This document shows, piece after piece, positions 1 through 64,000 of a DNA stretch of 64,000 nt. The notes below the pieces were generated by a model that saw only the letters and a program-made list of their open reading frames with translations, had not been told where the DNA came from and did no database searches. How positions within the stretch are numbered: the first letter of the stretch is position 1; every line of letters starts with the position of its first letter. Both the position numbers and the translations under genes were made by a program. The stretch lies in NCBI RefSeq assembly GCF_013978595.1, contig NZ_JACDTZ010000001.1, positions 1,240,001 through 1,304,000 of the forward strand. The letters run 5' to 3'. Origin of the DNA: Corynebacterium haematomassiliense (GTDB lineage Bacteria; Actinomycetota; Actinomycetes; Mycobacteriales; Mycobacteriaceae).

Positions 1-406
1 CGTGGAGCAGCGGAGAGGTGAAAATGAACGGCAGGGAGGACACGTCCAACGGGTGAATGCCAAACGCCTGCAGCCACGGGAACACCAGCTCCAGGATGAA
101 CACGACCCAGATGGTGGCGAGGAAGCCGCCGGCGAGCTTCAGGCCCGTTTGGCGCTGCGCCTTTCGCTTCGACACCCGTTTGGTTCCGGGGGTTTGGTTG
201 TACTGGGGTTGGCCGAACTGGACTGGTTGGCCGTACTGTCCCTGCTGCTGCGGGGTCGCGTACGGGTTGTACGGCTGTGCAGGCTCGCCAAACGCCGGCT
301 GCTGGCGCTCCGGGTGCGAGAACGGTCGCTGGAACGGCTTGCCGTAGCCCGGCTGCCCGGTCTGGCCGTAGCCCCAGCCCTCGGGGGTGTGGTTGTGTTC
401 GCTCAT
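1..406 (-). CDS. Rhomboid-family membrane protein, N-terminal part (cut by window edge)
   Basis: Only the first 135 codons are in the window. The ATG at 406 opens a cytoplasmic stretch rich in Gln, Pro, Gly and Tyr, with repeated YGQP-like segments. A basic cluster (KRVSKRKAQR) follows, then a first hydrophobic helix (LAGGFLATIWVVFILELVF) and the segment FGIHPLDVSSLPFIFTSPLLH. That last segment resembles the loop before the second helix of actinobacterial rhomboid intramembrane serine proteases. The catalytic GxSG and His lie beyond the window, so protease activity cannot be confirmed. Another multi-pass membrane protein is possible. Confidence 0.65.
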   Translation of the reverse strand, partial: MSEHNHTPEGWGYGQTGQPGYGKPFQRPFSHPERQQPAFGEPAQPYNPYATPQQQGQYGQPVQFGQPQYNQTPGTKRVSKRKAQRQTGLKLAGGFLATIWVVFILELVFPWLQAFGIHPLDVSSLPFIFTSPLLH

Positions 407-499
407 CGTGGTTGGAGTCTAGCGGGTTCGCCGGATCCGGGCCGGGTGCGGCTGAGCGGTGGCGGACCGGAGGTCGTCGTAAAGCTGCGGGCGAAACCC

Positions 500-1039
500 C
501 TAGCCCATGAGGGCTTCGAGGAGGGAGTCCTGGCAGAACGCGAGCCAGTCGATGAGGCGCTGGCGGTCCTCGCGCGCGGCCTCGCTGCCGGAGTCGTCCG
601 CGGAGGCGTAGAGGCGCATGTCGTTGAGCGCGGCGATGAACTGGTGGGCCTCGTCCTCTTCGATGGTCACCTCGACGCCGCCGGTGGGACCGAGCGCGGT
701 GTTGACCACCTGCAGGTTGATCAGCTTGGCCTTGATGATGTCGTTTTCGTGCAGGCTGCGAAGCAGGCCGTTGTCGCCGTCGAACTCCTCGTCGCCCTCG
801 CGCTCGAAATTGGGCAAAAGGCGCGCCAGGCGCGGGTCCTCGGGTGCCTCGGTGTGGCCGGTAGCGACGCCGAGCATCTCCGCGAACTCGTCCTTCGGCG
901 CGGACTGGGCACGCGCGATCAGCGCCTCGGACACGGTGGCGGTCAGGTCGCCGATGACCTCGCGCTCCATCGGGCCGAAAACGGTGGTGTATTTCGGCGT
1001 CGAGCGCATCAGTCCCTTCTTCTTACGCCACGGCTGCAT
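500..1039 (-). CDS. DUF2017 domain-containing protein
   Basis: A 179-residue soluble protein of unknown function. It matches the actinobacterial DUF2017 family by length, by its position directly downstream of clpS, and by its mostly acidic helical composition (GLLRSLHENDIIKAKLINLQ in the middle, LIDWLAFCQDSLLEALMG at the end). The ATG at 1039 is preceded by GGGGAGA about 5 nt away. It follows clpS by only 10 bp on the same strand, so the two are very likely co-transcribed. A role linked to Clp proteolysis is suggested only by this conserved neighbourhood. Confidence 0.85.
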   Translation of the reverse strand: MQPWRKKKGLMRSTPKYTTVFGPMEREVIGDLTATVSEALIARAQSAPKDEFAEMLGVATGHTEAPEDPRLARLLPNFEREGDEEFDGDNGLLRSLHENDIIKAKLINLQVVNTALGPTGGVEVTIEEDEAHQFIAALNDMRLYASADDSGSEAAREDRQRLIDWLAFCQDSLLEALMG

Positions 1040-1049
1040 CGATTCTCCC

Positions 1050-1394
1050 CTACCCTGCCTGCTGCATTGTGGCCCAAAGCCCCGCGGTATGCAGCTTCTT
1101 CACGTCGGTTTCCACCTTGTCCTTCTCGCCCGAGGAGACCACGGCTTTGCCCTCGGTGTGGACCTGCATCATCAGCTCTTGGGCGCGCTTGCGGTCGTAG
1201 CCCAGCACGGTCTGGAACACGTAGGTGACATAGCTCATCAGGTTGACCGGGTCGTCCCACACGATGCACAGCCAGGGCAGGTTCTCGCTCGTGGCCACGT
1301 CCACGTCGATGGCCTCGTCCAACTCCGGGGTTGCCAGCGGCGAACCCATGCGCTCCGCGCGGCTGGCCGCAGGAAAATCGGCTGAGGAAAACAT
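1050..1394 (-). CDS. clpS: ATP-dependent Clp protease adapter ClpS
   Basis: A 114-residue adapter that delivers N-end-rule substrates to the ClpC/ClpP machinery. The core [20 protein letters not shown] contains the family's WDDPVN binding-pocket signature, followed by the helical segment that ends in [17 protein letters not shown]. The start was set at the ATG at 1394. There is a purine-rich AAGGTGG upstream, and also a TAAGGT hexamer exactly 7 nt before the ATG, so the transcript could be leaderless. It is divergent from pncB and followed closely by the DUF2017 gene, the usual actinobacterial order. Confidence 0.92.
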
Positions 1395-1401
1395 GTGCAC
1401 C

Positions 1402-1432
1402 ACCTTACCTTCTCGTACCAGCAGGGTACGCT
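1402..1432. promoter_or_regulatory. Divergent clpS/pncB promoter region with two -10 hexamers
   Basis: On the minus strand TAAGGT (1402-1407) lies 7 nt from the clpS ATG. On the plus strand TACGCT (1427-1432) lies 8 nt from the pncB ATG. Both fit the corynebacterial -10 consensus TAnnnT at leaderless distance. The gap between the two start codons is only 46 bp. No clear -35 elements are seen. Confidence 0.55.
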
Positions 1433-1440
1433 GTCTCACC

Positions 1441-2787
1441 ATGAACGACACTCCCACCCACTCCACCGGCACGCGCGGCTCCACCGCGTTTTTCACGGAC
1501 ATGTACGAGCTGACCATGCTCGACGCCGCGATCAAGGACGGCACCGCGCAGCGCGACTGCGTCTTCGAGGTCTTCGGCCGCCGCATGCCCAACGAGCGCC
1601 GCTACGGCGTGGTCGCAGGCACTGAGCGGGTGCTCGACGCGATCACCAAGTTCCGCTTCACCCAAGACCAGCTGGATTCCGCGGACTTCCTCTCCCCTGA
1701 GGCGCGCGAGTACCTGGAAAACTACAGATTCTCCGGGCAGATCGACGGCTACCGCGAAGGCGAGCTGTACTTCCCGTACTCGCCGATTATGACGGTGCGC
1801 GGCACGTTCGCGGAGTGCGTGATCTTGGAGACGGTCCTTTTATCCATCCTCAACTCCGATTCCGCCGTGGCCTCGGCCGCGTCGCGCATGGTCTCGGCCG
1901 CGGACGGCCGCCCGATCATCGAGATGGGCTCGCGCCGCACCAACGAGCAGGCCGCCGTCTCCGCCGCGCGCGCGACCTACATCGCCGGCTTCAACGCCAC
2001 CTCCAACATGGAGGCCTCCCTGCGCTACGGCATCCCCGCCTCCGGCACCTCCGCCCACTCCTGGACGCTGCTGCACGTGGACGAGGACGGCAACCCGGAC
2101 GAGAAGGCCGCGTTCAAGGGCCAGATCGACTCCCTCGGCGTGGACACCACGCTGTTGGTGGACACCTTCGACATCACCAAGGGCGTGGAAAACGCGCTCG
2201 AGGTTGCCGGCACCGAGCTGGGTGCGGTGCGCATCGACTCCGGCGACCTGGGCATCGTCTCTAGGCGTGTGCGCAAGCAGCTGGACGAGGCCGGGGCTTT
2301 TAACACCCGCATCATCGTCTCGTCCGACCTGGACGAGTTCGCCATCGCCGGCCTGCGCGGCGACCCGGTGGACGGCTTCGGCGTGGGCACCTCCGTGGTC
2401 ACCGGCTCCGGCGCCCCCACCGCGGGCCTGGTGTACAAGCTGGTGGAGGTGGACGGCCACCCGGTGGCCAAGCGCTCCTCCGGCAAGGTCACCTACGGCG
2501 GCGGCAAGTCCGCGCTTCGCGCCTACCGCTCCTCCGGCGTGGCGGTGGGCGAGGTGATCCACCCGCTCGGCGTGGAGGTGCCGCGCAAGCAGAACCTGGA
2601 GTACCGCCAGATGACGGTGCCGCTGATCCGCGACGGCGAAATCGTGGACGGCCAGCCGGGCATTGAGGAGATCCGCGAGCTGCACGCGGCCGCCCGCAAG
2701 ACGCTGCCGTGGGAGGGCCTGGCCCTGTCGCGCGGCGAGGTGGCTATCCCGACGAAGTTCGTCGGCTTCCCGGAGCCCACCGAGTAG
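1441..2787 (+). CDS. pncB: Nicotinate phosphoribosyltransferase
   Basis: Converts nicotinate and PRPP to nicotinate mononucleotide (Preiss-Handler NAD salvage). The 448-residue protein has the family features: [17 protein letters not shown] near the N-terminus, a [25 protein letters not shown] region, the VRIDSGDLG strand and the C-terminal phosphate loop [23 protein letters not shown]. The reading frame is open further upstream, but the ATG at 1441 is preceded by TACGCT at 8 nt and agrees with family length. NadE at 13.05 kb acts later in the same NAD pathway. The helicase gene starts 3 bp after its stop. Confidence 0.95.
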
Positions 2788-2790
2788 GCC

Positions 2791-4755
2791 GTGTCTGCAG
2801 ACGAACCGCTCACCCAGTCCACCACCGACCTGCTCGCCGCCGCGGTCGAGTCCCTCGGCGGCTCGCGCCGCCCCGGCCAGGTCAAGATGGCCGAGGCGGT
2901 GACAAAAGCCCTCGACTCGGAGCGCCACCTGGCCGTGCAGGCGGGCACGGGCACCGGTAAGTCCCTGGCCTACCTCGTCCCCGCCATCCGGCACGCCCAG
3001 GCGCACGGCACCACCGTGGTGGTGTCGACGGCGACGATCGCGTTGCAGCGGCAGCTCGTCGATAGGGATCTGCCCCGTCTGGCGGACGCGCTCGAGCCGC
3101 TGCTGCCCGAGCGCCCCACCTTTGCCATCCAAAAGGGCCGCAACAACTACGTCTGCAAGCACAAGCTGATGCTTGACGACACACCTTCGGAGTCCCTCAT
3201 CGAGGAAGAGGACCTGTCCTGGCTGGGCAAGCACGTCAAACGCGTGGCCGAGTGGGCGCAGGACACCGAGACCGGTGACCGCGACGATCTAGTCCCCGGC
3301 GTGCCGGACATGGCGTGGCGGCAGGTGTCCGTGACCTCCAACGAATGCCTCGGCGCGACGCGCTGCCCGCACGGCGAGGAGTGCTTCGCGGAGCTCGCGC
3401 GCGAGCGCACCAAGGACGCGGACATCGTGGTGACCAACCACGCGCTTTTGGCTATCGACGCCCTCGCGGACGTGGCCGTGCTGCCCGAGCACGACGCCGT
3501 GATCATCGACGAGGCCCACGAGCTCGACGGCCGCATCACCTCCGTGGCCACCAACGAGATCTCCGCGCGCGCCCTGGCGATGGCGGCCCGCCGCGCCGGC
3601 AAGCTGGGCGCGGAGCGCGACACGCTCGAAGGCGTCATCGACGACTTCACCGCCGCCATCGACCTGGAGGCCCCGGGACGCTGGGAGGTCATCTCAGAAC
3701 CGGCCCGCGGCGCTTTCGCCGCGCTTCGCGACGCCCTGTGGAAGACCCGCACCGCCATCTCCGATGCCCCACCCGGCGAGTCCGAAAACGACCCGGAGAA
3801 GTTCGCCGAACGCGCCAACCTGCGCAACCACTTGGAGGACCTGCACGACGCGGTGGTGCGCATCCTCGAGGTCTTCGACGAGCCGGACCCCGCCAAGCAC
3901 TCCGACGTGGTGTGGCTGACCCGTTCGGACCGTCACGGCGACTCCGTCTCGGTTGCTCCCCTGTCGGTGGCGGGCCTCTTGCACGAGCGGCTCTTCGGCG
4001 AGAAGACGGTGGTGCTCACCTCCGCCACGTTGACCGTGGGCGGCAACTTCAACGCCATGGCCGCCGCCTGGGGCCTGCCGCAGGGCACCTGGGACTCGCT
4101 GGACGCCGGCACGCCGTTCGACCCGCGCAAGTCCGGCATCCTCTACACCGCCCGCCACCTGCCCACCCCGGGCCGCGACGGGCTGTCCGCGGAGACACTC
4201 GACGAGATCGCCGAGCTGATCACCGCCGCCGGCGGGCGCACCCTCGGCCTGTTCTCCTCCCGCCGCGCCGCCGAACAGGCCGCCAAAGCCATGCGGGCGC
4301 GCCTTCCCTTCGACATCCTGCTCCAAGGCGAGGACTCCACCGGCACGCTGGTGGACACCTTCGCCAAAAACGAGAACTCCTGCCTGTTCGGCACACTCAC
4401 CCTCTGGCAGGGCGTGGACGTGCCGGGCAGCGCCTGCTCGCTGGTGATCATCGACCGCATCCCCTTCGCCCGCCCCGACGATCCCCTCCTGCAGGCCCGC
4501 TCCAACGCAGCCGACGCCGCGGGCCGCTCCGGGTTCATGGAGGTTTCCGCCACGCACGCCTCCCTGCTCATGGCGCAGGGTGCGGGCAGGCTGTTGCGGT
4601 CTGTCGACGACCGCGGGGTCGTCGCCGTGCTAGACAACCGGTTGGTGACCAAGCGCTACGGCTCGTTCATCCGCCGCAGCCTCCCGGCGTTCTGGGACAC
4701 CACAGACGCGGAAGTCGTGCGCGGGGCGTTGCGGAGGCTCGTCGCTAAGCAATAG
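2791..4755 (+). CDS. ATP-dependent DNA helicase, DinG/XPD (Rad3) type
   Basis: A 654-residue superfamily 2 helicase with a GTG start 3 bp after pncB, so probably translationally coupled. Walker A is QAGTGTGKSLAYLVP (about residues 50-64). Walker B is VIIDEAHELDGR (about 236-247), a DEAH box. Cysteines at NYVCKH, NECLGATRCPHGEECF match the four-Cys iron-sulfur cluster arrangement of the XPD/DinG family. The C-terminal helicase motifs include LTSATLT, LFGTLTLWQGVDVPG and MAQGAGRLLRS. It probably unwinds 5'-tailed or R-loop DNA during repair. The exact biological role in corynebacteria is not evident. It converges on, and overlaps by 11 bp, the gene at 4745. Confidence 0.9.
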   Translation: MSADEPLTQSTTDLLAAAVESLGGSRRPGQVKMAEAVTKALDSERHLAVQAGTGTGKSLAYLVPAIRHAQAHGTTVVVSTATIALQRQLVDRDLPRLADALEPLLPERPTFAIQKGRNNYVCKHKLMLDDTPSESLIEEEDLSWLGKHVKRVAEWAQDTETGDRDDLVPGVPDMAWRQVSVTSNECLGATRCPHGEECFAELARERTKDADIVVTNHALLAIDALADVAVLPEHDAVIIDEAHELDGRITSVATNEISARALAMAARRAGKLGAERDTLEGVIDDFTAAIDLEAPGRWEVISEPARGAFAALRDALWKTRTAISDAPPGESENDPEKFAERANLRNHLEDLHDAVVRILEVFDEPDPAKHSDVVWLTRSDRHGDSVSVAPLSVAGLLHERLFGEKTVVLTSATLTVGGNFNAMAAAWGLPQGTWDSLDAGTPFDPRKSGILYTARHLPTPGRDGLSAETLDEIAELITAAGGRTLGLFSSRRAAEQAAKAMRARLPFDILLQGEDSTGTLVDTFAKNENSCLFGTLTLWQGVDVPGSACSLVIIDRIPFARPDDPLLQARSNAADAAGRSGFMEVSATHASLLMAQGAGRLLRSVDDRGVVAVLDNRLVTKRYGSFIRRSLPAFWDTTDAEVVRGALRRLVAKQ

Positions 4756-5464
4756 CGAGCGCTGTGGTGGAACCGGGCGCGACCTCAGTAAAACCGGCGT
4801 CGCGCACCGCCACCGCACTCGCGCGCGCGGCGAGCTCCGCGAACTCCTCGCGGGGCAACTCGCGCACGTTTAGCGGGAAGCCCGCCTCGGCCCACTGCTG
4901 CACCCAGGAAGTGTCGCGCGCGGCCGCGAGCAGCATCGAGGCGTGGCCGGCCTGGGCCGCTGCCTTGCCCGCGGACATGTGCAGCGACGCGTCGAGAGCA
5001 ATCAGCGGCACGTGCGGGTCGCGCGGGAGCACCTCCCCCGGCTCGATGTCCGTGCCTTTGATCTGCAGCTTCGCAATCGCGTGCGGGACGTCTGCAACCG
5101 CCGAGGGGACGAAGGCGCGCACGTTGCCGACGGTGACGCCGGGCAGCGCCTGCACGTCGTCCCAGGCCTTGTTGCGGGCGCGGCGGGCCACTTTGCGGAT
5201 GCGGTGGGAGTACCAGGCGTCTACGGCGTCGCGCCAAAACCCGTCCTCTCCGGCGCGCGGGTCGAGGCACACGGCCACGGCGGCGCGGGCGGCATCTGCA
5301 AGCACCTGGTTTCGGCTCGGCGGGTCCTGCTTGGGCAGGTTGATGGCCATCTGCATCGCCTGCACCGTCTGCGGGTCGTCTGGGTCCTCGCTGCGGGCTT
5401 TGTAGTCGCACGAGACGCGCTCTGTAAGGAGCTGGTGGGCGGAGGCGATCATCTGCTCAGTCAC
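4745..5464 (-). CDS. Peptidyl-tRNA hydrolase, PTH2-like domain
   Basis: A 239-residue protein. The C-terminal third carries the PTH2 fold signature: MSAGKAAAQAGHASMLL, in which the basic residue and the AQAGHA stretch match the archaeal/eukaryotic-type enzyme, and it ends in APGSTTALAI. The N-terminal 120 residues have no recognisable domain. Members release peptides from peptidyl-tRNA that drops off ribosomes. The GTG start at 5464 is supported by TACCCT 7 nt upstream, a leaderless arrangement. An internal ATG four codons later is the alternative. Substrate and function are inferred from the domain only. Confidence 0.75.
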   Translation of the reverse strand: MTEQMIASAHQLLTERVSCDYKARSEDPDDPQTVQAMQMAINLPKQDPPSRNQVLADAARAAVAVCLDPRAGEDGFWRDAVDAWYSHRIRKVARRARNKAWDDVQALPGVTVGNVRAFVPSAVADVPHAIAKLQIKGTDIEPGEVLPRDPHVPLIALDASLHMSAGKAAAQAGHASMLLAAARDTSWVQQWAEAGFPLNVRELPREEFAELAARASAVAVRDAGFTEVAPGSTTALAIA

Positions 5465-5506
5465 CGGGGTCAGGGTACTCCTGAATGCCGTGGGCCTGAA
5501 ACGACG

Positions 5507-5530
5507 AAAACCCCCGCCGAAGCGGGGGTT
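5507..5530 (-). terminator. Rho-independent terminator of ctaD
   Basis: Stem CCCCCGC/GCGGGGG (5511-5517 with 5522-5528) closed by a CGAA/TTCG tetraloop. Read on the minus strand it is followed by TTTT. It lies just after the ctaD stop. Confidence 0.85.
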
Positions 5531-5555
5531 CGTTCAGGAGGCCGGTGTCCGGCGA

Positions 5556-7259
5556 CTACTTGGAGTCGCGGTGGCCGGTGTGCGCCTCGCGGCGCAGGGT
5601 CTCCACCATGTGCGGGTAGTGCAGCTCGAACGCCGGGCGCTCGGAGCGGATACGCGGCAGGGCGGTGAAGTTGTGGCGCGGCGGCGGGCAGGAGGTTGCC
5701 CACTCCAAGGAGTTGCCGTAGCCCCACGGATCGTCGACGGTGACGATCTCGCCGTAGCGCCAGGACTTGAACACGTTCCAGATGAACGGCAGGAAGCCGA
5801 TGCCCAGGATGAAGGCGCCAACCGTGGAGACCTGGTTCAGCAGCGTGAAGCCGTCGGTGTCCAGGTAGTCGGCGTAGCGGCGCGGCATGCCCATGTTGCC
5901 CAGCCAGTGCTGGACCAGGAAGGTCATGTTGAAGCCGACGACGGTGAACCAGAAGTGGATCTTGCCCAGCTTCTCGTCCAGCATGCGGCCGGTCATCTTC
6001 GGGAACCAGAAGTACACGCCAGCGGTGGAGGCGAACACCACGGTGCCGAACAGGGTGTAGTGGAAGTGCGCAACCACGAAGTAGGAGTCGTGCAGGTGGA
6101 AGTCCAGCGGCGGGGATGCCAGCATGATGCCGGTCAGGCCGCCGAAGAGGAAGGTGAACAGGAAGCCCGTTGCCCACAGCATCGGGGTCTCGAACGTGAG
6201 GTGGCCGTTCCACATCGTGCCCAGCCAGTTGAAGAACTTCACGCCGGTCGGGACCGAGATGAGGAAGGTCATGAAGGAGAAGAACGGCAGCAGGATCGCG
6301 CCGGTGGCGAACATGTGGTGCGCCCACACAGCCATGGACAGGCCGGCAATTGCCAGCGTTGCGAAGATCAGGCCGATGTAGCCGAAGACCGGCTTGCGGG
6401 AGAAGACCGGGACGATCTCAGAGATCACGCCGAAGAACGGCAGCGCCAGGACGTACACCTCGGGGTGGCCGAAGAACCAGAACAGGTGCTGCCACAGGAT
6501 CGTGCCGCCGTTGGCGGTGTCGTAGATGTGGCCGCCCAGCAGACGGTCGTAGAGCACACCCATCGCCGCAGCGGTCAGCAGCGGGAAGATCATCAGGGCG
6601 ATGATGGAGGTGACGAAGATGGTCCAGGTGAACGCCGGCAGACGGAACATGGTCATGCCCGGCGCACGCATCGTCAGCACCGTGGTGAGCATGTTCACCG
6701 CGGAGGCGATGGTGCCCACACCGGTGGCGCCCACGCCGACAACCCAGAGGTTGGCGGAGACGGACGGGGTGTGCACAGCGTCAGCCAGCGGCATGTACAT
6801 GGTCCAACCGAAGTCGGCCGCGCCACCCGGGGTGATGAAGCCGAGGAGCATGGCGACAACGCCGACGGTGGTCACCCAGAAGCCGAACGCGTTCAGACGC
6901 GGGAAGGCCACGTCCGGCGCGCCGATCTGCAGCGGCAGCACATAGTTGGCGAAGCCCCAGACGATCGGGGTACCGAAAGCCAGCAGCATCACGGTGCCGT
7001 GCATGGTGAACAGCTGGTTGAACTGCTCGTTGGACAGGAACTGCAGGCCCGGGCTGAACAGCTCGGTGCGGATAAGCAGTGCCATCAGGCCGGCCACGAA
7101 GAACCAGACGAAGGACATGATGATGTACATGATGCCCAGTTCTTTGTGGTCAGTCGTGGTGAGTTGCTTGTAAATCTTCGAGCCCTTACGAGCGTTACCC
7201 GTCGGCTCGGGGCGTGTCGGCGGGACGTAATTATCCAGCCGCGGTGCCACAGCGGTCAT
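5556..7259 (-). CDS. ctaD: Cytochrome c oxidase (aa3) subunit I
   Basis: The catalytic, proton-pumping subunit of the terminal aa3 oxidase in the plasma membrane; it binds heme a, heme a3 and CuB. The protein is 567 residues with about twelve transmembrane helices. Ligand motifs are visible: MHGTVML (low-spin heme His), [12 protein letters not shown] (CuB His and the cross-linked Tyr), AHHMFATG (CuB His pair) and [16 protein letters not shown] (heme a3 and a His). The ATG at 7259 was chosen because CAGGAGGATCAG precedes it; the open frame extends 14 codons further. It stands alone with its own terminator, as expected for corynebacterial ctaD. Confidence 0.97.
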
Positions 7260-7339
7260 CTGATCCTCCTGACTACGGCACCTGCACCCCGTCCAGCTCA
7301 CGCCGGAATGGGCACAGATGCCACGAGTGATACCGGATC

Positions 7340-7368
7340 AGCATAACGTTCTGCACATTGATTTTCCA
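7340..7368 (-). promoter_or_regulatory. Probable ctaD promoter
   Basis: Minus-strand TGGAAA (7363-7368), a 17-nt spacer and TATGCT (7340-7345), about 80 bp upstream of the ctaD ATG. The rest of the 7260-7465 gap holds nothing else recognisable. Confidence 0.4.
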
Positions 7369-7465
7369 GCCTCCCGCAATGCTGCCCCCGTGCGGGGTCA
7401 GCGCCGACGACGGCCAGTCCGGGCTGTTACTGGTGAGGCGCAAGGGACCTAGACGGGAGGCAAGA

Positions 7466-7496
7466 AAAATCCCCGGCTCGCAAGCGCGAACCGGGG
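7466..7496 (-). terminator. Rho-independent terminator of nrdF
   Basis: Ten-bp stem CCCCGGTTCG/CGAGCCGGGG on the minus strand with a short loop, then ATTTTTC. It lies about 30 bp past the nrdF stop. Confidence 0.85.
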
Positions 7497-7526
7497 GCCA
7501 CCGAAGGTGCGTCGTAAAGCTTGTGC

Positions 7527-8537
<1,011 letters not shown>

Positions 8538-8668
8538 TCAACCGGCTCGGGCGACGTCCTGCTCCCCGTGCGCGGACTGCCCACACGCAATGCATTAATG
8601 CTCTGTCCGCATGACATAAACTACTCGCAGATTGCTGCAATACATCATCTTTTAAAGGAGGTCGCGCC

Positions 8669-9382
8669 GTGACTACAAGCGGTCATCGGTCCTCTCAACC
8701 CCTGCTTTCCTCGATTCTGGACACGCTCGGCGAAGACATCGTCTCGGGCCGGCAGCCGGAGGGGCACACGTTCACGCTCCACGACCTGTCGGAGCGCTTC
8801 GGCATCTCCCGCACCGTGGCACGTGAGGCGATGCGCGCACTGGAGCAACTGGGGTTGGTCTCCTCCTCGCGCCGCGTGGGTTTGAAAGTGCTGCCGCAAA
8901 GCGAGTGGAACGTCTTCGACCACTCCATCATTTCCTGGCGGCTGCGCAGCGAGGAGCAACGTCCGGCGCAGTTGGCGTCGCTGCGGGAGCTTCGCGACGC
9001 CATCGAGCCTGCCGCCGCCCGCCTAGCCGCCACCAACGCGTCCCGCGAGCAGGCGCGCCGGCTGTGCCAGCTGGCGGACCAGATTGTGGAGCTGGCAGGG
9101 CAAGACGCCGGCAATTCCGAGGCGTTCCAGGAAGCGGACCTGGAGTTCCACGGCCTGATGCTCGAGGCGTCCGGCAACGAGATGTTCGTGGCGCTGACCC
9201 CGCCGATCATGGACATCATGTCCGGCCGCGCGCTCTACGGCATCATGCCGGACGACCCGCACGTGGACACCATGCAGATCCACGTGGATCTCGCACAGGC
9301 CATTTCCTCCGGCGACGCGGATGCAGCAGAAGATGCTTCTCGACGCCTCCTCCGCGGCGTCAACGACTTCATGGAGATGTAG
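8669..9382 (+). CDS. FadR-subfamily GntR transcriptional regulator (GntR1-like)
   Basis: A 237-residue regulator. The N-terminal winged helix-turn-helix spans about residues 15-80 (TLHDLSERFGISRTVAREAM) and the C-terminal all-helical FCD effector domain about 95-230. The FCD metal/ligand positions are compatible with FLEFHGLML-like and HVDLAQAI segments. A strong AAAGGAGGTC site precedes the GTG start. Its position between nrdF and nrdE matches the C. glutamicum gluconate regulator GntR1 from memory, so sensing gluconate or a related sugar acid is a reasonable inference. Direct evidence for the ligand is absent. It is the only plus-strand gene in this block. Confidence 0.85.
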   Translation: MTTSGHRSSQPLLSSILDTLGEDIVSGRQPEGHTFTLHDLSERFGISRTVAREAMRALEQLGLVSSSRRVGLKVLPQSEWNVFDHSIISWRLRSEEQRPAQLASLRELRDAIEPAAARLAATNASREQARRLCQLADQIVELAGQDAGNSEAFQEADLEFHGLMLEASGNEMFVALTPPIMDIMSGRALYGIMPDDPHVDTMQIHVDLAQAISSGDADAAEDASRRLLRGVNDFMEM

Positions 9383-9400
9383 GCGCGTGGGATGATGCAG

Positions 9401-9437
9401 GAAAGTTCACGCGGCTGGCCCGCGTGAGTGAACTTTC
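9401..9437. terminator. Long hairpin between the GntR gene and nrdE
   Basis: Nested stem: GAAAGTT/AACTTTC outside and CACGCGG/CCGCGTG inside, with the loop CTGGC. It lies between two convergent stops and could end transcription from either side, but there is no T run. Confidence 0.55.
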
Positions 9438-9495
9438 TCGCACGGAGCGGGGCCGGCCGCTCATCTACGCTGGCCAGCCACGCTGGCCACAGCAC

Positions 9496-11661
9496 CTACA
9501 GCATGCAGGAGACGCAGCCCTCGATCTCGGTGCCTTCCAGCGCCATCTGGCGCAGGCGGATGTAGTACAGGGTCTTGACACCCTTCTTCCACGCGTAGAT
9601 CTGCGCGCGGTTGATGTCGCGGGTGGTCACCGTGTCCTTGAAGAACAGCGTCAACGACAGGCCCTGGTCGACGTACTTCGTGGCCACCGCGTAAGTGTCG
9701 ATGATCTTCTCGTAGCCGATCTCGTAGGCGTCCTTGAAGTAGTCGATGTTCTCGTTGTCCATGTGCGGCGCCGGGTAGTAGACGCGGCCGATCTTGCCTT
9801 CCTTGCGGATCTCAATCTTGGAGGCGATCGGGTGGATCGAGGACGTGGAGTTGTTGATGTAGGAGATCGAGCCGGTCGGCGGCACCGCCTGCAGGTAGCG
9901 GTTGTAAATGCCGTCGCGGGCGACGTCCTCCTTCAACTGCGCCCACTCCTCGGCCGTCGGCACGGCGATGTCGGAGTTGGCAAACAGCTCCTTGACCTTG
10001 TCGGTCTTCGGCTGGAAGTCCGCCGGGTCGTAGCGATCGAAGAACTCGCCGGTGGCGTACTCGGACTTGGCAAAGTCCGCGAACGCGATGCCCTTCTCCA
10101 CGGCGATCTTGTGGGAGGCGCGCAGGCACTGGTACATCACGGCGGCGAAGTAGGCGTTGGTGAAGTCCAGGCCTTCCTCGGAGCCGTACTCGATGTGCTC
10201 GCGGCCGAGGTAGCCGTGCAGGTTCATCTGTCCCAGGCCGATGGCGTGGGAGGCGTCGTTGCCGTCGCGCACCGGCGGCACGGAGTCGATGGAGGTCTTG
10301 TCCGCCACGGCGGTCAGCGCGCGGATGGCGGACTCGACGGTGCGGGCGAAGTTGTCGGAGTCCATGGCCATCGCGATGTTCAGCGAGCCGAGGTTGCAGG
10401 AGATGTCGTGGCCGGTCTCGGCGTAGGTCAGGTCGTCGTTGAGCACGGACGGCGAGTTGACCTGGAGGATCTCCGAGCACAGGTTGGACATGTTGATGCG
10501 GCCGGTCTTCACCGGGTTCGCGCGGTTGGCCGTGTCCTCGAACATGATGTACGGGTAGCCGGACTCGAACTGGATCTCGGCGATGGTCTGGAAGAACGCG
10601 CGCGCGGAGATCTTGGACTTGCGGATGCGCGGGTCCTCCACCATCTCCTCGTACTTCTCGGTCACGGAGATGTCCGCGAACGGCACGCCGTAGACGCGCT
10701 CGACGTCGTACGGGGAGAACAGGTACATGTCGTCGTTGCGCTTGGCCAGCTCGAAGGTGATGTCCGGGATGACGATGCCGAGCGAGAGGGTCTTGATGCG
10801 GATCTTCTCGTCCGCGTTCTCGCGCTTGGTGTCCAAGAAGCGCATGATGTCCGGGTGGTGTGCGTTGAGGTACACCGCACCGGCGCCCTGGCGCGCGCCG
10901 AGCTGGTTGGCGTAGGAGAAGGAGTCTTCCAAAAGCTTCATCACGGGGATGACGCCGGAGGACTGGTTCTCGATGTGCTTGATCGGCGCGCCGGATTCAC
11001 GGATGTTGGAAAGCAGCAGCGCCACGCCGCCGCCGCGCTTGGACAGCTGCAGCGAGGAGTTGATGGCGCGGCCGATGGACTCCATGTTGTCCTCGATGCG
11101 CAGCAGGAAGCAGGACACCAGTTCGCCGCGCTGCGCCTTTCCGGCGTTCAAGAACGTCGGGGTGGCTGGCTGGAAGCGGCCGGTCATGATTTCGTCCACG
11201 AGCGCGAATGCGAGTTCCTCATTGCCGTCGGCGAGGAAGAGCGCCGTCATGGCCACGCGGTCTTCGAAGCGCTCGAGGTAGCGGCGTCCGTCGAAGGTTT
11301 TCAGCGTGTAGGAGGTGTAGTACTTGTACGCGCCGAGGAAGGACTTGAAGCGGAACTTGTAGGAGTACGCGCGCTTGAACGTGTCCTTAATAAAGGTCCA
11401 GTCGTACTTCTCAATGGTGTCCGGCTCGTAGTACTTGTTGGTGACCAGGTAGTCGATCTTTTCTTCCAGGTCGTGGAAGTAGACGGTGTTCTGGTTGACG
11501 TGCTGGAGGAAGAACTGGTTGGCGGCCTCGCGGTCCTTGTCAAACTGGATCTGGCCGTTTTCGTCGTAGAGGTTCAAAAGCGCGTTGAGCGCGTGGTAAT
11601 CCAGCTGGTCGCTTGTATTGACCGGCTCCGGGACATTCTTACCGACAGTCTGGGTAGTCAC
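9496..11661 (-). CDS. nrdE: Ribonucleotide reductase class Ib, large subunit
   Basis: Catalytic alpha subunit reducing ribonucleoside diphosphates. The protein is 721 residues. Visible features: LVSCFLLRI (first active-site Cys), [12 protein letters not shown] (thiyl-radical Cys) and the C-terminal redox pair EGCVSCML that is re-reduced by NrdH. The GTG at 11661 was taken as the start because GAAGGA lies 7 nt upstream and the family length fits; the frame is open for 96 more codons into the nrdI gene. It follows nrdI by 10 bp in the nrdHIE operon. Confidence 0.96.
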
Positions 11662-11671
11662 ATCGCGTCCT

Positions 11672-12193
11672 TCATCGTGTTCTTGAGTATTTACCGGCGT
11701 ATTTTTCACGCAGTTTTGCCAAGCGCTCGGATTCGTCCGGAGCATCTTGCCTATCGACGACCTCCGGTCCCCCACGCAGCCCCAACCTTCCAGCGTTCTG
11801 GACCAGTTGGCGGCGCACGTGCGCAACGTCCTCGGCCAAGCCCATGAGCTCGAACCGGTACAAGTACGGGACCTTACACTTGTCGGCGATAACCTTCCCG
11901 GCAAGGCAGTAATCTGCCCCGAAGTTGGAATTGCCGGCGGCGATGACACCCCGGATCAGGCTCCGGTTGCCTTCGTTGTTGAGGAAGCGGATCACTTGCC
12001 CCGGCACCGGCCGCGAGTTGCCGCCGCTCACACTCGCCCCGCCGCCGTATGTGGGGCAGATGAGCACGTACGGCTCGTCGACGGTGAGTTCCGGGTCGCT
12101 CCTGCGCAACGGGATGCGCTGGGACGGGAGGCCGAGCTTCTCCACAAACCGCTTCGTGTTTTCCGTCGCGGAAGAGAAGTAGACCACCAGCAT
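11672..12193 (-). CDS. nrdI: Flavodoxin-like protein NrdI
   Basis: A small flavoprotein that supplies oxidant for assembling the Mn-tyrosyl cofactor of NrdF. The 173-residue product starts with the flavodoxin FMN loop ([15 protein letters not shown]) and has the NrdI segments [21 protein letters not shown] and [15 protein letters not shown]. The C-terminal tail of about 35 residues is longer than in many homologues and rich in charged residues. The ATG at 12193 has an AAAGGCGG site. It lies in the operon between nrdH and nrdE. Confidence 0.95.
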
Positions 12194-12277
12194 GGCCGCC
12201 GCCTTTCTTCGTGTTGAGTTTTAGTTGTTCGGCGCCGCCCGCCCTATCCCCGCGCTGCGGCGGGGTGGACCGCCGAG

Positions 12278-12508
12278 TTAGGCAGCCGCTGCGAGGCCCT
12301 TGATGCGGTCCGGGCGGAAGCCGGACCAGTGCTCGCCGTTCGCCTCCACGACCGGCGCCTGCACGTAGCCGAGGGCCATGACGTAGTCGCGGGCCTCCTC
12401 GTCCATGGAGATGTCGACCGTGGTGAACTCAAGGCCAGCCTTGGTCAGGGCCTTCTCGGTTGCCTTGCACTGCATGCAGGCCGGCTTGCTGTAAACGGTG
12501 ATCGACAT
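12278..12508 (-). CDS. nrdH: Glutaredoxin-like protein NrdH
   Basis: A 76-residue redoxin that acts as electron donor to NrdE. The active site CMQC (residues 11-14) replaces the usual CVQC/CMQC variants of NrdH. The C-terminal WSGFRPDRIKGL motif is the NrdH signature that distinguishes it from ordinary glutaredoxins. It is the first gene of the nrdHIE operon, 84 bp ahead of nrdI. The NrdR-like palindromes described for the upstream region probably control it. Confidence 0.96.
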   Translation of the reverse strand: MSITVYSKPACMQCKATEKALTKAGLEFTTVDISMDEEARDYVMALGYVQAPVVEANGEHWSGFRPDRIKGLAAAA

Positions 12509-12610
12509 AGTTCTTCAGGCTCTTTCTGTGCGGGTCTTCGACTGGGATTCGACAGGGAATCGACGGGGTTTTCTCGCTTCCCCGGATCCCCCGGGGCAAC
12601 ACCAAGAGAC

Positions 12611-12706
12611 ACTATACCTTGGGGGAAACTTCGGCAACTGCTACTACATGTAGTAGTTACACGGGTGGTATTCCCAGGATAGGGCCAGCAAATCACCTAC
12701 ATGTAG
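12611..12706 (-). promoter_or_regulatory. nrdHIE promoter with two NrdR-box-like palindromes
   Basis: The minus-strand -10 hexamer TATAGT (12611-12616) has a weak TTGCCG-type -35 near 12634. Immediately upstream is a perfect 16-bp palindrome CTACTACATGTAGTAG (12641-12656). A second copy shares the core CTACATGTAG (12697-12706). The centres are 53 bp apart, close to five helical turns. NrdR repressors bind paired palindromes upstream of ribonucleotide reductase genes, so NrdR is the likely ligand; this is inference from context. Confidence 0.6.
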
Positions 12707-12762
12707 TTAAAACATGGACGGCCATCTGCTCCCACGGGTGTAATTTGGCGGAAAATTACAGC

Positions 12763-12793
12763 AAAAAGCCCCGCCACCAAACGGTGACGGGGC
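12763..12793 (-). terminator. Rho-independent terminator of rpmJ
   Basis: Stem GCCCCGTCACC/GGTGGCGGGGC with a GTTT loop on the minus strand, followed by TTTTT. Confidence 0.9.
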
Positions 12794-12804
12794 AGGATTC
12801 GCGC

Positions 12805-12927
12805 TTAGCCCTGGCGAGCCTTGAAACGGGGATCCTTCTTGTTGATCACGTAAACCTTGCCGTGGCGACGCACAACCTGGGCGCCCGGCTTGTTCTTCAG
12901 CGACCGAAGCGACTTGCGGACCTTCAT
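12805..12927 (-). CDS. rpmJ: 50S ribosomal protein L36, cysteine-free form
   Basis: A 40-residue ribosomal protein beginning [15 protein letters not shown] and ending DPRFKARQG. The sequence matches L36, but the zinc-binding Cys/His set of the 37-residue form is absent: there are no cysteines at all. It is therefore the zinc-independent (C-minus) type. It is a single gene with an AAGGAG site before the ATG at 12927 and its own terminator. No Zur-type AT-rich palindrome was seen upstream. Confidence 0.92.
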
Positions 12928-13050
12928 CGGGCGCTCCTTTCTGCTCGGATTACCTGCAATTAGCGACCAACGGCGGGCTGCCGGGTCGCAACACGGGGGT
13001 AAATGTTACACATCGGACGCGCTGAATCAAAACCTCCTACCATGAGCGCC

Positions 13051-13866
13051 ATGCAGTCAGACATCATCGCCGCCCTCGGCGTGGCACCGACCATCGACCC
13101 GGACACCGAAATCACCCGGCGCGTGCAGTTCCTGGTGGACTACCTGGACGCCACCGGCGCGAAGGGATACGTGCTGGGCATCTCCGGCGGGCAGGACTCC
13201 ACGCTCGCCGGGCGCCTGGCGCAGCTGGCGGTGGAGCAGCGCCGCGCGGACGGCAACGACGCGAAGTTCGTGGCGGTGCGGCTGCCCCACGGCGTGCAGG
13301 CCGACGAGGACGACGCGCAGCTGGCCCTGCAGTTCATCCAGCCCGACGAGACGGTCACGGTGGACATTGAGCCAGCCACCACCGCCATGGCGGGTGCTGT
13401 GGCGGAGGCGCTAGAAACGGGCAGTCTCGGCGACTTCAACAAGGGCAACGTCAAGGCGCGCATGCGCATGATCGCCCAGTACGCCATCGCCGGCGAGCGC
13501 GGCCTGCTGGTGGTGGGCACGGACCACGCGGCGGAGAACGTCACCGGGTTCTTCACCAAACACGGCGACGGCGCCGCGGACCTCGTTCCGCTGGCCGGGC
13601 TGAACAAGCGCCAGGGCGCGGCGCTGCTGGGCCACCTGGACGCGGATCCCCGCCTGTGGGAGAAGGTCCCCACCGCGGACCTGGAGGAAGACCGCCCCGC
13701 GCTTCCCGACGAAGACGCGCTCGGCATCACCTACGCCCACATCGACGACTACCTGGAGGGCAAGCAGATCCCGCAAGAGGCCGCCGAGCACCTCGAGCAC
13801 CTGTGGCGCATCGGCCAGCACAAGCGCCACCTGCCGCCGGGCCCGAACGACACCTGGTGGCGCTAG
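13051..13866 (+). CDS. nadE: NAD synthetase (ammonia-dependent)
   Basis: Final step of NAD synthesis: amidation of deamido-NAD with ammonia and ATP. The protein is 271 residues, the size of the ammonia-dependent form without a glutaminase domain. The PPi loop is [13 protein letters not shown] and the signature [21 protein letters not shown] follows. The ATG at 13051 was preferred because TACCAT lies 7 nt upstream. An in-frame ATG at 13042 (MSAMQ...) lacks any signal. The 3' end overlaps the convergent small gene by 4 bp. Confidence 0.93.
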
Positions 13867-14048
13867 AGCAGGTCGCGGAGCTCCGCCATCACTCGTACCA
13901 GGCAGTCCTCACCGCGCTCCTCCTCGAGCCAATCCTCCAGAGTGAAGTCGAGTTGGATGGGTTCCCAGGTCACTTCGAAGGGTTTGCCCCTCTGCTCCAG
14001 GAGCCCGAGTTCCTCGAGCCTGTCTAGCGAATTTTCTGCATTCCCCAT
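13863..14048 (-). CDS. Small acidic protein of unknown function
   Basis: A 61-residue protein, strongly acidic ([11 protein letters not shown] in the C-terminal half) and without a recognised domain. A good GGAGGAGATTCAG site precedes the ATG at 14048. The gene starts 14 bp after the fructosamine kinase stop, so it looks like the last gene of the ogt-kinase operon. The coding frame is clean, with GC-rich third positions. It overlaps the nadE stop by 4 bp. Function unknown. Confidence 0.65.
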
Positions 14049-14062
14049 CTGAATCTCCTCCT

Positions 14063-14833
14063 TTATTGCCTACTGTCTACCACGCGCAGGGTCTCCTCCG
14101 CCGCGCGCACGAGCGCGGAGCCGTAGGACGGTCCGTGCGTCCACGCGTGCACGGCCAGCGGGTGCAGCTGGTGCACCGCGATGCGCCGCTGCCAGTCGCG
14201 GCCCAGCTCGCCGCCGGCATCCACATACCCGTCCACGATCGCGTTGAAGTACGGGGCGCCGAACAGCTCGAGCATCGCGATGTCGGTCAGCGGGTGCCCG
14301 CCGTGCGCCGCCGGGTCAATGAACCGCGGGCCCTCCGACCCGAACAGCAGGTTGCCCGCCCACAGGTCGCCGTGGATGCGCGCCAGTGGGGCGTCCTCGT
14401 CCGCTTCGAGTAGCGCATCGCATGCTTGCTTAACGACGTCCATGCCGCCGCCCCCGAGATTCCCCGCTTTAAGCGCCTTCTCGGCGAATGGCAGCACGCG
14501 CTGCTGCACGTAGAACTCGGCCCAGCGTTCGGTGGGCTCGCACGCCTGCTGGCGGGTGCCGATGAAGTTGGGGCCGTCCCACCCGTCCGCGGGCGCGCCG
14601 AACGCGGCGGCGCCCATGGCGTGGATGGCGGCCAGCTCCCGCCCGGCCTCGCGGGCGGCGTCCACGGTCGGGCGGGCCGAATCCACCTTCTCGATGGTCA
14701 GCGTGTTCGCGTCCTCGTCGAGTGCGAGCACCTCCACCACCGCGGCGGAGCCCTCCCGCAGCCAGCGCAGGTACGCGGCCTCCGCGGCTGCCGCTCCCGG
14801 CGCGCTGCCGTACTTCACAAACGAGTCAGACAT
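14063..14833 (-). CDS. Fructosamine kinase family protein
   Basis: A 256-residue kinase-like protein. The catalytic loop ARIHGDLWAGNLLF and the metal-binding FIDPAAHGGHPLTDIAMLELFG are typical of the fructosamine-3-kinase family, which phosphorylates sugars attached to amines and so starts deglycation. The N-terminal nucleotide-binding part (VKYGS...EAAYLRWLRE) is short but present. It overlaps ogt by 8 bp, so the two are translated from one message: a DNA repair protein and a probable protein/small-molecule deglycation enzyme. The substrate is not known. Confidence 0.88.
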   Translation of the reverse strand: MSDSFVKYGSAPGAAAAEAAYLRWLREGSAAVVEVLALDEDANTLTIEKVDSARPTVDAAREAGRELAAIHAMGAAAFGAPADGWDGPNFIGTRQQACEPTERWAEFYVQQRVLPFAEKALKAGNLGGGGMDVVKQACDALLEADEDAPLARIHGDLWAGNLLFGSEGPRFIDPAAHGGHPLTDIAMLELFGAPYFNAIVDGYVDAGGELGRDWQRRIAVHQLHPLAVHAWTHGPSYGSALVRAAEETLRVVDSRQ

Positions 14834-15269
14834 CGATGCCCTCCATTCGCAGTAGGAAACGTTTTGCCTCTACCCCGCCACGGTAACCGCCAAGTTGGCC
14901 GTCGGAGCGCAGCACCCGGTGGCACGGGATGAACAGCGGCAGCGGGTTGGTCGCGCACGCGCTGCCCACCGCCCGCACCGCTTTGGGGTTGCCCACCGCG
15001 CGGGCGAGCTGCGCATACGTGGTGGTCTCCCCGAACGGGACCTTCGCCAGCTCCCGTAGCACCGCCGCCCGGAACTCAGTCACGCCTGACAAGTCCAGCG
15101 GGACAGTGAATTCCCGGCGCGTGCCAGCGAAGTACTCGGTCAGTTCTTGGGTGACCAGGGGGCTCACCGAAAGGGCGTCGTCAAGCAGCGGCTCCCCCTC
15201 GAAGCACACGCGGGTGACGCCGCGCCCGCTCGCGGCGAAGCGCAACGGCCCGATCGGTGAGGTAAACAT
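14826..15269 (-). CDS. ogt: Methylated-DNA-[protein]-cysteine S-methyltransferase
   Basis: Repairs O6-alkylguanine by irreversible transfer of the alkyl group to its own cysteine. The protein is 147 residues. The active site is PLPLFIPCHRVLRSDGQLG. The preceding VPFGETTTYAQLARAVGNPKAVRAVGSAC is the DNA-binding helix region with the Arg finger. The start at 15269 is supported by TACTCT exactly 7 nt upstream. A much longer open frame continues upstream, but it is antisense to the lipoprotein gene. Divergent from that gene. Confidence 0.94.
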   Translation of the reverse strand: MFTSPIGPLRFAASGRGVTRVCFEGEPLLDDALSVSPLVTQELTEYFAGTRREFTVPLDLSGVTEFRAAVLRELAKVPFGETTTYAQLARAVGNPKAVRAVGSACATNPLPLFIPCHRVLRSDGQLGGYRGGVEAKRFLLRMEGIDV

Positions 15270-15276
15270 GCAGCTC

Positions 15277-15311
15277 AGAGTAGCTCCCCGCGCCGGCAAT
15301 TGCGCTAAAAT
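15277..15311. promoter_or_regulatory. Divergent leaderless promoters, ogt and lipoprotein gene
   Basis: Minus-strand TACTCT (15277-15282) ends 7 nt from the ogt ATG. Plus-strand TAAAAT (15306-15311) ends 7 nt from the lipoprotein ATG. No ribosome binding site precedes either start. Confidence 0.6.
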
Positions 15312-15318
15312 TCTGGCC

Positions 15319-16002
15319 ATGCACAGGAGACTCACAACCGCCCTCGCCTGCGCCGCGGCCCTGACCTTGGCCGCCTGCGGCAGCTCATCCGACACCATCG
15401 CCGGCACCAGCCCCGCCATCGCCTCTGCGGTGTGCGACGGCGACGACGGCTGCGAATCCGACATGCGCGAGCTCAGCCACAAGCTCGACGCGTCGGACGA
15501 CGCGGACGGCGACGGCGTCATCGACCGCGAGGAGCTCGACGCCGCCCTCAAGCGGCTGGACAAGGAAGCCGAGGAGAAGGAGGCCGCCGCCTCGTCATCC
15601 GCGGCGGCAGCGTCTTCGTCTGCTGCGGCTGCCTCATCCTCTGCAGCCGCAGCGTCGAAGTCCGCGGAAGCCGAGCGCGAAGCGGAACGCAAGGCAGCGG
15701 AACGCGAGGCCGCCGAACGAGAAGCGGCTGAGCGCGAGGCGGAAGCACAGCGCGCGGCCGAGCGTGAGGCGGCGAACCAACAACAGCAGCAACAGCAACA
15801 AGCCCCCGAACCCGCGCCCCAGCAGCAAGCACCCCAGCAACCCTCCGGCCCGCCGGCCATGGAGTGGGCCACCTTGGGCCCCTACGGCAGCCTGTTCACG
15901 TGCGAGCAGGCGCGCGACGTGTGGCCCGTCGATTCGCACGCCTGCTACACCGGCGCTGACGGCAACACCTACTTCGAAGGCATGCGCCAAGCCGCCCAGT
16001 AA
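15319..16002 (+). CDS. Lipoprotein with EF-hand-like motif and Ala/Ser/Glu repeat region
   Basis: A 227-residue exported lipoprotein. The signal peptide ends in the lipobox LTLAAC (Cys about residue 20). Residues about 57-75 read DASDDADGDGVIDREELDAAL, with D-A-D-G-D-G-V-I-D--E spacing that fits a calcium-binding EF hand. Next comes an ASSSAAA repeat, then a long charged stretch built on AEREA/AAERE repeats (probably a coiled coil or single helix), a poly-Gln/Pro linker and a C-terminal 45-residue module with two cysteines (FTCEQARDVWP...HACYTGADG). That module resembles short excalibur-like calcium-binding domains, but I am not certain. Function unknown. It ends at a strong terminator. Confidence 0.75.
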   Translation: MHRRLTTALACAAALTLAACGSSSDTIAGTSPAIASAVCDGDDGCESDMRELSHKLDASDDADGDGVIDREELDAALKRLDKEAEEKEAAASSSAAAASSSAAAASSSAAAASKSAEAEREAERKAAEREAAEREAAEREAEAQRAAEREAANQQQQQQQQAPEPAPQQQAPQQPSGPPAMEWATLGPYGSLFTCEQARDVWPVDSHACYTGADGNTYFEGMRQAAQ

Positions 16003-16016
16003 CGCATACAAACAAA

Positions 16017-16047
16017 AAACTGCCCGGCCGAACAGCCGGGCAGTTTT
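16017..16047 (+). terminator. Terminator of the lipoprotein gene (also fits the tRNA strand)
   Basis: Stem ACTGCCCGGC/GCCGGGCAGT (16019-16028 with 16035-16044), followed by TTTT on the plus strand and preceded by a run of A. It could therefore work for the tRNA-Ala transcript on the minus strand as well. Confidence 0.9.
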
Positions 16048-16052
16048 GCTTT

Positions 16053-16128
16053 TGGTGGAGCTAACGGGATTCGAACCCGTGACCCCCACACTGCCAGTGT
16101 GGTGCGCTACCAACTGCGCCATAGCCCC
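16053..16128 (-). tRNA. tRNA-Ala (anticodon GGC), CCA encoded
   Basis: Minus-strand cloverleaf beginning GGGGCTATGGCGCAG. The anticodon stem is CCACA/TGTGG with loop CTGGCAG, anticodon GGC. The T arm is ACGGGTTCGAATCCCGT. The 3' CCA (16053-16055) is encoded. Confidence 0.95.
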
Positions 16129-16169
16129 GTATGGCAGCTGTGCCACCGTAGGAATATGTAGTTGTGGAG

Positions 16170-16242
16170 TGGAGCTAACGGGATTCGAACCCGTGACCCC
16201 CACACTGCCAGTGTGGTGCGCTACCAACTGCGCCATAGCCCC
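16170..16242 (-). tRNA. tRNA-Ala (anticodon GGC), CCA not encoded
   Basis: Identical over all 73 positions to the copy 41 bp away, but the discriminator A is followed by CTC, so CCA must be added after transcription. Confidence 0.95.
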
Positions 16243-16304
16243 TTGGATAACTCACGTAAATATACAGCCGGGCGCGCGGGCCTCCAAATCCCCAGCGGGA
16301 ACGT

Positions 16305-16342
16305 GAAACCGCCCCACCCCGGGACCGGAGTGAGGCGGTGAA
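16305..16342 (-). terminator. Hairpin after the DsbA-like gene
   Basis: Stem CACCGCCTCAC/GTGGGGCGGT on the minus strand with one mismatch and only TTT after it; a moderate terminator for the 16362-17638 operon. Confidence 0.5.
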
Positions 16343-16361
16343 AACGCTCGCGGAACGCGTT

Positions 16362-17096
16362 TTACATCTGGGACAGGGTCTGCGGCCAGTCGTCGCGCTT
16401 GCCCTCGATGTCCTCGATGTCCTTGCCGTCGACCAGGACGCGCGGGGTCCACGCCTCGCCGGTGTTGTCCTCCTGGTACTTCATGTTGTCTGCACCCATA
16501 CGCTTGGCGGTCTCGATGAACTTGCCGTCGCGGATGTCCTGGATTGCCGCGTCGGAAGCCTCGTAGTCCTTAGCCATGTCCGCGAAACCGTCGTTGTCGT
16601 ACTTGTTGTACACGGTCTGCTGGTTCTGGAACAGGTAGTCGCGGATGGTGAACGCCTGGGCCAGATCGCCGTTGGCGAACAGCGCAAGCTCTGCGGCGAG
16701 CGCCTTGGTGGAGTGGCCCTCCTCGCCCTTGTCCAGGGCGGTCATCGGGCGCAGGTCCACGTTGATCTCGCCAGCCTTGAGCTTCTCAATCATCGCTTCG
16801 TCGCTGGCGATGTGCAGGTCCGCACAGTGGGTGCAGGAGAAGTCCTCGAACAGCTCGGCGGTCTTGGCGTCGGCGTTGCTGCCGGTGAGGTGGATGATGT
16901 CTTCATCCTCGTTCCAGGCGACGTTGATGCCTTCGACGTCGATCATCCCCTCCTTGATGGCGGCGCTGCGGTTTTCGCGGCCGTTGAAGACGATCAAGCC
17001 GATCACCACAAGGGCGATAGCGAGTACGGCGAGGACTGCCCAGATGAAGGCGGTGTTGCCCTTCTTGTTCGGGTTTTCCACTTTGCGTGTGGTCAC
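16362..17096 (-). CDS. Membrane-anchored DsbA-like thioredoxin-fold protein
   Basis: A 244-residue protein with one N-terminal transmembrane helix (about residues 16-38) and an extracytoplasmic thioredoxin fold. The active-site motif is FEDFSCTHCADLH (CTHC). The cis-proline loop is near the C-terminus (AWTPRVLVDG). It should oxidise or isomerise thiols of secreted proteins, or act as a reductant. The GTG at 17096 was selected for its AGGAGATAACT signal. The gene lies 59 bp after a MauE-like gene. In other bacteria MauE/DoxX-type membrane proteins accompany thiol-disulfide partners, so the two probably form one redox module. Confidence 0.85.
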   Translation of the reverse strand: MTTRKVENPNKKGNTAFIWAVLAVLAIALVVIGLIVFNGRENRSAAIKEGMIDVEGINVAWNEDEDIIHLTGSNADAKTAELFEDFSCTHCADLHIASDEAMIEKLKAGEINVDLRPMTALDKGEEGHSTKALAAELALFANGDLAQAFTIRDYLFQNQQTVYNKYDNDGFADMAKDYEASDAAIQDIRDGKFIETAKRMGADNMKYQEDNTGEAWTPRVLVDGKDIEDIEGKRDDWPQTLSQM

Positions 17097-17155
17097 AGTT
17101 ATCTCCTGTTGTGCGTGCCTGGCGGCATGGCGGGTACAGATTTTCCCCCACAAAT

Positions 17156-17638
17156 TTAGGGGGAGATAGCGAACTTCTTAAACGGACGCCACATCATGAA
17201 GCCGGTAATGGCGATGTAGGCCACGTCGCGCGCGACGGTAACAAGCAGGTTGGTCTCGCCCTCCCCCGCCGCGGACGGGTCGAAGCAGCCGCAGTCGATG
17301 ACCAGGCCGCGCTGCCAGGCGGACAGCATGCCGATGATGAACAGCGTCAGCACGATGATGGACACCTTGCCGGACCAGCGCAGCTTGATGCCCAGAAGCA
17401 GCAGCAGGCCGCCGGCCACCTCAAGTGGGCCGATGATGTGGGCCAGCAGGTAAGACCAGTCGGGGGTAAAGATTTCGTAGGCCTCGATGGTCTTGGTCAC
17501 GTCGAGGGGGACGCCGAGTTTCGCGATGCCGGCGTCCAGCCACACGTACGCCATGTAAAACCGCGCGAGTGCGGACAGTACGTCCAGCACCAGCGTCTTC
17601 GTGTTGCGCTCGGGCGCGGGGGTTGTCGTTGTGCTCAC
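17156..17638 (-). CDS. MauE/DoxX-family membrane redox protein
   Basis: A 160-residue integral membrane protein with four predicted helices: about 17-35, 62-82 (GPLEVAGGLLLLLG), 92-108 and 133-150. Between helices 3 and 4 is VIDCGCFDPSAAG, the CGC loop typical of the MauE-type (methylamine utilisation, disulfide handling) family. The likely job is electron transfer to or from the neighbouring DsbA-like protein across the membrane. Substrate proteins are unknown. The start at 17638 sits 18 bp after pgm, which is on the same strand. Confidence 0.8.
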   Translation of the reverse strand: MSTTTTPAPERNTKTLVLDVLSALARFYMAYVWLDAGIAKLGVPLDVTKTIEAYEIFTPDWSYLLAHIIGPLEVAGGLLLLLGIKLRWSGKVSIIVLTLFIIGMLSAWQRGLVIDCGCFDPSAAGEGETNLLVTVARDVAYIAITGFMMWRPFKKFAISP

Positions 17639-17656
17639 AGGTCGTACGTTACTCCA

Positions 17657-19282
17657 TTAGTCGCCCAAAACTTCAGAAACGAGCGCCTGCGCTTCCTCTT
17701 GCACCTGCTGCAAGTGCGCGTCGCCCTTGAATGATTCGGCGTAGATCTTGTACTTGTCCTCGGTGCCAGACGGGCGCGCGGCGAACCACGCGTTTTCGGT
17801 GGTCACCTTCAGCCCGCCGATGGCGGCGCCGTTGCCAGGAGCATCAGTCAGCTTTGCGACGATAGCTTCGCCCGCCAACGTATCCGCCGACACCTGGTCA
17901 GCCGAAAGCGCCTTGAGCTTGGCTTTCTCCTCGCGGCCGGCCGGGGCGTCGATACGCGCGTAGGCCGGGGATCCGTACTCGGCCTCGAGCTCCGCGTAGC
18001 GCGCGGAGGGGGTCTTGCCGGTCACGGCGGTGATCTCCGCGGCAAGCAGGTCCATGATCAGCCCGTCCTTGTCGGTGGACCAGACGGTGCCGTCTTTGCG
18101 CAAGAACGAGGCACCTGCGGATTCTTCGCCGCCGAAGCCGATCGTGCCGTCGATGAGCCCTGGCACGAACCACTTGAAGCCGACGGGCACCTCCACCAGC
18201 TCGCGGCCGAGCGATGCGACGACGCGGTCGATCATGGAGGACGACACCAGGGTCTTGCCCACCGCGGTGCTGTCAGCCCAGCCGTCGCGGTGGCTGAACA
18301 GGTACTCGATGGCCACGGCCAGGTAGTGGTTCGGGTTCATCAGGCCAGCGTCGGGGGTGACGATGCCGTGGCGGTCCGCGTCCGCGTCGTTGCCGGTGGC
18401 CAGGTCGAACTTGTCGCGGTTGTGCACCAGCGATGCCATGGAGTTGGGGCTGGAGCAATCCATGCGGATCTTGCCGTCGGTGTCCAGGGTCATGAACCGC
18501 CAGGTGGCGTCGACGTGCGGGGTGACCACCTCGAGGTTCAGCCCGTAACGCTCGCCGATGGCACCCCAGTAGTCCACGCTCGCCCCGCCCATCGGGTCGG
18601 CGCCGATGTGTAGGCCGGACGCCTTGATCGCGTCCATGTCCACCACATTGCCCAGGTCGGCAACGTAGTGGTCGAGGTAGTCGAACTTCCCAGCGCGCTC
18701 GTCCAGCACGCCGCTGACGGGGGTGCGCTTCACGCCGTCAAGGCCTGCGGCGATGTACTCGTTGGCGCGCTTGGCAATCCAGTCTGTGGCCTCCGCCGGG
18801 GCGGGGCCTCCGGTGGGCGGGTTGTACTTGAAGCCGCCGTCGCGCGGCGGGTTGTGCGACGGGGTGACCACGATGCCGTCGGCCTTGCCGCCTTTGTGGG
18901 TCAGGATTGCGTGGGAGACGGCTGGGGTGGGCGTGTAGCGGCCGGAGGCGTCGACAAGCACTTGCACCCCGCCTGCGATGAGCACCTCGAGCGCGGAAAC
19001 CATCGCCGGCTCGGACAGGGCGTGGGTGTCGCGGCCGATGTAGACCGGACCGTCGATGCCCTCGCCGCGGCGGTAGTCCACGATCGCCTGCGTGGTGGCC
19101 AGGATGTGCGCCTCGTTGAACGCGTTGTCCAGGGAGGAACCGCGGTGTCCGGAGGTGCCGAACGCGACCTGCTGGTCCGGGTTGTCCGGGTCGATGTCGC
19201 GGGTGTAGTAGGCGGTGACCACCTCGGCGATGTCGATGAGGTCGTCCTCGCGGGCGGGCTGGCCGGCGCGTTCGTGTGCCAT
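17657..19282 (-). CDS. pgm: Phosphoglucomutase (alpha-D-glucose type)
   Basis: Interconverts glucose 1-phosphate and glucose 6-phosphate, feeding glycogen, trehalose and cell-wall sugar synthesis. The protein is 541 residues, the usual length of the family. The phosphoserine loop is [11 protein letters not shown]. The metal loop is [10 protein letters not shown], the sugar-binding loop GFGGEESAG and the phosphate-binding end [15 protein letters not shown]. An ACAAGGAGCATTCCC signal precedes the ATG. It stands upstream of the MauE-like gene and may be co-transcribed with it. Confidence 0.96.
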
Positions 19283-19391
19283 GGGAATGCTCCTTGTGTC
19301 TCAGGCAGAGTCCTTCCCACCATCATTGCCCGTGAATGTATTTCCCGCCACCTATATATTATTCACCGCGCCGTATGTTTTACTACTCGGC

Positions 19392-20810
19392 ATGGCTGAC
19401 ACCTTGAACGACATCCTCAGTGCTATCTCCACCTTCGTCTGGGGACCGTTCCTGCTCATCCCCCTGCTGCTGGGCACCGGCCTGTTCCTGACCATCCGCC
19501 TGCGCGGCATCCAGTTCCGCACCCTCGGCCGCGCCACACGCCACGCGTTCGTGGACAAGCCCGAGGAAGGCGCCGGCGACATCTCCAACTACCAGGCGCT
19601 GACCACCGCCCTGGCCGCAACGGTGGGCACCGGCAACATCGTCGGCGTGGCCACCGCGATCTCCATCGGCGGGCCCGGCGCGCTGTTCTGGATCTGGCTC
19701 ACCGGCATCGTCGGCATGGCCTCGAAGTACTCCGAGGCCTACCTGGGCGTGCGCTTCCGCACCACCGACAAGAAGGGCAAGCAGCAGGGCGGGCCGCACG
19801 AGTACCTGCGCACCGGTGTCGGCGGCCGCTTCGGCAAGACGCTGGCCGCGGCGTTCACCCTGTTCACCATCTTCGCATCCTTCGGCATCGGCAACCTCGC
19901 CCAGGGCAACTCCATCGCTGCGGGCATGCACGACGCCTTCGGCATCAGCGCCAACGTCGCCGGCGTAATCATCTTCTTCGCGGTCGGCGCGGCCGTGCTC
20001 GGCGGCATCGAGGGCATCGGCAAGATCACCGCTGCGTTCGTGCCGCTGATGATCGTCATCTACGTCGGCGGCGGCATCACCGCGCTGGCACTGATGGCGG
20101 ACCGGGTGCCGGAAGCCATTGCCACCATCTTCACCGACGCGTTCACCGGCACCGCCGCCACCGGCGGCTTCGTCGGCTCCGGCATCATGCTGGCCATCCA
20201 GTTCGGTGTGGCCCGCGGCATCTTCTCCAACGAGTCCGGCATGGGCTCCGCCGCCATCGCCGCCGCGGCCGCGAAGACGCAGCACCCGGCGCGCCAGGCG
20301 CTGGTGTCCATGACCCAGACGTTCATCGACACCATCCTCGTGGTCACCATCACCGGCCTGGTCATCGTCACCGCCGGCACCTGGGACATGGGCCGCGACC
20401 AGGCCGCCATCATGACTGCCACCGCCTTCGAGACGGCCCTGCCCGGCGAGTGGGGCAGCCTGATCGTCTCCGTCGCCCTGATCTTCTTCGCCTTTTCCAC
20501 CATCCTGGGCTGGTCCTACTACGGTGAGCGCGCCATCGTGGCGCTGTTCGGCGACTGGGCGTCCATCCCCTACCGCATGTTCTTCACCGCCCTGTCCTTT
20601 GTCGGCGCGGTGGCGTCGCTGGAGCTGGCGTGGACGTTCTCCGACCTGTCCAACGGGCTGATGGCCATCCCGAACCTGATCGGCCTGCTGCTTTTGTCCG
20701 GCATCGTGGTGCGCGAGACCCGCGAGTACCTCGCCTGGGACCCGTACCTGAAGAAGACCCCGGAGGAGGTCGCAGAGTTCGTGGAACGCCAGCAGATGGA
20801 CTGGCGATAG
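19392..20810 (+). CDS. Alanine/glycine:cation symporter family protein (AGCS)
   Basis: Sodium- or proton-coupled uptake of alanine or glycine through the plasma membrane. The protein is 472 residues with about ten to eleven helices. The family motif GTGNIVGVATAISIGGPGALFWIW is near residue 75-100, followed by NESGMGSAAIAAAAAKTQHPARQ about residue 280. The start at 19392 has no good ribosome site; the frame is open upstream, but the family begins close to this Met. crcB genes follow at once (10 bp), but they have their own -10 signals. Confidence 0.92.
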   Translation: MADTLNDILSAISTFVWGPFLLIPLLLGTGLFLTIRLRGIQFRTLGRATRHAFVDKPEEGAGDISNYQALTTALAATVGTGNIVGVATAISIGGPGALFWIWLTGIVGMASKYSEAYLGVRFRTTDKKGKQQGGPHEYLRTGVGGRFGKTLAAAFTLFTIFASFGIGNLAQGNSIAAGMHDAFGISANVAGVIIFFAVGAAVLGGIEGIGKITAAFVPLMIVIYVGGGITALALMADRVPEAIATIFTDAFTGTAATGGFVGSGIMLAIQFGVARGIFSNESGMGSAAIAAAAAKTQHPARQALVSMTQTFIDTILVVTITGLVIVTAGTWDMGRDQAAIMTATAFETALPGEWGSLIVSVALIFFAFSTILGWSYYGERAIVALFGDWASIPYRMFFTALSFVGAVASLELAWTFSDLSNGLMAIPNLIGLLLLSGIVVRETREYLAWDPYLKKTPEEVAEFVERQQMDWR

Positions 20811-20820
20811 ACTCGCAGCC

Positions 20821-21159
20821 GTGGACACATTCCGGACAGCACTCACGGTTGGGCTCGGGGCGGGCCTTGGGGCCGTCGTCAGGCATCTTGTGCTCCTATA
20901 TGCCGCACCCGGGTCCACGGCGGCGCTCGCACTGACCTTCGCCGTCAACATCGCCGGCTGCTTCGCCATGGGCCTGTACAAGCCGGGTCCGTTGTGGGGC
21001 GCGGGCTTCCTCGGCGGCTTCACCACCTTCTCCGCGATTTCGGTGGCGGCGATGCAGTCGGATGCGATCGTCGCGCTGGTCATCGTCGCACTTAGCTTTG
21101 CGACGTCTATAGTTTCCTACCTTCTCGGCCACACCCTCCGGGAGCGACGCCATGGCTAG
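20821..21159 (+). CDS. crcB: Fluoride channel FluC/CrcB, first copy (pair 1, subunit A)
   Basis: A 112-residue four-helix protein that exports fluoride as a dimer. Family hallmarks: GAVVRHL (basic residue after helix 1), FAVNIAGCFAMG (the Asn of helix 2) and GGFTTFSAIS (the helix-break TTFS motif, which keeps one Phe of the usual TFSTF). The GTG start has TAGACT exactly 7 nt upstream (20808-20813), so this copy may have its own leaderless promoter inside the intergenic 10 bp. Overlaps the next crcB by 8 bp. The two probably form a heterodimer, as in other Gram-positive pairs. Confidence 0.93.
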   Translation: MDTFRTALTVGLGAGLGAVVRHLVLLYAAPGSTAALALTFAVNIAGCFAMGLYKPGPLWGAGFLGGFTTFSAISVAAMQSDAIVALVIVALSFATSIVSYLLGHTLRERRHG

Positions 21160-21520
21160 CTGGCTCGGATTGGCACTCACCCTCGCCGTGGTGTTCGCCG
21201 GCGGCGTGCTCGGCGGCATGTCCCGGTTCGCCTTAACGAAGCTGATCGGCAACGCCCACGCCGCCACCTTCGCCGCCAACACGGTGGCCTGCGCCGTCGC
21301 CGGCTTCGCCGCCACCGCCCCAATCGCGTGGCAGATCGCGCTCGGCGCAGGCTTCGCCGGCGCGCTGTCCACTTGGTCCACCTTCGCCCGCGAGCTCGGC
21401 GACCTGATCACCGCCGGGCAGCACCGTCAGGCCCTGCGCTACGCCCTGCGCACCGCGGTGCTGGGCATCGCCGCCGCCTGGTTCGGCATGCGCTGGGGCC
21501 TGCGGGCCTTCGCAGGCTAG
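21152..21520 (+). CDS. crcB: Fluoride channel FluC/CrcB, second copy (pair 1, subunit B)
   Basis: A 122-residue partner. Motifs: GGMSRFALTKLIG, FAANTVACAVAGF and GALSTWSTFAREL, which keeps the STF part of the Phe box. The reading frame starts inside the end of the preceding gene, so translation should be coupled. Four helices are visible. Together with copy 1 it should form a functional heterodimeric channel. Confidence 0.93.
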   Translation: MASWLGLALTLAVVFAGGVLGGMSRFALTKLIGNAHAATFAANTVACAVAGFAATAPIAWQIALGAGFAGALSTWSTFARELGDLITAGQHRQALRYALRTAVLGIAAAWFGMRWGLRAFAG

Positions 21521-21538
21521 GGCGTTAGAGTGGGAAAT

Positions 21539-21889
21539 GTGCAGTTCAACGACCTCACAACCGGCCTTTCCGTGGCGCTGGGCGCGGGACTAGGAGCTGT
21601 CGCACGCTACCTCGTGCTGATCTGGGTCAACCCCACCACGCCCGAAGCGCTCGCGCTGACCGTGACCTCCGCGGTGAACCTCGTCGCCTGCTTCGCCATG
21701 GGCCTATTCCAGCCCGGCCCGTTCTGGGGCGTGGGCTTCCTCGGCGGGTTCTCCACCCTCTCCGCCGTCTCCCTGACCGCGGTGTCGGATTCCCCGGTGT
21801 GGGCCGGGTTCATCATCGTGCTCAGCCTCACCACGGCCACCCTGGCCTGGATGGCCGGCGACGCCACCCGGGGGCGCCGGCATGGCTGA
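21539..21889 (+). CDS. crcB: CrcB-like protein, third copy (pair 2, subunit A)
   Basis: A 116-residue protein most like copy 1: both have a MGL-PGP-WG-GFLGGF block, and the C-termini are RERRHG and RGRRHG. The helix-2 Asn is present (SAVNLVACFAMG), but the helix-break motif reads GGFSTLSAVS, without Phe. The start was placed at GTG 21539 because TAGAGT (21526-21531) lies 7 nt upstream; a GTG three codons earlier is inside that hexamer. This looks like a tandem duplicate of copy 1 that has diverged at the pore. Confidence 0.88.
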   Translation: MQFNDLTTGLSVALGAGLGAVARYLVLIWVNPTTPEALALTVTSAVNLVACFAMGLFQPGPFWGVGFLGGFSTLSAVSLTAVSDSPVWAGFIIVLSLTTATLAWMAGDATRGRRHG

Positions 21890-22235
21890 CCTGCTGCCCC
21901 TGCTCATCGGCGTTGCGGCTGTGTTCGTCGGCGGCATGCTGGGCGGGTTCGCCCGCTGGCTGCTCATGCGCCAGATCCACAGCACGCTGGCGTCCACGTT
22001 CGCGGCGAACGTCTCGGCCGCCGCAGTCATCGGGTTTGCGGCGGCTGCGCCGGGCGTGTGGCGCATCGGCATCGGCGTCGGCTTTGCCGGGGCGTTGTCC
22101 ACCCTGTCCATGCTCGCGCGCCAGCTCGGCGAGATGGTCGAAAGCGGCGAGTTCGTCCTCGCCGTGAAATACGGGGTGGGCACCGCCCTCGCCGCCATCG
22201 CCGCCTCGGCGGTCGGCGTGTACGGCTTCGGGTAA
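21882..22235 (+). CDS. crcB: CrcB-like protein, fourth copy (pair 2, subunit B)
   Basis: A 117-residue protein most like copy 2 (GGMLGGFARWLL, FAANVSAAAVIGF, VGFAGALSTLSMLARQL). The Phe box is again replaced by Leu/Met (STLSML). It overlaps copy 3 by 8 bp, exactly as copy 2 overlaps copy 1, so the gene pair was duplicated as a unit. Whether pair 2 still transports fluoride is open. Confidence 0.88.
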   Translation: MADLLPLLIGVAAVFVGGMLGGFARWLLMRQIHSTLASTFAANVSAAAVIGFAAAAPGVWRIGIGVGFAGALSTLSMLARQLGEMVESGEFVLAVKYGVGTALAAIAASAVGVYGFG

Positions 22236-22240
22236 GCCCC

Positions 22241-24769
22241 CTACTCCGCGATCGCGTCCAGCGGCGGCGTCTTCGCGGCCCCTCCCGCCGGCCACACCCC
22301 GGCCAGCAGGCCAACCAGGAACGACCCTACGAGGACGGTGAGGATGAGCTGCCACGGGACGGTGATCGTCGTCAAGCCTTTTGCCTCGAGTACGGTGAGG
22401 AACGCCCAGCCCAGTCCGAGCCCCAACAGCACGCCGAGGATGGCGCCGTAGACCGTCATCTGCCCCGACTCCAGCGTGATCATCGTGCGGACCTGGCGGC
22501 GCTGCGTGCCCACCGCACGCAGCATGCCGATCTCTTGGCGGCGCTCAATCACCGACAGCGTCAGCGTGTTCACGATGCCCAGCACCGCGATCACCACCGC
22601 CAGCGACAACAGCGCGTACAGGATGAACAGCATCTGGTCGATCATGGCGGAGACCTCGCCCGCCATGTCGTTGGTGGAGCGGACCTGCACGACGATGTCG
22701 TGGCGCACCTCTTCCTCGAGGTTGGCGCGCAGCTGGGCCTTGTCCACCGTGCCGTCGTTGTTCACGCCCACCATGAGGACGCGCCCGGTCCCCCGCGCGC
22801 CGGTGGCCACGGCCGCCTCGTCGGAGACAACGAAGGACTGCAAGATATTCGACGGCTCGAAGGTCCCGCCCAGGGTCGCCTCCACCGACTCGCCGGTGGG
22901 CCCCGCGACGGGGAGGGTGTCGCCGACGCGCCAGCCGTGCTCCTGTGCCAAAGGCGCCGGCGCGATGATGGTGTTGCCGTCCAGGCTGGAACTGCCCTCC
23001 ACCATGTCCAGCGCGATCAGGTCGGCCGGGTCGCCCTGCAGCACGTCGGTCATACCGAAGCCGCCGAGCTGGTAGCCGAACTGCCCGTCCACCGTGATCG
23101 GGGCCTGGGTGTAGGCGGCCGTCTCGCCGGCGCCGTCCACCGCTTTAAGACGCTCCGGCAGGTCCTCCGGCAGCGGGAACACCCCGTTCTGTGGGCCGGA
23201 AAGCACGAAGTCCGCGGACACCTCGCTGCTGGCGACATCATCCACCGAGCGCTTCATCGACGCACCCAGCATGCCAATCACCGTCACCAGCGCGATGCCC
23301 AGCATCAGCGCAAACGCCGTGGTGGCGGTGCGGCGCGGGTTGCGGCGCGTGTTCGTGGACGCGAGCCTGCCCACCGCCCCGGACGGCAGCCCGATGACCC
23401 TGCCCAGCGGCGGCACCACCGGCAGGCTCAGCGCAGGGCCGGCCAAAAACAGGCCGGTGATCGCGGCCAGTGCCGCCACGCCCACCAGGCCCGCGCGGCG
23501 CCCGGTCGCGCCGTCGTCCCAGCCCATCGCGTACACCGCTGCCGCGATACCCACGGCCACCAGGATCAGTCCCGCGATGGTGCGCCAGCGCAGCGGCTGC
23601 GGGGTGGCGGCCTCGCTGGAGCGCATCGCCTCCACCGGCTTGACCTGCCCCGCCTTGCGAGCCGGCGCCAGCGCCGACAGCACCGTCACCAGCGTGCCCA
23701 CCACCAGCGGCACCACCACCGCGCGGGTGGACAGGCCCGTGCCCGCGTCCGGCAGCGGCATGCCGTAGCGCGCCATCGCCACCCGGATCAGGGCCACCAG
23801 CCCCACGCCGCCGGCCACGCCGAGCGCGGAGCCGAGAAGGCCCACCAGCGCGGACTCGAACGCCACCGAGCGCGTGATCTGACCGCGCGACGCCCCCAGC
23901 GCGCGCAGCAGCGCGAACTCGCGGGTGCGCTGCGCCACGATCATGGAGAACGTATTCGCAATGAGGAAGGTCCCCACCAGCAGCCCCACCAGGCCGAACG
24001 CGACCAGGAAGTAGCTGATAAAGCTCAAGCCCTCGCGGATCTGCTGGGACAGCTCGTCGGCCACATCCGCGCCCGCGCGCACCTCCAGCTCAGGGAACTG
24101 CGCCTTCAGCCTATCGACGACCCCCTGTCCCCCGTCCACCGTCACCGCCGGCACCGACGCGCCGTCCCGGTACACGTCGAGGTAGGCCTGCTCGCCCACC
24201 CGCATCACCAGCGACGTCTCCTGCGCCAGCGGGTCCTCGTACAACCCCGTGACGGTGAACTCGTTGCGCCCGTCCTTGTCCACCACGATGAGCTTCTCGC
24301 CCATCTCGATGCCGTACTGCTGCGCGCCGTTCGCATTGACGGCGATGTCGCCGGTGGCGGTGGGTGCGGAGCCGTCGATAAGCACAGGTGCCCTCCCCAC
24401 AGCCTCATCCTCGCTGTAGAAAGGCATGAGGCGGGAGGTGCCGAGCTGCGTCTGAATCGCAACTTCATCTTGCCTAGCGACGACCACAGGTTCATCCACG
24501 AACACATTCACCCGATCGACACCCTCGGTGTCCTCGATGGCGTTGAACGTGTCCATGTCGATGCTGCCCTCGGTCGGGCGCACCACCGCGTCCACGTCTT
24601 CCAGCGCCGTATCGACGGCCGAATCGAACGTGGCAGACAGCATGTTCGTGAACATCAGCGCGCCCGACAGGAACGCCGTGCCCAGCACCACCGCAAGCAC
24701 CGTCAGCGCGAGCCGCAGCTTGTGCGCCGCGACGTTGCGCAGCGACACCTTCGTCAACGTGTTGGCCAT
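22241..24769 (-). CDS. ABC transporter permease, MacB/FtsX type
   Basis: An 842-residue permease with two FtsX domains. The N-terminal helix is at about 18-40, then a large extracytoplasmic MacB-type periplasmic-core-like domain (about 45-255), a helix cluster (about 260-490), a second soluble domain and a final three-helix cluster (about 720-835). Such complexes export lipids, peptides or drugs, or act as mechanotransmitters; the substrate cannot be told. The start codon follows the ATPase stop directly without spacing. The opposite strand carries a long open frame that is a GC-rich shadow. Confidence 0.9.
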   Translation of the reverse strand: MANTLTKVSLRNVAAHKLRLALTVLAVVLGTAFLSGALMFTNMLSATFDSAVDTALEDVDAVVRPTEGSIDMDTFNAIEDTEGVDRVNVFVDEPVVVARQDEVAIQTQLGTSRLMPFYSEDEAVGRAPVLIDGSAPTATGDIAVNANGAQQYGIEMGEKLIVVDKDGRNEFTVTGLYEDPLAQETSLVMRVGEQAYLDVYRDGASVPAVTVDGGQGVVDRLKAQFPELEVRAGADVADELSQQIREGLSFISYFLVAFGLVGLLVGTFLIANTFSMIVAQRTREFALLRALGASRGQITRSVAFESALVGLLGSALGVAGGVGLVALIRVAMARYGMPLPDAGTGLSTRAVVVPLVVGTLVTVLSALAPARKAGQVKPVEAMRSSEAATPQPLRWRTIAGLILVAVGIAAAVYAMGWDDGATGRRAGLVGVAALAAITGLFLAGPALSLPVVPPLGRVIGLPSGAVGRLASTNTRRNPRRTATTAFALMLGIALVTVIGMLGASMKRSVDDVASSEVSADFVLSGPQNGVFPLPEDLPERLKAVDGAGETAAYTQAPITVDGQFGYQLGGFGMTDVLQGDPADLIALDMVEGSSSLDGNTIIAPAPLAQEHGWRVGDTLPVAGPTGESVEATLGGTFEPSNILQSFVVSDEAAVATGARGTGRVLMVGVNNDGTVDKAQLRANLEEEVRHDIVVQVRSTNDMAGEVSAMIDQMLFILYALLSLAVVIAVLGIVNTLTLSVIERRQEIGMLRAVGTQRRQVRTMITLESGQMTVYGAILGVLLGLGLGWAFLTVLEAKGLTTITVPWQLILTVLVGSFLVGLLAGVWPAGGAAKTPPLDAIAE

Positions 24770-25558
24770 CTAGTCCTCCATGCCAGCCATGACGCGGAGG
24801 ATGGCATCCATGTCCGGATCACGCATCTCGTCGACGATGTTGCCGTCGCGGAGGAACACCACCCGGTCGGCGTAGGAGGCGGCGCGGGCGTCATGCGTGA
24901 CGATGACCACCGTCTGCCCGTCCTTGTCCACCGCCGTACGGAGAATGTCCAGGACCTCTTTCGAGGCGTTGGAGTCCAAGTTGCCCGTGGGCTCGTCACC
25001 GAAGATCAGCTCCGGGCGGCTCACCAGCGCGCGGGCGCAGGCGACGCGCTGCTGCTGGCCTCCCGACAGCTCCGCCGGGCGGTGATCCAGCCGCTTGCTC
25101 AGGCCGAGACGGTCGGTGACCTCGTTGAACCATTGGGGGTCCACCTTGCCGCCCGCGATGTTCGTGGGCAGCGTGATGTTCTCCGCGGCCGTGAGGGTGG
25201 GGACCAAGTTGAAGGACTGGAAGATGAATCCGAGACGGTCGCGCCGCAGCGCCGTGAGCTGCTTGTCGTTGAGCTGGGACAGGTCCGTCTCGCCGATGTA
25301 CGCTTCGCCGGTGGTGGCGGAGTCCAGCCCCGCCATGACGTGCATGAGCGTGGACTTTCCCGACCCGGACGGGCCCATAATCGCCGTGAACTCATTGCGG
25401 CCGAACTCCACATTGACGCCGTCGAGCGCCCTGACCTCGGTGTCGCCCTTGCCGTACGTCTTGACCAGGCCTACCGCCCGGGCGGCCGCGGCCCTGGTTG
25501 CCGGGTCTGGTGTTGCCGGGTCTGGTGCTGCCCCAAGGATCTCGTCCTTCTCAGCCAT
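24770..25558 (-). CDS. ABC transporter ATP-binding protein, LolD/MacB type
   Basis: A 262-residue ATPase. Walker [17 protein letters not shown] (about 62-77), Q loop [10 protein letters not shown], signature [15 protein letters not shown], Walker [14 protein letters not shown] and H-loop VIVTHD. The GNLDS ending is characteristic of the MacB/LolD/FtsE group and agrees with the permease that follows. The N-terminus has a short [10 protein letters not shown] repeat. The ATG at 25558 has AGGAAGGCGG upstream. Confidence 0.93.
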
Positions 25559-25660
25559 TGAGGTCCGCCTTCCTATCCGTTCACTCTTTCGGGACTATAC
25601 GCACCCAATGGTCAAGGCCGGATTGTCAGGCACAATGAACCAGCAAGTGGGTTGCCGTGC

Positions 25661-26277
25661 CGGTTGTGCACGAATCGACAGTGGTGCCGCGTTTGCCCAG
25701 GTGGGATTTGGGTGGGCGGGGCTGTTTCGTTGAGTTGTACAATTCGTGGGTGCGGGCCAATGATGGGTGTGTGCGGGGTTGTCCACAATGCGTAAGTCCG
25801 TATTGGCGTCGGCAGCCTGGGGGTGGTCTCGTAGAAGTTGACGACGGCCGGTATCCGGCGACCGTTTCCCCAGGTCGCAAATCGGTGTTGTCAGCTTTTG
25901 CGAAACCCCATCTACCGGACGGCAGGTCCGTTGGTGTCCACCCATAGTTGGCGGCGCCGCCGTTGTCCGCAATGCGGAGGTTGGCGCCAATGATGGGTGC
26001 CGGTGTGTTGTCCGCAATGTGGTCTCCGCGGGGATGTTTCGTGGGTGTGCACCAATGATGGGTGCGGGTGTGGCTGTCCGCAATGCGTAAGTCCGCAAGC
26101 GTTAGAGGGCGACGAGGAGGCCATGCGGGGCACCGGTTGTGCACGAATCGACGGCGATGTTGCGTTTCCCCAGGTCGGTTTTGCGTCGGCGGGGGTGTTG
26201 TGTTGATTCGTACAATCCGTGGGTGCACACCAATTGTTGGTGGGGGTGGGGTTGTCCGCAATGCGGACACCCGCAAG
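25661..26277. repeat. Degenerate repeat array downstream of the rrn terminator
   Basis: The stretch 25559-26302 holds no credible gene. It contains five copies of a composite unit: CCAATGATGGG or a variant (25757, about 25941, 25987, 26052, 26230), followed after 23-24 nt by GTCCGCAATG or a variant (25781, 25965, 26010, 26076, 26254). The first and last copies sit in a longer duplication of about 140 bp (25661-25803 and 26133-26277) that also shares GGTTGTGCACGAATCGAC and GTACAATTCGTGGGTG. CACCAATGATGGGTG is an imperfect palindrome. Similar cores lie in the 23S-5S spacer (26633) and in the 16S leader (CCATCATTGG at 31871). Function unknown. Confidence 0.7.
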
Positions 26278-26302
26278 CAGCCGGCAGCAGGCGTTGGTAT
26301 AC

Positions 26303-26342
26303 GAAAAGGCACCCGCCACACAAACGGTTGTGTGGCGGGTGC
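26303..26342 (-). terminator. rrn operon terminator
   Basis: A 14-bp perfect stem (GCACCCGCCACACA and its complement, 26309-26322 with 26329-26342) followed on the minus strand by CTTTTC. It lies about 20 bp after the 5S gene. Confidence 0.9.
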
Positions 26343-26360
26343 TTGTGTGTGAAGTTGTTG

Positions 26361-26478
26361 GGTCGGCGGTAACCTACTCTCCCACTCCCTCCCGGGGGCA
26401 GTACCATCGGCGCGGGCGGGCTTAGCTTCCGGGTTCGGAATGGGACCGGGCGTTTCCCCGCCGCCATCAACCACCGAC
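26361..26478 (-). rRNA. rrf: 5S ribosomal RNA
   Basis: About 118 nt. Minus-strand conserved core CCCATTCCGAACCCGGAAGC and GAGAGTAGGTTACCGCCGAC. Helix I is formed by GTCGGTGG and its 3' partner CCGCCGAC. The ends are estimated from this pairing. Confidence 0.9.
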
Positions 26479-26649
26479 ACACCTTATGGGGTTTGCACGG
26501 CGCTGAGTGTTCAGCGTGTGTATGCAATTATTGTCGGCCAACACCGCATGTGGTGTTGGTGTGTTGTGTCAGTGACTGCACAGTGGACGCGGAGCATATG
26601 TGCTCTTGATTGTGTTCGTTTCGCGGTGTTCACACCCATGATTGGTGTG

Positions 26650-29738
<3,089 letters not shown>

Positions 29739-29794
29739 ACACACAAACAATCAAGGTACAAACACCAAAACACAAAAAAGAAAGATACTCGCGT

Positions 29795-29818
29795 CCACTA
29801 TACAGTTCTCACACAACA
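29795..29818 (-). promoter_or_regulatory. Antitermination/processing element in the 16S-23S spacer
   Basis: Minus-strand TGTGAGAACTGTATAGTGG, about 60 bp upstream of 23S, is the boxA/boxB-like element often found in actinobacterial rrn spacers. It is mirrored by TTTGAGAACTCGATAGTG in the 16S leader. The spacer (29739-30134, about 396 bp) contains no tRNA gene. Confidence 0.6.
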
Positions 29819-30130
29819 CAACCCCCACACACAACCAACCACAACCAAGCAGCCAGCCGACATGAGGGCCCAACAGGAACAACCTTGTGCTGCCCCAGAC
29901 ACCCAACAGTGCACCAACGCATAATCTTTTGTCACGCAAACCGGTGTGACCACCAACCAACACCATGTGAGCACAACCCTTCACAGGCCAGACGCACCAC
30001 CATCCAGACGATGCCACCATGACCTTGAAGGTGTGTCTCCACCCGGCAAAATACTTCCGTGGCAGTCGCACACTCGGCGACTCAACCACACAACCAATGA
30101 CCCACAACTGCGGGCACACAAATAAAAGCT

Positions 30131-31656
<1,526 letters not shown>

Positions 31657-31982
31657 GTTTCAGCAGAAACAGGCCGTGAAAAGCCCAAACCCAACCAAAA
31701 ACAAACCAACCAACACAAAGTGCTGGACTGGCAAAATCCAAAAATTACAAAGGTTCAAACAACCAACCCCCAACCCGACGGGGTCATAAGCAGGGGCTGG
31801 CCAAAAAACATACGTGAAACATGTTCAACCACACCCCACGCACACTATGAACCAAACAGATGACGCGATCCATCATTGGAATTCAACCACGCCACCACCG
31901 GCACACACCCACAACAGGGCACACACCACACAGTGCACAAAACAAGGCAGGCAAACACACCCACGCAACAAAAGTACATTGG

Positions 31983-32007
31983 CACACTATCGAGTTCTCA
32001 AACAACA
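31983..32007 (-). promoter_or_regulatory. rrn leader boxA-like element
   Basis: Minus-strand TTTGAGAACTCGATAGTGTG in the 16S leader, pairing in kind with the spacer element at 29795. The whole leader (31657-32150) is A/C-rich on the plus strand and shows no gene; it also carries CCATCATTGG at 31871. Confidence 0.6.
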
Positions 32008-32147
32008 CCAGCACACCCAACACCAACCCACACACAGTGAGTCAGCATCAAAGTGACTTTGGAATCTACCAGCGATTGTTTTCCTGCCCGCCACACAAAC
32101 CGGAAAGAATCTCACCTTCCAGCGGGGCGTTGTCGGTCTCGCTGACT

Positions 32148-32177
32148 CGATATAAGTTACACACACCCCACACACAA
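32148..32177 (-). promoter_or_regulatory. Probable rrn promoter
   Basis: Minus-strand TTGTGT (about 32172-32177), a spacer of 16 nt and TTATAT (about 32150-32155), then GAGTCAGCGAGACC. This is the only convincing -35/-10 pair between murA and 16S. Further weak -10 candidates such as TAGATT near 32065 may be secondary promoters. Confidence 0.45.
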
Positions 32178-32180
32178 CAC

Positions 32181-32204
32181 AAACCCGCAGCACAACGCGG
32201 GTTT
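32181..32204 (-). terminator. Hairpin at the murA 3' end
   Basis: AAACCCGC/GCGGGTTT stem (32181-32188 with 32197-32204), overlapping the murA stop codon. Only a weak T-rich tail (TTTGTGTTG) follows, and it overlaps the rrn promoter zone. Confidence 0.55.
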
Positions 32205-33463
32205 TATGCGCGTTCTACATGTGCACCAAGCGCGTTTAACTGCTCGACAAAGGCCGGGTAGCCGCGGTCGATGTGGTGCACCTCGTGCACGGTGGTCACA
32301 CCGTCCGCGACCAGGCCAGCGAGCACGAGTCCGGCGCCGGCGCGGATGTCGGAGGACCACACGTCGGTGGACGACAGGTTGTCCACTCCACGCAGCATGA
32401 CGTGGTGGCCGTCCACGTTGGCGTCGGCGCCCAGGCGCAGCATCTCGTCCACAAACCGGAAGCGGGCCTCGAAGACGTTCTCGGTGATCACGGATACGCC
32501 GTCGGCAATCGTCGCCAGCGCGATTGCCATGGGCTGGAGGTCCGTCGGAAAGCCGGGGTACGGCAAGGTCTGGTAGTCCACGGCGCGTGGACGCTGGTCC
32601 ATACGCACGCGGAACCCGTTGTCGTAGGTCTCCACGTTGGCGCCGGCGAGCTTGAGCTTCGACAGCGCCAGGTGCAGATGCCCGGGGGCGGCGCCGGTGA
32701 CGGTGATGTCGCCCTGGGTCATGGCCGCGGCGTACGCCCAGGTACCGGCGACGATGCGGTCGCCGACCACCGTGTGCTCCGTCGGCGAGAGCGAATCCAC
32801 ACCATCGACGGTGATGGTGGACGTGCCCGCGCCTTCGATGCGCGCGCCCATGGAATTGAGCATGGAACACAGGTCCACGATCTCCGGCTCGCGCGCGGCG
32901 TTGTCAAGCACGGTGCGGCCGTCCGCAAGCACCGCCGCGGTGACGATGTTCTCCGTCGCACCCACGGACGGGAAGTCCAGCTTGATGGAGGCGCCGGTGA
33001 GTTTGTCTGCCCGCGCCACCACCGCGCCGTGCTCGATGTGGGTGGTCGCGCCCAGCTTCTCCAGGCCGGACTGGTGCATGTCCAGCGGGCGCGAGCCAAT
33101 CGCGTCTCCGCCAGGAAGCGCCACGTACGCCTCGGTGCAACGGGCCACCAACGGCCCGAGCACTGCAACGGATGCGCGGAACTGGCGCACCGCGTCAAAG
33201 TCCGCGTGCGGGGACACCTCGGCCGGAGTGTGGATGCGCACCACATCGCCGTCAATGTCCACCTCGCAGCCCAGCCCGACCAGGACGTCGCGCATCAGCG
33301 GAACGTCCAGGATCCGGGGGCAGTTGCGCAGCGTGGTGGTGCCTTCGGCAAGAAGGGCCGCGGCCATCAGTTTGAGCACGCTGTTCTTGGCGCCGTCGAC
33401 GCGAACTTCGCCCGCAAGCCGGGCGCCGCCTGAAACCAAAAACCGTTCTTTCACGTCCGCCAC
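32204..33463 (-). CDS. murA: UDP-N-acetylglucosamine 1-carboxyvinyltransferase with Asp at the active-site Cys position
   Basis: First committed step of peptidoglycan synthesis: transfer of enolpyruvate from PEP to UDP-GlcNAc. The protein is 419 residues. Lys26 lies in [10 protein letters not shown]. The active-site loop reads [16 protein letters not shown], with Asp120 where most enzymes have the fosfomycin-reactive Cys (GGCxIG). In mycobacteria the same Cys-to-Asp change makes MurA intrinsically fosfomycin-insensitive, so resistance is expected here. The start at 33463 agrees with family length. It lies between rrn and ramA on the same strand. Confidence 0.96.
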
Positions 33464-33498
33464 AGTACAGAACCGGAGGGACGTCGATAAGCAATTGC

Positions 33499-34347
33499 CT
33501 ACGGCAGAGCGCCGATGCGACGCGCGGCGTTGACCGCCTCATACCTGGTGTGAGCACCGAGTTTGCGCATCACGCTGCGCAGGTAGGACTTCACGGTCTC
33601 CGCGCCGATGCCCATCTCGGCGGCGGCCTCCACGTTGGTGTGGCCGAGCGCCACGCATGCGAGCACGTCGAGCTCGCGAGCGGACAGCTTGGTGGTCTGC
33701 TTCACGGCCACCGGGGAGACCAGCTGCTCACAGAGCTGCTCGAGCTCTTTGCGCAGCTTCTCGTCCTCCACACGGTTGGTCAGCATGCGCAGCTTGGAGT
33801 GGGTGGCGCGCACCTGCTCCCACTCGGCGCCGTTCATCGCGCGACCGGTCTTGGCGCCGGCGCGGTCCCCGCCGTCGGAAGAGCGCAGCGCCGCGTTGAC
33901 GGCGAGCTCCTGCTCGAGGGTGCGCGCGGTCATGGCGACTTCCTCGATGACCTTGTCGCCCAGACGCACAGGCGAGTGCACGCCGACGTACAACACGCCC
34001 CGAATCTCACGCTGCACGATCACCGGCACGGCCACGACGGAGTGCAGGCCCTCGTCCTGGATCTGCTGGTCGTACTCGTGGGAGATCACGGACGCTCGCG
34101 TGTAGTCGGCGATGCCCACTGCGCGGCGGGTGGACACGACCCTGCCGCCCACGCCAGCCCCCTCGGCGACGCTGAGGTTCTGCAGCGCCGGGGTACGCAG
34201 GCCGATCCACTGGGTGATTTGGATCCGGTTGTCCGACAGGAGAGTGCCGTACATGGCAACTGGAATTCCGGTTGCGGTCTTCAACGCGGTCAGTGCAGCA
34301 CGGATCGCGTCATCGTCGTCCTTGATGCGCTGCGCATCCATCGTCAT
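33499..34347 (-). CDS. ramA: LuxR-type regulator of acetate metabolism, RamA
   Basis: A 282-residue regulator, the size of C. glutamicum RamA. A GAF-like domain occupies about residues 20-150. The C-terminal LuxR helix-turn-helix is about 220-275 ([44 protein letters not shown]). RamA activates acetate and other carbon-use genes and autoregulates in C. glutamicum. The CoA-transferase gene at 43074 is a plausible target by homology. The ATG at 34347 was chosen with AAGGCG upstream; a second ATG is two codons later. The position next to cysK is the conserved location. Confidence 0.9.
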
Positions 34348-34561
34348 ACGTGTCGCCTTCCACCGTTCCGGGGGCACCCGTTTGGGGAACACCCGAATCC
34401 GAACAGGACTCAAAAACAATCGTGATCATATCGCGCGAACGGGGGTAGCCAAACTTAGCCCCGCTCGAACGGCGCTTGATTCAACGCTTCCACGGCACCC
34501 AAAACGCCGGTCCGAACCATCCGGTACACACGAGACAAACCACCCGGTCTAGTTCGGGGTG

Positions 34562-34567
34562 TATGCT
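34562..34567 (+). promoter_or_regulatory. Probable -10 of cysK
   Basis: TATGCT, 41 nt upstream of the cysK ATG. The following leader has a proper CAGGAGG site. No convincing -35. The gap 34348-34608 shared with ramA holds GTCTAG near 34548 but no full sulfur-regulator site. Confidence 0.4.
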
Positions 34568-34608
34568 GAGCCTTAAACAAACTCAATCAACCCAGGAGGC
34601 AATCTCTC

Positions 34609-35550
34609 ATGGCGAAGATCGCAAGCAACGTTCTCGACCTCATCGGCGGCACCCCGCTCGTCGAGCTGAAGGACATCACCGAGGCCAACGGATCCAAGGC
34701 CCGCGTGCTGGCCAAGCTGGAGTTCTACAACCCGGCCAACTCCGTCAAAGACCGCATCGGCAAGGCCATCATCGAGGCCGCCGAGGCATCCGGCGAGCTG
34801 AAGCCGGGTGGCACCATCGTCGAGGCAACCTCCGGCAACACCGGCATCGCACTCGCACTCGCGGGCGCCGCGAAGGGCTACAAGGTCATCCTGACCATGC
34901 CGGAGACCATGTCCACCGAGCGCCGCGTGCTGCTGCGCGCCTACGGCGCAGAGATCGTGCTCACCCCGGGCGCCGCCGGCATGAAGGGGGCCGTGGAGAA
35001 GGCCAACGAGCTGGTAGAGCAGAACGAGGGCGCCATCCTGGCCCGCCAGTTTGAGAACGAGGCCAACCCGAAGATCCACTACGCCACCACCGGCCCGGAA
35101 ATCTGGGAGGACACCGACGGCGAGGTGGACATCCTCGTCGCGGGCGTGGGCACCGGCGGCACCATCTCGGGTGCCGGCAAGTACCTCAAGGAGCAGAAGT
35201 CGGACGTCAAGGCCGTGGCCGTCGAGCCGGCTGCCTCCCCACTGCTCTCCAAGGGCGAGGCTGGCCCGCACAAGATCCAGGGTCTGGGCGCCAACTTCAT
35301 CCCGGGCACCCTGGACCGCAACGTCGTGGACGAGATCATCGCCGTGACCAACGAGGACGCCGTGTCCACTTCCCGCGAGCTCGCGGTGAAGGACGCCATC
35401 CTCGGCGGCATCTCCGCAGGTGCAAACGTCAAGGCGGCGCTGGAGCTGGCCGCGCGCGAGGAGAACGCGGGCAAGACCATCGTGGTCATCATCCCGGACT
35501 TCGGCGAGCGCTACGTCTCCACCGTCCTGTACGAGGACATCCGCGACTAA
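34609..35550 (+). CDS. cysK: Cysteine synthase A (O-acetylserine sulfhydrylase)
   Basis: Makes cysteine from O-acetylserine and sulfide, with PLP. The protein is 313 residues. The PLP lysine is Lys47 in [10 protein letters not shown]. The substrate loop is EATSGNTG and the phosphate loop [10 protein letters not shown]. The C-terminus [15 protein letters not shown] is typical. A CAGGAGGCAATCTCTC signal precedes the ATG. In C. glutamicum cysE follows directly; here an insertion element of about 1.9 kb lies between them, so cysE has to be expressed independently. Confidence 0.97.
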
Positions 35551-35635
35551 GCACTATTTGCTTTGCGACGAGCTGTCGCCCCTCCCCCGGCCCCGACACC
35601 ATCCGGCGCCGGGGCGGGCGGGGCCCGAAACCCGC

Positions 35636-35696
35636 AAACCGGCTACCTACAACCGGCTACCCGTCGAAAAGGGGATGCGGACAAATTCTTGGAGTG
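35636..35696. repeat. Left end of the IS: outer and inner inverted repeats
   Basis: Outer repeat 35636-35661, then a 15-bp gap, then the inner repeat GCGGACAAATTCTTGGAGTG at 35677-35696. Confidence 0.8.
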
Positions 35697-35720
35697 CATT
35701 TGGGGGACTTTGTCTCGTTG

Positions 35721-37472
35721 TTATGCACTCAGTGCTTGTCGGTGTTCGGCGATGGTGGTGTAGCCGTCGCCGAGTGTCGACTTCAATCGTCTGTGAATGT
35801 AGAAGTCGATGTAGGTGTCAATATAGTCGCGCATTTGCTCCACCGTCATCGTTGACACCACAGGCCTGCCTTTGAGCAGTTCTTGTTTCATCGTGCCGAA
35901 GAACCCTTCGGTGCGCGCGTTGTCGCCGCTGGTGGCTTTGCGTGACAGTGACGGGATGTATCGCCACCGGGTGTCGCACCACGCATCGGCCTGGCAGTCG
36001 GGGCAATCCAGGATGTTGTGGGTGTGGTCGGTGATCAGGCTGACCCAGCGTTCACTGCGGTAGAGCCCGCCACGGTCGGAATGGATAATCGGTTGCGCAC
36101 CGTCGGGTTTTACCTCGTCGATTCGCGCGATCATCTCGGCGACCAAGTCGTGATTCGGCGACGTCGACATGGTGACCGCAATCGGCATCCCGTCGTAGAA
36201 ATCGATCGCTGCCGACAGGAACAACTTCCCGTCTGGGCAGTGGATTTCGGTGACGTCGGTGCCGATTTTCTCCCACGGGGCATCCGCGTGGAAATCGTGG
36301 GTCAGCCCCTGAGTGTCGGCGTGGTCGATGAAATACTGCGACGGTGCAACAACCGGCCGGGCCGCATCCGAATCCGCATCCCCGTCGCTGCTGTCGGGTG
36401 GGGTGATCAGCAGCAGGTTTGCCGGTTTGTGGTCGGTTTCACCGGTGTAGGAGGAGTACTTGCCCGACGCCTTCGCCGGCGGGCGGCACCCAAGCTCTTT
36501 CATGAGGGTGCGCACGATCTTTTCCGACACTGTATGCCCCATGATCTTTAACCAGGCGTGGATGCGCCGGTAGCCGTAGCTTTGCCCGGATTCGGCGGCT
36601 GCCTGCAAGATCAGCGGTTTGAGTGCAGCGTGGCGCTGTTCGCGCTGTTGCACTACCTGCGTGTGTTTGTGTCGGTGGTAGTAAAACGTCGACTGCGCAA
36701 TCCCAACGACCGCGCATGCTCGAGCGATGGAAAACTCGTGGGCGTCCGTGAGGGCAACCACCACTGCGGCTTTCGCCGCGGTGGACAGCTCACCGTCACG
36801 GACGTCGTCTTTTCCCCGCGACTCACCGTCGCGGACGTTGTCTTTTCCCCGTGGCTCACCATCGCTCATGAGCACGTGGATAATGGCGTCTTTGACCGTT
36901 TCCCGGTCGCGCATCTCAACAACGAGTTTTTTCAGCTCGTCCATGTCACTGGGTAAATCAGCGATATCGTCTATCGGCCCAGGCCCTGGCAGCCACTCGT
37001 TGACTGGCCGGGGTGGTTTCTTCGCATTGGCTGCCTCATCGACTCGCTGCTGCTGATGGTTGCGTTGGACTTTGCGGTGTTTGCTCACGCGTTCCATTGT
37101 CGCCGCATAGGCCTCGTCGAAAGTCATCGACGCTGCCGAATCGCGTTCGTCATCGTCGGGCCAAAACCGCTTCGTCCAGGTCAGTGCCGCGGTGTCGTGG
37201 ACATCGAACTCCACGGCAATGTCACGCACTGTCGCCTGCGAGGTCAATCTGCGTGCGACAACTTTTGCGATGGTCTCAGCGTCGTAGGCGCGTCGCGTAC
37301 CGTCCAAGCTCTGGCCACGACGCTTGGCCGCAACCCAGTTGCCGACCGTGGCCACCGACGGTCGGCGACCACACGCGTGTTCAGCCCAGTCGCAGACCTC
37401 ACGGGCAGACGACCCAGCCAAAAACCTCTCAACCGCACCAACGCGGATATCAGATGGAAAACCTGCGGGCAT
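35721..37472 (-). CDS. IS3-family-like transposase, single ORF, with Cys-rich insertion in the DDE domain
   Basis: A 583-residue transposase with the start taken at the ATG at 37472 (GGAAGG upstream; the frame opens 10 codons earlier with a TTG). The N-terminal part has two helix-turn-helix-like segments. The middle has DGE-RGKD-VR repeats. A further HTH is HEFSIARACAVVGIAQSTFYY, as in IS3 OrfB. The catalytic core has Asp406 (GTDVTEIH), Asp466 (IIHSDRGGLYRS) and Glu522 (NARTEGFFG). The gap Asp466-Glu522 is 55 residues instead of the 35 typical of IS3, and the extra part contains DCPDCQADAWC. OrfA and OrfB are fused in frame, with no frameshift. Confidence 0.88.
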   Translation of the reverse strand: MPAGFPSDIRVGAVERFLAGSSAREVCDWAEHACGRRPSVATVGNWVAAKRRGQSLDGTRRAYDAETIAKVVARRLTSQATVRDIAVEFDVHDTAALTWTKRFWPDDDERDSAASMTFDEAYAATMERVSKHRKVQRNHQQQRVDEAANAKKPPRPVNEWLPGPGPIDDIADLPSDMDELKKLVVEMRDRETVKDAIIHVLMSDGEPRGKDNVRDGESRGKDDVRDGELSTAAKAAVVVALTDAHEFSIARACAVVGIAQSTFYYHRHKHTQVVQQREQRHAALKPLILQAAAESGQSYGYRRIHAWLKIMGHTVSEKIVRTLMKELGCRPPAKASGKYSSYTGETDHKPANLLLITPPDSSDGDADSDAARPVVAPSQYFIDHADTQGLTHDFHADAPWEKIGTDVTEIHCPDGKLFLSAAIDFYDGMPIAVTMSTSPNHDLVAEMIARIDEVKPDGAQPIIHSDRGGLYRSERWVSLITDHTHNILDCPDCQADAWCDTRWRYIPSLSRKATSGDNARTEGFFGTMKQELLKGRPVVSTMTVEQMRDYIDTYIDFYIHRRLKSTLGDGYTTIAEHRQALSA

Positions 37473-37494
37473 CGGAATACCTTCCAGCCCCCAA

Positions 37495-37556
37495 CACTCC
37501 AACTTTTTGTCCGCGCTCCCAAACTCGGCTGGTAGCCGGTTGTAGGTAGCCGGTTT
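37495..37556. repeat. Right end of the IS: inner and outer inverted repeats
   Basis: Inner repeat (complement GCGGACAAAAAGTTGGAGTG) at 37495-37514, a 16-bp gap, and the outer repeat at 37531-37556. The symmetric 15/16-bp gaps argue that all four belong to one element. Confidence 0.8.
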
Positions 37557-37656
37557 CTTCGTGCGAACGGACCGGTTCTGACGGGCTGGGCAGGGCTGGT
37601 CGGACCACCCATGACCCCGGGGGAATCTTTATCCCCACAAAAAATGAACCGCTTGG

Positions 37657-37662
37657 TACACT
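37657..37662 (+). promoter_or_regulatory. Leaderless-type -10 of cysE
   Basis: TACACT followed by exactly 7 nt and the cysE ATG. It supplies cysE with a promoter of its own beyond the IS element. The region 37557-37656 holds nothing else. Confidence 0.55.
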
Positions 37663-37669
37663 GCGCCCC

Positions 37670-38269
37670 ATGCTTTCCCTGGCCGCAAAGGTAGTTTCCA
37701 CCGTCCGCGAGGACCTGGTAAACGCGCGCGAGCACGACCCGGCCGCGCGCGGCGACGTCGAAAACGCTGTCGTGTACTCGGGTCTGCACGCTATTTGGGT
37801 GCACCGCATCTGCCACGCCATGTGGGAGCGGGACTGGAAGGGGCCGGCGCGCATCCTGGCGCAGCTGAACCGGTTCTTCACCGGCATTGAGATCCACCCC
37901 GGCGCGACGATCGGCCGCAGGTTCTTCATCGACCACGGCATGGGCATCGTCATCGGCGAGACCGCGGAGATCGGCGAGGGAGTCATGCTCTACCACGGGG
38001 TTACGCTGGGCGGGCAGGTGCTCACGCAGACGAAGCGCCACCCCACCATCGGCGACAACGTCACTATCGGCGCCGGCGCGAAGGTGCTGGGCCCGGTGAC
38101 CATCGGCGCGGGCTCCGCCGTCGGCGCGAACGCCGTCGTGACCAAGGACGTGCCGGAAAACTCCATCGCTGTCGGCATCCCGGCCAAGACCCGCCCGCGC
38201 AAGACGGACGAGTGCGTCAAGCTCGTGGACCCCGACAGCTACGTCGATCCGGGCAGCTACATCATCTAG
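37670..38269 (+). CDS. cysE: Serine O-acetyltransferase
   Basis: Makes O-acetylserine, the carbon acceptor for CysK. The protein is 199 residues, the short form of the family. The N-terminal helical part (about 1-65) is followed by a left-handed beta helix of hexapeptide repeats: [49 protein letters not shown]. His and Asp of IDHGMG and the GETAEIG loop are catalytic-site features. There is no ribosome site before the ATG, which fits the leaderless -10. It abuts, on the opposite strand, the stop of the GNAT gene. Confidence 0.95.
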
Positions 38270-38560
38270 TTAGGCGAGCAGGTCCCGGTACTGCGGGTTC
38301 TGCTCGATGTAGCGCTCCACCGCGGGGCAGGACGGGGTGACCTGCATGCCGTCGGCGCGGGCGTCGTCAAGCGCTGCCTGGATCAGCGGCTTGGACAGGC
38401 CCTGGCCGCGGAACTTGGGGTCCACCACGGTGTGCGGCAGGTCGCGCACGCCGTTCGCGTCGGCGTAGGTGGCAAAGCCGGCGACTTCTTCGCCGACGAG
38501 GATTTCGTACTGGCCGTCCGTTTCATTCTTGCGCACGGATACTTCCGGGTTTTCAGACAT
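38270..38560 (-). CDS. Small GNAT-family N-acetyltransferase (YjdJ/GtlF-like)
   Basis: A 96-residue protein of the short GNAT group. It has a beta strand/turn core and the acetyl-CoA loop VVDPKFRGQGLSKPLIQAAL, then MQVTPSCPAVERYIEQNPQYRDLL, the ending that marks this YjdJ-type subgroup. The start at 38560 has TATAGT 7 nt upstream (38568-38573), a leaderless arrangement. Substrate unknown. It directly abuts cysE end to end (stop against stop). Confidence 0.85.
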   Translation of the reverse strand: MSENPEVSVRKNETDGQYEILVGEEVAGFATYADANGVRDLPHTVVDPKFRGQGLSKPLIQAALDDARADGMQVTPSCPAVERYIEQNPQYRDLLA

Positions 38561-38580
38561 GCGGCCGACTATATATGTGA

Positions 38581-38612
38581 AACCCCTTCCGCGTCGCTGC
38601 GGAAGGGGTTTT
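38581..38612 (-). terminator. Terminator after tRNA-Phe
   Basis: AACCCCTTCCGC/GCGGAAGGGGTT stem (12 bp) with a short loop, between the GNAT gene's start and tRNA-Phe. On the minus strand a short T tract (TTTCACATAT) follows; TTTT on the plus strand as well. Confidence 0.75.
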
Positions 38613-38620
38613 CGGGAGTG

Positions 38621-38693
38621 TGGCCAGAGCCAGGATCGAACTGGCGACCCCACACTTTTCAGGCGTGTGCTCTACCAACTGAGCTATCTGGCC
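38621..38693 (-). tRNA. tRNA-Phe (anticodon GAA)
   Basis: Minus-strand GGCCAGATAGCTCAG start. The anticodon stem is CACGC/GTGTG with loop CTGAAAA, anticodon GAA. The acceptor stem is closed by CTGGCC plus discriminator A. CCA not encoded. Confidence 0.95.
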
Positions 38694-38721
38694 GGAACTA
38701 CTCGTTTGCCAAGCAATTCAG

Positions 38722-38795
38722 CGACCCTGACGGGACTTGAACCCGCGACCTCCGCCGTGACAGGGCGGCGCGCTAACCAACTGCGCCACAGGGCC
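38722..38795 (-). tRNA. tRNA-Asp (anticodon GTC), copy 1, CCA not encoded
   Basis: Minus-strand GGCCCTGTGGCGCAG start. The anticodon stem is CCGCC/GGCGG with loop CTGTCAC, anticodon GTC. Discriminator G followed by CTG. Identical to the copy at 41293-41369 apart from the tail. Confidence 0.95.
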
Positions 38796-38879
38796 ATATT
38801 CTGTTATTTTCGTGCCGCTCGAGTGCGTTTCACACTGTCGCTTGCACGAGTTGATACATTACACAGCACCCTCATACGG

Positions 38880-41237
38880 CTACAAATCGCCAGCGTGTGA
38901 GAGGTATCTCCCGGTTTCGGACCCGGTGCTTTCATGCCTATCGACGAGCTGCCGCACCGTGCCCGCATCCACCACCTGCCCACCCGCGGAGCCGGCCCCG
39001 GGGCCCAGGTCGATGACGTAGTCGGCGCGGGACACCAGTGCCAGGTTGTGCTCCACCACGATGACGGTCGCGCCGGAATCCACCAGCCGGTCGAACAGCT
39101 CCACCAGGCGCGCGGTGTCGGTCAGGTGCAGGCCGGTGGTCGGTTCGTCCAGCACGTAGGCGGGCGCGGGCTTCTTCAGGCTGGCGGCCAGCTTGAGTCG
39201 CTGGCGCTCGCCGCCGGACAGCGTGGTCAACGGCTGGCCGAGCGTGACGTAGCCCAGCCCCACGTCGATGAGGTGCCCGCACATCTTCGCGGCAGCGTTG
39301 ACCTTGTTCTCCTTCAGGTAGGGCTGCGCTTCGTCGGCGGGCATTGCCAGCACCTCGGCGATGTTCTTGCCGCCGAGGGTGTGCACGAGCACGGCGTCGC
39401 TGAAACGCTTACCCTCGCAGACCTCGCAGGGCACATCCACGCCCTGCATTATGCCGAGATCCACGTAGACCACGCCTGCGCCCTTGCAGTGCTGGCACGC
39501 GCCGGCGGAGTTCGGGGAGAACAGCGAGGACGGCTCCCCCGACGCCTTCGCAAACGCCTTGCGGATCGAGTCCAGCGCGCCGGTGTACGTGGCGGGGTTG
39601 GAGCGCCGCGACCCGGAGATGGGCGCCTGGTCCACCCACACCGCGTCCTCCAGCAGCGCGGAATCCTCAAGCGCGCGCAGCAGGGAGGACTTGCCGGAAC
39701 CCGCCACACCCGTCACTGCGGTGAGCACGCCTGCGGAGATGTCCACGTCGATGTCGGCGAGGTTGTTCTCGCTCGCCCCGCGCACTTGCAGCCAATCGAC
39801 GGGCTCGCGCGGGTCCTCCTTAAGCTCGACGCCGAGCTTCAGGCTCTCACCCGTGCGCGTGCCAGCCTCGCGCAGCTCCGCAACGGTGCCCTCGAAGACG
39901 ATCTCGCCGCCCTCGGTGCCGGCGCCGGGGCCGAGTTCGATGACGTGGTCGGCGACCTCGATGGTCTGCGGGCGGTGCTCCACCACGAGCACGGTGTTGC
40001 CCTTGTCCCGCAGCGCGGTGAGCAGGCCGTTCAACCTGTCGATGTCGGCGGCGTGCAGGCCGGCGGTGGGCTCGTCGAAGACGTAGGTGACGTCCGAAAG
40101 CGCGGAGCCCAAGTGCCGGATCATCTTCACGCGCTGCGACTCGCCGCCGGAGAGCGTCGAACTCGGCCGATCCAGCGCGATGTAGCCCAGCCCGATGGCA
40201 ACAAAATTCGCCAGCGCCTCGCGTATGGACGCCACCAGCGGCGCCACGCCCGGCGCGTCCACGCCCTCGAACCACTCGGCCAGGTCCTCGACCTCCATGG
40301 CGCACAGCTCGGCGATGTTCTTGCCGTTGATCTTCGACTCCAGCGCGTGCTGCGCCAGGCGGGTGCCGCCGCAGGCGGGGCAATCCACCTGGGTCACGGC
40401 GCGGTCCACAAACTCGCGGGCGGCTTTTTGCAGGCCCTCTTTTTCCTTGCTCAGCAGCGAGGACTCCAGGCGCGGGATGAGCCCCTGGTAGGTGGTGTTG
40501 AAGCCCAGGTACTGCACCTTCTCGGGCTCGCCGTAGAGCAGAGCGTGGCGCTGCTCGGCCGTGAACTCGCCGACGGGCACGTCCACCGGGAACTTCCCGG
40601 CCTCGGCGTAGGCGCGGAACTGCCAGGAGCCGGGCTTGTAGCCGGGCGCGAGGATGGCGCCGTCATCGATGGACAGCGAGTCGTCGACCACCTGCGCCTC
40701 GTCGAACTTGCTCGCGCGGCCGGTGCCGGCGCACTCCGGGCACATGCCGCCGGTGCGGGTGAAGTTCTTCACCACCTTCTTCTTGCCGGTCGCGTCCTTG
40801 ATCGCGCCGCCGCCCGTCACGCTGGGGACGTTGAAGGAGTACGCGCCCGGCCCGCCGGCGTGCGGCTCCGCGATGCGCGAAAACAGCACACGCAGCATCG
40901 GCGTGACGTCCGTGGCGGTGCCGACGGTGGAGCGCACGTTGCTCCCAAGCGCGGACTGGTCCACCACGATCGCCGCGGTCACCCCTTCGAGCCCGACCAC
41001 GTCCGGCCGCGCCATCGACGGCATGAAGCCCTGGACAAAGGACGAGTACGTCTCGTTGATCAGGCGTTGCGACTCGGCAGCAACGGTGTCGAAGACCAGC
41101 GAGGACTTGCCGGACCCGGACACGCCGGCGAACACGGTGAGGCGGCGTTTCGGGATCGTGACAGAGACGTCCCGCAGGTTGTTCTCGTTCGCGCCGGTAA
41201 CAACGATTACGTCGTGGGCGTCAGCCTTGTTCTTCAC
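38880..41237 (-). CDS. UvrA-like ABC ATPase (short UvrA paralogue)
   Basis: A 785-residue tandem ABC ATPase of the UvrA family, shorter than the 950-residue repair UvrA. Walker A boxes: FAGVSGSGKSSLVFD and TGVAGSGKSSLLRAL. ABC signatures: STLSGGESQRVKMIRHLG and TTLSGGERQRLKLA. Zinc modules CPECAGTG...CPACGGTR and CQHCKGAG...CEVCEGKR are present. The missing length falls in the first half, where UvrA has its UvrB-binding and insertion domains, so it may not load UvrB. Such paralogues are linked to drug tolerance or alternative damage handling. GTG 41237 was chosen because TACGCT lies 8 nt upstream; the frame extends 8 codons further. It is bracketed by two identical tRNA-Asp genes. Confidence 0.85.
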   Translation of the reverse strand: MKNKADAHDVIVVTGANENNLRDVSVTIPKRRLTVFAGVSGSGKSSLVFDTVAAESQRLINETYSSFVQGFMPSMARPDVVGLEGVTAAIVVDQSALGSNVRSTVGTATDVTPMLRVLFSRIAEPHAGGPGAYSFNVPSVTGGGAIKDATGKKKVVKNFTRTGGMCPECAGTGRASKFDEAQVVDDSLSIDDGAILAPGYKPGSWQFRAYAEAGKFPVDVPVGEFTAEQRHALLYGEPEKVQYLGFNTTYQGLIPRLESSLLSKEKEGLQKAAREFVDRAVTQVDCPACGGTRLAQHALESKINGKNIAELCAMEVEDLAEWFEGVDAPGVAPLVASIREALANFVAIGLGYIALDRPSSTLSGGESQRVKMIRHLGSALSDVTYVFDEPTAGLHAADIDRLNGLLTALRDKGNTVLVVEHRPQTIEVADHVIELGPGAGTEGGEIVFEGTVAELREAGTRTGESLKLGVELKEDPREPVDWLQVRGASENNLADIDVDISAGVLTAVTGVAGSGKSSLLRALEDSALLEDAVWVDQAPISGSRRSNPATYTGALDSIRKAFAKASGEPSSLFSPNSAGACQHCKGAGVVYVDLGIMQGVDVPCEVCEGKRFSDAVLVHTLGGKNIAEVLAMPADEAQPYLKENKVNAAAKMCGHLIDVGLGYVTLGQPLTTLSGGERQRLKLAASLKKPAPAYVLDEPTTGLHLTDTARLVELFDRLVDSGATVIVVEHNLALVSRADYVIDLGPGAGSAGGQVVDAGTVRQLVDRHESTGSETGRYLSHAGDL

Positions 41238-41292
41238 GGGTGCCAAGCGTAGCCGTCGCAAAGCAAAAGGCTCGAGGCGTACCTCGAGCTAA

Positions 41293-41369
41293 TGGCGACC
41301 CTGACGGGACTTGAACCCGCGACCTCCGCCGTGACAGGGCGGCGCGCTAACCAACTGCGCCACAGGGCC
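41293..41369 (-). tRNA. tRNA-Asp (anticodon GTC), copy 2, CCA encoded
   Basis: Same 74-nt body as the copy at 38722, but the discriminator is followed by a genomically encoded CCA (41293-41295). Confidence 0.95.
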
Positions 41370-41370
41370 G

Positions 41371-41443
41371 TACCCCCAACGGGATTCGAACCCGTGTTGC
41401 CGCCGTGAAAGGGCGGAGTCCTAGGCCTCTAGACGATGGGGGC
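41371..41443 (-). tRNA. tRNA-Glu (anticodon TTC)
   Basis: Minus-strand GCCCCCATCGTCTAG start. The anticodon stem is CCGCC/GGCGG with loop CTTTCAC, anticodon TTC. It ends one base before the adjacent tRNA-Asp. CCA not encoded. Confidence 0.95.
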
Positions 41444-41517
41444 CTGTCATCAAAGACAGCCGTTGAATCATACGACACAGCCTTCGCAGCAACCAAACGA
41501 GCACTACAGTGGCCTAC

Positions 41518-42105
41518 ATGGCTGAAGCAATCATCTACGACGCGACCCTGTCCCCGACAAAAGATGAACTCCTTTCCGCGCACTCCCCCATCGTTGAATC
41601 CCTCGGTTCCTACCGTGTGGTGGACCGCGACGGCGAGGTGGGCATCGAAGTCCTTATCGGCCGCGATGTCAACGGCGCGCTGCGGCAGTTCGGTGTCTCC
41701 TACCGCGACGCGGGAGCCAAGCTTGACGACGAGCTCACGCCCATGAACCATTCCGTCCTCGGCGCCCGCTCCGTGGCGCCGCTGACCACGGATCCGGTGG
41801 CTGTGCGCGAGCTGATCCAGACGATACTTTCCGGCGGCGAGGGCGCGTCCTTCAGCACCGGCGAGCCGATCTTCGCGGTGCGCGGCACCGGCCAGACCCC
41901 CGACGTGGCGGTCAGTGCGGCGGAGATTGAGGACCACAACGAGTACACCAGCATCGGCTCAGTGGACATCGACGGCGAAAAGCAGCGCTACCAGCTGCGC
42001 ATCACCCGCGAGATCCTCGACGCCCAGGTGGCGGAGCCGGAAGACCTCGCGCTCGTGCGCGCGGACGACGGCGTGATCCTCATGCGCCTCGAGGTCTGGA
42101 AGTAG
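41518..42105 (+). CDS. Maltokinase-cap-like (CG0192-related) protein of unknown function
   Basis: A 195-residue protein. It resembles the actinobacterial group annotated as CG0192-related or maltokinase N-terminal cap-like: MAEAIIYDATLSPTKDELL at the start, IGSVDIDGEKQRYQLRITREIL in the last third. No catalytic kinase part is present, so phosphorylation activity is not implied. The ATG at 41518 has TACAGT 7 nt upstream (leaderless). Function unknown. Convergent with the ZIP gene, 3 bp apart. Confidence 0.65.
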   Translation: MAEAIIYDATLSPTKDELLSAHSPIVESLGSYRVVDRDGEVGIEVLIGRDVNGALRQFGVSYRDAGAKLDDELTPMNHSVLGARSVAPLTTDPVAVRELIQTILSGGEGASFSTGEPIFAVRGTGQTPDVAVSAAEIEDHNEYTSIGSVDIDGEKQRYQLRITREILDAQVAEPEDLALVRADDGVILMRLEVWK

Positions 42106-42108
42106 GCC

Positions 42109-42873
42109 TTAGCCCGGCAGAATGAGCAGGCTGGCCGCCATGACGGCCATACCCGCGATGAGTCCGTAGATCGCGGTGTGGTGGCGGCCGGTATGAATTG
42201 CCGTGGGCAAAAGCTTGTCCAGGCTGACAAACACCATGATCCCGGCGATGGCGGCGTAGGCCACGCCGAGCGTCTCCGGGCCCAGGAAGGGGCGAAGCAG
42301 CACAAACCCGATCAGTGCGCCCAACGGCTCGGCCAAACCAGACAGCGTGGCCCAGCCGGCGGCCTTCCACTTCTTCCCTGTGGCCTGGCGCAGCGGCACG
42401 GCCACCGCCACGCCTTCCGGGATGTTGTGGATGGCGATCGCGATGGCAATCGGAAGCCCCAGCGCCGGGTTTTCCAGCGCCGCGATGAACGAGGCGAAGC
42501 CCTCCGGGAAGTTGTGCACCGCGATGGCTAAGCCGGTGACCACGCCGACGTTGCGCATGGTCTTTCCGCCCGAAGGGTCTTCGTGCGGGTTGATGCCGTC
42601 GGGCACAAACCTGTCGATCAACGCGATCACAGCGATGCCCGCGAAGAACGCGACGGTGCCCCACAGCTGCGCCCTGTCGTCGCCCCCGAGCGAGGCGACC
42701 CCCTCCGGCAGCAGCTCCACCAGCGAGATGTAGACCATCACGCCGGCGGAAAATCCCAGCGAAGCAGCGAGAAACTTGTCACTGGGGTTGCGCTTGAGCG
42801 CCACAAGCAGGCCGCCGAGGCCGGTAGACAAACCGGCGAACAGCGACAGACCGAACGCGAGCCCAAAGTTCAT
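42109..42873 (-). CDS. zupT: ZIP-family metal transporter (ZupT type)
   Basis: Uptake of zinc and probably other divalent metals across the plasma membrane. The protein is 254 residues with eight helices. The metal-binding helices IAVHNFPEGFASFIAA and IAIHNIPEGVAVAVPL carry the His-Asn-x-Pro-Glu-Gly pairs typical of ZupT. The loop between helices 3 and 4 has a short DGINPHEDPSGGK stretch. TAGAGT lies 6 nt before the ATG. No metal-regulator operator is recognisable upstream. Confidence 0.9.
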   Translation of the reverse strand: MNFGLAFGLSLFAGLSTGLGGLLVALKRNPSDKFLAASLGFSAGVMVYISLVELLPEGVASLGGDDRAQLWGTVAFFAGIAVIALIDRFVPDGINPHEDPSGGKTMRNVGVVTGLAIAVHNFPEGFASFIAALENPALGLPIAIAIAIHNIPEGVAVAVPLRQATGKKWKAAGWATLSGLAEPLGALIGFVLLRPFLGPETLGVAYAAIAGIMVFVSLDKLLPTAIHTGRHHTAIYGLIAGMAVMAASLLILPG

Positions 42874-42913
42874 GCGGCAACTCTAGCCCGCCCAGCCGCC
42901 CCTGGATGCAACA

Positions 42914-42943
42914 AACCCCCGCCGCAATATAGCGACGGGGGTT
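42914..42943 (-). terminator. Terminator of tRNA-Lys
   Basis: AACCCCCGTCGC/GCGGCGGGGGTT stem with one mismatch, then TTTGTT on the minus strand. Confidence 0.7.
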
Positions 42944-42948
42944 GAAGG

Positions 42949-43021
42949 TGGGCCCTGCGGGGATCGAACCCGCGACCTGCGGATTAAAAGTCCGTAGCTC
43001 TACCAGCTGAGCTAAAGGCCC
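42949..43021 (-). tRNA. tRNA-Lys (anticodon TTT)
   Basis: Minus-strand GGGCCTTTAGCTCAG start. Anticodon loop CTTTTAA, anticodon TTT. Discriminator A followed by CCT, so CCA is not encoded. Confidence 0.95.
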
Positions 43022-43025
43022 GCGG

Positions 43026-43057
43026 GGGCTAATGGTAGCCCCTGGGACCATTAGCCC
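43026..43057 (-). terminator. Hairpin after the CoA-transferase gene
   Basis: Perfect 11-bp stem GGGCTAATGGT/ACCATTAGCCC with a 10-nt loop, between the CoA-transferase stop and tRNA-Lys. No T run. Confidence 0.55.
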
Positions 43058-43073
43058 GGAAATCGGGGCAGGG

Positions 43074-44582
43074 TTAGTCCTGCTTCATCATCGTGCCGGT
43101 CTCTTCCATGCGCAGGTGGAAGTCGAAGGCGTGGCGCAGATCGTGCGGGGTTGCCTGGTACTTGCACTTGGAAGCGAGCTCGACGTACTCCTCCAGCAGC
43201 GGGCGGTACGACGGGTGGGCGATGGAGATCATCTTGGCCACGCGGTCGCGCGGGGCCAGGCCACGCAGGTCGGCCACGCCGTACTCGGTGATGAAGACCA
43301 TCGCGTCGTGCTCGTTGTGGTCGATGTGGGACGCGAACGGGACGATTGCGGAAATCGCGCCGTCTTTCGCCACCGACGGGGAGATGAAGGAGGAGATGTA
43401 GGCGTTGCGGGTGAAGTCGCCGGAGCCGCCCAGGGCGTTCATCAGACGGGAGCCGTTGATGTGGGTGGAGTTGGCGTTGCCGTAGATGTCCGCCTCGATC
43501 ATGCCGTTGGACGCGATCAGGCCGGTGCGGCGGATGACCTCAGGGTGGTTGGAGATGGACTGCGGGCGCAGGATGATGGACTCGCGGTAGCGCGAGGCCT
43601 CGTTGTTCATCTTCTCCGCGTACTCCGGCGACAGGGAGAACGACGTTGCGGACGCCACGGTCATCTTGCCGGCGTCGATCAGGTCGACCATGCCGTCCTG
43701 GATCACCTCGGTGTAGGCCTGGATGTTCTCGAACTTGGAGTCCATCAGGCCCGCCATCACCGCGTTGGGGACGTTGCCCACGCCGGACTGCATGACGTAG
43801 CCGTCGTAGGCCAGGCGGCCGGCCTTGACCTCGTTCTCCAGGAAGTCGAGGAAGTTGCCGGCGATCTGCTCGGAGATCTCGTCCGGCGCCTTGAACGGGG
43901 CGTTGCGGTCCGGGGCGTTCGTCTCAATGACGGCGACGACCTTCTCCGGGTCGATCTCGATGTAGGTGGTGCCGATGCGGTCGCCGCACTTGGTGATCGG
44001 GATCGGGATGCGGTTCGGCAGCGGCGGCACGGTCCAGATGTCGTGCATGCCCTCGAGCTCCTCGGACTGCCAGGAGTTGACCTCGATGATGATCTTCTTG
44101 GCGGCGTTGAGGAACTCCACGGAGTTGCCCACCGAGGAGGACGGGACGATGTTGCCGTCCTCGGTGATGCGCACGGCCTCCACGATGGCCAGGTCGACCT
44201 CGCCGAAGAAGCCCTGCTCAACCATCATGCCGGAGTGCGACAGGTGGATGTCCTGGAACTTCATCTCGCCGGCGTTGATCTTGTTACGCATGGTCGGGTC
44301 GGACTGGTACGGCATGCGATAGCGCAGCGCACCGGCCTCGGCGAGCACGCCGTCGCACTCCGGTGCGGTGGAGGCGCCGGTGTACATGTCGATGGAGAAG
44401 TCCTGGCCCTTCTCATGGGCGGCCTTCGCTTTCTCCGCGATGGCGGCGGGCATAGCCTTGGGGTAGCCGGCGCCGGTGAAGCCGGAGGTGCCGACCTTGT
44501 CGCCGTGGTTGACAAACTGGACAGCCTCTTCGGCGGACATAACCTTGTCGCGCAGCTTGGCGCTTGCAATGCGGTCGCTCAT
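43074..44582 (-). CDS. Acetyl/succinyl-CoA:acetate CoA-transferase family protein
   Basis: A 502-residue member of the acetyl-CoA hydrolase/CoA-transferase family, matching the C. glutamicum acetate-activating CoA-transferase (ActA/CtfA). The glycine loop is MQSGVGNVPNAVMAGL. The Glu region is VVAVIETNAPDRN and the C-terminal signature DAMVFITEYGVADLRGLAPRDR. It exchanges CoA between acyl groups and acetate, so acetate made under overflow can be reactivated. RamA, encoded at 33.5 kb, is a likely activator by analogy; no site was demonstrated. Divergent from dusB. Confidence 0.9.
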   Translation of the reverse strand: MSDRIASAKLRDKVMSAEEAVQFVNHGDKVGTSGFTGAGYPKAMPAAIAEKAKAAHEKGQDFSIDMYTGASTAPECDGVLAEAGALRYRMPYQSDPTMRNKINAGEMKFQDIHLSHSGMMVEQGFFGEVDLAIVEAVRITEDGNIVPSSSVGNSVEFLNAAKKIIIEVNSWQSEELEGMHDIWTVPPLPNRIPIPITKCGDRIGTTYIEIDPEKVVAVIETNAPDRNAPFKAPDEISEQIAGNFLDFLENEVKAGRLAYDGYVMQSGVGNVPNAVMAGLMDSKFENIQAYTEVIQDGMVDLIDAGKMTVASATSFSLSPEYAEKMNNEASRYRESIILRPQSISNHPEVIRRTGLIASNGMIEADIYGNANSTHINGSRLMNALGGSGDFTRNAYISSFISPSVAKDGAISAIVPFASHIDHNEHDAMVFITEYGVADLRGLAPRDRVAKMISIAHPSYRPLLEEYVELASKCKYQATPHDLRHAFDFHLRMEETGTMMKQD

Positions 44583-44771
44583 GATGCTCCCTCAAATCGT
44601 TTCGTGCGGGTATATAACATTTCCCACCATATTGTGACGTACGCCCCACTGCCAGGATTCGGGCGGAGCTCGTCGAAAAGCAAGTGCTTAGCGACGGCCC
44701 CGTACCCCCGAACGGGCGTAAACCCGGCGATTGGACGGGACACATACTGCACAGGAAGAATGGGCGGCACT

Positions 44772-45932
44772 ATGACTGCAGTTGCCCCCGCCCTGACAAT
44801 CGGCGGCATTGATCTGAGCTCCCCCGTCATCCTCGCGCCGATGGCCGGGGTGACAAACATGCCGTTTCGCGTGCTGTGCCGCGAGATTGAAGAAGAGCTC
44901 ACCGGCACCTCCTCGGGCTTGTACGTCTGCGAGATGATCACGGCGCGCGCCATGGTGGCCCGCAACCAGAAAACCCTGCACATGACCACCTTCGCCGACG
45001 TGGAAACCCCGCGGTCGATGCAGCTGTACACCGTGGACCCCAAGTTCACCTACGAGGCCGTGCGCATGATCGTCGAAGAAGACATCGCCGACCACGTGGA
45101 CATGAACTTCGGCTGCCCCGTGCCCAAGGTCACCCGCAAGGGCGGCGGCTGCGCCATCCCGTACAAGCGCCGCCTCTACGGCAACATCGTCGACGCCGCA
45201 GTGCGCGCCGCCGAAGGCTCCGGCATCCCGATCACGGTGAAGTTCCGCATCGGCATCGACGACGAGCACCACACCCACCTCGACGCGGGCCGCATCGCCG
45301 CCGAGGCAGGAGCCGCCGCCGTGGCCCTGCACGCCCGCACCGGCGCGGAGCGCTACTCGGGCGAGGCCCACTGGGACGAGATCGGCCGCCTGGTCGAGCA
45401 CATGGACGGCACCGGCGTACCCGTCATCGGCAACGGCGACATCTTCGCCGCCGACGACGCCGCGAAAATGATGGAACGAACCGGCTGCCACGGCGTGGAA
45501 GTCGGCCGCGGGTGCCTGGGACGGCCGTGGCTGTTCGCCCAACTCGGCGCCCAGCTGCGCGGCGAGGAGATCCCGCCGGAGCCGACGCTCGGCCAAGTTG
45601 CCGGCATCATCTACCGCCACGCGGAGCTGCTGGCCGCCCACGACGGCGAAGAGCACGCCTGCCGCGACATCCGCAAACACACCGGCTGGTACCTGCGCGG
45701 CTTCCCCGTCGGCGGCGAGTTCCGCAAATCGTTGGCCCAAGTCAGCTCGCTGGCGGAGCTGAAGGAGCGCCTGGCACCCATCGCCGACTCGGACGAGATG
45801 GCCCAGCACGCGGACGACGCCCGCGGGCGCCAGGGCTCCGCCGGCAAGATCGCCCTGCCCGAGGGCTGGTTGGAAGACCCGGAGGACGACACCGTGCCCG
45901 AAGGCGCCGAAATTGAAAATAACGGCGGGTAA
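44772..45932 (+). CDS. dusB: tRNA-dihydrouridine synthase
   Basis: An FMN enzyme that reduces uridines of tRNA. The protein is 386 residues. The N-terminal TIM barrel begins with ILAPMAGVTNMPFRVLCRE. The catalytic Cys is in DHVDMNFGCPVPKVTRKGGG, and the FMN phosphate loop is VIGNGDIFAADDA. The C-terminal helical domain has RDIRKHTGWYLRGFPVGGEFR. The start at 44772 is uncertain: an ATG at 44760 is in frame, and AGGAAG lies close to it. The tail of about 50 residues is acidic. Followed by phoU at 28 bp. Confidence 0.93.
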   Translation: MTAVAPALTIGGIDLSSPVILAPMAGVTNMPFRVLCREIEEELTGTSSGLYVCEMITARAMVARNQKTLHMTTFADVETPRSMQLYTVDPKFTYEAVRMIVEEDIADHVDMNFGCPVPKVTRKGGGCAIPYKRRLYGNIVDAAVRAAEGSGIPITVKFRIGIDDEHHTHLDAGRIAAEAGAAAVALHARTGAERYSGEAHWDEIGRLVEHMDGTGVPVIGNGDIFAADDAAKMMERTGCHGVEVGRGCLGRPWLFAQLGAQLRGEEIPPEPTLGQVAGIIYRHAELLAAHDGEEHACRDIRKHTGWYLRGFPVGGEFRKSLAQVSSLAELKERLAPIADSDEMAQHADDARGRQGSAGKIALPEGWLEDPEDDTVPEGAEIENNGG

Positions 45933-45960
45933 ACCCGCCAGTGTGCGTAGCATGAAACCC

Positions 45961-46692
45961 ATGCTGCGCACCGTGTATAGAGAACATCTCGAGGCCTTCA
46001 ACAAGGACGTTCTAGAGATGTGCGACGCCGTGCGCAAGATCATGGACCACGCCAGCGCAGCGCTTTTGGAACAGTCCCTGGAGGACGCCGAAGTCGCGCT
46101 GACGGAGACGGACGCGCTGAAAGAGATCAGCCAGCGCTGCGAGGAACGCAGCATGAGCCTGCTCGCACTGCACAGCCCCGTGGCGTACGACCTGCGCCAG
46201 GTGATCTCCGCCATCTACATCGTGGAAAGCTTCGACCGCATGGGCTCGCTGGCGAAGAATGTTGCCCTGCTGGCCCGGCAGCGCCACCCCTCCCCCGTCT
46301 ACCCCGAACCGCTGCACGGCTACGTGCAAGAGCTCGCCCGCCTCGTCCACGAAATGGGCGCCGCCACCCGCAAGCTGCTCGGCGAGCCCGACGCCGACGC
46401 CGCCGTGGAGCTGCACACTATCGACGAGGGCGTGGACGACATGAAGGCTTACCTCAGCGCCCTTGTCACCGACAAGGATTGGCAATACACCAACCGGGAA
46501 GCCGTGGACGTGTCCATGCTGGCGCGCTACTACGAGCGCTACGCCGACCGCTGCGTCAGCGTGGGCCGGCGCATGGTCTTCCTCATCACCGGGCTCAAGC
46601 CCGAGGCATACGTGCAGCAGCGCGACGAGGTGGACTACGACCCGGTGAAGAAGTTCGCCACCATCGAGCGCAAGTTCCGCAAACGGAAGTAG
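45961..46692 (+). CDS. phoU: Phosphate transport regulator PhoU
   Basis: A 243-residue all-helical protein with two PhoU repeats, each about 100 residues (the first about 10-100, ending in RMGSLAKNVALLA; the second from about 115 to 215 with ARYYERYADRCVSVGRRM). It links the Pst transporter to the PhoR/PhoS two-component system and lowers phosphate uptake when phosphate is ample. The ATG at 45961 has TAGCAT 7 nt upstream, so it may have a leaderless promoter separate from dusB. Convergent with pstB. Confidence 0.94.
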   Translation: MLRTVYREHLEAFNKDVLEMCDAVRKIMDHASAALLEQSLEDAEVALTETDALKEISQRCEERSMSLLALHSPVAYDLRQVISAIYIVESFDRMGSLAKNVALLARQRHPSPVYPEPLHGYVQELARLVHEMGAATRKLLGEPDADAAVELHTIDEGVDDMKAYLSALVTDKDWQYTNREAVDVSMLARYYERYADRCVSVGRRMVFLITGLKPEAYVQQRDEVDYDPVKKFATIERKFRKRK

Positions 46693-46706
46693 GTCCAAAA
46701 AGGGCG

Positions 46707-46742
46707 GCGCCCCTTGCGGTGCGTGGGGCACCGAAGGGGCGC
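46707..46742. terminator. Shared terminator between phoU and pstB
   Basis: Long stem GCGCCCCTT/AAGGGGCGC with an inner CGGTGC/GCACCG arm. On the minus strand it runs into CGCCCTTTTTGG, so it is best suited to the pst transcript. Confidence 0.8.
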
Positions 46743-46760
46743 GTCGAAAAGCAGAATGCT

Positions 46761-47537
46761 TTAGCCGAAGCGGCCGGAGATGTAGTCCTCGGTCTCCTTC
46801 TGCTCCGGGTTCTCGAAGATGGTGGTGGTGTCGTTGAACTCCACCAGGTGGCCCGGCTTACCGGTGGCCTCGAGGGAGAAGAAGGCGGTCTTGTCGGACA
46901 CACGCGCAGCCTGCTGCATGTTGTGGGTCACGATGACGATGGTGTACTCGTTCTTCAGCTCGTGGATGAGGTCCTCCACGGCGAGGGTGGAAATCGGGTC
47001 CAGGGCGGAGCAGGGCTCGTCCATGAGCAGGACCTCCGGGCGCACAGCGATCGCGCGCGCGATGCACAGACGCTGCTGCTGACCGCCGGAAAGGCCGCCG
47101 CCCGGCTTGTCCAGGCGGTCCTTGACCTCTTCCCACAGGTTCGCGCCGCGCAGGGACTGCTCGGCAACTTCCTTGAGCTTCTTCTTGTCCTTCTCGCCGG
47201 ACAGGCGCAGGCCCGCGACGACGTTGTCCTCGATGGACATGGTCGGGAACGGGTTGGCCTTCTGGAACACCATGCCGATGGTGTTGCGCACGGCAACCGG
47301 GTCGACGTTCTTGCCGTAAATGTCGTTGCCGTCAAGGAGGATCTCGCCCTTCACGGATGCGCCGGGGATGACCTCGTGCATGCGGTTCAGGGTGCGCAGC
47401 ACGGTGGACTTGCCGCAGCCGGACGGGCCGATGAAGGCGGTCACGGCCTTGGACGGGATCTGCATGTTGACGTTCTGCACGGCGTGGAAGTCGCCGTAGT
47501 AGATGTTGACGTCGTTGAGTTCGAGCTTGGTAGACAT
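46761..47537 (-). CDS. pstB: Phosphate ABC transporter ATPase
   Basis: Energises high-affinity phosphate import. The protein is 258 residues. Walker A is [19 protein letters not shown], signature [17 protein letters not shown], Walker [13 protein letters not shown] and H-loop [15 protein letters not shown]. These are the classical PstB sequences. Last gene of pstSCAB, 37 bp after pstA. Confidence 0.97.
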
Positions 47538-47574
47538 CTGGGTTTCTCCTGGGATGGGTGGGAACGCGGGTGGG

Positions 47575-48528
47575 TTACTTCTTGACCGAGTAGCGCTTCG
47601 CCACGAATCGAGCGAGCAGGTTCAGGGTGACAACGAGGATCACGAGCGTCAGCGCCGCTCCCCAGAGTCGGTCGTTTGCCGGGCCGGTCGCACCGGACTT
47701 CCACATATCCAGCATGAACAGCGGCAGCGAGGACTGCGGCTTGTCAAACATGTTGAACCAGTTCGTGGTCGGGGTGGAGCCGACGAGGATCAGCACCGGG
47801 GCGGACTCGCCCATCACGCGGGCGATGGCGAGCATGACGCCGGTGACGATGCCGGACAGTGCCGTCGGCAGCACGATGCGCATGATGGTCTTCCACTTCG
47901 GAACACCCAGTGCGTAGGACGCCTCGCGCAGGTCCATCGGAACCACGCGCAGCATCTCCTCGGTGTTGCGGACCACAACCGGGATCATGAGCAGGATCAG
48001 CGACAGGGACACTGCGAAGCCGGAACGCTGCTGGCCCAGGATGGTGATCCACAGGGCGTAGACGAACAGCGCGGCGACGATGGACGGCACACCGGAGAGG
48101 ATGTCCACCATGAAGGTGGTCAGCTTGCCCAGCCTGTTGCCGTTGGAGTACTCCACCAGGTAGATCGCGGTGAAAATGCCGATCGGGATGGAAAACAGCG
48201 ACGCGACCAGCGTCTGCATCAGCGTGCCGGCGATGGCGTGGAGTGCGCCGCCGCCCGGCTTGGAAGAGCGCACACCGACCATGTCCTGGGTCCACCAGGC
48301 CGGGTCGATCACGGCGCCCAGGCCGCGGGAGACCACGGTGATGAGCAGCCAGAGCAGCGGGATCAGGGCGAGGATCATGCACAGCCACATCAGGCCGCCC
48401 ATGATCGAGTTGGTGGTCTTGCGGCTTGCGGCGATGTCGGTGAACGGGCTTTCACCTTTACGACGCGCCGGAGCGGGGTTCTTGGTTGCTACCTGGGAGG
48501 AGCCGTTGTTCGGTACTGCAGTAGACAT
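47575..48528 (-). CDS. pstA: Phosphate ABC transporter permease PstA
   Basis: One of the two membrane subunits; 317 residues with six helices. The first helix is at about 40-60 ([19 protein letters not shown]). The EAA-type cytoplasmic loop that contacts PstB is [25 protein letters not shown] (about 222-246). The N-terminus has a short basic segment. It lies 16 bp after pstC on the minus strand. It pairs with PstC to form the pore. Confidence 0.95.
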
Positions 48529-48544
48529 ATCTGCTTTCCGCTCC

Positions 48545-49615
48545 TTACTTGTTAACGATCGCGCGGGCGATCGAGTTGACGATGAAGGTCAGCAGGAACA
48601 GCACCAGGCCGGCGGCGATGTACGCGCCTGCGGAGACCGGGTTGTTGAACTCTGCGGCGGCGTTGGCGATCGCAGTGGCGAAGGTGGTGCCGCCGTCGAA
48701 CAGCGAGCCGCGGAAGTCGTTCGCCGGTGCCACAGCCATGTACAGCGCCATGGTCTCACCCAGCGCGCGGCCGAGGCCGAGCATGGAACCGGCGATGAAG
48801 CCGGACATGCCGAACGGGATCACGGTCATGCGGATGACTTCCCAGCGGGTGGCGCCGAGAGCCAATGCCGACTCGATCTGGCCCGGAGGGGTCTGCACGA
48901 AGATCTCGCGGGCGGTTGCGGCGATGATCGGCAGGATCATGATGGCCAGGACGATGCCGCCGGTCATCATGTTGCGGGCCGTGGAGAACGGCGGGGAGTT
49001 CTGGTAGGTGGCGAACAGGAAGAAGTCGCCGCCCCAGCTGTTGACCCACTTGTAGAAGTCGCCCAGCAGCGGGCCGAGCACCTGCGCGCCCCACAGGCCG
49101 TAGACGATGGACGGCACGGCGGCGAGCATGTCCACCAGGGTGCCCAGCGGGCGGACCAGCTTCGGCGGGCAGTAGTTGGACAGGAACAGTGCCACGCCAA
49201 GGGCGATAGGCATCGCGATGACCAGCGCGATCAGCGAGATGGTCACCGTGGAGAAGAACAGGTTCGGGATACCGAACTTCATTGCGTCCAGGTTCGCCGT
49301 CTGCCAGCCGCCACCGTAGGTGAGGAAGCCGATCAAGCCGCGGTCGTTACGCATCAGCGGCGGGAGGGCCTGGATGAGCAGGAAGATACCGATCGCCGCG
49401 ACCAGCACAGTGATCAGCGTCGCGGAGGCGGTGGAGAGGAACTCGAAAACGCGGTCACCCGGGCGCTTCACGCCGGAGCCCTTGTTTGCGTTGTCCGCTA
49501 CCGGGGTGTTTCCGCCGTCGCCTTTTGTCAGGGTGGTGCCCGTTGAGTTCTGGATTACAGGATCTGTGGTGTTCGCGGGTCCTGCTCCGCGGTCGAGGTG
49601 ATCGTTAGCAGCCAT
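48545..49615 (-). CDS. pstC: Phosphate ABC transporter permease PstC
   Basis: A 356-residue subunit with six helices and an extended N-terminus of about 55 residues before the first helix (ATLITVLVAAIGIFLLIQAL). The EAA loop is ESALALGATRWEVIRMTVIPFGMSG (about 257-281). ALGRALGETMALYMAVAP follows. In contact with PstB and PstA. It is separated from pstS by 152 bp with two hairpins, which probably set the PstS excess. Confidence 0.95.
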   Translation of the reverse strand: MAANDHLDRGAGPANTTDPVIQNSTGTTLTKGDGGNTPVADNANKGSGVKRPGDRVFEFLSTASATLITVLVAAIGIFLLIQALPPLMRNDRGLIGFLTYGGGWQTANLDAMKFGIPNLFFSTVTISLIALVIAMPIALGVALFLSNYCPPKLVRPLGTLVDMLAAVPSIVYGLWGAQVLGPLLGDFYKWVNSWGGDFFLFATYQNSPPFSTARNMMTGGIVLAIMILPIIAATAREIFVQTPPGQIESALALGATRWEVIRMTVIPFGMSGFIAGSMLGLGRALGETMALYMAVAPANDFRGSLFDGGTTFATAIANAAAEFNNPVSAGAYIAAGLVLFLLTFIVNSIARAIVNK

Positions 49616-49689
49616 ATGCTCGAATCCTTCGAAGATGAATCGTTGTGGACGGCGGAAACTGGGGCTTGCGCTCCACTTCTCCGCATAGA

Positions 49690-49753
49690 GAGACCCCCAA
49701 AGATCGGAATCTGAGGGGGTCTATCTGCCTACTGCGGCCTAAGACCGCAGTAG
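49690..49753 (-). terminator. Two consecutive hairpins between pstS and pstC
   Basis: Hairpin A pairs AGACCCCC/GGGGGTCT (49691-49698 with 49715-49722). Hairpin B is a perfect 9-bp stem CTACTGCGG/CCGCAGTAG (49729-49737 with 49745-49753). They follow the pstS stop and may act as 3'-stabilising and partial-termination structures, so more PstS than channel protein is made. Confidence 0.6.
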
Positions 49754-49767
49754 CCGATTGCCAGCAA

Positions 49768-50919
49768 TTACTTGATGGCGTTGATAGCCTCGCGCAGACG
49801 CTCAGCGTGTGCACCCTTGACCGGGATGAAGCCCTCAGCAGCGAGCTCGTCGTCCTGGCTGTCCAGAGCAACGTTGAGGAAGTCCTTGACCATCTTGGAG
49901 GTTGCCTCGTCGTAGCCGGCGGAGCAGACGATCTCGTAGGTGGTCAGAACCAGCGGGTATGCGCCAGCAGCGTCGGTCTTGAACAGCTTGTCAGAGTCGA
50001 CGACCATGTTGTGGCCCTCGGTCTTGAACTCGAGGCCGTCCAGGGTCTTCTCAACAGCCTCGTCGGTGAGCTCAACCGGGCCGCCACCGAAGTCGATGTT
50101 GGCCTTCTTGTCAGCGAAGCCAGCCTCAACGTAGGTGATTGCACCCTCGGTCGCGTTGACCTCCTGTGCCACACCGGAGGAGCCGTTGGCGCCGGTGCCC
50201 ACAGCGTTCGGGAATGCCTTGCCGGTGGACTCCCACTTGCCGTCGGAAGCGGCAGCCAGGAACTTCTGGAAGTTGTCGGAGGTGCCGGACTCGTCGGAGC
50301 GGTAGAAGACGTTGATCGGAGCGTCCGGGAGCTCGACGCCCTCGTTGTTCTCGGCGATCTTCGGGTCGTTCCAGGTGGTGATGACGCCCTGGAAGATCTC
50401 GACGATGTTGTCGACGGTCAGGTTCAGCTCGTCCACGCCGTCCAGGTTGTAGGCGATTGCGACCGGGCCGATGACGAACGGCAGGTGCCATGCCTCGTTG
50501 CCGCCGCAGCGGTCAGCGGCTGCCTGGACCTGGTCGTCCTTCAGCGGGGAGTCGGAGCCAGCGAACACTGCCTGGTTAGCAATGAAGTTCTTCTGGCCAG
50601 CGCCGGAGCCGGACGGGGTGTAGGCCAGCTGCGCACCCGGAACCTCGGATGCGTAGACGGACGCGAAGTAGTCCATCGCGTTCTGCTGGGAGGAAGCGCC
50701 CTCTGCGACGAGGGTGCCCTCCTGGCCGGAGAGCTCGTAGTCGCCGGACTTCGAGTCGCTGTCCTTGCTGTCCTTGTCGTCGGAGGACACGGCCTCGGTT
50801 GCGGACTCAACAGCGTCGGTAGCTGCGTTGTCCTCGGAGTCGCCGCAAGCGACGAGGGAAGCGGAAGAGAGGGCAACGACGCCAGCGATTGCTGCGGTGC
50901 GCTTGAAGTTACGGATCAC
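49768..50919 (-). CDS. pstS: Phosphate-binding lipoprotein PstS
   Basis: Extracytoplasmic phosphate receptor of the Pst transporter. The protein is 383 residues. The signal peptide ends with the lipobox SASLVAC (Cys about residue 25). An acidic/Ser linker (SSDDKDSKDSDSKSG) precedes the binding domain. Phosphate-contact segments are ASSQQNAMDYFASVY, FYRSDESGTSDNFQKFL and GTGANGSSGVAQEVN. The GTG at 50919 was chosen because AAAGGTATCCC precedes it; the open frame runs 21 codons further without a start signal. Confidence 0.95.
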   Translation of the reverse strand: MIRNFKRTAAIAGVVALSSASLVACGDSEDNAATDAVESATEAVSSDDKDSKDSDSKSGDYELSGQEGTLVAEGASSQQNAMDYFASVYASEVPGAQLAYTPSGSGAGQKNFIANQAVFAGSDSPLKDDQVQAAADRCGGNEAWHLPFVIGPVAIAYNLDGVDELNLTVDNIVEIFQGVITTWNDPKIAENNEGVELPDAPINVFYRSDESGTSDNFQKFLAAASDGKWESTGKAFPNAVGTGANGSSGVAQEVNATEGAITYVEAGFADKKANIDFGGGPVELTDEAVEKTLDGLEFKTEGHNMVVDSDKLFKTDAAGAYPLVLTTYEIVCSAGYDEATSKMVKDFLNVALDSQDDELAAEGFIPVKGAHAERLREAINAIK

Positions 50920-51020
50920 GGGATACCTTTCCGGTGCTAACGGGTCAGTTTCGAGTGTCGGAACAACTGTCCGATTACTCACGAGTGCAAACCTACGGAA
51001 CCCTGGTTAATGGCCGGTAG

Positions 51021-51044
51021 CCAGTTAAGTGAATAACTGGTGAA
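51021..51044. promoter_or_regulatory. Possible Pho-type operator upstream of pstS
   Basis: A perfect inverted repeat CCAGTTA/TAACTGG (51021-51027 with 51034-51040) contains one GTGAA. A second GTGAA lies 11 bp on (51029 and 51040), the spacing of PhoR/PhoB-type direct repeats. It lies about 110 bp upstream of the pstS start. The gap 50920-51083 shows nothing else clear. Confidence 0.35.
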
Positions 51045-51083
51045 CTCCCGCCCATCACAACGTTTCCGCAGGTAAAAGCCAGG

Positions 51084-51956
51084 CTACCGGTAGACAACGT
51101 GACTTTCATCAACTTTGAATCCGAGCTGCGTATACCGCTTCACCGCGGGCTCATTGTCTGCCTCAACATAGAGGATGACCTGCGGGGATCCACCCTGGAC
51201 CAGGTGCGCCAACCCCATCTGCATCAATGGTCCCCCCATTCCCTCCCCCCGATGCTCTGAGGCGAGCCCAACCACATACACCTCACCCGTCCCATCGGGG
51301 TGACGCTTGGTCCAGTGGAACCCAGCCAACTGTTCGCCTTCGTACAGCAGCTGCACACCCGCCGGGTCAAACCACTCAGCCTCCATCGCGCGGTGCAACC
51401 GCTCCACGTCCCAGCCTCCCTGTTCCGGGTGCCAGGAAAAGGCGTCGTTGTTCACTTCGAGCCATTGCTTCTCGACGGCGTCCCGTCCCCAACGCTCCAC
51501 CGCCCCCACGTAGTCCAGGGCTTCAAACCCTGCCGGCAGCTCTGGCCCGCCGGCAGCGATGTCGTCGGCGGAAATCCCCATCACCAGCAGCTCCCGGACT
51601 ACCTCGAGCCCCAGTTTCGCCGCGAGCGCCTTCGCCCCCGGAAGGTTGCCGTGCGCCCACAGCCCGGCGTCAGGGTTTTCGGCACGGACTGTGCGCGCCA
51701 GTGCTTCGCCGATGGCTTCGCGGCGGCGCTCCGGGTGCACGACCAGCTCGGCTGAGCCGTCCTCCGCCAGTCCCGCGCAGGCCACCACCTCGCCGTCGCG
51801 CTCGGCCAGGAAGTGGGCGTGGCGGAGGCGATCGTCGTCAAGCCCCTGCACAAAGCTTTCGGAGAAGGCGGCGATGCCGTCGTGGGTTTCGGCGGCCTCA
51901 AGCAAGGGTCGCACGCGGTCGCCGGGCAGGTGGGCGCTTAGGATATCGGCAGTCAT
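51084..51956 (-). CDS. mshD: Mycothiol synthase
   Basis: Last step of mycothiol synthesis: acetylation of the cysteine amine of Cys-GlcN-Ins. The protein is 290 residues with two GNAT domains. The first (about 1-125) has AELVVHPERRREAIGEAL. The second (about 135-290) has EVYVVGLASEHRGEGMGGPLMQMGLAHLV, the acetyl-CoA loop, and LYVEADNEPAVKRYTQLGFK near the end. The presence of mshD marks an actinobacterium that uses mycothiol. TAGCCT lies 8 nt before the ATG (leaderless). It shares a short upstream region with the LmeA-like gene. Confidence 0.94.
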   Translation of the reverse strand: MTADILSAHLPGDRVRPLLEAAETHDGIAAFSESFVQGLDDDRLRHAHFLAERDGEVVACAGLAEDGSAELVVHPERRREAIGEALARTVRAENPDAGLWAHGNLPGAKALAAKLGLEVVRELLVMGISADDIAAGGPELPAGFEALDYVGAVERWGRDAVEKQWLEVNNDAFSWHPEQGGWDVERLHRAMEAEWFDPAGVQLLYEGEQLAGFHWTKRHPDGTGEVYVVGLASEHRGEGMGGPLMQMGLAHLVQGGSPQVILYVEADNEPAVKRYTQLGFKVDESHVVYR

Positions 51957-51990
51957 GGCTCCCAAGGCTACGTGCGGGAAGGAGGGCGCG

Positions 51991-52716
51991 GTGAAGAAAG
52001 CGGTCGTGGTCGCGGCGGTACTCGTCGCCGCCCTCGGGCTCGCGGATACCGCGCTGGCCTCGCACGTGGAGCACGACCTCGCGCGCGAAGGTGTGGAGGC
52101 GGAGGTCAGCGCCGTGCCCTTTGTGTGGTCGGGCATCTCAGGCCGCGTCCCGCGTGTCACCGTGAAGCGCACCGACGCGGACATCCCCGGCCCCGGGGTG
52201 GGCACGGTGAGCGTGGAAATGTTCAACCTCAAGCTGGACACACCTTCGGATGCGCTGCGCGGCGAAGTCGTCGGCGCGGATGCCCGCCTGGTGCGCCGCC
52301 GCATCCGCCTCGACGGCGTGGGCTTCGGCGAGCTGCTGGGCATCACGAACCTGGACATGGCCAACCCCTACGACATCTCCCCCACCGGCGGCGTGGCCAG
52401 CGAGGCGCGCCTGACCGGCACCGCGCCCGACGCCCGCGAGCCCGCCACCGTGGTGGTGACGCTGCGGCTTGTCGACGGCACATTCCGCATGCGGCCGAGC
52501 CAGCTCCTCGACGTCGCGGACGGCGACGAACAGGCCGTGCTGGACGGATTCAGTCTCGACCTGGACACCCGGGAGCTGCCGCTCGGCGGGCCCGCGGACC
52601 TGGTGCAGCTTCGCGGGGGCTCGCTCGAGCTGTCCCGCGACCGGGTAAACACCGTGGTGGAGCCGGCGGATCTGGAGCCGTTGGCGGGAGCGTCTACGCT
52701 GGGGCAGCATGACTGA
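51991..52716 (+). CDS. LmeA-family (DUF2993) exported lipid-binding protein
   Basis: A 241-residue protein. An N-terminal hydrophobic segment of about 18 residues (AVVVAAVLVAALGLADTAL) acts as signal or anchor. The rest is a DUF2993 beta-rich domain, the family of the mycobacterial lipoglycan maturation protein LmeA, which binds phospholipids outside the membrane. A GGAAGGAGGGCGCG site precedes the GTG start. The stop overlaps the start region of the nitrobindin-like gene, and the two are probably translated together. The role in lipomannan/lipoarabinomannan maturation is inferred. Confidence 0.75.
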   Translation: MKKAVVVAAVLVAALGLADTALASHVEHDLAREGVEAEVSAVPFVWSGISGRVPRVTVKRTDADIPGPGVGTVSVEMFNLKLDTPSDALRGEVVGADARLVRRRIRLDGVGFGELLGITNLDMANPYDISPTGGVASEARLTGTAPDAREPATVVVTLRLVDGTFRMRPSQLLDVADGDEQAVLDGFSLDLDTRELPLGGPADLVQLRGGSLELSRDRVNTVVEPADLEPLAGASTLGQHD

Positions 52717-53350
52717 TGAAAACAAGCTCAACGGCAACGACGCTGTGAACCTCGCGGCGGAGCAGTCCAAGAACACCGCGCACCGCAACATCCCGGAGCT
52801 GGGCTTCGAGGACATGCCGCTCGCGGCGGACACCGCAAACCTGCGCTACGGCCCCTCGCTTCACGACGGCCTGCTGGCCCTGCTGCCGCTCGTCGGCGTG
52901 TGGACCGGCTCCGGCCAGGCCAACGATCCGTCCGACCCGGAGGGCGAGGAGTACGCCTTCGGCCAGCAGCTGGTGGTTTCCCACGACGGCGAGAATTACC
53001 TACGCTTCGAGTCCCGCATCTGGCGCCTGGATTCCGAGGGCAACGCCACCGGCGCGGACCAGCGCGAGGTGGGGTTCTGGCGCATCTCGCTCAAGGACGA
53101 GATCGAGGTGACGCTGACGAACTCCCGCGGCCTGGTGGAGATCATGTACGGCGGGCTGGTCAACGAGCGCGCGTGGCAGCTCACCAGCGCCTCCACCATC
53201 GCCACGGAGACCGGCCCGGCCGCCCACGGCCCGGGCAAGCGCCTCTACGGCCTGATGCCCAACAACAACCTGGGCTGGGTGGACGAGCGCGCCGTCGACG
53301 GCGAAATGGTGCCCTACATGTCCGCCGAGCTGAAGCGAGTGGCGGGCTAA
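52709..53350 (+). CDS. Nitrobindin-like (FABP/THAP4 heme-binding fold) protein
   Basis: A 213-residue protein with the ten-strand nitrobindin beta-barrel: LLPLVGVWTGSGQ, LRFESRIWRL, REVGFWRIS and LTNSRGLVEIMYG. The N-terminal 45 residues are an extra hydrophilic extension. In nitrobindin a His near the C-terminus holds ferric heme; here the last segment reads GEMVPYMSAELKRVAG and the His seems to be missing. Heme binding and peroxynitrite isomerase activity are therefore doubtful. TACGCT lies 8 nt before the ATG. Its last 4 bp overlap the convergent pabC. Confidence 0.78.
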   Translation: MTDENKLNGNDAVNLAAEQSKNTAHRNIPELGFEDMPLAADTANLRYGPSLHDGLLALLPLVGVWTGSGQANDPSDPEGEEYAFGQQLVVSHDGENYLRFESRIWRLDSEGNATGADQREVGFWRISLKDEIEVTLTNSRGLVEIMYGGLVNERAWQLTSASTIATETGPAAHGPGKRLYGLMPNNNLGWVDERAVDGEMVPYMSAELKRVAG

Positions 53351-54243
53351 GCTACCGCGTTTTCTATGAGCTGCCTGATCTCCGCGGCGTTGTCGGGGGC
53401 GGGCAGCTTTTCGCCGTCGAGACGTTTCACGCGCGCGGCGATGCGGGTGGAGCTGACCAACCAGACGGACTCGGCTTTCAGCAGCTCGCCCAAGTAGATG
53501 TCCTTGGCCTTGCACTTCCAGCCGAGCTTTTCCGCGTGCTCGAAGACGGCGGCCTGGGTGGTGCCGGCCATCACGCCCGCGCCCGGGGCCGGGGTGCGCA
53601 GGCGGCCGCCCTTTTTCACCATGAGCACGCTCGACGTCGCACCTTCGAGCACGCGCCCGGTGTCCGGGTCGATGTAGATGATGTCGTCCGCGCCCTGCTC
53701 CCCCGCCCAGCGCAGGGCCGCCATGGTCAGCGCATAGTTCAGCGTTTTCGCGCCGTCGCGCATCCACGGCACGTCCAAGTCGATGGCGTAGCCGCGCGGG
53801 GTGGTCAGCACGCTCACTCCGCGTTCGCGCTGGCGCAGCACGCTTTCCGGCAGCGGCCGCACCGTGATCCAGGCGGTGGGCACCCCGGTGGTTTCGCGCC
53901 CGCGGGTCATGGTCCAAGTAACCTTCGCCTCGATGTCCGCGGCGTCCCCGCGCTCACGGTAGTAGTCGGCCACCGCTTCCTCGGTCGCGCGGACCCAGTG
54001 CTCCCGGCCCGGCTCCGGCAGGCCCAAAAGCTCCGCGGAACGTACGAAGCGTTTGAAGTGCTTGCCCAGGTTTCGCGGCTTTCCCCCGCGCACCAGGATG
54101 GATTCGAAGATGCCGTCGCCGCGGGTGACGGCCGCGTCGTCCCAGAACACGTGCGGCATGTTCGGGTTCTGGCGCCGCACCGAGCCACCGAACGGCTCCA
54201 CCAGGTAGATCACGGGCGCGGGCGTTAGCTGGGGAAAAACCAT
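53347..54243 (-). CDS. pabC: Aminodeoxychorismate lyase (class IV aminotransferase fold)
   Basis: Fold-type IV PLP enzyme. The 298-residue protein has TRGDGIFESILV near the start, the PLP lysine in GAKTLNYALTMAALRWA (about 158), the Glu-containing loop GRVLEGATSSVLMV, and AGTTQAAVFEHA. It best fits 4-amino-4-deoxychorismate lyase (folate synthesis). A branched-chain or D-amino-acid aminotransferase of the same fold cannot be excluded. The start is 54243. It is divergent from ygfZ, whose product also uses folate, which supports the folate assignment. Confidence 0.82.
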   Translation of the reverse strand: MVFPQLTPAPVIYLVEPFGGSVRRQNPNMPHVFWDDAAVTRGDGIFESILVRGGKPRNLGKHFKRFVRSAELLGLPEPGREHWVRATEEAVADYYRERGDAADIEAKVTWTMTRGRETTGVPTAWITVRPLPESVLRQRERGVSVLTTPRGYAIDLDVPWMRDGAKTLNYALTMAALRWAGEQGADDIIYIDPDTGRVLEGATSSVLMVKKGGRLRTPAPGAGVMAGTTQAAVFEHAEKLGWKCKAKDIYLGELLKAESVWLVSSTRIAARVKRLDGEKLPAPDNAAEIRQLIENAVA

Positions 54244-54251
54244 AGTGCCCC

Positions 54252-54258
54252 TATGATA
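54252..54258. promoter_or_regulatory. Overlapping bidirectional -10 for pabC and ygfZ
   Basis: TATGATA reads as TATGAT on the plus strand (8 nt before the ygfZ ATG) and as TATCAT on the minus strand (9 nt before the pabC ATG). The start codons are separated by only 22 bp. Neither gene has a ribosome-binding site. Confidence 0.55.
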
Positions 54259-54265
54259 GGCGCCC

Positions 54266-55318
54266 ATGGGTTACGCATCGGAGCTTTTGACACGTCCCGG
54301 CGCACAGGAGCTGCCCGGGGCCTCGCTTCTCGACGCCAAAGGGGTCCCCTGGCACTACGGCAACCCCCTGGTGGAGCAGCGCATCACCGAGCCGACGCTG
54401 GTGGACCGGTCCCACCGCGCCGTCGTGGCCGTCTCCGGGCCGGACGCGCCGACATTCCTCAACAACCTGCTCTCGCAGAAGCTGGATGACGCCGCCGACG
54501 GCTTCGCCGCTGCCGCCCTGGACCTGGACGCGCAGGGCCGCATCCTGCACCACGCCGATGTGGCGGTGGCCAGCGGCGTCTACTACTTCGACCTGCCGTC
54601 CTACCAGCGCGAATCCTTCGTGGACTTCCTGCGAAAGATGGTGTTCTGGTCCGAGGTGACCATCGAGGAGCCGGACCTGGCGGTGCTGACCATCCTGGGC
54701 CCGGTGGCGCAGCCGGACCTGGGCCAGGTGTTCACCCGCCGCCTGGACGGCTGGGGCGGGGTCGGCCGCACCGACATCGCGGTGCCGAGGGCCCGTATCA
54801 CCGAGGTCGCGGACCAGTTCCCGCTCGCGGGACTGATGGCCTTTACCGCCTTCCGCGTCGCCGCCGGCGAGCCGGAAACGCGCGCGGACTTGGACGAGAA
54901 ATCCATCCCGCACGAGGCGCCGAACCTGATCAACCGCGGCGAAGATATCCGCGCCGTCCACCTGGATAAGGGCTGCTACCGCGGGCAGGAAACCGTCGCG
55001 CGCGTGGAGAACCTGGGCCGCTCCCCCAGGCTGCTGGTCAAGCTGCAGCTGGACGGCTCCGCCCCGTCCGAGCCGGAGATCGGCGCCGAGATCACCGCCG
55101 GCGGGCGCAAGGTGGGCAGGCTCGGCACCGTTGTGCACGACGCGGACGAAGGCCCGGTCGCCCTCGCCCTGGTGAAGCGTTCGGCGCTGCAGGCGCCGCT
55201 GGACATCGGCGGCACGGCGGCGTCGGTGGACCAGTCGTCCCTGCCTGCGGATGAGGGCGACCACGCGGGACGCCGGGCCGTCGATAGGCTGAGGCGCGGA
55301 CCTGAGAGCCAGCTATAA
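54266..55318 (+). CDS. ygfZ: Folate-dependent Fe-S cluster protein YgfZ
   Basis: A 350-residue folate-binding protein of the GcvT/YgfZ family, which assists iron-sulfur cluster repair or assembly. The signature is DKGCYRGQETVARVENLG (about 236-253), the conserved KGCYxGQE. The N-terminal domain has VVAVSGPDAPTFLNNLLSQ, and the C-terminal beta-barrel GAEITAGGRKVGRLGTVVHD. The last 40 residues (from about 310) have no conserved pattern and are basic. TATGAT lies 8 nt upstream. Confidence 0.93.
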   Translation: MGYASELLTRPGAQELPGASLLDAKGVPWHYGNPLVEQRITEPTLVDRSHRAVVAVSGPDAPTFLNNLLSQKLDDAADGFAAAALDLDAQGRILHHADVAVASGVYYFDLPSYQRESFVDFLRKMVFWSEVTIEEPDLAVLTILGPVAQPDLGQVFTRRLDGWGGVGRTDIAVPRARITEVADQFPLAGLMAFTAFRVAAGEPETRADLDEKSIPHEAPNLINRGEDIRAVHLDKGCYRGQETVARVENLGRSPRLLVKLQLDGSAPSEPEIGAEITAGGRKVGRLGTVVHDADEGPVALALVKRSALQAPLDIGGTAASVDQSSLPADEGDHAGRRAVDRLRRGPESQL

Positions 55319-55449
55319 AAGCTGTTCAGACCCCCAAAGCGCATTTTTTCTGAGTGCAAGCTATAGTGTCCTACAGGAAAATATCGTAAATAAGTATGAG
55401 GCCGCCTCTTTAGAAGGCCGCCCAAGAACCACCTCAAGGGGGTCACGCC

Positions 55450-55650
55450 ATGGGCCGCGGACGCGCAAAAGCCAAGCAGACCAAGGTTGCTCGCCAGCTG
55501 AAGTACAACACTCCTGAAATGGACCTGGATTCCCTGCAGCGAGAGCTTGCAGGCCAGGCCCCGCGACGCAGCTGGGACGACGACGAGGCAGAGGTGGACG
55601 ACCAGTACGCGGAGTACGCGGACTGGGACGACGAGGACGACGACCGCTAG
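55450..55650 (+). CDS. DUF3073 small acidic protein
   Basis: A 66-residue actinobacterial DUF3073 protein. The basic N-terminus (GRGRAKAKQTKVARQLKYN) is followed by a strongly acidic C-terminus (YAEYADWDDEDDDR). A CAAGGGGGTCACGCC site precedes the ATG. TATAGT at 55362 may be its -10, giving an 80-nt leader. Function unknown; in the genus it is found next to the purine genes, as here. Confidence 0.9.
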   Translation: MGRGRAKAKQTKVARQLKYNTPEMDLDSLQRELAGQAPRRSWDDDEAEVDDQYAEYADWDDEDDDR

Positions 55651-55665
55651 TCCACCGCCTCAATG

Positions 55666-55695
55666 AAAAAAGCACCCCTCACCGGGGTGCTTTTT
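55666..55695. terminator. Bidirectional terminator between DUF3073 and purM
   Basis: AAAAAGCACCCC/GGGGTGCTTTTT stem with a TCACC-type loop; T runs on both strands. Confidence 0.9.
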
Positions 55696-55703
55696 ACGTA
55701 TTC

Positions 55704-56771
55704 CTAGTACTGCGGGTGCGAGCCGGTGAGCACGGCGCGGGCAGTATCGCCCTCGCCCGCGGCGCGGACCTCGCCGAGATCCCACGCGTCGATGTGACGC
55801 GCCGCCAGGATGGCCAGGGCGCGGTCCCGGTCCTCCGGGCTGACGATGGCCACCATGCCGACGCCCATGTTGAACGTCTTCTCCATCTCCTCGTCCGGAA
55901 CCTGGCCGACGGACTTGATGGTGCGGAAGATCGGGCCCGGGGTCCAGGTGGTGCGGCGCATGTCCGCCACTAGCCCCTCGGGGATGATGCGCTCCATGTT
56001 GCCGGCCAAGCCGCCGCCGGTGACGTGGCAGAAGGTGCGCACCTCGCACTCCGCGGCCAGCGCCAGGCAGTCCAGGGCGTAGATGCGGGTTGGCTCAAGC
56101 AGCTCCTCGCCGAGGGTGCGGCCCAGCTCCTCCATCTCCGCGTCCAGGGGCAGCCCGGCGCGCTCCAGCAGCACGTGGCGGGCCAGGGAGTAGCCGTTGG
56201 AGTGCAGGCCGGAAGAGGCCATGGCGATGATGGAATCGCCCTCGCGGACCTTGTCCGGGCCGAGCAGCTCGGCGGCCTCGACGACGCCGACGGCGGTGGC
56301 GGACACGTCGTACTCGTCCGGCTCCATCACGCCCGGGTGCTCAGCGGTCTCGCCGCCGAGCAGGGCGCAGCCGGCTTGGACGCAGCCCTCGGCGATGCCG
56401 GAGACAATCTCTGCGACCTTTTCGGGCACGACCTTACCGATGGCGATGTAGTCCTGCAGGAACAGCGGCTCGGCGCCGCAGACGACCAGGTCGTCCACGC
56501 ACATGGCCACCAGGTCGATGCCGATGGTGTCGTGCTTGTCCATGGCTTGTGCCACGGCGAGCTTGGTGCCCACGCCGTCGGAGCCTGCGGCCAGCAGCGG
56601 TTCCTTGTACTTGCCCAGGGCAAACAGGCCGGCGAAGCCGCCCAGGCCGCCGCGGACCTCCGGGCGGGTGGCGCGCTTGGCGTGCGGTGCGAAAAGCTCC
56701 ACGGCCTTGTCGCCGGCCTCGATGGACACGCCGGCGGCTTCGTAGGAAACCGGATTCTGTTCAGTACTCAT
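55704..56771 (-). CDS. purM: Phosphoribosylformylglycinamidine cyclo-ligase
   Basis: Closes the imidazole ring to give AIR, the fifth step of purine synthesis. The protein is 355 residues. The ATP-binding start is SDGVGTKLAVAQAMDKHDTIGIDLVAMCVDDL. Other segments are HVTGGGLAGNMERIIPEG and TFNMGVGMVAIV. It starts one base after the purF stop, so both are co-transcribed (purF-purM). Confidence 0.97.
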   Translation of the reverse strand: MSTEQNPVSYEAAGVSIEAGDKAVELFAPHAKRATRPEVRGGLGGFAGLFALGKYKEPLLAAGSDGVGTKLAVAQAMDKHDTIGIDLVAMCVDDLVVCGAEPLFLQDYIAIGKVVPEKVAEIVSGIAEGCVQAGCALLGGETAEHPGVMEPDEYDVSATAVGVVEAAELLGPDKVREGDSIIAMASSGLHSNGYSLARHVLLERAGLPLDAEMEELGRTLGEELLEPTRIYALDCLALAAECEVRTFCHVTGGGLAGNMERIIPEGLVADMRRTTWTPGPIFRTIKSVGQVPDEEMEKTFNMGVGMVAIVSPEDRDRALAILAARHIDAWDLGEVRAAGEGDTARAVLTGSHPQY

Positions 56772-58280
56772 TTAGGCTTCTGCACCTTTCTGGATGCGTC
56801 GGACAAGGTCGGCGTTGGGGTTGCCCTCCGGCAGGCCCAGTGGGTAGTCGCCGGTGAAGCAGGCCGCGCAGAGGTTTTCCTTGGGCTGGTTCGAGGCGGC
56901 GATCATGTCGTCGATGGGCACGAATGCCAGCGAATCCGCCCCGATCATCGTGCGGATGGACTCGGCGACCGCCTCGTCGTTGTCGGTGCGGCCATGGTTA
57001 GCGATCAGCTCGCCCGGGCTGGCGAAGTCGATGCCGTAGAAGCACGGCCACTTCACCGGCGGCGAGGCGATGCGCACGTGCACCTCCGCCGCGCCCGCCT
57101 CCCGCAGCATGCGGATCAGCTTGCGCTGCGTGTTGCCGCGCACGATGGAATCGTCCACCACCACGAGCTTTTTGCCCTCGATGACCTCGCGCACCGGGTT
57201 GAGCTTCAGGCGCAGGCCCAGCTGTCGCAGGGTGTCGGAGGGCTGGATGAACGTGCGGCCCACGTAGGCGTTTTTCATCATGCCCTGCTTGAACGGGATG
57301 CCGGACGCCTCCGCGTAGCCGATGGCGGCGGGGGTGCCGGACTCCGGCACGGGCATGACCAGGTCCGCCTCCACGGGGCTCACCTTGGACAGGCGGCGGC
57401 CGATCTCGATGCGCGAGGCGTTGACGGTCTGGCCGTCGATGACGGAGTCGGGGCGCGCCACGTAGACGTACTCGAACACGCAGTGCGCCTTCGGGGTCTC
57501 GGCGAAGCGCTCGGAGTGCACACCGGATTCATCGATGGCGACCATCTCGCCCGGCTCGATGTCGCGCACGAACGAGGCGCCGACGATGTCCAAAGCGCAG
57601 GTCTCTGAGGCGACCACCCAGCCGCCGTCGAGGCGGCCCAACGACAGCGGGCGCACGCCGTGCGGGTCGCGCGCGGCATACAACGTGTGGCCGTCGGCGA
57701 CCATGAAGCAGAAGGCGCCTTTGACGCGGGGCAGGAGTTCACGTGCGGCGTCGAGAAGCGTCTTGCCCTCGGTGACCAAATCCGCCAGCAGCGCGGAGAC
57801 CACCGCGGTGTCCGACGACGACCCCTGGCCATTGACCCCGGCCGGCGGGATGAGCTTCTTCGCAATCGCCTCGTTCTGCAACTCCACGTAGTTGACCAGG
57901 TTGCCGTTGTGCGCCAGCGCGATGTCGGTGCCGTTAGGCGAGGTGCGGAACATCGGTTGGACGTTCTCCCACGAATTGCCGCCGGCCGTGGAGTAGCGGG
58001 TATGCCCGATCGCCACGTCGCCCTGCAGCGCCTCCAGCGCGGGTTCGTCGAAGACCTGGCTGACCAGGCCGGTGTCCTTGAACACCACCAGTTTGTCCGG
58101 GTCTCCCACCGCGATGCCGGCGCCTTCCTGGCCGCGGTGCTGCAGCGCAAACAGGCCGAAGTAGCTCAGCTTGGCCACATCCTCGCCCGGCGCCCAGACG
58201 CCGAACACGCCGCACTCGTCGCGCGGGGTGTCGCTATCGATGTCGAAGTCCTGACTTGGTTTAGGGCTCTCCGTAAGCAC
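56772..58280 (-). CDS. purF: Amidophosphoribosyltransferase
   Basis: First step of purine synthesis: PRPP and glutamine to phosphoribosylamine. The protein is 502 residues. After a propeptide of about 20 residues the catalytic Cys follows in RDECGVFGVWA. The PRPP loop is LVVVDDSIVRGNTQRKLIRM, and the Fe-S cluster Cys residues are at CFYGIDF and NLCAACFTGDY. GTG 58280 was chosen: TACAGT lies exactly 7 nt upstream (58288-58293), making a leaderless mRNA. Longer starts (GTG at 58304 or 58289) lie in or before this hexamer. Confidence 0.95.
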   Translation of the reverse strand: MLTESPKPSQDFDIDSDTPRDECGVFGVWAPGEDVAKLSYFGLFALQHRGQEGAGIAVGDPDKLVVFKDTGLVSQVFDEPALEALQGDVAIGHTRYSTAGGNSWENVQPMFRTSPNGTDIALAHNGNLVNYVELQNEAIAKKLIPPAGVNGQGSSSDTAVVSALLADLVTEGKTLLDAARELLPRVKGAFCFMVADGHTLYAARDPHGVRPLSLGRLDGGWVVASETCALDIVGASFVRDIEPGEMVAIDESGVHSERFAETPKAHCVFEYVYVARPDSVIDGQTVNASRIEIGRRLSKVSPVEADLVMPVPESGTPAAIGYAEASGIPFKQGMMKNAYVGRTFIQPSDTLRQLGLRLKLNPVREVIEGKKLVVVDDSIVRGNTQRKLIRMLREAGAAEVHVRIASPPVKWPCFYGIDFASPGELIANHGRTDNDEAVAESIRTMIGADSLAFVPIDDMIAASNQPKENLCAACFTGDYPLGLPEGNPNADLVRRIQKGAEA

Positions 58281-58304
58281 GCCCCTCACTGTATCCGAGT
58301 CCAC

Positions 58305-58685
58305 TCAGCGCAGCGCAATCACGGGAAGACCGGCGGCGATTTCGGCGGCGCGGGACCCGGAGGCGTCGATAGTCCCCCGCTTCAGCTCCTCGTCGAAACT
58401 GGTCAGCCCGGTGGCAAGCCGCAGCCAGGTCTCGGGGTTCATCTCCACCACGTTCGGCGGGGTGCCGCGCGTGTGCCGCGGGCCCTCGACGCATTGCACC
58501 GCCACAAATGGCGGCACGCGCAGCTCCACCGAGTGGCCCGGGAGCTCTTCGGCGAGGGTGCGCGCGGTGCGCCTGCAAGCATTTGCAAGCTCGCTTCTCG
58601 ACGGCTCCGCTGCCCCACCCTCCAGCCACCCAGCCACCTGCTGGATCGCCTCACGTGTCAGCGCCGGGTCTTGTTTCTGCACCAT
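58305..58685 (-). CDS. Sterol carrier (SCP2-like) family protein
   Basis: A 126-residue small protein of the actinobacterial sterol carrier family, with HSVELRVPPFVAVQCVEGPRHTRGTPPNVVEMNPETWLRLATG in the middle and GTIDASGSRAAEIAAGLPVIAL at the end. The lipid ligand is unknown. The ATG at 58685 has TAATAT 8 nt upstream. It lies between purF and a divergent thioesterase gene with overlapping -10 regions. Confidence 0.78.
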   Translation of the reverse strand: MVQKQDPALTREAIQQVAGWLEGGAAEPSRSELANACRRTARTLAEELPGHSVELRVPPFVAVQCVEGPRHTRGTPPNVVEMNPETWLRLATGLTSFDEELKRGTIDASGSRAAEIAAGLPVIALR

Positions 58686-58693
58686 GACGCCCC

Positions 58694-58703
58694 ATATTAA
58701 GGT
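58694..58703. promoter_or_regulatory. Overlapping bidirectional -10 for the sterol-carrier and thioesterase genes
   Basis: ATATTAAGGT contains TAATAT on the minus strand (8 nt from the sterol-carrier ATG) and TATTAA or TAAGGT on the plus strand (9 or 6 nt from the thioesterase ATG). The two start codons are 24 bp apart. Confidence 0.45.
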
Positions 58704-58709
58704 GGCCCC

Positions 58710-59717
58710 ATGCCGAATACCCCCGTCGCCGCCGAGCGCTCCCCGTCCGTGACCCTGCGATTCATGGCCTCCCCCACCGACGTGCTGCACCACGGCGCAC
58801 AAGGTGTCTCCGGCGGCCGCGTGCTGGAGTGGATCGATAAAGCCGCCTACGCCTGCGCCGCGCAGTGGTCCGCCACCTACTGCGTCACCGCCTACGTGGG
58901 CCACATCCACTTCACCCGCCCCATCCCCTCGGGCCACATCGTGGAGGTGCGCTCCCGCATCGCCATGACCGGGCGGTCCTCCATGCACATCGTCAACGAG
59001 GTGCTCTCCGCCGACCCCCGCGAGGGCGTGTTCACCCGCGCCTGCGACTGCCTGGTCGTGTTCGTGGCCAAGGACCCCGACACCGGCAAGTCCATGGCCG
59101 TGCCGTCGTTCGTGCCGACGGACGACGAGGAGCGCCGCGTCGCCGAAGCCGCCAAGTCGCGTATCGGGCTGCGCCAGGCCATCGAATCCGAGATGGAGGC
59201 GCAAACCTACACCGACGACTCCACCGCACCGCGCATCGTGCACCGCTTCATGGCTAAGCCCACCGACGTGAACTGGGGCGGCAACGTCCACGGCGGCACC
59301 GCCATGGAATGGATCGACGAGGCCGGCCTGGCGTGCACCATGGAGTGGTCCGGCGAGCGCACCGTGGCGGTCTACGCCGGCGGCATCCGCTTCTACCACC
59401 CCGTGCACATCGGCGACCTGATCGAGGTGGACGCGCGCATCACCCGCACCGACTCGCGCTCCATCCACACCTCGGTGCACCTGCGCGCCGGCGACCCGCG
59501 CGGCGGGCGGGACAACCTGAAGGACGCCATCCACGCCACGTTCACCTACATCGGCATCGACATCGACGGCAACCCCCTGCCGGCGCGCAAGTTCACCCCG
59601 GTCACCGAGGAGGACCAGCGCCTCTGGGAGCACACCCAGACGCTCAAGGACCTGCGCGGGCAGTACGAGCCGGTGCCGCTGGTCCAGCCGCTGCCGCCGG
59701 TGCAGCGCACGTCCTAG
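58710..59717 (+). CDS. Double-hotdog acyl-CoA thioesterase
   Basis: A 335-residue protein made of two hotdog domains. The first is about residues 15-150 (LRFMASPTDVLHHGAQGVSGGRVLEWIDKAAYACA). The second is about 175-300 (HRFMAKPTDVNWGGNVHGGTAMEWIDEAGLACTMEW). Both have the FMxxPTDV...GG..LEWID pattern of YciA/BFIT-type acyl-CoA thioesterases. It hydrolyses fatty acyl-CoAs, but the chain length is unknown. Only the second repeat has the usual N-x-x-G-x-x-H-G stretch (NWGGNVHGG). In the first, this is HHGAQGVSGG, so one site may be inactive. Confidence 0.9.
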   Translation: MPNTPVAAERSPSVTLRFMASPTDVLHHGAQGVSGGRVLEWIDKAAYACAAQWSATYCVTAYVGHIHFTRPIPSGHIVEVRSRIAMTGRSSMHIVNEVLSADPREGVFTRACDCLVVFVAKDPDTGKSMAVPSFVPTDDEERRVAEAAKSRIGLRQAIESEMEAQTYTDDSTAPRIVHRFMAKPTDVNWGGNVHGGTAMEWIDEAGLACTMEWSGERTVAVYAGGIRFYHPVHIGDLIEVDARITRTDSRSIHTSVHLRAGDPRGGRDNLKDAIHATFTYIGIDIDGNPLPARKFTPVTEEDQRLWEHTQTLKDLRGQYEPVPLVQPLPPVQRTS

Positions 59718-59738
59718 GTTTTTTCCGGCCCCGTATAT

Positions 59739-59782
59739 GCGTTTGGGGAATGTGGCAAATATTTGCCACATTCCCCAAACGC
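59739..59782. repeat. Perfect 44-bp palindrome between convergent genes
   Basis: The 22-bp arm starting GCGTTTGGGGAATGTGGC (59739-59760) is followed at once by its exact complement (59761-59782), with no spacer. It lies between the thioesterase stop and the purL stop. It could form a long hairpin on either strand, but no T run follows, so the termination role is unproven. Confidence 0.85.
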
Positions 59783-59806
59783 TTAGTTGGTGGTCGCGCT
59801 AGACCG

Positions 59807-62083
59807 CTAGACCGCCGCGTTCGGCGCCGTTGCGGCCGCGAAGTGCGACGGCATGGTCGCCGCCCACGCGCCGGCGAGCTCCGCCACCTGGATCTCCTGG
59901 CCGGCCACGCGCAGCACGCCGTCGTTAGTCGTCTCGCCCAGCACGGCAACCGGGATGCCCGCGGAGTTCGCTCGCTCCACGGCGGCCTCTGCGCGGTCGC
60001 TGGTCACGGCGACCAGGACGCGGGAGGCGGACTCGGAGAACAGCGCGGTGAACGCGTCGGCGTGCACGCCGTCCAGGTTCAGCTCCGCGCCCTTGTCGGA
60101 GCCGAGCAGCAGCTCGAACACCGCCTGGGACAGGCCGCCCTCGGACAGGTCGTGCGCGGCCGCGATGCCCGCGGCGTTGCCGGCGAAGAACTCCGCCAGA
60201 CGCGCCTCGTTGGCCAGGTCCACCTGCGGCGGCAGGCCGGCCAGGCCCGCGCCGGAGATGTCCTGCCACACGGAACCGCCGAACTCGTCCTTGGTCTCGC
60301 CCAGCAGGATCAGGGTGTACTGCTCGTCCGCGGACGGCAGCGCGTGCGGGATCGACTTCTCCACGTCCTCCATCACACCCAGCACGCCGACCACGGGGGT
60401 GGGCAGGATCGGCGTCTCGCCGGTCTGGTTGTAGAACGACACGTTGCCGCCGGAGACTGGGATGGCGAGTTCAGCGGAGCCGTCGGCAAGCCCATGCACT
60501 GCCTCGCGGAACTGCCACATCACATCCGGGTTTTCCGGGGAGCCGAAGTTGAGGCAGTTGGTCACCGCGACCGGGGTGGCGCCGGTGACGGCGACGTTGC
60601 GGTACGCCTCCGCGAGCGCCAGGCGCGCGCCCATGTTCGGGTCGAGGTATGTGTAGCGGCCCGACGCGTCAGCGGAGACGGCCACGCCGCGGTTGGTTTC
60701 CTCGTTGATGCGCAGCACGCCGGAGTTGGAGTACTTGGCCTGCACGGTGTTGCCGCGCACGTAGCGGTCGTACTGCTCGGTGATGAAGTCGCGGGAGCAC
60801 AGCGCGGGCGATGCGACCATCTTCAGCCATGCGTCTTTCAGGTCGCTTGGCTTCTCGACGTCACCTCCGGCCTGCACACCGTCCTGCCACTCCGGACGCG
60901 CGTAGGGACGCTCGTAGACCGGGCCCTCATCGATAGTTGACGGCGGGGCGTCCACCACGAGCTCGCCGTTGTGGAACACCTGCAGACGGTCCGCGTCCGA
61001 GGTGACCTCGCCGATGACGGACGCGAGCACGTCCCACTTGGCGCAGATTTCCATGAACTTATCCACGTCCTCCGGCGCCACAACCGCGCACATGCGCTCC
61101 TGGGACTCGGAGGCGAGGATCTCCGCGGCGGACATGTTCTCTGCGCGCAGGGGCACGTTGTCCAGGTTGACGGTCATGCCGCCGTCGCCGGACGCCGCCA
61201 GCTCGGAGGTGGCGCAGGACAGGCCGCCGCCGCCGAGGTCCTGGATGCCCTCGACCACGCCGGCTGCGTACAGCTCGAGGCAGCACTCGATGAGGACCTT
61301 CTCCGCGAACGGGTCGCCCACCTGCACGGCCGGCAGCTTGCGCTCCTCGCCTTCCTCGAAAGTGGCGGAGCCCAGCACGGACACGCCGCCGATGCCGTCG
61401 AGGCCGGTGCGGGAGCCGAACAGGATGACCTTGTTGCCGGTGCCGGAGGCGAACGCCAGGTGGAGGTCCTCCACTTTCAGCGTGCCCACGCACAGCGCGT
61501 TGACCAGCGGGTTGCCCGCGTATGCGGGGTCGAAGACGGTCTCGCCGCCGATGTTGGGCAGGCCCAGGCAGTTGCCGTAGCCGCCGATGCCGTGGACCAC
61601 GCCCGGTAGGACACGTTTGGTGTCTTCAGCGTCGATAGGCCCGAAGCGCAGCTGGTCCATCACGGCGATCGGGCGCGCGCCCATGGCCATGATGTCGCGG
61701 ACGATGCCGCCGACGCCGGTGGCCGCGCCCTGGTACGGCTCCACGAAGGAGGGGTGGTTGTGGCTTTCCACGCGGAAGGTCACCGCGTCGCCGCCGCCGA
61801 TGTCCACCACGCCGGCGTTCTCGCCGATGCCGGCGAGGATCTTCGACGCCATCTCCTCGGTCATGGTCTGGCCGAAGTAGCGCAGGTGCGTTTTGGAGGA
61901 CTTGTAGGAGCAGTGCTCGGACCACATCACGGAGTACAGCGTCAGCTCCGCGTCGGTAGGCCTGCGGCCCAGAATGGCCTTGATCTTGGCGTACTCGTCG
62001 TCCTTCAGGCCCAGCTCGGCGTACGGCTGCTCGAGCTCCGGGGTGTCGAAGGCGTTGTCGACGGTGTCGTTGTGCACGGTCAT
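59807..62083 (-). CDS. purL: Phosphoribosylformylglycinamidine synthase subunit PurL
   Basis: The ATP-dependent FGAM synthase part, 758 residues, the small multi-subunit type. Motifs: [17 protein letters not shown] near the start, [32 protein letters not shown], and the second half [12 protein letters not shown] and [18 protein letters not shown]. It works with PurQ (glutaminase) and PurS. 7 bp after purQ on the same strand. Confidence 0.97.
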
Positions 62084-62090
62084 TTCGGGT

Positions 62091-62765
62091 CTACGCTCCG
62101 ATCTTCGAAATCGCGTCGATGGCGGAAGTGAACAGGCCGAGACCGTCCGTGGACGGGCCGGTCAGCGTCTCAATGGCGTGCTCCGGGTGAGGCATGAGGC
62201 CGACCACGCGGCCGGTCTCGTTGGTCACGCCGGCGATGCCGTTGACAGAGCCGTTGAAGTTGTCCGTGTAGCGGAACACCACACGGCCCTCCTTCTCCAG
62301 CGCCTCAATGGTCTCCGGGGCGGCCTGGAAACGGCCTTCGCCGTGCTTGGCGGGCACGTAGATGCGCTCGCCCAGCTGGCTAGTCCACGCAGTGCCGGTG
62401 TTCTCCACCTCGAGGTAGGTGTCCACGCAGTGGAAATTCAGGCCCTGGTTGCGGGTCAGCGCGCCCGGCAGCAGGCCAGTCTCGGTGAGGATCTGGAAGC
62501 CGTTGCAGATGCCGAGCACCGGCATGCCCTTCTTGGCGGCCTCAACGACGGCACCCATCATCGGCGCCTGCGCGGCGATCGCGCCGGAGCGCAGGTAGTC
62601 GCCGTAGGAGAAGCCGCCCGGGACGACGACCGCGTCCACGCCGGTGAGGTCATCGTCCGCGTGCCACAGCTGGCGCGGTTCGGCACCGGCGAGACGGACG
62701 GCGCGCAGCGCGTCGACGTCGTCAAGCGTGCCCGGAAAAGTAATGACTCCGATAGTTGCGCTCAT
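62091..62765 (-). CDS. purQ: Phosphoribosylformylglycinamidine synthase subunit PurQ (glutaminase)
   Basis: Class I glutamine amidotransferase that feeds ammonia to PurL. The protein is 224 residues. The nucleophile is in [20 protein letters not shown] (Cys about 86). The oxyanion-type [18 protein letters not shown] precedes it, and the His-x-Glu end is [11 protein letters not shown]. Its start overlaps the purS stop (ATGA, 4 bp), so they are translationally coupled. Confidence 0.97.
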
Positions 62766-62992
62766 CGCACAACCTCGAAGTCCTCGATAACAGTGTTGGT
62801 CAGCAGCGTTTCAGCCATGCGCTTCAGCTCGGCGTCGGAGACCGAATCATCCACCTCAATTTCAAAGCGCTTGCCCTGGCGGACGTCGGTCACCCCCTCG
62901 ACTCCGATCCGGCCCAGTGCGCGGAGCACCGCCTGACCCTGCGGATCAAGAATTTCGGCCTTGGGCATGACATTAACGACGACTCGTGCCAT
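62762..62992 (-). CDS. purS: Phosphoribosylformylglycinamidine synthase subunit PurS
   Basis: A 76-residue structural subunit that connects PurQ and PurL. The sequence [25 protein letters not shown] and the later [11 protein letters not shown] are typical. An AAGGATTCTC signal precedes the ATG. First gene of purSQL. The upstream stretch 62993-63213 has no recognisable element beyond a short A-rich segment. Confidence 0.95.
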
Positions 62993-63213
62993 GAGAATCC
63001 TTCACGTTTCGGGAGGTTGATCGACCTTTGCGGTACGCGCGTCAGTATATCGGACGCCCCGACACGGCCCGAAACCCTAGCTGACCGGCAAAAAGTGAAC
63101 GAATGGTGAATTCTCAGAAAATCCTGCCATCTCGCCGAGCGCAATCTGAGAAGGGCAGTTAGTTTGTTTTTGCTATTACCCATCTTCCCTTCAGTTTCTC
63201 CCGAGAGGTCACC

Positions 63214-64000
63214 ATGCCCACTTCCCGCAAGAGCCTCGGTGCCGCGTTCGCAATCGCGTTGGCCGCAGGCACCGTGTCCGTCGTCGCCCCGACTGCGTCT
63301 GCAGCCCCGGACGGTTCCAATGTCGTCATCAACGAGGTCTACGGCGGTGGCGGCAACAAGGGTGCGACGTACACCCACGATTTCGTCGAACTGTACAACC
63401 CGACTGACCAAGAGATCGATCTCGAAGGCTGGACGGTTGACCAGTGCGCCAAAGGTGGCTCCTGCCACGGCAAGGCCACCCTCACAGGCAAGATTCCTGC
63501 GGGCGGCTACTTCTTGATCCAAGGCGCGCAGGGTAGCGGTGGTACGAAAGCGCTTCCCTCCCCGAATCATGCGGAGGATTCCCTGGCGTATAGCGGTACG
63601 GACGCCATTGCGTATCTCAAGGACGCAGCTGGCGAAACGGTTGATCTCGTTGGCTGGGGTAGCGCCAACAAATTCGAGGGTACTGCTGCACCAAGCACCA
63701 CCAACAAGACTTCCGTCCAGCGCAAGGAAGATGGCAAAGACACCGACAATAACGCCCAGGACTTCTTCACTGGTGCCCCTACCCCTGGTTCTGCGAACGG
63801 AAAGCCTCCCGCTGAGACGGCACCGGAGGATCCAGCAGATCCGGCGCCTCAGCCCGAGCAGCCGCAGCCGCAGCCGGGTGAGATTACCCCGATCGCTGAG
63901 ATCCAGGGCACCGGCGCTAAGTCTCCGCTGAAAGGTAAGACGGTGACCACCGAAGGCGTCGTCACGGCGGTGTATGACGAAGGTGGCAAGAAAGGCTTCT
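63214..64000 (+). CDS. Secreted lamin-tail-domain nuclease, N-terminal part (cut by window edge)
   Basis: 262 codons are in the window. A Sec signal peptide of about 31 residues ends in PTASAAP. A lamin-tail domain follows (about 35-160): VVINEVYGGGGNKGATYTHDFVELYNPTD, LEGWTVDQCAKG, ETVDLVGWGSANKFEG. Then come a Pro/Glu/Gln-rich linker and the start of an OB-fold module (ITPIAEIQGTGAKSPLKGKTVTTEGVVTAVYD). This order is the one found in ExeM/NucH-type secreted endonucleases, whose exonuclease-endonuclease-phosphatase domain would follow past the edge. A CGAGAGG site precedes the ATG. Confidence 0.85.
   Translation, partial: MPTSRKSLGAAFAIALAAGTVSVVAPTASAAPDGSNVVINEVYGGGGNKGATYTHDFVELYNPTDQEIDLEGWTVDQCAKGGSCHGKATLTGKIPAGGYFLIQGAQGSGGTKALPSPNHAEDSLAYSGTDAIAYLKDAAGETVDLVGWGSANKFEGTAAPSTTNKTSVQRKEDGKDTDNNAQDFFTGAPTPGSANGKPPAETAPEDPADPAPQPEQPQPQPGEITPIAEIQGTGAKSPLKGKTVTTEGVVTAVYDEGGKKGF

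Follow-up and report, generated by a model that had tools for sequence, protein, structure and literature searches.

Clade-specific intergenic mosaics of two repeat modules in Corynebacterium, candidate protein sites comparable with NIMEs and BIMEs

Introduction

Intergenic mosaics of palindromic repeats have been studied best in Gram-negative bacteria, in which they are often found with a RAYT transposase or are used by a phage integrase. As set out in passages of PMC3898611, the NIMEs of Neisseria are intergenic arrays of 200-2700 bp in which a short palindrome, dRS3 (ATTCCC-N8-GGGAAT), occurs with longer RS elements. The REPs, in the parts of PMC2817692 considered here, are short imperfect intergenic palindromes that occur in mosaic clusters and are proposed protein-binding sites; some Pseudomonas REPs start with GTGG. 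For E. coli, passages of PMC6379681 report an enrichment of gyrase cleavage sites both in BIME-2 and downstream of rRNA operons; the BIME-2 gyrase signals rose, rather than fell, after transcription was stopped.

The Corynebacterium arrays described here probably work most like NIMEs and BIMEs, to judge by analogy, and the features tested do not show them to be members of either. As in NIMEs, so far as the passages cited describe them, the arrays are intergenic and interleave a short palindrome with longer repeat modules. Unlike NIMEs, as those passages present them, they have palindromes (P1 and P2) with a consensus that is not the dRS3 sequence, number about 30 units compared with almost 700 dRS3 per Neisseria genome, and hold two palindromes in a fixed register, with a concentration at the 3' flanks of rRNA (rrn) operons. 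With REPs, BIMEs and REPINs, within the same limits of the cited text, they share short imperfect palindromes in intergenic mosaics. The GTKGGTG before P1 has G as its third base, giving GTGG, in 38 of 63 units and T in 19 of 63, and the consensus of 49 units has no GTAG head. The units of one array point in the same direction here and do not alternate as in REP/BIME/REPIN mosaics. RAYT/REP membership is not favoured, as no Y1 transposase (Y1_Tnp, PF01797) was found in 20 searched genomes, eight of them unit-bearing (the genome studied here and seven others); five of 14 control genomes were positive.

Relative to rrn, the arrays lie at the same position as the E. coli gyrase regions of the passages cited, and their repeats are of the same kind of palindromic repeat as BIME-2; the E. 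coli rrn flanks, in contrast, are not described as repeat arrays in those passages of PMC6379681. No description of these repeats in Corynebacterium was found among the best-ranked literature matches, a comparison that took in parts of PMC2267715, PMC1590033 (in which C. diphtheriae is among the genomes) and PMC2830990.

Results

Composition of the array

The window, that is, the whole 64-kb stretch of DNA that was analysed, belongs to a genome of 2.58 Mb in four contigs (G000). Beyond the 5S rRNA gene of its rrn operon follow a 15-bp hairpin, the array and a presumed ABC-transporter gene, in this order. The features of the region are as follows.

24770..25558, minus strand: ORF on the far side of the array from 5S, which we take to be an ABC-transporter ATP-binding gene; marker for finding the orthologous intergenic region
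25661..25747, plus strand: inverted-repeat element a, arms TTGTGCACGAATCGAC / GTTGAGTTGTACAA, core TTTGCCCAGGT; adjoins unit 1; model R2 match 4.6e-13, element not in the model
25742..25800, plus strand: unit 1, P1 CCAATGATGGG at 25757-25767, P2 core TTGTCCACAATG at 25779-25790; profile match 1.2e-11, unit in the profile
25824..25908, plus strand: inverted-repeat element b, arms CTCGTAGAAGTTGAC / GTCAGCTTTTGCGA, core TTTCCCCAGGT; model R2 match 1.9e-19, element in the model
25927..25982, plus strand: unit 2, P1 CCCATAGTTGG at 25941-25951, P2 at 25963-25978; profile match 7.1e-13, unit in the profile
25979..26029, plus strand: unit 3, P1 CCAATGATGGG at 25987-25997, P2 core TTGTCCGCAATG at 26008-26019; profile match 5.8e-8, unit in the profile
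26038..26097, plus strand: unit 4, P1 CCAATGATGGG at 26052-26062, P2 core CTGTCCGCAATG at 26074-26085; profile match 6.8e-13, unit in the profile
26134..26220, plus strand: inverted-repeat element c, arms TTGTGCACGAATCGAC / GTTGATTCGTACAA, core TTTCCCCAGGT; adjoins unit 5; model R2 match 8.3e-15, element in the model
26215..26275, plus strand: unit 5, P1 CCAATTGTTGG at 26230-26240, P2 TTGTCCGCAATGCGGAC at 26252-26268; profile match 3.4e-16, unit in the profile
26309..26342, minus strand: perfect 15-bp hairpin past 5S, between the last unit and 5S, with CTTTTC then following on the minus strand
26361..26478, minus strand: 5S rRNA gene, end of the rrn operon; Rfam match
26652-29736 and 30137-31652, minus strand: 23S and 16S rRNA genes of the rrn operon; Rfam matches

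As the original prediction had it, five composite units are present (25742-26275), each consisting of P1 (CCMAYNNTKGG) and then P2 (TTGTCCGCAATGCGGA). P1 starts at 25757, 25941, 25987, 26052 and 26230 (three copies of CCAATGATGGG, one each of CCCATAGTTGG and CCAATTGTTGG), and the P2 core at 25779, 25963, 26008, 26074 and 26252. The internal spacing was also found to be fixed, with a P1-to-GTCCGCAATG offset of 23-24 bp in the units of the window, and the distances between units to vary (184, 46, 65 and 178 bp); the start of unit 3 overlaps the end of unit 2. The exact composite pattern had two matches in the window and none in 100 shuffles. A CRISPR was rejected, given these irregular spacings and the diverged copies.

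Three inverted-repeat elements of 85-87 bp, which the original prediction had not named, are interleaved with the five units. The diverged duplication of about 140 bp described earlier was recovered as 25660-25792 and 26133-26265 (133 bp, 80% identical), and each copy comprises one inverted-repeat element and most of one unit. This duplication arises because elements a and c directly adjoin units 1 and 5, and it exemplifies a mosaic built from two types of repeat. The end of unit 5 lies 86 bp from the 5S gene, and the intervening hairpin is probably the rrn terminator, with the CTTTTC tract expected of one.

Rfam 15 at the gathering score contains no family within the array, and at E up to 5 gave only three sub-threshold matches to microRNA models (best E 0.98). 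The 651-bp array was without match in the plasmid and phage collections, and a phage or plasmid origin was rejected on these grounds.

Structure of the unit

The unit is about 60 bp long and consists of P1, with GTKGGTG ahead of it, followed by P2, after which GTCCGCAA is often present. The inner part of P2 is palindromic (TCCGCA-A-TGCGGA), and the centres of P1 and P2 are 26 bp, or about 2.5 helical turns, apart. The loci examined contain 125 distinct P2 sites. P1 was recognisable upstream of 81 of them, at a distance of 22 bp in 73 cases, 21 bp in seven and 19 bp in one. At the other 44 sites P1 was not recognisable by pattern, so P2 alone, or with an altered P1, also exists. The register between P1 and P2 is fixed, and the spacer, which shows little sequence conservation across units, is free to change.

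The unit had been proposed to be a hairpin or a double binding site. Model R1 started from 63 units; thinning left 50, of which one, a reverse-complement reading, was omitted, so that 49 were aligned. RNAalifold on these 49 units gave three pairs with no compensatory changes. An RNA hairpin is not favoured for the unit, given this lack of covariation, yet unit 5 alone as single-stranded DNA folded somewhat above shuffles (z -2.15 and -2.20). The double site is the part of the proposal that fits better.

The 16-mer TTGTCCGCAATGCGGA was also found in 83 stretches of viral contigs. None of the 80 listed as loci had any of three P1 variants upstream (allowing up to one substitution), and the viral occurrences were therefore taken as chance.

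Distribution in the genome

Exact TTGTCCGCAATG is present in 26 copies in this genome, and with up to one mismatch it gave 45 matches, compared with five for the reversed control. The window array had 17 matches in its own genome, self included. Four rrn operons were located by a 5S search, and units were found past the 5S gene of each (5, 7, 3 and 5 units), so the motif is present beside the other rrn operons as well, and its absence there, proposed earlier as a refuting observation, was not seen. All of these units are antiparallel to rrn and, within an array, have the same direction. Over 374 bp the window array is 91% identical to the array at the 1645-kb rrn operon, which suggests that the rrn flanks may have exchanged array sequence.

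The unit profile had 34 matches, 33 of which are listed: 20 in the four rrn flanks and 13 at eight further places (at about 939.8-940.3, 962.6, 1671, 1685, 1717, 1751, 1786 and 1821 kb). The rrn association is thus upheld for all four operons but is not exclusive, as 13 of the 33 listed matches lie elsewhere and some relatives have rrn operons without units. The eight places are intergenic by ORF reading, one side of the place at about 1821 kb being masked. One copy (L054) lies between convergent genes; others are upstream, for example, of genes that we take to be rpsF, a DUF222/HNH-like gene, and divergent leuS and DUF488-like genes. The idea that units always follow a terminator T-tract was dropped in view of these copies upstream of genes. 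Upstream of one DUF222/HNH-like gene, two to three units were observed in five genomes (L051, L221, L230, L234 and L235). At 939.7-940.4 kb (L049) the palindrome CTATGCAGCTGCATAG is repeated between units, as also in C. sp. MSK008 (L090), which adds a third type of palindrome to the mosaic.

Distribution in the genus

The exact 16-mer TTGTCCGCAATGCGGA was detected in 10 of 151 Corynebacterium genomes (reversed control, 0), and the unit profile (E up to 0.01) had matches in 27 of 151. The genomes with strong matches (at least seven, best E <1e-7) were G000, G002, G016, G038, G049, G070, G078 and G122, and matches in the remaining profile-positive genomes were few or weak. The match counts include 34 in G000, 33 in G038, 25 in G049 and 23 each in G002 and G016. 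Units are dispersed between genes, and several genomes concentrate them at the 3' side of rrn.

The rrn survey consisted of one profile search of 29 rrn-flank or contig-end stretches. Three of four rrn operons have units in each of two single-contig relatives, G049 and G016, the matches in G016 being partial. Orientation to rrn is antiparallel in G000, G049 and G038 and parallel in G016. Two 5S-bearing contigs of G038 have six and four units, and units with no 5S in view are present at the starts of four further contigs, three of G038 and one of G002. The unit profile had no match at the rrn flanks of G122 (0/4), at one G049 rrn, at the one examined in G078 or in G059 (0/1), nor at the ABC-linked rrn of G009, G014, G019, G010 and G008 (0/1 each).

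The shorter sequence GTCCGCANTGCGGA is more widespread (51 of 151 genomes), with high copy numbers, both strands counted, in G059 (54), G020 (48), G021 (39) and G042 (31). An exact P2-type palindrome occurs within 1 kb past 5S at all four rrn operons of G020 and of G042, and at three of four in G059 and in G067. None was found at that distance in G096 (0/4), G118 (0/4), G121 (0/3 examined) or G141 (0/1), genomes that carry the P2-type palindrome elsewhere. In G020, GTCCGCANTGCGGA is paired with a different palindrome, GACTCTGCCGTGGCGGAGTC, in the same spacer between the ABC gene and 5S. A ~1-kb array of GACTCTGCCGTGGCGGAGTC alternating with GTCCGCATTGCGGACT was observed in this spacer in G020 (L190, 370-1300) and G021 (L193); another subclade, that of G020 and G021, fills the ABC-5S spacer with other palindromes. 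Seven sites in six unit-less genomes (G007, G008, G009, G010, G014 and, twice, G019) have about 140-410 bp between the ABC gene and 5S, a distance obtained by subtraction from approximate gene starts; it is about 750 bp in G016, about 810 bp in G000 and about 1200 bp in G020.

The inverted-repeat element

The second module is an element of about 86 bp, with complementary arms of about 17 bp flanking a TTTCCCCAGGT-like core. A core-based search gave 17 rows, mostly without the expected arms. An arm-based search of 336 kb returned 54 rows, compared with seven in one mononucleotide shuffle. Rows with fewer than nine paired positions or off the usual length, and the loci L213, L246 and L298, were dropped before alignment; six further weak or ambiguous rows were removed to leave 37, and 29 of these were hand-picked as alignment A2. 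As weakly paired rows had been dropped, alignment A2, its pair count and model R2 are selected for pairing.

A re-dealing test of arm pairing was made on all 81-84-bp rows regardless of pairing (41 rows, 39 distinct arm pairs). These arms form 12.15 Watson-Crick positions per element, compared with 10.05 when re-dealt (maximum 11.33 in 2000). In the pairing-selected alignment A2, 82.8% of arm cells are paired compared with 74.5% in shuffles, two-sided cells number 77 compared with 37.9, and the covariation score is 0.399 compared with 0.251 (sd 0.018), positive measures that can be inflated by subfamily relatedness. Two measures were not above shuffles, namely pairs with two-sided change (10 compared with 10.1) and further pair types (23 compared with 27.6). 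Pairing is at most 43.2% once the partner arm is slid. Four inverted-repeat strands of the window, tested as DNA, had fold z values of -2.45, -1.36, -1.04 and +0.12. The arms may fold, or form paired half-sites that change in concert.

Model R2 (E up to 0.01) had matches in 42 of 151 genomes, many of them single or weak and some at the same place on both strands. In G150, which has 28 matches, the 20 copies read have arms of a quite different sequence, mostly CTCAGGCAGATTYGACA / TGTCAGATCTGCCTGAG, that are nonetheless complementary, and 19 of the 20 retain TTTCCGCAGG; the element in G149 has arms of yet another sequence. The inverted-repeat element is therefore spread more widely than the unit family. 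Larger intergenic mosaics were observed in G150 (L299-L315; e.g. L301, L305 and L309), in which a GGTTGYGCACAACC-like palindrome occurs with the ~85-bp element with species-specific arms, and a TTTCTTCAT...ATGAAGAA inverted repeat is also contained. In G149 (L316, 1367208-1367595), three inverted repeats of about 100 bp, with arms like TCCTGACGATGTTGACAC / GTGTCACCATCGTCAGGA, lie within 390 bp.

Divergence at orthologous sites

Divergence was compared in orthologous stretches away from rrn, with each ortholog pair used once (20 pairs, six intergenic loci). Mismatches were 44/500 in the core (8.8%), 68/220 in the spacer (31%) and 514/2577 in the flank (20%). The inclusion of a pair needed a unit profile match in one of its genomes, which somewhat lowers the core divergence. 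The core had fewer mismatches than the flank in 17 of 20 pairs (sign test, p 0.0026), a value that overstates the case because the pairs come from six loci and are non-independent, 11 of the 20 coming from the locus upstream of the DUF222/HNH-like gene. When pooled per locus, the core was below the flank at six of six loci (0/25 and 26/130; 16/75 and 125/390; 1/25 and 24/130; 1/25 and 56/130; 23/275 and 249/1407; 3/75 and 34/390). In two of the three exceptional pairs the second genome is unit-less at that site (core mismatches 13/25 and 16/25), and both were retained in the totals. Earlier versions of the count, one with an rrn pair and one with some pairs counted twice, gave the same direction.

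P1 and P2 thus appear to diverge at a lower rate than the DNA around them, an indication that the cell may make use of the repeats. The family is not simply a decaying tandem repeat, because the register is family-wide and core divergence is below flank divergence, and the earlier proposal of a selected structure is sustained to this extent.

Presence/absence and copy-number change

At the locus beside the 'AAPILVVADIHLG' gene, G002 and G049 have a unit and an inverted-repeat element; the corresponding place in G000, G038 and G070 is a short plain site. The insert in G002 is 143 bp and is flanked by CCCACGG and CCCGCGG as 7-bp direct repeats; the plain site has a single CCCGCGG, and the insert ends in G049 have diverged. 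This arrangement fits either an insertion with a 7-bp duplication or a precise loss between the repeats. At the rpsF locus of G038, one arm and the final bases of a unit remain as a deletion remnant. At one ortholog the number of units is one in G002, one in G049, four in G000 and six in G038.

The block resembles MITEs, a class of comparison in which we include Correia elements, in being small and non-coding, in its presence/absence at one locus and in the 7-bp direct repeats in G002. Unlike MITEs, it had no terminal inverted repeats over the whole block when inspected by eye, and core differences between orthologs are small. To our knowledge the block has no autonomous partner.

Discussion

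On balance we consider it probable, by a modest measure, that these repeats are DNA sites for a candidate protein, arranged in a clade-specific intergenic mosaic of Corynebacterium that is comparable with NIMEs and BIMEs. The mosaic has two modules, the ~60-bp double-palindrome unit, in which P2 usually lies 22 bp after P1, and the ~86-bp inverted-repeat element. The unit would serve as a platform of duplex DNA, with one protein or oligomer contacting both palindromes. Cores that diverge little, a spacer free to vary and a register that is fixed argue for a protein that reads two palindromes on duplex DNA, and P1-P2 as an RNA element is disfavoured by the missing covariation. The modules may have spread through rare insertion and local tandem duplication, and recombination may have partly copied the rrn arrays among the rrn flanks. 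The benefit, at a guess, might be topological, with gyrase or a nucleoid protein binding where rrn transcription piles up positive supercoils; the rrn location and the E. coli gyrase precedent are what suggest such a role, by analogy. The P2 sites with no recognisable P1 (44 of 125), the orientation, which is not conserved, and the unit-less rrn operons count against this explanation, as do the dependence of the divergence comparison on six loci, the two covariation measures of alignment A2 at shuffle level and the folding of unit 5.

The same modules might instead be purely selfish, MITE-like elements, the unit and the inverted repeat being mobilised by some transposase or recombinase and kept where they are harmless, with no host role. 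We regard this as possible, though improbable. It would account for the presence/absence at one locus with its 7-bp direct repeats, the deletion remnant in G038, the varying copy number at one ortholog and the species-specific arms of the inverted-repeat family. The rrn 3' spacers, which lie between genes and undergo recombination among themselves, would be such harmless places. However, P1 and P2 diverge less than their flanks at shared sites, which is unexpected for dead insertions, and the terminal inverted repeats of such elements were not seen by eye in the composite block. Doubtful, and a little below the selfish account in our estimation, is the more far-reaching proposal of a new class of DNA platform, in which a fixed-register two-palindrome protein site would be combined with a ~86-bp element whose arms are rewritten by species and stay complementary around a widely shared core; subclades would have filled their rrn 3' sides independently because the palindromes are required there by the candidate protein, which might recruit a topoisomerase, form a domain boundary or be a recombinase.

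Two other readings are unlikely to a similar degree. RNA-level stem-loops, acting in rrn and other transcripts as 3' ends, anti-readthrough or processing signals, would agree with arms that pair better than re-dealt ones, with the three positive measures in alignment A2, with the location just past the rrn hairpin and with the folding of unit 5, which is as a hairpin would predict. They are at odds with a unit that has no compensatory changes and that differs between species in its orientation to rrn, as well as with the mixed folding of the four window strands, the two of five covariation measures at shuffle level and an Rfam search that gave sub-threshold microRNA models only. Operators of one regulon, in which the rrn arrays would titrate the single transcription factor, would be in keeping with the copies upstream of rpsF and the other genes, as these are named here, and with the small core differences. 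Against them, one copy is found between two convergent genes, and the rrn arrays are located past the 3' end with 3 to 7 units at each operon, an arrangement that would be atypical of operators. A DnaA-box cluster or DnaA titration locus is highly improbable: unit 1 does contain TTGTCCACA, which we take to be an actinobacterial DnaA box, but when compared with TTWTNCACA-type 9-mers the critical position is A in 3 of 63 units and G in 60 of 63, and the palindromic half TGCGGA is unexplained.

The system is a mosaic in a Gram-positive genus, with no RAYT found in 20 genomes, with orthologous sites shared between genomes and with a concentration at rrn in several species. A 60-bp unit with a spacing that can be mutated provides a handle on what bounds the most highly transcribed operons at their 3' side, and inverted-repeat arms that change together make the question of the recognising partner directly testable.

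Two minor observations were made elsewhere in the window. On the minus strand, two tRNA matches of equal score (16056-16128 and 16170-16242), with starts 114 bp apart, are apparently a tandem tRNA duplication. An ORF of 593 aa at 35721-37502, also on the minus strand, has motifs from which we presume it to be an IS3-type transposase.
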